A stretch of DNA of 9,592 nucleotides from Deltaproteobacteria bacterium RIFOXYA12_FULL_61_11 (GTDB taxonomy: Bacteria; Bdellovibrionota_F; JAHFAK01; YA12-FULL-61-11): contig MGSU01000202.1 in the NCBI GenBank assembly GCA_001799195.1, forward strand, positions 1 through 9,592, given 5' to 3'. Of this stretch, positions 1 through 9,592 are shown piece after piece; the stretch's first letter is position 1, and the number at the start of each line of letters is the position of its first letter. Position numbers and translations under genes: made by a program. The notes under the pieces are model-generated. The model was not told the origin of the DNA, did not search any database, and worked only from the letters and a program-made list of their open reading frames with translations.

Positions 1-174
1 GGTCTCCTCGACCACCGAGACCTTGACCCGGTTCTCGACTACGGCTCCACTGTTGCCATAGTAATTGTTAAGCCGCCGGGCGAAGGCGGTGTGTAAGCAC
101 AGCAAGAAACGCGAGAACTTCGCGACCGTCGAGATGCGGACTAGGAGGTGGGTATGATTTCCCATCAGGGCGAA
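1..174 (-). pseudogene. C-terminal half of a disrupted Y1 (IS200/RAYT-like HUH) transposase gene
   Basis: Read on the minus strand from 174 to 1, the frame is open and encodes FALMGNHTHLLV, followed by a stretch with FSRFL, HTAFARRLNNYYG and ENRVKV. The L-M-x-N-H-x-H-L-L string is the metal-binding HUH motif of Y1 transposases; here the middle residue is Thr rather than a hydrophobic one. The downstream pattern also fits the family. The catalytic tyrosine would lie beyond the left edge. The frame stays open upstream to an ATG at 237, with an in-frame TAG further up, but residues before the motif do not look like the family's N-terminus and are element sequence. The missing N-terminal half lies at 8533-8744 on the same strand, so the gene was split by insertion. 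The family call is confident; whether the truncated frame is expressed is unknown. Confidence 0.82.
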
Positions 175-177
175 TTC
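155..177 (+). other. attL: left copy of the imperfect 23-bp attachment repeat
   Basis: This stretch matches 8521-8543 in direct orientation at 18 of 23 positions. The longest identical run is AGGGCGAA (167-174), the likely crossover core. To the left lies transposase coding sequence (host); to the right lies element DNA leading to the integrase. On the minus strand the repeat covers the codons for FALMGNH of the transposase HUH motif. The exact crossover base cannot be fixed from one copy of the element. Confidence 0.75.
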
Positions 178-340
178 GGGATAATGCTTCCTGTATTGTC
201 CAAGTTCGTCCCCTATCTCTGCTTCTTTCAAGAGCATAGCAGAAGTACCTATCCGAGGCAATCCCAAAAAGACCCTAGACAAGCGACAAGCAAGGGGCTA
301 TCCTGGGGGCAATGTCACCAATGGAGGGATTTATTGCCCT
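178..340. other. Element left end, non-coding, with candidate integrase arm-type sites
   Basis: These 163 bp between attL and the integrase hold no convincing gene. TATCCGAGG (250-258) is followed at once by AATCCCAA (260-267). The same two words occur in inverted orientation and the same relative order in the right end (8388-8396 and 8372-8378), as expected for integrase arm sites on two att arms. A tandem GACAAGC GACAAGC lies at 278-291. GGAGGG at 323-328 is a possible ribosome binding site for the integrase. Confidence 0.4.
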
Positions 341-1597
341 ATGAAGCCCCCTAAGAAGTATCCCTACAAGAAGCGCGGAACCATGAAGCACAAGGCCCTG
401 AGCGATGCCACATTGAAAGGGGCGATGGGCAAGGCGAAACCCTACCGATTGCATGATGGTGATGGATTATTCGCCCAGGTATCCCCCCGAGGCGTGGTGA
501 GCTGGTGGGTAAAGTACCGGCGCGAGGGAAAGGATACCCGGCAAGGCCTGGGGCGATATCCTGCCGTAACGCTCCTAGAGGCCCGCAGGAAGGCCGAGGA
601 GCTGAGGATATGGGTTGCCCAAGGGAAGGACCCGAAAGCGTTGCAGCGTGCCCAGGAGGAGGCCGAGGAGGTGGCCAGGATCACCCTGGGCGAAGCATGT
701 GAATCCTTCCTCGAGCGCAAGCGGCCGAGTTGGAGGGCGAACACAACGGACGGAGCTGTGCGTTGCATTCGCCTGCTGCGTGACCTCAACAAGATGGAGC
801 TGGTCAAGATCACCCCCGAGCACCTGGTTGGCGTGTTCGAGAGGATCAATGCCCCGAGCATGAAAAGGCGATTGCATTCTCTGCTGGTAGGTATCCTGAA
901 CGATGCCGTTGACCGTGAACTGATACCCGGCAATCCTGCCCTACGAGGCAAGGTCAAGGCCGTGGTGCCTCATGGTTCAAGTAGGACCGTGGAACACCGA
1001 GCGGCCCTACTGGTGGAAGGTCGCTTCGGTGAGCTGTTGTTGTCCATACGGAACTACCCGAGCGCCACAACACGGCTGGCAATGGAGTTCTTGGCCCTGA
1101 CCGCGTTGCGGACCTCCGAGGTATTGGGCCTGCGCTGGAGTTGGTACGATAGACCGACCGGAAGCCTGGTCATTCCTGCCTTGCGAATGAAGATGAAAAC
1201 CCCTCACGTCGTTCCACTGAGCCGACAAGCGATTTCTTTGCTTGACGATGCCCACGCACTGAGCGGCTGGGGCGAGTTGGTATTCCCTGGCCGTACGATT
1301 GACAAGCCAATGGCTAGGGCAACAATGCGAATGGCCCTTCGTATTATGGGCTTCAAAGAAGAGGAAACCTGCATCCACGGTCTTCGAGGAACCTTCGCTT
1401 CTATGGCGACCGCCTCCGGCCTATGGTCTAGGGATGCCGTGGAGCTGGCCCTTGCCCATGCAGAGAGGAACGCTGTTCGAGCGGCCTACCAGCATTCGGA
1501 CCTGCTCCCCGAGCGCGCCCGACTGCTCCAATGGTGGGCTGACCGTTGCGACGCAATGAGGAACGAGGCCGATGGAAGGGCGAGAGGTGGAGCGTGA
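341..1597 (+). CDS. int: Tyrosine recombinase (P4-type integrase with N-terminal arm-binding domain)
   Basis: Catalyses site-specific integration and excision of the element through a phosphotyrosine intermediate. The 418-residue length is normal for P4-type integrases. Residues about 17-100 form the DUF4102-like arm-binding domain (DGDGLF, SWWVKYR, LGRYPAVTLLEAR). About 112-205 is the helical core-binding domain, and the C-terminal half is catalytic. All active-site residues are visible: R257 in TALRTSEV, K286 in MKMKTPHVVPL, H346 and R349 in IHGLR, H373 in LALAH, and nucleophile Y383 in AAYQHS. The protein therefore looks intact. Start 341 has GGAGGG at a long 12-base spacing; ATG at 383 (residue 15) is an alternative giving MKHKALSD, a common way for this family to begin. 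The gene lies 164 bp from attL and reads into the element. Such integrases usually target tRNA genes; this one appears to sit in a protein-coding motif. Confidence 0.95.
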   Translation: MKPPKKYPYKKRGTMKHKALSDATLKGAMGKAKPYRLHDGDGLFAQVSPRGVVSWWVKYRREGKDTRQGLGRYPAVTLLEARRKAEELRIWVAQGKDPKALQRAQEEAEEVARITLGEACESFLERKRPSWRANTTDGAVRCIRLLRDLNKMELVKITPEHLVGVFERINAPSMKRRLHSLLVGILNDAVDRELIPGNPALRGKVKAVVPHGSSRTVEHRAALLVEGRFGELLLSIRNYPSATTRLAMEFLALTALRTSEVLGLRWSWYDRPTGSLVIPALRMKMKTPHVVPLSRQAISLLDDAHALSGWGELVFPGRTIDKPMARATMRMALRIMGFKEEETCIHGLRGTFASMATASGLWSRDAVELALAHAERNAVRAAYQHSDLLPERARLLQWWADRCDAMRNEADGRARGGA

Positions 1598-1811
1598 ATC
1601 GGAACCCGACCCGCTGCTATTCGCTATTCCTGCTATTCGAGGCGACCTTGATTGAAAATTGAGATTCTTGGGGGCCAGTTCGAGAGTAGAGCGCTTGCGC
1701 GGTAGAAATGAAATCCGGGGTATGGAAGGGGGGTGTCAAGGGAAATGGGACCCATAACGTATGGCTACAAATGACCGTTGTTGTAAACGGCGCACTTATT
1801 GGAGGTGAACA
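1598..1811. other. Intergenic region with GCTATT cluster and a small dyad
   Basis: This 214-bp gap separates the integrase from the TTG-start gene. Besides the repeat cluster at 1614-1638 it contains a small inverted repeat, CCGTT-GTTGTA-AACGG (1775-1790), 21 bp before the start codon at 1812, which could be an operator. A clear promoter and terminator are not visible. A role as part of a replication origin is inference from the repeat cluster. Confidence 0.4.
1614..1638 (+). repeat. GCTATT iteron-like cluster A
   Basis: It consists of CTGCTATTC (1614-1622), GCTATTC (1623-1629) and CTGCTATTC (1630-1638). The whole 25-bp block recurs in inverted orientation at 6375-6399 with 23 of 25 bases identical, 4.7 kb away. 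Short direct repeats shared between two non-coding or weakly constrained sites of a replication-gene element suggest initiator binding sites. The function is inferred. Confidence 0.65.
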
Positions 1812-3128
1812 TTGAACCATTTGAAGGATCTCGAGGCGCTGGGTTTCGGCCCGCCTGATTGGGAAACCTGGCAAGAACGATTGAAAAGGCTCAACGATGG
1901 TTGCCTTGACCTGACCATGCAGGACCTCGCCCTGCTGCTCGCTGGATTGGAACCGGGGTGTGTGGTCAAGTGGCAATCGCTGCCGCTTGGTGTAGTTGCC
2001 CCTAGCGTGCTCGTGGAGGGAGCACCTACCCTGGTCGACCTCGTCTTCAATGTCGAGCTGCACGACAGCAATAACCCGCCGCGAAACGGATTACTTTCCT
2101 TCCTGCCGACCGATCCGACCCTGCCGACTGATCCGACCCTGCCGACTGATCCGACCCTGCCGACTGATCCGACCCTGCCGACTGATCCGACCCTGCCGAC
2201 CGATCCGACAATGGAAAATGAAATACAGGAAGTAGCGTTCTGTATGTCCGTGGCGCATCTTATCCAGGACAAACAAGCAAGAACAGGGGGAAAATCGCCT
2301 GCCCCTGCCCGAATATTGTTCCCATTGGTTGATCTTGCCCGGCGAAATCTCGATGCTCTGACCCGTGCCTTGCTGTCGGAATACCGCAACCATCCAGGTA
2401 TCGAGAGAAAAACATTCTTCTACAGCGAAGACGATCTTCGCACCTACCTGACCCGAGTTGCCGACCTTGAGAGCATGGTTGACTCGGTTGCAGCCGTGGC
2501 CGAAGGTTTGTTCCCTTTGCCGACTGTAGACCTATCGGCCCGGCCCACCTGGTCGAGGTGGCGCGGTCATGCCCTGAACGCTGCCGAACTGACCTTGCTG
2601 GTCCTGGGCTTCGATCCTGATGCCCCCAATATCAAGAGAATCTTGCTCGGCAATCCCGAAGGTACGGTCAATTCTTTGCTCTTTGACCTTCGACACCACC
2701 GAGCCGTGCAATATGATCGGCCACCAATCGGCCCGCTCAATGAGGAAGTACGCGACCGGCTTGCTCTGCTCGCCGACCTGCTCGAGTTGGTTGAAGGACG
2801 GTACCGAGCCCAAGGGTTGAAACTTGCCGAACCCAAGGTGGTTAAAGACCTCCTGACCGACTTGATAGAAACTCGACCGCTTGCGAGCACAACGGCCTTG
2901 ATAGCACTGCACGAGCTTTGCCCCGGCGCCCCCGACCCGAGGGAGGTGCGGAGTACCGAGCTTGCCCTTGCCCTGACCGTTGAGGCATACGAGCGCGCCA
3001 CGGCTCACCGTAAGGGTACATCGGTCCTGGTGTCGTCAATCATGAGAGCAGCACCCGGCCTGATAGACGAGGGAGCTTTGCGCAGAGCAATGAACCGTGC
3101 AAAGCATGCGCTAGAAAAGACTAGATAA
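1812..3128 (+). CDS. Unrecognised 438-residue element protein with six LPTDPT repeats
   Basis: I do not recognise this protein. The TTG start at 1812 is chosen because an excellent Shine-Dalgarno GGAGG (1801-1805) sits 6 bases upstream. Residues 1-97 form a Trp- and Leu-rich N-terminal part. Residues 98-133 are six perfect LPTDPT hexapeptides, probably a flexible linker. The rest is mostly helical in character, with no signal peptide or membrane segment. Two segments look alike: an N-terminal LTMQDLALLLAGLEPG and, around residues 247-271, WSRWRGHALNAAELTLLVLGFDPD. Both fit a loose W/L-rich pattern ending in G-x-[DE]-P that I associate with accessory-element proteins of unknown function; this is a weak resemblance. 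It ends 141 bp before the AlpA-like gene and has its own ribosome binding site, so it may be transcribed separately. A regulatory or replication-accessory role is possible but not shown. Confidence 0.8.
   Translation: MNHLKDLEALGFGPPDWETWQERLKRLNDGCLDLTMQDLALLLAGLEPGCVVKWQSLPLGVVAPSVLVEGAPTLVDLVFNVELHDSNNPPRNGLLSFLPTDPTLPTDPTLPTDPTLPTDPTLPTDPTLPTDPTMENEIQEVAFCMSVAHLIQDKQARTGGKSPAPARILFPLVDLARRNLDALTRALLSEYRNHPGIERKTFFYSEDDLRTYLTRVADLESMVDSVAAVAEGLFPLPTVDLSARPTWSRWRGHALNAAELTLLVLGFDPDAPNIKRILLGNPEGTVNSLLFDLRHHRAVQYDRPPIGPLNEEVRDRLALLADLLELVEGRYRAQGLKLAEPKVVKDLLTDLIETRPLASTTALIALHELCPGAPDPREVRSTELALALTVEAYERATAHRKGTSVLVSSIMRAAPGLIDEGALRRAMNRAKHALEKTR
2103..2210 (+). repeat. Six tandem 18-bp repeats, in frame
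   Basis: Units of CTGCCGACTGATCCGACC repeat six times without interruption; the first and last units carry C instead of T at the ninth base, and the last base of the array is A. Each unit encodes L-P-T-D-P-T. Within a unit there is a 9-bp sub-period sharing CCGAC. Because the unit is 18 bp, gain or loss of copies keeps the reading frame. No spacers occur, so this is not CRISPR. Confidence 0.95.
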
Positions 3129-3269
3129 TTCATACAGGTTGCAAGGTTCAATTTTCGCTTATCTTTTTCCCCTCTAAACCAACATATAATGCAATAGGTA
3201 TATTGCAACGTACGGCTCAGCATGGTACAACTAGGACCAGGTTGGACCCAAACATAAAGGAGCACTAGT
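3129..3269. other. Intergenic regulatory region before the alpA-replication operon
   Basis: The first part (3150-3180) is T-rich without a clear hairpin, so no terminator is claimed for the preceding gene. The second part holds a consensus -10 box and the TGCAATA/TATTGCA palindrome. A ribosome binding site AAGGAG (3257-3262) lies 7 bases before the ATG at 3270. Confidence 0.55.
3185..3207 (+). promoter_or_regulatory. Putative alpA operon promoter with overlapping palindromic operator
   Basis: TATAAT at 3185-3190 is a perfect -10 hexamer, but no good -35 box is visible at 16-18 bp spacing. The perfect inverted repeat TGCAATA-GGTA-TATTGCA (3190-3207) starts on the last base of that -10 box and covers the expected transcription start. 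A protein bound there would block transcription. The same half-site forms a second palindrome at 8412-8434 near attR. AlpA-like autoregulation is inferred. Confidence 0.55.
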
Positions 3270-3527
3270 ATGAGCACGTCGACACCCTCCCTTCTTCGCC
3301 TGCGGCAAGTGTTGGAGCGCACCGGCTTGAGCAGATCCTGTCTGTACGACAAAGTACAGCACGACCTTTCCCCGCAACCCTGCCGCATCAGCGAGCGCGC
3401 TTCTGCATGGTCTTCTGATGAGGTAGACCGTTGGATTGCAGAGCGTCTCGCTGAACGTGATACCAAGTTGGCCGAGAAACACGCCGCGAAGCCAACGCCT
3501 ACCCGTGGCAGGAGGGCCGGACAATGA
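3270..3527 (+). CDS. AlpA-like helix-turn-helix regulator / possible excisionase
   Basis: This 85-residue protein has the layout of AlpA/MerR-like winged-helix DNA-binding proteins of phage and P4-type elements. LLRLRQVLERTGLSRSCLYDKV (about residues 8-29) is the helix-turn-helix, followed by a short wing and WSSDEVDRWIAERLAER, the family's typical W-x-x-x-E-[IV]-x-x-W segment. The tail is basic (KPTPTRGRRAG). AlpA of CP4-57 activates excision by raising expression of the element's integrase, and relatives act as excisionases or repressors. The start has AAGGAG at 7 bases. The stop codon overlaps the next start (ATGA), so this is the first gene of the replication operon. Its likely target is the TGCAATA/TATTGCA palindrome in its own promoter and the copy by attR; that link is inference. 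Confidence 0.85.
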   Translation: MSTSTPSLLRLRQVLERTGLSRSCLYDKVQHDLSPQPCRISERASAWSSDEVDRWIAERLAERDTKLAEKHAAKPTPTRGRRAGQ

Positions 3528-3802
3528 AGACGCCAAGCATCAAAGAGCAGCTTTCAAAAGCGATTTCCTTTGGTGTGGTCCTTCCCCCCCTCATTGTCGC
3601 GAAATGCCCCGGTCTTCACTGCACGAGTGCGCTGCTAGCCGACGGATATACCGGCCACTGGGCTTGTCTTCGTTGCGGCATCCACGGTGACAGCCCTGTG
3701 TCATTGTTTCAGGCAGTTCACCGGGTCTCGCGTTCCGAAGCCGAGCTTGCGCTGGGGCTACCTGACAACAGCAATAATGGCACCGAGCGCGCTTTTACAT
3801 GA
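3524..3802 (+). CDS. Stand-alone CHC2-like primase zinc-finger protein
   Basis: A 92-residue protein that resembles the CHC2 zinc-binding domain found at the N-terminus of DnaG-type primases. Candidate ligands are C28 with H32 or C33 (KCPGLHC), then C48 and C51 in WACLRCGIHGD. The following segment GDSPVSLFQAVHRVSRSEAELAL matches the usual helix after the finger, G-D-x-[IV]-x-[FL]-V-x-x-x-x-x-[LV]-S-x-x-E-A. The first ligand spacing (x3 or x4) differs from the canonical C-x2-H, so the zinc site needs checking. It starts in an ATGA overlap with the AlpA-like gene and ends in an ATGA overlap with the Toprim gene. Translational coupling to a protein holding the catalytic Toprim domain suggests that the two act together in primer synthesis. 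A run of seven C occurs at 3584-3590. Confidence 0.7.
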   Translation: MKTPSIKEQLSKAISFGVVLPPLIVAKCPGLHCTSALLADGYTGHWACLRCGIHGDSPVSLFQAVHRVSRSEAELALGLPDNSNNGTERAFT

Positions 3803-6291
3803 TAGGGGGGGCCATGTATGAGAATCAAAAACCCGGCTGGGAAGCTCCCTCGCCGGGTCAATTACAAGCAAGGGAAGAATACAATGATTCTGAGGTGAAG
3901 GCAAAGTTCGCTGATCACTGCCGCGAACAAGGCCTTCAACTCAACGAGAGCGATATCATTGGCGACGGCAAAATTCATCGTTGTGGTACCGAGACACACC
4001 CCCAAGGAAAGAACGGCAGCTATCTTCTGCATCTTGATGGAGCTGTGCCCGCTGGCTGGTGTCGAGCCTGGGATAAGGGAGAGGGCGAAACCTGGCACCT
4101 TGACCTCGGCCGTCGGCTGACAGCCGCTGAGCAAGAGCACCTACGACGTCAACGTGAAATCGACACCTTGCAGCGCAAGCAAGAGACAGAGGCACGACAC
4201 AAAGAAGCCGCTGATAGAGCGAAAGTTCTATGGGGTAAAGCCCGCAATGCTACGGCAGAGCATCCTTACTTGCAACGGAAAGGCATTCTTCCTTACGACA
4301 CAAAGACCTGTGATGATGGGGCGTTGCTTGTTCCCTTGTACGGTTTTGATGATGATAAGAATGCTGTCCTGGTGAACCTACAGCGCATTTTTCCGAACGG
4401 GGACAAGCGCTTCCTTCCCGGCGGCAAGATCAAGGGAGTCTTCTGGTTCAATGAGGATCTAACCGATGCCTCGCGCATCGTTGTTTGCGAGGGTTTCGCC
4501 ACTGCCGCAAGCATCGCCGAGGCTACAGGCTACCAAGTATTCGCCGCAATGTCGTGCCATAACCTGCGCACCGTCGCGGAGGTGGTCAAGAATGCTTGGC
4601 CGAATAAGACGCTGATCATTGCTGCCGACAACGACCGGCGAACGAAAGGCAACCCCGGCCTGGGCTATGCCCAGGAGGCGGCCCGCGCAGTTGGGGCTCT
4701 GCTGGCCGTGCCTTCCTTTGAGGAAGATGAAGTCGGCAGCGACTTCAACGATCTTGCGACTTTGCGCGGCAAGGATGCGGTCAAGTCAGCAATCGAGACG
4801 GCGCCCCTTGTTCCAGAAGAACCCTGGGCCGAGTTGCACGACTTGACCGAGGACGAGAAACCTTGGCCATACCCCGTCGATGCGCTACCCGGCATTATCC
4901 GCGAGGCCGTTGAAGAGGTTGCGCGCTACTCGCAAGCACCCCTCGCAATGGTCGGAAGCTCTGCATTGGCGACCTGTGCGGCTGCCAGTCAGCACCTTGT
5001 TGACGTTGAACGTGCTCCCATGTTGCGCGGACCCGTGAGCTTGTACTTCCTGACCATTGCCGAAAGCGGGGAGAGGAAAAGCACCGTTGATGGATACTTT
5101 TCTCAACCTATCCGCCGATACGAAGCGTTGGAGGCTGAGCGGAACCGTGGAACGATGCTTGATTACAAAGCCCGAGAGGCTTCCTGGCAGGAGCAGAAAA
5201 GGGCAATCCTTGAACGGTTGCGAATGGCGCGTAGGAAAAGCGACTTCGGCAAGGTCAAGAGTGAAGAAGCAGACCTTCAAGCCCACGAGGCCAACGAGCC
5301 CGAGCGGCCCCGCGTACCCCGGCTGCTCATAACCGAAGAGTCATCGGAGAATCTCGGTTGGATATTGGCGCGCGACTGGCCTTCTATGGCCCTATTGTGC
5401 GCCGAAGGAGGCCTGGTACTAGGGGGCCACGCAATGCAGCGAGATCAGGTTACGCGAAATATCTCCATGTACGACGCACTATGGTCCGGCGAATCGATCC
5501 ACGTTGGGCGTCGAACGAGCGAAAGCTATACCATCGAAGGGGCGCGTCTATCCGTTCATCTTCAAGTTCAACCTGGTGTCTGGCAGCGCTTCCTTGAGCA
5601 AAGCGGCGACCTGGCCCGAAAGACCGGCATGCTTGCGAGGTTCCTGGTGAGCCAGCCCGCTTCAACCATTGGTTCGAGGCCCTACCGAGAGCCCCCGGTG
5701 TCATGGCCCGCATTGGAGCGATTGCAGAATCGTATTATCGAACTGCTCGACCAGAAGCCCAACCTCGACCGTGGTCGACTGCGGCCGGAGGTGCGCAAGC
5801 TCCAAGGCGAAGCTCTGCGCGAATGGCAAAAGGTTCACGATGTGTTCGAGTCTGATATGGCCAAGGGCAAGGACCTTGAGCACCTGCGAGATACCGGCAG
5901 CAAAGCGGCCGAACAGGTTGCCCGCCTAGCGGCTGTCCTGGCCCTTGTGGACAGATGCCCCGAGGTGGGAGTGGCCCACGTCCAGGGAGCGGCCCGCGTT
6001 GTCGCCTGGCATGGACATGAGGCTTCGAGGCTGTTTCGAGGGCGTACCCCCCTGACCGCCGCTGCCCTGGAGCTTGAAGGCTTCCTTATCCGACGTCGCC
6101 ACGACAAGGGCGAAACATCGTGCCGTATTACAACGGTTCAACAATGCGGCCCCGGTCGCCTGCGTGAAGGTTCCCGACTGCGCCCCGTGCTCGATCGACT
6201 CATTGCGGCAGGTAGAGTGCGCATTGTCGAGACACCCCACGGCAAGATGGTAGAGCTTCGCCCCGAGTTGGTTGATCATGTCGCTTCGTGA
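3799..6291 (+). CDS. Primase/helicase-like replication protein (Toprim plus DUF3987, YfjI-like)
   Basis: Probable replication protein of the element, 830 residues. Residues about 55-100 (GDGKIHR, NGSYLLHLDG, GWCRAWDKGEGETW) match the region before Toprim in P4-alpha/TraC-type primases. Residues about 225-320 are a Toprim domain, with E231 (VVCEGFATA), D277/D279 (AADND) and D315 (GSDFND) as probable metal ligands. Residues about 360-720 match DUF3987. A Walker A-like AESGERKST (421-429) has Arg before the Lys, as seen in this family, and LLITEES (509-515) may be Walker B. The C-terminal 100 residues look like a winged helix (RPVLDRLIAAGRVRIV). It probably primes and unwinds the excised circle. 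ATG at 3799 overlaps the previous stop; ATG at 3814 has a G-rich Shine-Dalgarno (AGGGGGGG) just upstream and may be the true start. Confidence 0.88.
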   Translation: MIGGAMYENQKPGWEAPSPGQLQAREEYNDSEVKAKFADHCREQGLQLNESDIIGDGKIHRCGTETHPQGKNGSYLLHLDGAVPAGWCRAWDKGEGETWHLDLGRRLTAAEQEHLRRQREIDTLQRKQETEARHKEAADRAKVLWGKARNATAEHPYLQRKGILPYDTKTCDDGALLVPLYGFDDDKNAVLVNLQRIFPNGDKRFLPGGKIKGVFWFNEDLTDASRIVVCEGFATAASIAEATGYQVFAAMSCHNLRTVAEVVKNAWPNKTLIIAADNDRRTKGNPGLGYAQEAARAVGALLAVPSFEEDEVGSDFNDLATLRGKDAVKSAIETAPLVPEEPWAELHDLTEDEKPWPYPVDALPGIIREAVEEVARYSQAPLAMVGSSALATCAAASQHLVDVERAPMLRGPVSLYFLTIAESGERKSTVDGYFSQPIRRYEALEAERNRGTMLDYKAREASWQEQKRAILERLRMARRKSDFGKVKSEEADLQAHEANEPERPRVPRLLITEESSENLGWILARDWPSMALLCAEGGLVLGGHAMQRDQVTRNISMYDALWSGESIHVGRRTSESYTIEGARLSVHLQVQPGVWQRFLEQSGDLARKTGMLARFLVSQPASTIGSRPYREPPVSWPALERLQNRIIELLDQKPNLDRGRLRPEVRKLQGEALREWQKVHDVFESDMAKGKDLEHLRDTGSKAAEQVARLAAVLALVDRCPEVGVAHVQGAARVVAWHGHEASRLFRGRTPLTAAALELEGFLIRRRHDKGETSCRITTVQQCGPGRLREGSRLRPVLDRLIAAGRVRIVETPHGKMVELRPELVDHVAS

Positions 6292-6685
6292 ACTTTACGA
6301 GAACTACGGGAAGCGAGTAGGCGCGGCTGCTATTTCTGCTATTCCTGCGGTTCCACAAGAAACGCATACCCTGGGAATAGCAGGAATAGCAAATAGCAAC
6401 GGGAGAGTACCCAGGGGCGACTTTACAACTACCAAGAATTATTATCCTTGTTCTTCGGCCACAGAACCGCTCGACCTGGAGGACCTCTATGAACATTTCC
6501 AAGAGAGGGTGGCCATAGTCGAGGAGGGAGGTCTATCCCGACAGGAAGCCGAACTTCTCGCGCTGAAGGAGCTGTTTCAAAGCCTTGGATACGAAAAATT
6601 CACGCATGACCAAGACGGCCTTGCGGTATCGCTCGCCCGAGCTGCTCGTCTGCTTCCCCCTCCGGGGGGTGATCATCCCTTCTGA
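6278..6685 (+). CDS. Small unrecognised ORF coupled to the replication gene
   Basis: A 135-residue protein starting at ATG 6278, overlapping the end of the replication gene by 14 bp; a TTG two codons upstream is a less likely start. The N-terminal 45 residues include AAISAIPAVPQ and GIAGIANSNG, which are simply the translation of the GCTATT repeats and their inverted copy, so this part is probably constrained by DNA function rather than protein function. Residues 65-100 (LDLEDLYEHFQERVAIVEEGGLSRQEAELLALKEL) are helical and resemble a motif often seen in short ORFs downstream of DUF3987 genes: E-R-x-A-I-x-E-x-x-G-[GL]-L-x-R-x-E-A-E. No enzymatic motif is visible. The end is Pro-rich (LLPPPGG). 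I cannot assign a function; a replication accessory is plausible from position. Confidence 0.7.
   Translation: MSLRELYENYGKRVGAAAISAIPAVPQETHTLGIAGIANSNGRVPRGDFTTTKNYYPCSSATEPLDLEDLYEHFQERVAIVEEGGLSRQEAELLALKELFQSLGYEKFTHDQDGLAVSLARAARLLPPPGGDHPF
6327..6399. repeat. GCTATT iteron-like cluster B, arranged as a long dyad
   Basis: Three direct 9-bp units, CTGCTATTT, CTGCTATTC and CTGCGGTTC, occupy 6327-6353. Inverted units GAATAGCAG (6375-6383), GAATAGCAA (6384-6392) and ATAGCAA (6393-6399) follow. Segment 6330-6345 pairs with 6374-6389 at 15 of 16 positions with a 28-base loop. Block 6375-6399 is the inverse of cluster A at 1614-1638 (23 of 25). The cluster lies within the coding sequence of the small ORF. 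A role as origin or initiator binding site is inferred. Confidence 0.65.
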
Positions 6686-6753
6686 AGGTCTGCTGGACCA
6701 ATCTTCCGACCCATGCCACACTGCACGCGGCAATGATGAAGAGGTGCGACGTC

Positions 6754-8229
6754 ATGACCGAGAATATTCGCTTGCCTCGAAAGAGGTTGTCGCTTGTACG
6801 ATTGGTCGCAATAGTGCTGCTTTCCAACCTGATAGTTCCGCAGGTTTGGACAGATACAAGTTCCGAATTGACGGTACCGACGACGGTGCCGGTCCCAACA
6901 CTGTCCAATGCCGACAAAGACCCCTCGACCGACACCGCACCACCAACAACAACGAGCACCGCGTCACTAGGGGCGTTTCAAGAAACGCTTGCGAAGGCAC
7001 AGAACAGTGACCCTACGGCCCAGTTCAACCTCGGGGTGATGTATTACGATGGTGAGGGTGTACCGCAGGATTATAAGAAAGCCTTCAAGTGGTTTACCAA
7101 AGCAGCGGAACAGGGACATGCAAATGCCCTAAGCTACCTCGGATGGATGTACGATAATGGCGAAGGAGTACCGCAGGACTACAAGAAAGCCATCGAGTGG
7201 TTCACAAAAGCAGCGGAACAGGGATATGCTGACTCTCAGAACAACCTTGGTCTGATGTACCTCCAAGGTAAAGAAATACCGCAGGACTACAAAAAAGCAG
7301 TTGAGTGGTTCACAAAAGCAGCGGAACAGGGGGCTGCTTCATCTCAATTCAGCCTTGGTCTGATGTATCTCGAAGGTAAAGGAGTACCGCAGGACTATAG
7401 GAAAGCCATCGAGTGGTTTACCAAAGCAGCGGAACAGGGACATGCTGACTCTCAGCACAACCTCGGGGTGATGTACGATAATGGCGAAGGAGTACCGCAG
7501 GACTATAGGAAAGCCATCGAGTGGTTCACAAAAGCAGCGGAACAGGGACTTGCATTAGCTCAACTCCAACTTGGTCTGATGTACCACCAAGGTAAAGAAA
7601 TACCGCAGGACTACAAAAAAGCAGTTGAGTGGTTCACAAAAGCAGCGGAACAGGGAGCTGTAGACGCCCAGTACAACCTCGGGGTGATGTACCATAAAGG
7701 CAAAGGAGTACCGCAGGACTATAGGAAAGCCATCGAGTGGTTCACAAAAGCAGCGGAACAGGGAGCTGTTAGTGCCCAGTTCAACCTCGGGGTGATGTAT
7801 GTGAAGGGCGAAGGTGTACCGCAGGACTATAGGAAAGCCATCGAGTGGTATTCCAAGGCTGCGGAACAGGGACATGATGCAGCTCAGTACTCCCTCGGGT
7901 TGATGTACAACAACGGTGAGGGTGTACCGCAGGATTTTAAGAAAGCTGTCGAGTGGTACGCCAAGGCTGCAGAACAAGGGGATATGGGAGCGCTGAATAA
8001 CCTCGGGGTGATGTATGTGAAGGGCGAAGGTGTACCGCAAGACTATCGACAAGCATATTTCTATTACAATCTCAGTGCTGCCCTATCGACAACGAATGAA
8101 GATAGAACTCTTGCCGAAAAAAATCGTGACGGTATTGCCCAGAAACTGACAAAAGAAGACCTAGCTGCAGAACAGAAGCGGGCTCGGGAATGGTTCGAAC
8201 GCTTCCAAGCGAAAGAGAAAAAACCCTAA
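6754..8229 (+). CDS. Secreted or periplasmic Sel1-repeat protein (cargo)
   Basis: It contains ten Sel1-type repeats of 36 residues (7009-8088), consensus A-x-x-Q-x-N-L-G-V-M-Y-x-x-G-x-G-V-P-Q-D-Y-K-K-A-x-E-W-F-T-K-A-A-E-Q-G. These are TPR-like alpha-alpha hairpins that stack into a superhelix for protein binding; the family has no enzymatic activity of its own. ATG 6754 is preferred because GAGG (6741-6744) lies 9 bases upstream; an ATG at 6733 has no good site. From 6754 the protein begins MTENIRLPRKRLSLVRLVAIVLLSNL, a basic n-region and hydrophobic core typical of a signal peptide. A Thr/Pro-rich linker then precedes the repeats. The C-terminal tail is charged (AEQKRAREWFERFQAKEKK). It is less GC-rich than its neighbours and not needed for element movement, so it is probably cargo. 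Its partner and benefit to the host are unknown. Confidence 0.88.
   Translation: MTENIRLPRKRLSLVRLVAIVLLSNLIVPQVWTDTSSELTVPTTVPVPTLSNADKDPSTDTAPPTTTSTASLGAFQETLAKAQNSDPTAQFNLGVMYYDGEGVPQDYKKAFKWFTKAAEQGHANALSYLGWMYDNGEGVPQDYKKAIEWFTKAAEQGYADSQNNLGLMYLQGKEIPQDYKKAVEWFTKAAEQGAASSQFSLGLMYLEGKGVPQDYRKAIEWFTKAAEQGHADSQHNLGVMYDNGEGVPQDYRKAIEWFTKAAEQGLALAQLQLGLMYHQGKEIPQDYKKAVEWFTKAAEQGAVDAQYNLGVMYHKGKGVPQDYRKAIEWFTKAAEQGAVSAQFNLGVMYVKGEGVPQDYRKAIEWYSKAAEQGHDAAQYSLGLMYNNGEGVPQDFKKAVEWYAKAAEQGDMGALNNLGVMYVKGEGVPQDYRQAYFYYNLSAALSTTNEDRTLAEKNRDGIAQKLTKEDLAAEQKRAREWFERFQAKEKKP
7009..8088 (+). repeat. Ten 108-bp repeats encoding Sel1 units
   Basis: Units of exactly 108 bp follow each other without gaps; the tenth is degenerate in its second half (RQAYFYYNLSAAL). 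Units 2-3-4 resemble units 5-6-7 more than their direct neighbours. For example, units 3 and 6 share GKEIPQDYKKAVEWFTKAAE with almost the same bases, 324 bp apart. This points to duplication of a three-unit block. Confidence 0.9.
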
Positions 8230-8520
8230 CCAATCAACAATCGCATCCTTTAACCGGCTGATTTATGTTGCTGCATTAGCACCGGCGCTGGAAATGCGCC
8301 TTAGGTGGTTCTTCGACTATCGGTATTCGATGACATCGGCAGGGAAAAAGAGAAATGCTTTCCTTTGCCGATTGGGATACTAGACACCCTCGGATACCTA
8401 GAGATTACAGCATATTGCAAAATTCCTGCAATATCCTAAACTTGGAAATTAGGGGCAATAAATGGGGGCAAAGTTATAGGAGTGAAAATATATCATGCTG
8501 GATTGCATGAGTATTTTCTT
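8230..8520. other. Element right end, non-coding
   Basis: This stretch of about 290 bp holds no convincing gene on the + strand. It contains an imperfect dyad around 8254-8285 and a GGCGC/GCGCC hairpin (8284-8300), neither followed by a T run. There is a further imperfect dyad CGGCA-x-GGAAA / TTTCC-xx-TGCCG (8337-8370). Candidate integrase arm words TTGGGAT (8372-8378) and CCTCGGATA (8388-8396) follow. Last come the TATTGCA palindrome (8412-8434) and a small palindrome TCATGC-TGGATT-GCATGA (8493-8510), 10 bp before attR. The density of dyads fits a recombination arm. Confidence 0.5.
8412..8434. promoter_or_regulatory. TATTGCA palindrome near attR (possible excisionase site)
   Basis: ATATTGCA (8412-8419), a 7-bp spacer and TGCAATAT (8427-8434) form a perfect 8-bp inverted repeat. 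The half-site is the same as in the palindrome at the alpA promoter (3190-3207), though the half-sites face the opposite way and the spacing differs. It lies 86 bp inside attR, where excisionase sites are commonly found. Binding by the AlpA-like protein is inferred. Confidence 0.5.
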
Positions 8521-8744
8521 TGATTATCCAGAAGGGCGAAGTCCACTAATTTGATATCATACTGCTTTTTGTACTTCGCCACGAGTTCCAGATACAGTTC
8601 TTTGAGGCTGTCGTTCTCGAGAAGGTACTGTTTGACGTGATTCGTGCAGTGCCAATACATATGCAGCAACGCGCCGTCCGAGCATTGGAGATGTCGTGGG
8701 ACTCTCGCATTCATGATCGCAGGGTATAGCAGTATTGGGGCCAC
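8493..8744 (-). pseudogene. N-terminal half of the disrupted Y1 transposase gene
   Basis: This minus-strand frame begins at GTG 8744 or, more likely, ATG 8714. It encodes a Y1-transposase N-terminus: ALLHMYWHCTNHVKQYLLEN, then SLKELYLELVAKYKKQYDIKLVDFAL, as in family members that read H-V-x-x-R-x-x-N-R, a long helix, then I-x-L-x-x-[YF]-x-L-M. At the point where M-x-N-H-x-H should follow, the sequence instead reads LDNQRKYSCNPA and stops at 8495-8493. The last residues come from element DNA right of the crossover. The native part is 8533-8744; the rest of the gene is at 174-1. The HUH motif is absent, so this fragment cannot be an active transposase. An intact copy would include the catalytic Tyr beyond the left edge. 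Confidence 0.8.
8521..8543 (+). other. attR: right copy of the imperfect 23-bp attachment repeat
   Basis: This is a direct repeat of 155-177 (18 of 23), with AGGGCGAA at 8533-8540. To its right lies N-terminal transposase coding sequence; to its left lies element DNA. The reading frame of the transposase has the same phase relative to the core in both copies (TTC codon at 174-172 and at 8540-8538). Confidence 0.75.
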
Positions 8745-8861
8745 CCTGTACTCTTCATAGTGTCTTGATCTTCTTCAGGAACTGAAGCTGTTCCTTTGCC
8801 GGGATTCGTGATGCCGATTCGACCCGTCGAAGTCCAACCTGGGATAGTCGCTGTGGTTTTA
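8745..8861. other. Spacer between divergent transposase and AbiEi genes
   Basis: No gene is seen here. Two overlapping small hairpins occur: CTTCAG-GAA-CTGAAG (8773-8787) and AGGAAC-TGAAGCT-GTTCCT (8777-8795). They could be a REP-like target of the neighbouring Y1 transposase, a terminator-like structure or chance; a single copy does not decide. Confidence 0.3.
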
Positions 8862-8898
8862 CTTGCAAACAATAGCGTCATGCGCTAGTTTTTGCAAG
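8862..8898 (+). promoter_or_regulatory. Palindromic operator upstream of the AbiEi-type gene
   Basis: CTTGCAAACAATAGCG (8862-8877) and CGCTAGTTTTTGCAAG (8883-8898) form an inverted repeat with 14 of 16 positions matching and a 5-bp spacer TCATG. It ends 29 bp before the ATG at 8928. AbiEi antitoxins are known to bind inverted repeats in their promoter and repress the operon, so this is the likely autoregulatory operator. I cannot assign -35 and -10 boxes with confidence. Confidence 0.65.
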
Positions 8899-8927
8899 CG
8901 CGTTGCACAGTCGCGCAGGAGCATAGC

Positions 8928-9592
8928 ATGTCAGCAAAATCCGCCATGGCGCACTGGATCGAGCAGCTCCAGTCCAGGGGCCGCTACACCTTCACACGTG
9001 CCCAGGCGGAGTCCGACACCGAGCGTTCCTTCGTAGCGGCGCAGACCGCGCTGCGACGGCTGAAGCAGCAGGGTCGAGTAGTCTCGCCCCGGCGCGGGTT
9101 CTACGTGGTGGTCCCACCCGAGTATCGGGCCGCGGGTGCGCTACCGGCGAGCTGGTTCATCGACGACCTGATGCGGTACCTCGACCAGCCCTACTACGTC
9201 GGGCTCCTGAGCGCAGCCGCCATCCACGGCGCCGGGCATCAGCAGCCGATGGTGTTCCAGGTGGTGACCAGCAAGCCGACCCGCGAGATGCGCGCCGGCA
9301 AGGTGGCCATCCGGTTCACGATGAGCGGCCTGGTGGAGAGCTTGCCCGTGGTCGAGCAGCAGACCGAAACTGGGACCATGCGCGTCGCCGCTCCTGAGAC
9401 CTGCGCCTTCGACCTAGTTCGATATCCGGAGGCGGCCGGTCACCTGAGCAACGCGGCCACGGTGCTCGCCGAGCTGGCCGAGCGTCTCGACGCTCGCACA
9501 CTCGTGGACGTCGCGCCTCTCGTCCGGCTTCCAGACGTGCAGCGCCTCGGGTTCTTGCTCGACGCCGTCGGGCAGAGCGAGCTCTCTACGCC
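8928..9592 (+). CDS. abiEi: AbiEi-type antitoxin (type IV toxin-antitoxin), partial at right edge
   Basis: Open frame of 221 codons running off the window. ATG 8928 has AGGAG (8918-8922) close upstream. The first 60 residues form a winged helix-turn-helix (YTFTRAQAESDTERSFVAAQTALRRLKQQGRVVSPRRGFYVVVP), as in AbiEi/COG5340 proteins. The middle carries the family's hallmark segment (YYVGLLSAAAIHGAGHQQPMVFQVVTSKP, then R in IRF) and APETCAFDLVRYPEAAGHLSNAATVLAELAE, where family members read P-E-x-T-x-x-D-L. AbiEi represses its operon and counteracts the AbiEii nucleotidyltransferase toxin, whose gene would be expected just beyond the right edge. The gene lies outside the element, with GC-rich third positions. 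It reads divergently from the broken transposase gene. Confidence 0.88.
   Translation, partial: MSAKSAMAHWIEQLQSRGRYTFTRAQAESDTERSFVAAQTALRRLKQQGRVVSPRRGFYVVVPPEYRAAGALPASWFIDDLMRYLDQPYYVGLLSAAAIHGAGHQQPMVFQVVTSKPTREMRAGKVAIRFTMSGLVESLPVVEQQTETGTMRVAAPETCAFDLVRYPEAAGHLSNAATVLAELAERLDARTLVDVAPLVRLPDVQRLGFLLDAVGQSELST

Follow-up and report, generated by a model that had tools for sequence, protein, structure and literature searches.

A P4-family integrase element inserted within one of several IS200-like Y1 transposase genes

Introduction

How does an integrative element come to lie inside the gene of another mobile element, and does a conserved motif of that gene serve as its address? Most known sites of P4-family integrases are tRNA and tmRNA genes, and the locus described here, in which the pieces of a Y1 transposase gene flank such an integrase, raises both questions. 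We analyzed a stretch of 9,592 bp (the window), which covers nearly the whole of the 10,002-base contig C202, part of a MAG of 4.64 Mb in 342 contigs that is 87% complete. The assembly is fragmented, the window contig ends inside the interrupted Y1 gene, and the host phylum is represented by two genomes in the collection searched. No tRNA gene was found in the window.

An earlier note on this DNA had proposed that the Y1 gene is interrupted by a tyrosine-recombinase element, with a short core common to both edges, and that removal of the element in silico restores the reading frame; both points held up. It is very probable that an element of ~8.4 kb with a P4-family integrase recombined its attP with a 7–8 bp core inside one Y1 copy. 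The most fitting view of the site is that it depends on the DNA of this particular copy rather than on the Y1 family overall.

The Interrupted Gene

The two cores (Table 1) both read AGGGCGAA, which is the longest word common to the edges compared (101–260 against 8401–8700). When the flanks are spliced at this word, a single open minus-strand frame runs through KLVDFALMGNHTHLLV. The spliced product of 116 aa scores 33.9 bits against the Y1_Tnp profile (PF01797; cut-off 23), and neither half passes alone, the C-half reaching 15.3 bits and the N-half giving no score. Uninterrupted homologues that span the junction were also sought, and four paralogues (C295, C194, C5, and C341) were found in the same genome, with 85–89% amino acid identity to the joined product over 116 residues and 77–81% DNA identity. 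At the DNA level, the N-half is 79–82% and the C-half 81–86% identical to these same four copies; both halves therefore come from one subfamily, and the possibility raised earlier that they match different transposase subfamilies can be set aside.

The interrupted gene is IS200-like and is one of several copies in the genome. Its paralogues score 27.9–29.3 bits against the REP-associated tyrosine transposase model NF047646, below the curated 80, and in the profile comparison they also fall below the curated IS200 models. The interrupted copy is readable to residue 116 only, because the contig starts there; the conserved candidate for the catalytic Tyr, Y126 of the paralogues, belongs to the region beyond the contig start.

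The position of the break deserves some care. The earlier note placed the attachment site in the codons of the HUH motif; the core word instead spans F59-A60-L61, and 10 nt separate its end from the downstream CAT codon for the first His of HTH, so that the crossover lies in the F-A-L codons. The HUH codons are not split and lie whole on the C-terminal side. With that correction, comparison at the sequence level confirms the insertion of a mobile element within a Y1 transposase gene as real, precise, and site-specific. One case is known, and the MAG that holds it is fragmented. The predicted empty site after removal of the element is ...GTGGACTTCGCCCTGATGGGAAATCAT..., and the matches to the interrupted locus seen elsewhere are paralogues only, none of them an empty form of the very same locus. 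One might also suspect that the element supplies a replacement for the 5' part of the gene, since the frame stays open for ~43 codons into the element; this length is allowed by chance, and the idea was rejected.

Attachment Sites and Core

The rebuilt attP, ATTATCCAGAA-GGGCGAA-TTCGGGATAAT, has 11-bp arms that are inverted at 10/11 positions around a 7-bp spacer, a symmetry equaled by 0/20,000 random element positions in the same scan. The predicted circular junction is ...ATTATCCAGAAGGGCGAATTCGGGATAAT.... A segment of 7 bp is typical of strand exchange by tyrosine integrases (PMC10111431), and the attP predicted here has the architecture expected of a tyrosine-recombinase core site.

The arms of attB, on the other hand, lack inverted symmetry (6/11) and agree unequally with attP: 9/14 in the P arm versus 4/14 in the other, with no more than 7/14 in the P arm at the 22 further places where the genome DNA examined contains the core word. 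The P arm also resembles the Y1 copies, at 7–10 of 14 positions (shuffle P of 0.0016 for the mean and 0.005 for the best, values that are optimistic because related Y1 copies were counted as independent and the arm was spotted before being tested). For the other attP arm, the agreement with the Y1 copies is 4/14 or less. Translated together, the attP arm and core give FALLDNQ, to be compared with FALMGNH or FALMDNH in the Y1 genes. A tRNA-derived attP was looked for as well; among the 30 of 36 host tRNA loci compared, the best match (18/27) was at shuffle level.

Gene Content of the Element

The genes lie between the two AGGGCGAA copies, ~8.4 kb apart, and are listed in Table 1 together with the attachment sites and the two pieces of the transposase gene.

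Table 1. Features of the window, with the basis on which each was assigned
Feature	Position (bp)	Strand	Basis or remark
C-terminal-side piece of interrupted Y1 gene, FALMGNHTHLLV...VVEET	1–174	−	Cut by contig start
attL core AGGGCGAA	167–174	+	Shared-word and core comparison; spacer proper GGGCGAA, 168–174
P' core arm TTCGGGATAAT	175–185	+	Arm comparison; inverted copy (10/11) of 8523–8533
P4-family tyrosine integrase (PF13356 + PF00589)	341–1597	+	Pfam, alignment; start may be ATG at 383
438-aa ORF, function not recognized	1812–3128	+	TTG start; contains in-frame 18-bp tandem array, 2102–2209
AlpA-like regulator, candidate recombination directionality factor (PF05930)	3270–3527	+	Pfam
92-aa ORF, possible primase zinc finger	3524–3802	+	Resemblance of C/H pattern; no database match
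Toprim + DUF3987 primase-helicase, likely the element's replication protein	3799–6291	+	Domain matches
137-aa ORF without known domain	6272–6685	+	Repeats 6328–6403 inside
Sel1-repeat protein, ~10 repeats, probable cargo	6733–8229	+	Pfam, repeats
P core arm ATTATCCAGAA	8523–8533	+	Arm comparison; complement runs on as CTTCTGGATAATCA, resembling Y1 motif DNA
attR core AGGGCGAA	8533–8540	+	Shared-word and core comparison; spacer proper GGGCGAA, 8534–8540
N-terminal piece of interrupted Y1 gene, MNARVPRHLQ...KLVDFAL	8533–8714	−	Frame, paralogue match

The integrase possesses both an arm-binding and a catalytic domain, the latter with the full R-K-H-R-H-Y set; in an alignment with eight relatives, R257, K284, H346-x-x-R349, H373, and Y383 are invariant. 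It is 34% identical to P4 Int, and its arm domain matches CP4-like integrase structures. The integrase and the primase are each single-copy in the genome, and no relatives of the primase were found in viral contigs. Three of the ORFs have no known domain, and a Pfam scan of eight ORFs returned no relaxase, terminase, or capsid domain above cut-off. Taken together, the gene content would suit a satellite resembling P4 or the PICIs, or else a cryptic integrative element.

Repeats were noted as well. The tandem array in the 438-aa ORF consists of six units and encodes a repeated DPTLPT. The Sel1-repeat protein has 108-bp repeats, and its hydrophobic N-terminus may be a signal peptide. Copies of GCTATTCCTGCTATTC, both direct and inverted, are found at 1610–1638, 6328–6353, and 6375–6403; they form 29-bp arms, 93% complementary across a distance of 4.7 kb, together with a local hairpin, and are candidates for an origin or for regulatory sites.

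Proposed Mechanism

We propose that the circular form of the element, by way of the attP given above, would recombine with the matching 7–8 bp core in one IS200-like Y1 copy, with integrase cuts at either end of the 7-bp spacer, and would thereby split the gene between the first strand/helix region and the HUH strand. The AlpA-like protein would help excision, which would rejoin the transposase frame, and replication of the excised circle would fall to the Toprim-DUF3987 protein. The further suggestion of the earlier note, that insertion may act as an on/off switch for the transposase, is speculation, and other intact Y1 copies exist.

Choice of Target

The earlier note reasoned that a motif conserved across many Y1 copies could give one element many landing sites. 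The 8-bp core is, however, absent from every paralogue when these are read in register (3–7 of 8). The best matches, at 7/8, are C5 (TTCGCaCT) and C56 (TgCGCCCT), followed at 6/8 by C295 (TaTGCCCT), C194 (TTTGCgCT), C341 (TaCGCgCT), and C141; the remaining copies match at 3–5/8, and the MDNH subfamily at 3–6 of 8. As judged from these alignments, the core is conserved in protein but not in DNA. Integrases usually demand spacer identity, which conservation of the motif at the protein level does not provide; the idea of many landing sites is thus not supported.

What do the relatives of the integrase use? The closest are ~34–37% identical to it and relatives overall span 29–37%, with no homologue above ~37% in 290 genomes, genome contigs, viral contigs, plasmids, and phages. 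Six relatives of a first set adjoin genes for tRNA-Leu, -Phe, -Thr, and -Met and two tmRNA genes, and of a further 80 from viral contigs, eight have a tRNA in the available flank; wherever a target was recognizable, it was a tRNA or tmRNA gene. No Y1 gene was found near the integrase at any of 91 such loci with a local profile that does recover the two pieces in the window, a weak negative, as trimming to the provirus has left many of the loci with no host flank. The genome itself holds a second P4-type integrase (L064, contig C24), 29% identical to that of the window, which adjoins a tRNA-Met gene and hence shows the usual arrangement.

These results bear on the idea that the element targets something other than a tRNA gene. 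The idea is plausible because attP has no tRNA match and one of its arms resembles the Y1 family. The integrase relatives, for their part, were located at tRNA and tmRNA genes; homologues at unrelated sites, which the earlier note had named as evidence against its reading, are what we found, at 29–37% identity. It should be kept in mind that similarity in a core arm is expected at any usable integrase site, be it usual or secondary.

Whether the Y1 copy is the usual target is a finer question within the explanation that we prefer, and the confidences in the two overlap. There is a sizable, though less than even, chance that the insertion is at a secondary site, that is, that the usual attB (a tRNA or other gene) was absent or occupied and the Y1 copy, with its matching 7-bp spacer, served as a fallback. 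The single instance, the poor match of one attB arm, and the 91 loci of relatives, none in a Y1 gene and all those with a recognizable target at tRNA or tmRNA genes, are in keeping with this, as is the precedent of ICEBs1, for which secondary integration sites are documented and costly (PMC3715440). On the opposing side, the assembled genome offers no alternative attB within three mismatches of the attP core, attP lacks a tRNA fragment, and one of its arms is Y1-family-like.

A bolder proposal is that a P4-like lineage has moved from tRNA genes to the conserved Y1 strand, its attP adapting to the motif, so that a selfish gene present in many copies offers it a cheap place to land, with a transposase that becomes active again only on excision. 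We consider this unlikely. Dedicated targeting of the HUH region of Y1 genes, with several usable copies per genome, is quite unlikely; the FALLDNQ reading noted above, so near to its Y1 counterparts, would fit it, but the paralogues lack the core in register, and there is one insertion only, neither the integrase nor the primase having a second genomic copy.

Two explanations would dispense with the integrase or with the insertion altogether. An assembly chimera between repeated Y1 copies might be suspected, as many contigs of this MAG end in Y1 copies, yet such a chimera is very improbable since it would not yield an in-frame, in-register 8-bp duplication centered on inverted arms. The pattern would equally fit DDE transposition, with 11-bp terminal inverted repeats and a 7-bp target duplication, which is most improbable given that a Pfam scan of the main ORFs found no DDE transposase domain and that an integrase with all its catalytic residues sits beside one end. 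Recombination by that integrase at the core of one Y1 copy accounts best for the locus.

Comparison with Known Systems

The kind of element and the mechanism are known; the kind of target is new, and the insertion is unusual. Satellite phage P4 and P4-like elements share with the element described here the integrase family, an AlpA-type gene, a primase-helicase, and an int gene that reads away from the att site. They differ in that the primase of the window is of the Toprim-DUF3987 type, and in that the recognizable targets of the relatives are tRNA and tmRNA genes, whereas here the target is a protein gene and no replacement sequence was recognized. Integration at tRNA or tmRNA genes, usual but not obligatory in the P4 family, is thus a feature that this element does not share.

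Helper-embedded PICIs, which sit in prophage late genes without replacement, a state that the authors call regulated gene integrity (PMC10111431), are similar in being small, in carrying int, AlpA, and primase genes, and in lying without replacement inside a gene of another mobile element that excision would restore. Their targets are prophage late genes, unlike the Y1 transposase gene found here, and their attP has a doubled TGTATTGC motif, as against the single imperfect TGTATTGT seen by eye in the attP of the window. In the IME_oriT elements, of which 64 are known, the target is the oriT of an ICE and a relaxase is present (PMC7563843). These, too, are tyrosine-integrase elements that attach at a functional sequence belonging to another mobile element, but here that sequence is a transposase coding region, in one case, and no relaxase domain was found.

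In the open-access literature we found no paper describing a Y1 transposase gene that holds a tyrosine-recombinase element. Prophage late genes and oriT sites are the cases described so far in which a mobile element has another mobile gene as its address. Should such an insertion recur elsewhere, it would show how integrase specificity moves to protein-coding sites, and it gives a simple test case for the reactivation of a transposase upon excision.

Neighboring Genes and Other Y1 Copies

An AbiEi-type antitoxin gene (8892–9590) adjoins the interrupted transposase. After the end of the window there is a run of N (a scaffold gap or masked stretch), followed by a frame on L107 that may be an AbiEii-like partner.

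Other broken Y1 copies were considered as insertions and rejected. The C56 copy (L045:2860–3660) belongs to the same subfamily, and its C-terminal end lies ~740 bp further on, with a dispersed repeat between; it is broken 10–13 nt downstream of the point used here, by a different rearrangement. In C41, C80, C134, C150, and C309, the breaks near the motif fall at contig ends and possibly result from Y1 repetition. The dispersed repeat, GCATCCTGCGCGTCGCTTGGAGG, is found for example at L045:2411–2469, 3207–3265, and 3850–3908, several copies being near Y1 genes or contig ends. A 23-bp word of this repeat has 48 genomic matches at ≤3 mismatches (reversed control, 0), some of them near Y1 genes, and the repeat may represent a REP-like family, with these Y1 proteins serving it.

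Follow-up and report, generated by a model that had tools for sequence, protein, structure and literature searches.

The window, that is the whole stretch of 9,592 nucleotides that was analysed, carries a series of genes on its forward strand. These encode, in order, a P4-type tyrosine integrase (341–1597, with Arm-DNA-bind_3 and Phage_integrase domains), a 438-residue protein to which no family was assigned (1812–3128), an AlpA-type regulator/excisionase (3270–3527), a 92-residue protein (3524–3802), a Toprim-DUF3987 primase-helicase of 830 residues (3799–6291) and a small ORF (6281–6685) without a family match, the 5' part of which overlaps the repeat array described below. A cargo gene for a protein with about ten Sel1 repeats (6733–8229, DNA period 108 bp) follows. 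The primase-helicase contains Toprim_3 (residues 227–326), DUF3987 (residues 379–746) and a C-terminal winged-helix region (residues 729–830, encoded at 5983–6288 on the forward strand). The 92-residue protein shows a CxxxxC...CxxC pattern and, judged from this pattern, is possibly a detached primase zinc ribbon. Within the gene for the 438-residue protein, an 18-bp tandem repeat at 2102–2217 encodes a repeated PTDPTL.

The core AGGGCGAA occurs as a direct repeat at 167–174 (left att) and at 8533–8540, the other element end (right att), which suggests that an element of about 8.4 kb lies inside an IS200-like transposase gene. Pieces of this transposase gene flank the element at 1–174 and 8533–8744 (reverse strand); when joined, the flanks match Y1_Tnp (PF01797) with E=3.9e-8, and no match is obtained with the right-hand piece by itself. 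Other repeats are found near the element ends, in zones at 304–345 and 8440–8482. TGGGGGCAA occurs directly repeated at 304 and 8463, and ATTTATTGCCC at 329 with an inverted copy at 8453; both are probably arm-type sites of the integrase. Neither Rfam families nor tRNAs were found in the window. Outside the element, an AbiEi-type antitoxin/transcriptional regulator at 8892–9590 is truncated where the contig ends. The genome, a fragmented assembly which is approximately 87% complete, yielded no second DUF3987 gene of the window's kind.

The element contains two clusters of GCTATT repeats. The earlier note had reported that a 25-bp block at 1614–1638 recurs inverted at 6375–6399 with 23/25 identity, and this was borne out; taken over 29 nt, 1610–1638 against the inverse of 6375–6403, the identity is 93% (27/29). 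The inverted match has a score of 21, where 60 shuffles reached no more than 18. The right cluster begins 37 nt past the stop codon of the Toprim-DUF3987 gene, so that the iterons lie immediately 3' of the helicase gene. Its forward arm (6328–6352, forward strand) has units at 6328 (TGCTATT), 6337 (TGCTATT) and 6346 (TGCGGTT) with a period of 9 bp. The three further direct units described previously are thus present, the third, which is the inner one, being degenerate. A gap of 23 nt (6353–6375) that is not AT-rich separates this arm from a reverse arm (6376–6398, reverse strand) with AATAGCA at 6376, 6385 and 6392, a spacing of 9 then 7. The right cluster alone therefore has the full layout of three forward units, a 23-nt gap and three reverse units. 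The left cluster is a single arm (1615–1637, forward strand) of TGCTATT, CGCTATT and TGCTATT, with a spacing of 7 then 9, situated 18 nt 3' of the integrase stop codon; it nearly repeats, in inverted orientation, the reverse arm at 6376. The description of the two clusters as inversely oriented therefore holds for the left cluster against the right reverse arm, including the unusual 7-bp outer spacing, but not for the right cluster overall as this holds both orientations. The repeats exceed chance expectation. GCTATT occurs 9 times in the window where 3.2 occurrences are expected, and 8 of the 9 fall inside the two clusters. Five occur in 90 nt, against no more than three in any 90-nt stretch of 1,500 dinucleotide-preserving shuffles. 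With up to 2 mismatches allowed, TGCTATTNNTGCTATT gives 5 matches in the window against 0.04 expected.

The same repeats were then looked for beside DUF3987 genes in related elements. A DNA-only pattern scan of genome_contigs for three TGCTATT units gave at least 119 loci, and about 16 of the loci listed carry a DUF3987 relative, mostly adjoining the repeat. In 18 genomes from such loci the true pattern made 23 forward and 26 reverse matches against 1 for the reversed control, though, since these genomes had been selected because they contain the pattern, information comes only from the contrast in the additional matches. Protein and alignment searches then collected loci irrespective of repeat type. 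A permissive scan, anchored on T, G, C and A at unit positions 1, 2, 3 and 5 with positions 4, 6 and 7 left free, found a two-arm array no more than 320 nt downstream in 72 of 92 non-redundant DUF3987 genes with a C-terminus, a count which includes a handful of doubtful arrays. A stricter cut demanding a clear iteron type is passed by 66 of the 92. As background, 4 of 723 intervals elsewhere in the same loci pass, a figure obtained with an earlier version of the scan. The association of the repeats with DUF3987 genes is thus found in relatives.

Most relatives belong to Burkholderiales and related Pseudomonadota. None of those found is close to the window element, and the comparison is made at about 40% protein identity; the class and phylum sets around the window's genome comprised one other genome. 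The single-protein scan of genome_contigs yielded no relatives because its peptide patterns are poorly conserved. An alignment search of viral_contigs gave mostly Toprim-only proteins, and from it L301 alone was used further. Strong matches were present in 12 of 240 alphaproteobacterial genomes, few of them extending to the C-terminal part of the profile. The scan found no clear array at the E. coli YfjI locus (L382), and at a Legionella locus (L381) scattered GCTAC repeats but no two-arm array.

The iteron word differs among elements, with TGCTATT, TGCTAC, TGCGAC and TGCTAA all being found, and the two arms of an array tend to carry the same word. In loci found by protein search only, the arm types agree in 47 of 58, against a mean of 14.5 and a maximum of 27 when shuffled, and unit positions 4, 6 and 7 agree between arms far beyond shuffles. 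The gap lengths in 15 cluster representatives are 12, 12, 21, 23 (five times), 24, 26, 32, 32, 33, 33 and 41 nt, the 23 nt of the window being the commonest. These lengths are periodic (Rayleigh p of about 2e-4 at 10.5 bp, similar for periods of 9–11, in this small sample), and this would fit two complexes sitting on one face of the helix. The AT content of the gap is 38% on average across the relatives, like that of the flanks.

The differences in iteron word can be compared with differences in the protein. When iteron type was set against every alignment column, column 754 was strongest and 759 next, with 755 and 757 also among the top; all four fall C-terminal to DUF3987. Arginine or lysine at column 754 is found in 27 of 33 proteins whose iterons have C at position 6 and in 0 of 33 others. 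Taken over 485 columns, 754 ranks first for position 6, and 759, 758 and 755 hold ranks 1–3 for position 4. The iteron type has changed at least 27 times on the helicase-core tree. With the best tree and all branches, independent pairs linking R/K at 754 to C at position 6 stand at 11:0 (p=0.001), and those linking G at position 4 to columns 759, 758 and 755 at 10:0 for each column (p=0.002). When strongly supported branches only are used, 5–6 pairs remain; where these differ, almost all point the same way (p=0.06, Treekit sign test). Among near-identical sequences, VPTTRIYQYGP-like motifs accompany TGCTATT and VPTKRIYQYGP accompanies TGCTACT. The resulting rule was applied to nine array loci from a wider search, outside the 66-locus training set; as some of these had been seen in earlier printouts they are held out rather than blind. 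Position 4 was predicted correctly in 9 of 9; for position 6 the rule was right in 7 of 8, and one further locus gave no call. The single miss has N at column 754, a residue that is ambiguous within the training set too. In the window protein the putative specificity residues T778, T779, Q782 and C783 correspond to columns 754, 755, 758 and 759. T778 and Q782 suit the TGCTATT type; the cysteine of C783 is not what most proteins of that type have there.

The C-terminal 102 residues of the window protein are predicted to form a winged helix (mean pLDDT 82). Fold matches include MarR-type regulators, the Mcm4 winged helix and Z-alpha among others; the fold is a common one. In a shallow model built from 9 sequences, the putative specificity columns fall in a short helix that precedes the canonical recognition helix, an unusual location. 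At full length (pLDDT 74) the model has hits to the DnaG primase core and to MCM helicases, all at low TM-scores, and no PDB chain matches the family profile by sequence.

Taken together, these results suggest that 6328–6398 is the core of a replication origin bound by the DUF3987 primase-helicase, with the left cluster as a spare, non-essential arm. We put the probability of this reading at roughly 0.8, judged from sequence comparison. Of the two candidate readers of the repeats named in the earlier note, the Toprim-DUF3987 protein is favoured by the conserved site 3' of its gene, the co-changing arms and the covariation with its winged helix, while the 438-residue protein loses ground since no relative of it was found at any array-bearing locus. 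The Toprim-DUF3987 protein would bind every 7-bp iteron (TGCxAyy) via its C-terminal winged helix so that copies of it align along each arm, probably as one helicase ring per arm. The two rings would face one another over the gap, whose length classes lie about one helical turn apart. The protein would then open the DNA, unwind it and prime synthesis with its DnaG-like Toprim part.

The passage from arm binding and helicase loading to the start of replication is proposed by analogy with SaPI Rep, and the best reading of the layout at 6328–6398 is that it would be built like SaPI/PICI origins. According to statements in PMC7581432, which cites Ubeda et al. 2007, the C-terminal domain of SaPI Rep recognises iterons directly downstream of its gene, and binding by two Rep hexamers is reported. 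In both the SaPI and window systems the iterons directly follow the initiator-helicase gene. However, SaPI Rep is of the DUF927 or D5-like families where the window protein is DUF3987, and the SaPI primase is AEP-type where that of the window is Toprim. In Gram-negative PICIs, two iteron sets lie 3' of the primase gene, and for one such element the site was shown to be necessary for plasmid maintenance (PMC6092414). The window likewise has two sets (6328–6352 and 6376–6398) but, where an origin of SaPI/PICI type is expected to have an AT-rich region between the sets, the gap in relatives has an average AT content of 0.38 and that of the window is not AT-rich either. The order of integrase, regulator, primase/helicase and origin is shared with EcCICFT073, which has TCTACC repeats in both orientations, partly with 9-bp spacing. 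It differs in its iteron word, in a published layout with an AT-rich middle and in its primase, which has D5_N/DUF5906/Pox_D5 rather than DUF3987 and Toprim_3 and gave no significant similarity to the window protein. Vibrio PICMIs have a minimal set of int, alpA and primase, with DUF3987 among the primase profiles used, and loss of prim lowers their copy number; complete PICMIs come from Vibrio genomes only, PICMI115 being located at fis (PMC10803314). The window element has the PICMI combination of int, alpA and a DUF3987 or DUF5906 primase but it lies in an IS200-like transposase gene rather than at fis.

The alpha protein of phage P4 is a primase-helicase with iterons in two places, ori and crr. 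The earlier note had raised by analogy a possible two-part origin made of the clusters, 4.7 kb apart; on this reading both would be required together. The window resembles P4 in having a second iteron site, though such a site is not conserved in relatives, and psu, sid and delta of P4 were not recognised among the main window proteins (Pfam, with PHROGs and NCBIfam for part of the ORFs). A two-part origin would account for the left arm matching the inverted reverse arm at 27 of 29 positions, odd spacing included, and arms additional to the main array are indeed found elsewhere. In L236 the reverse arm at +98 from the primase stop is exactly repeated as a single inverted arm at +617, about 520 nt further on. 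L065, L151 and L075 have extra arms too, L292 and L300 have a second full array about 2–2.5 kb away, and L288 and L289 have single arms adjacent to int, that in L289 being followed by an AlpA-like gene and a toxin-antitoxin-like pair. However, the right cluster by itself holds the complete conserved layout, which relatives carry alone, and an arm between int and primase is found in 0 of 11 relatives with both genes on one piece, a count which depends on the scan used and could miss a degenerate arm. A two-part origin is therefore unlikely. In contrast to P4, the main putative origin of the window has all its parts at one site, and the second cluster amounts to a single optional arm.

The left arm at 1615–1637 is thus an optional extra copy of half of the right-cluster site, and the same DUF3987 protein should bind it too. 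It may serve in copy control or in regulation of the downstream operon, or it may be a relic; titration or regulation would be our guess.

It is also conceivable, but quite improbable, that the array is a repressor/operator site through which the DUF3987 protein controls the downstream gene and that it is no origin at all. The array does lie where the downstream small ORF begins, and the left arm does lie upstream of the gene for the 438-residue protein. Against this, neither a promoter-like nor a terminator-like site was seen around the left arm, some arrays occur without a small ORF, and the symmetric two-arm plan 3' of a primase-helicase gene matches known PICI-type origins.

That the right cluster merely encodes the Ala-Ile/Val-rich start of the small ORF is very improbable. 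An ORF of 30–265 codons does span the array at 61 of the 66 loci, mostly in one and the same frame, and some coding constraint is possible. However, five arrays (L091, L387, L224, L075 and L403) have no such ORF, and several of the other ORFs are short. The peptides encoded by the two arms differ, yet the arms change in concert as reverse complements, which indicates a constraint on the DNA. In addition, the left arm of the window lies between int and the gene for the 438-residue protein, and the iteron type follows the winged helix of another gene.

Still less can be said for the clusters as integrase arm-type or excisionase (AlpA) sites. The left cluster adjoins int and the integrase has an arm-binding domain, but the repeats TGGGGGCAA and ATTTATTGCCC at both element ends differ in kind from the iterons and fit arm sites better, and the main cluster is set 2 kb inwards from the right end and accompanies DUF3987. 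An RNA hairpin or DNA cruciform (attenuator, terminator or processing site) formed by the arms, which are after all inverted repeats 3' of a gene, is barely credible given that the linkers within arms do not covary (pairing between arms 53% against 49%, p=0.12, no significant excess), that there is no Rfam match in the window and that the iterons covary with a DNA-binding domain.

A further possibility can be put forward tentatively. The DUF3987 winged helix may be modular, with a simple residue-to-base code at its unusual helix, such that a few substitutions repeatedly switch the iteron type and co-resident elements avoid cross-replication; the extra arm in the window might then be a control site titrating the same protein. 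DUF3987 is labelled as of unknown function in Pfam though small integrative elements of Pseudomonadota commonly carry it, and our literature search found no paper that mentions DUF3987 along with 'iteron'. Genes of this family would gain a candidate origin recognisable by eye, a putative DNA-reading domain and a proposed base-by-base specificity rule. If this is correct, origins and possible incompatibility groups could be predicted from sequence for many unannotated elements, and the PICI-type origin plan would extend to another helicase family.

Some minor observations were made on individual loci. A Magnetococcales contig (L291, 8210–8500) has three TGCTATT arms without a nearby DUF3987 gene. 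In L282, single arms of TGCTAA and TGCGAC type lie about 1509 and 509 nt before the primase end, within the span of a frame-broken primase gene. L286, when oriented for the primase, has two successive arrays 3' of one primase gene at 9070–9300; the first is TGCTAA-type and the second, which combines a TGCGAC forward arm with a TGCTAC reverse arm, is on the evidence of these words a putative mixed or recombined origin.
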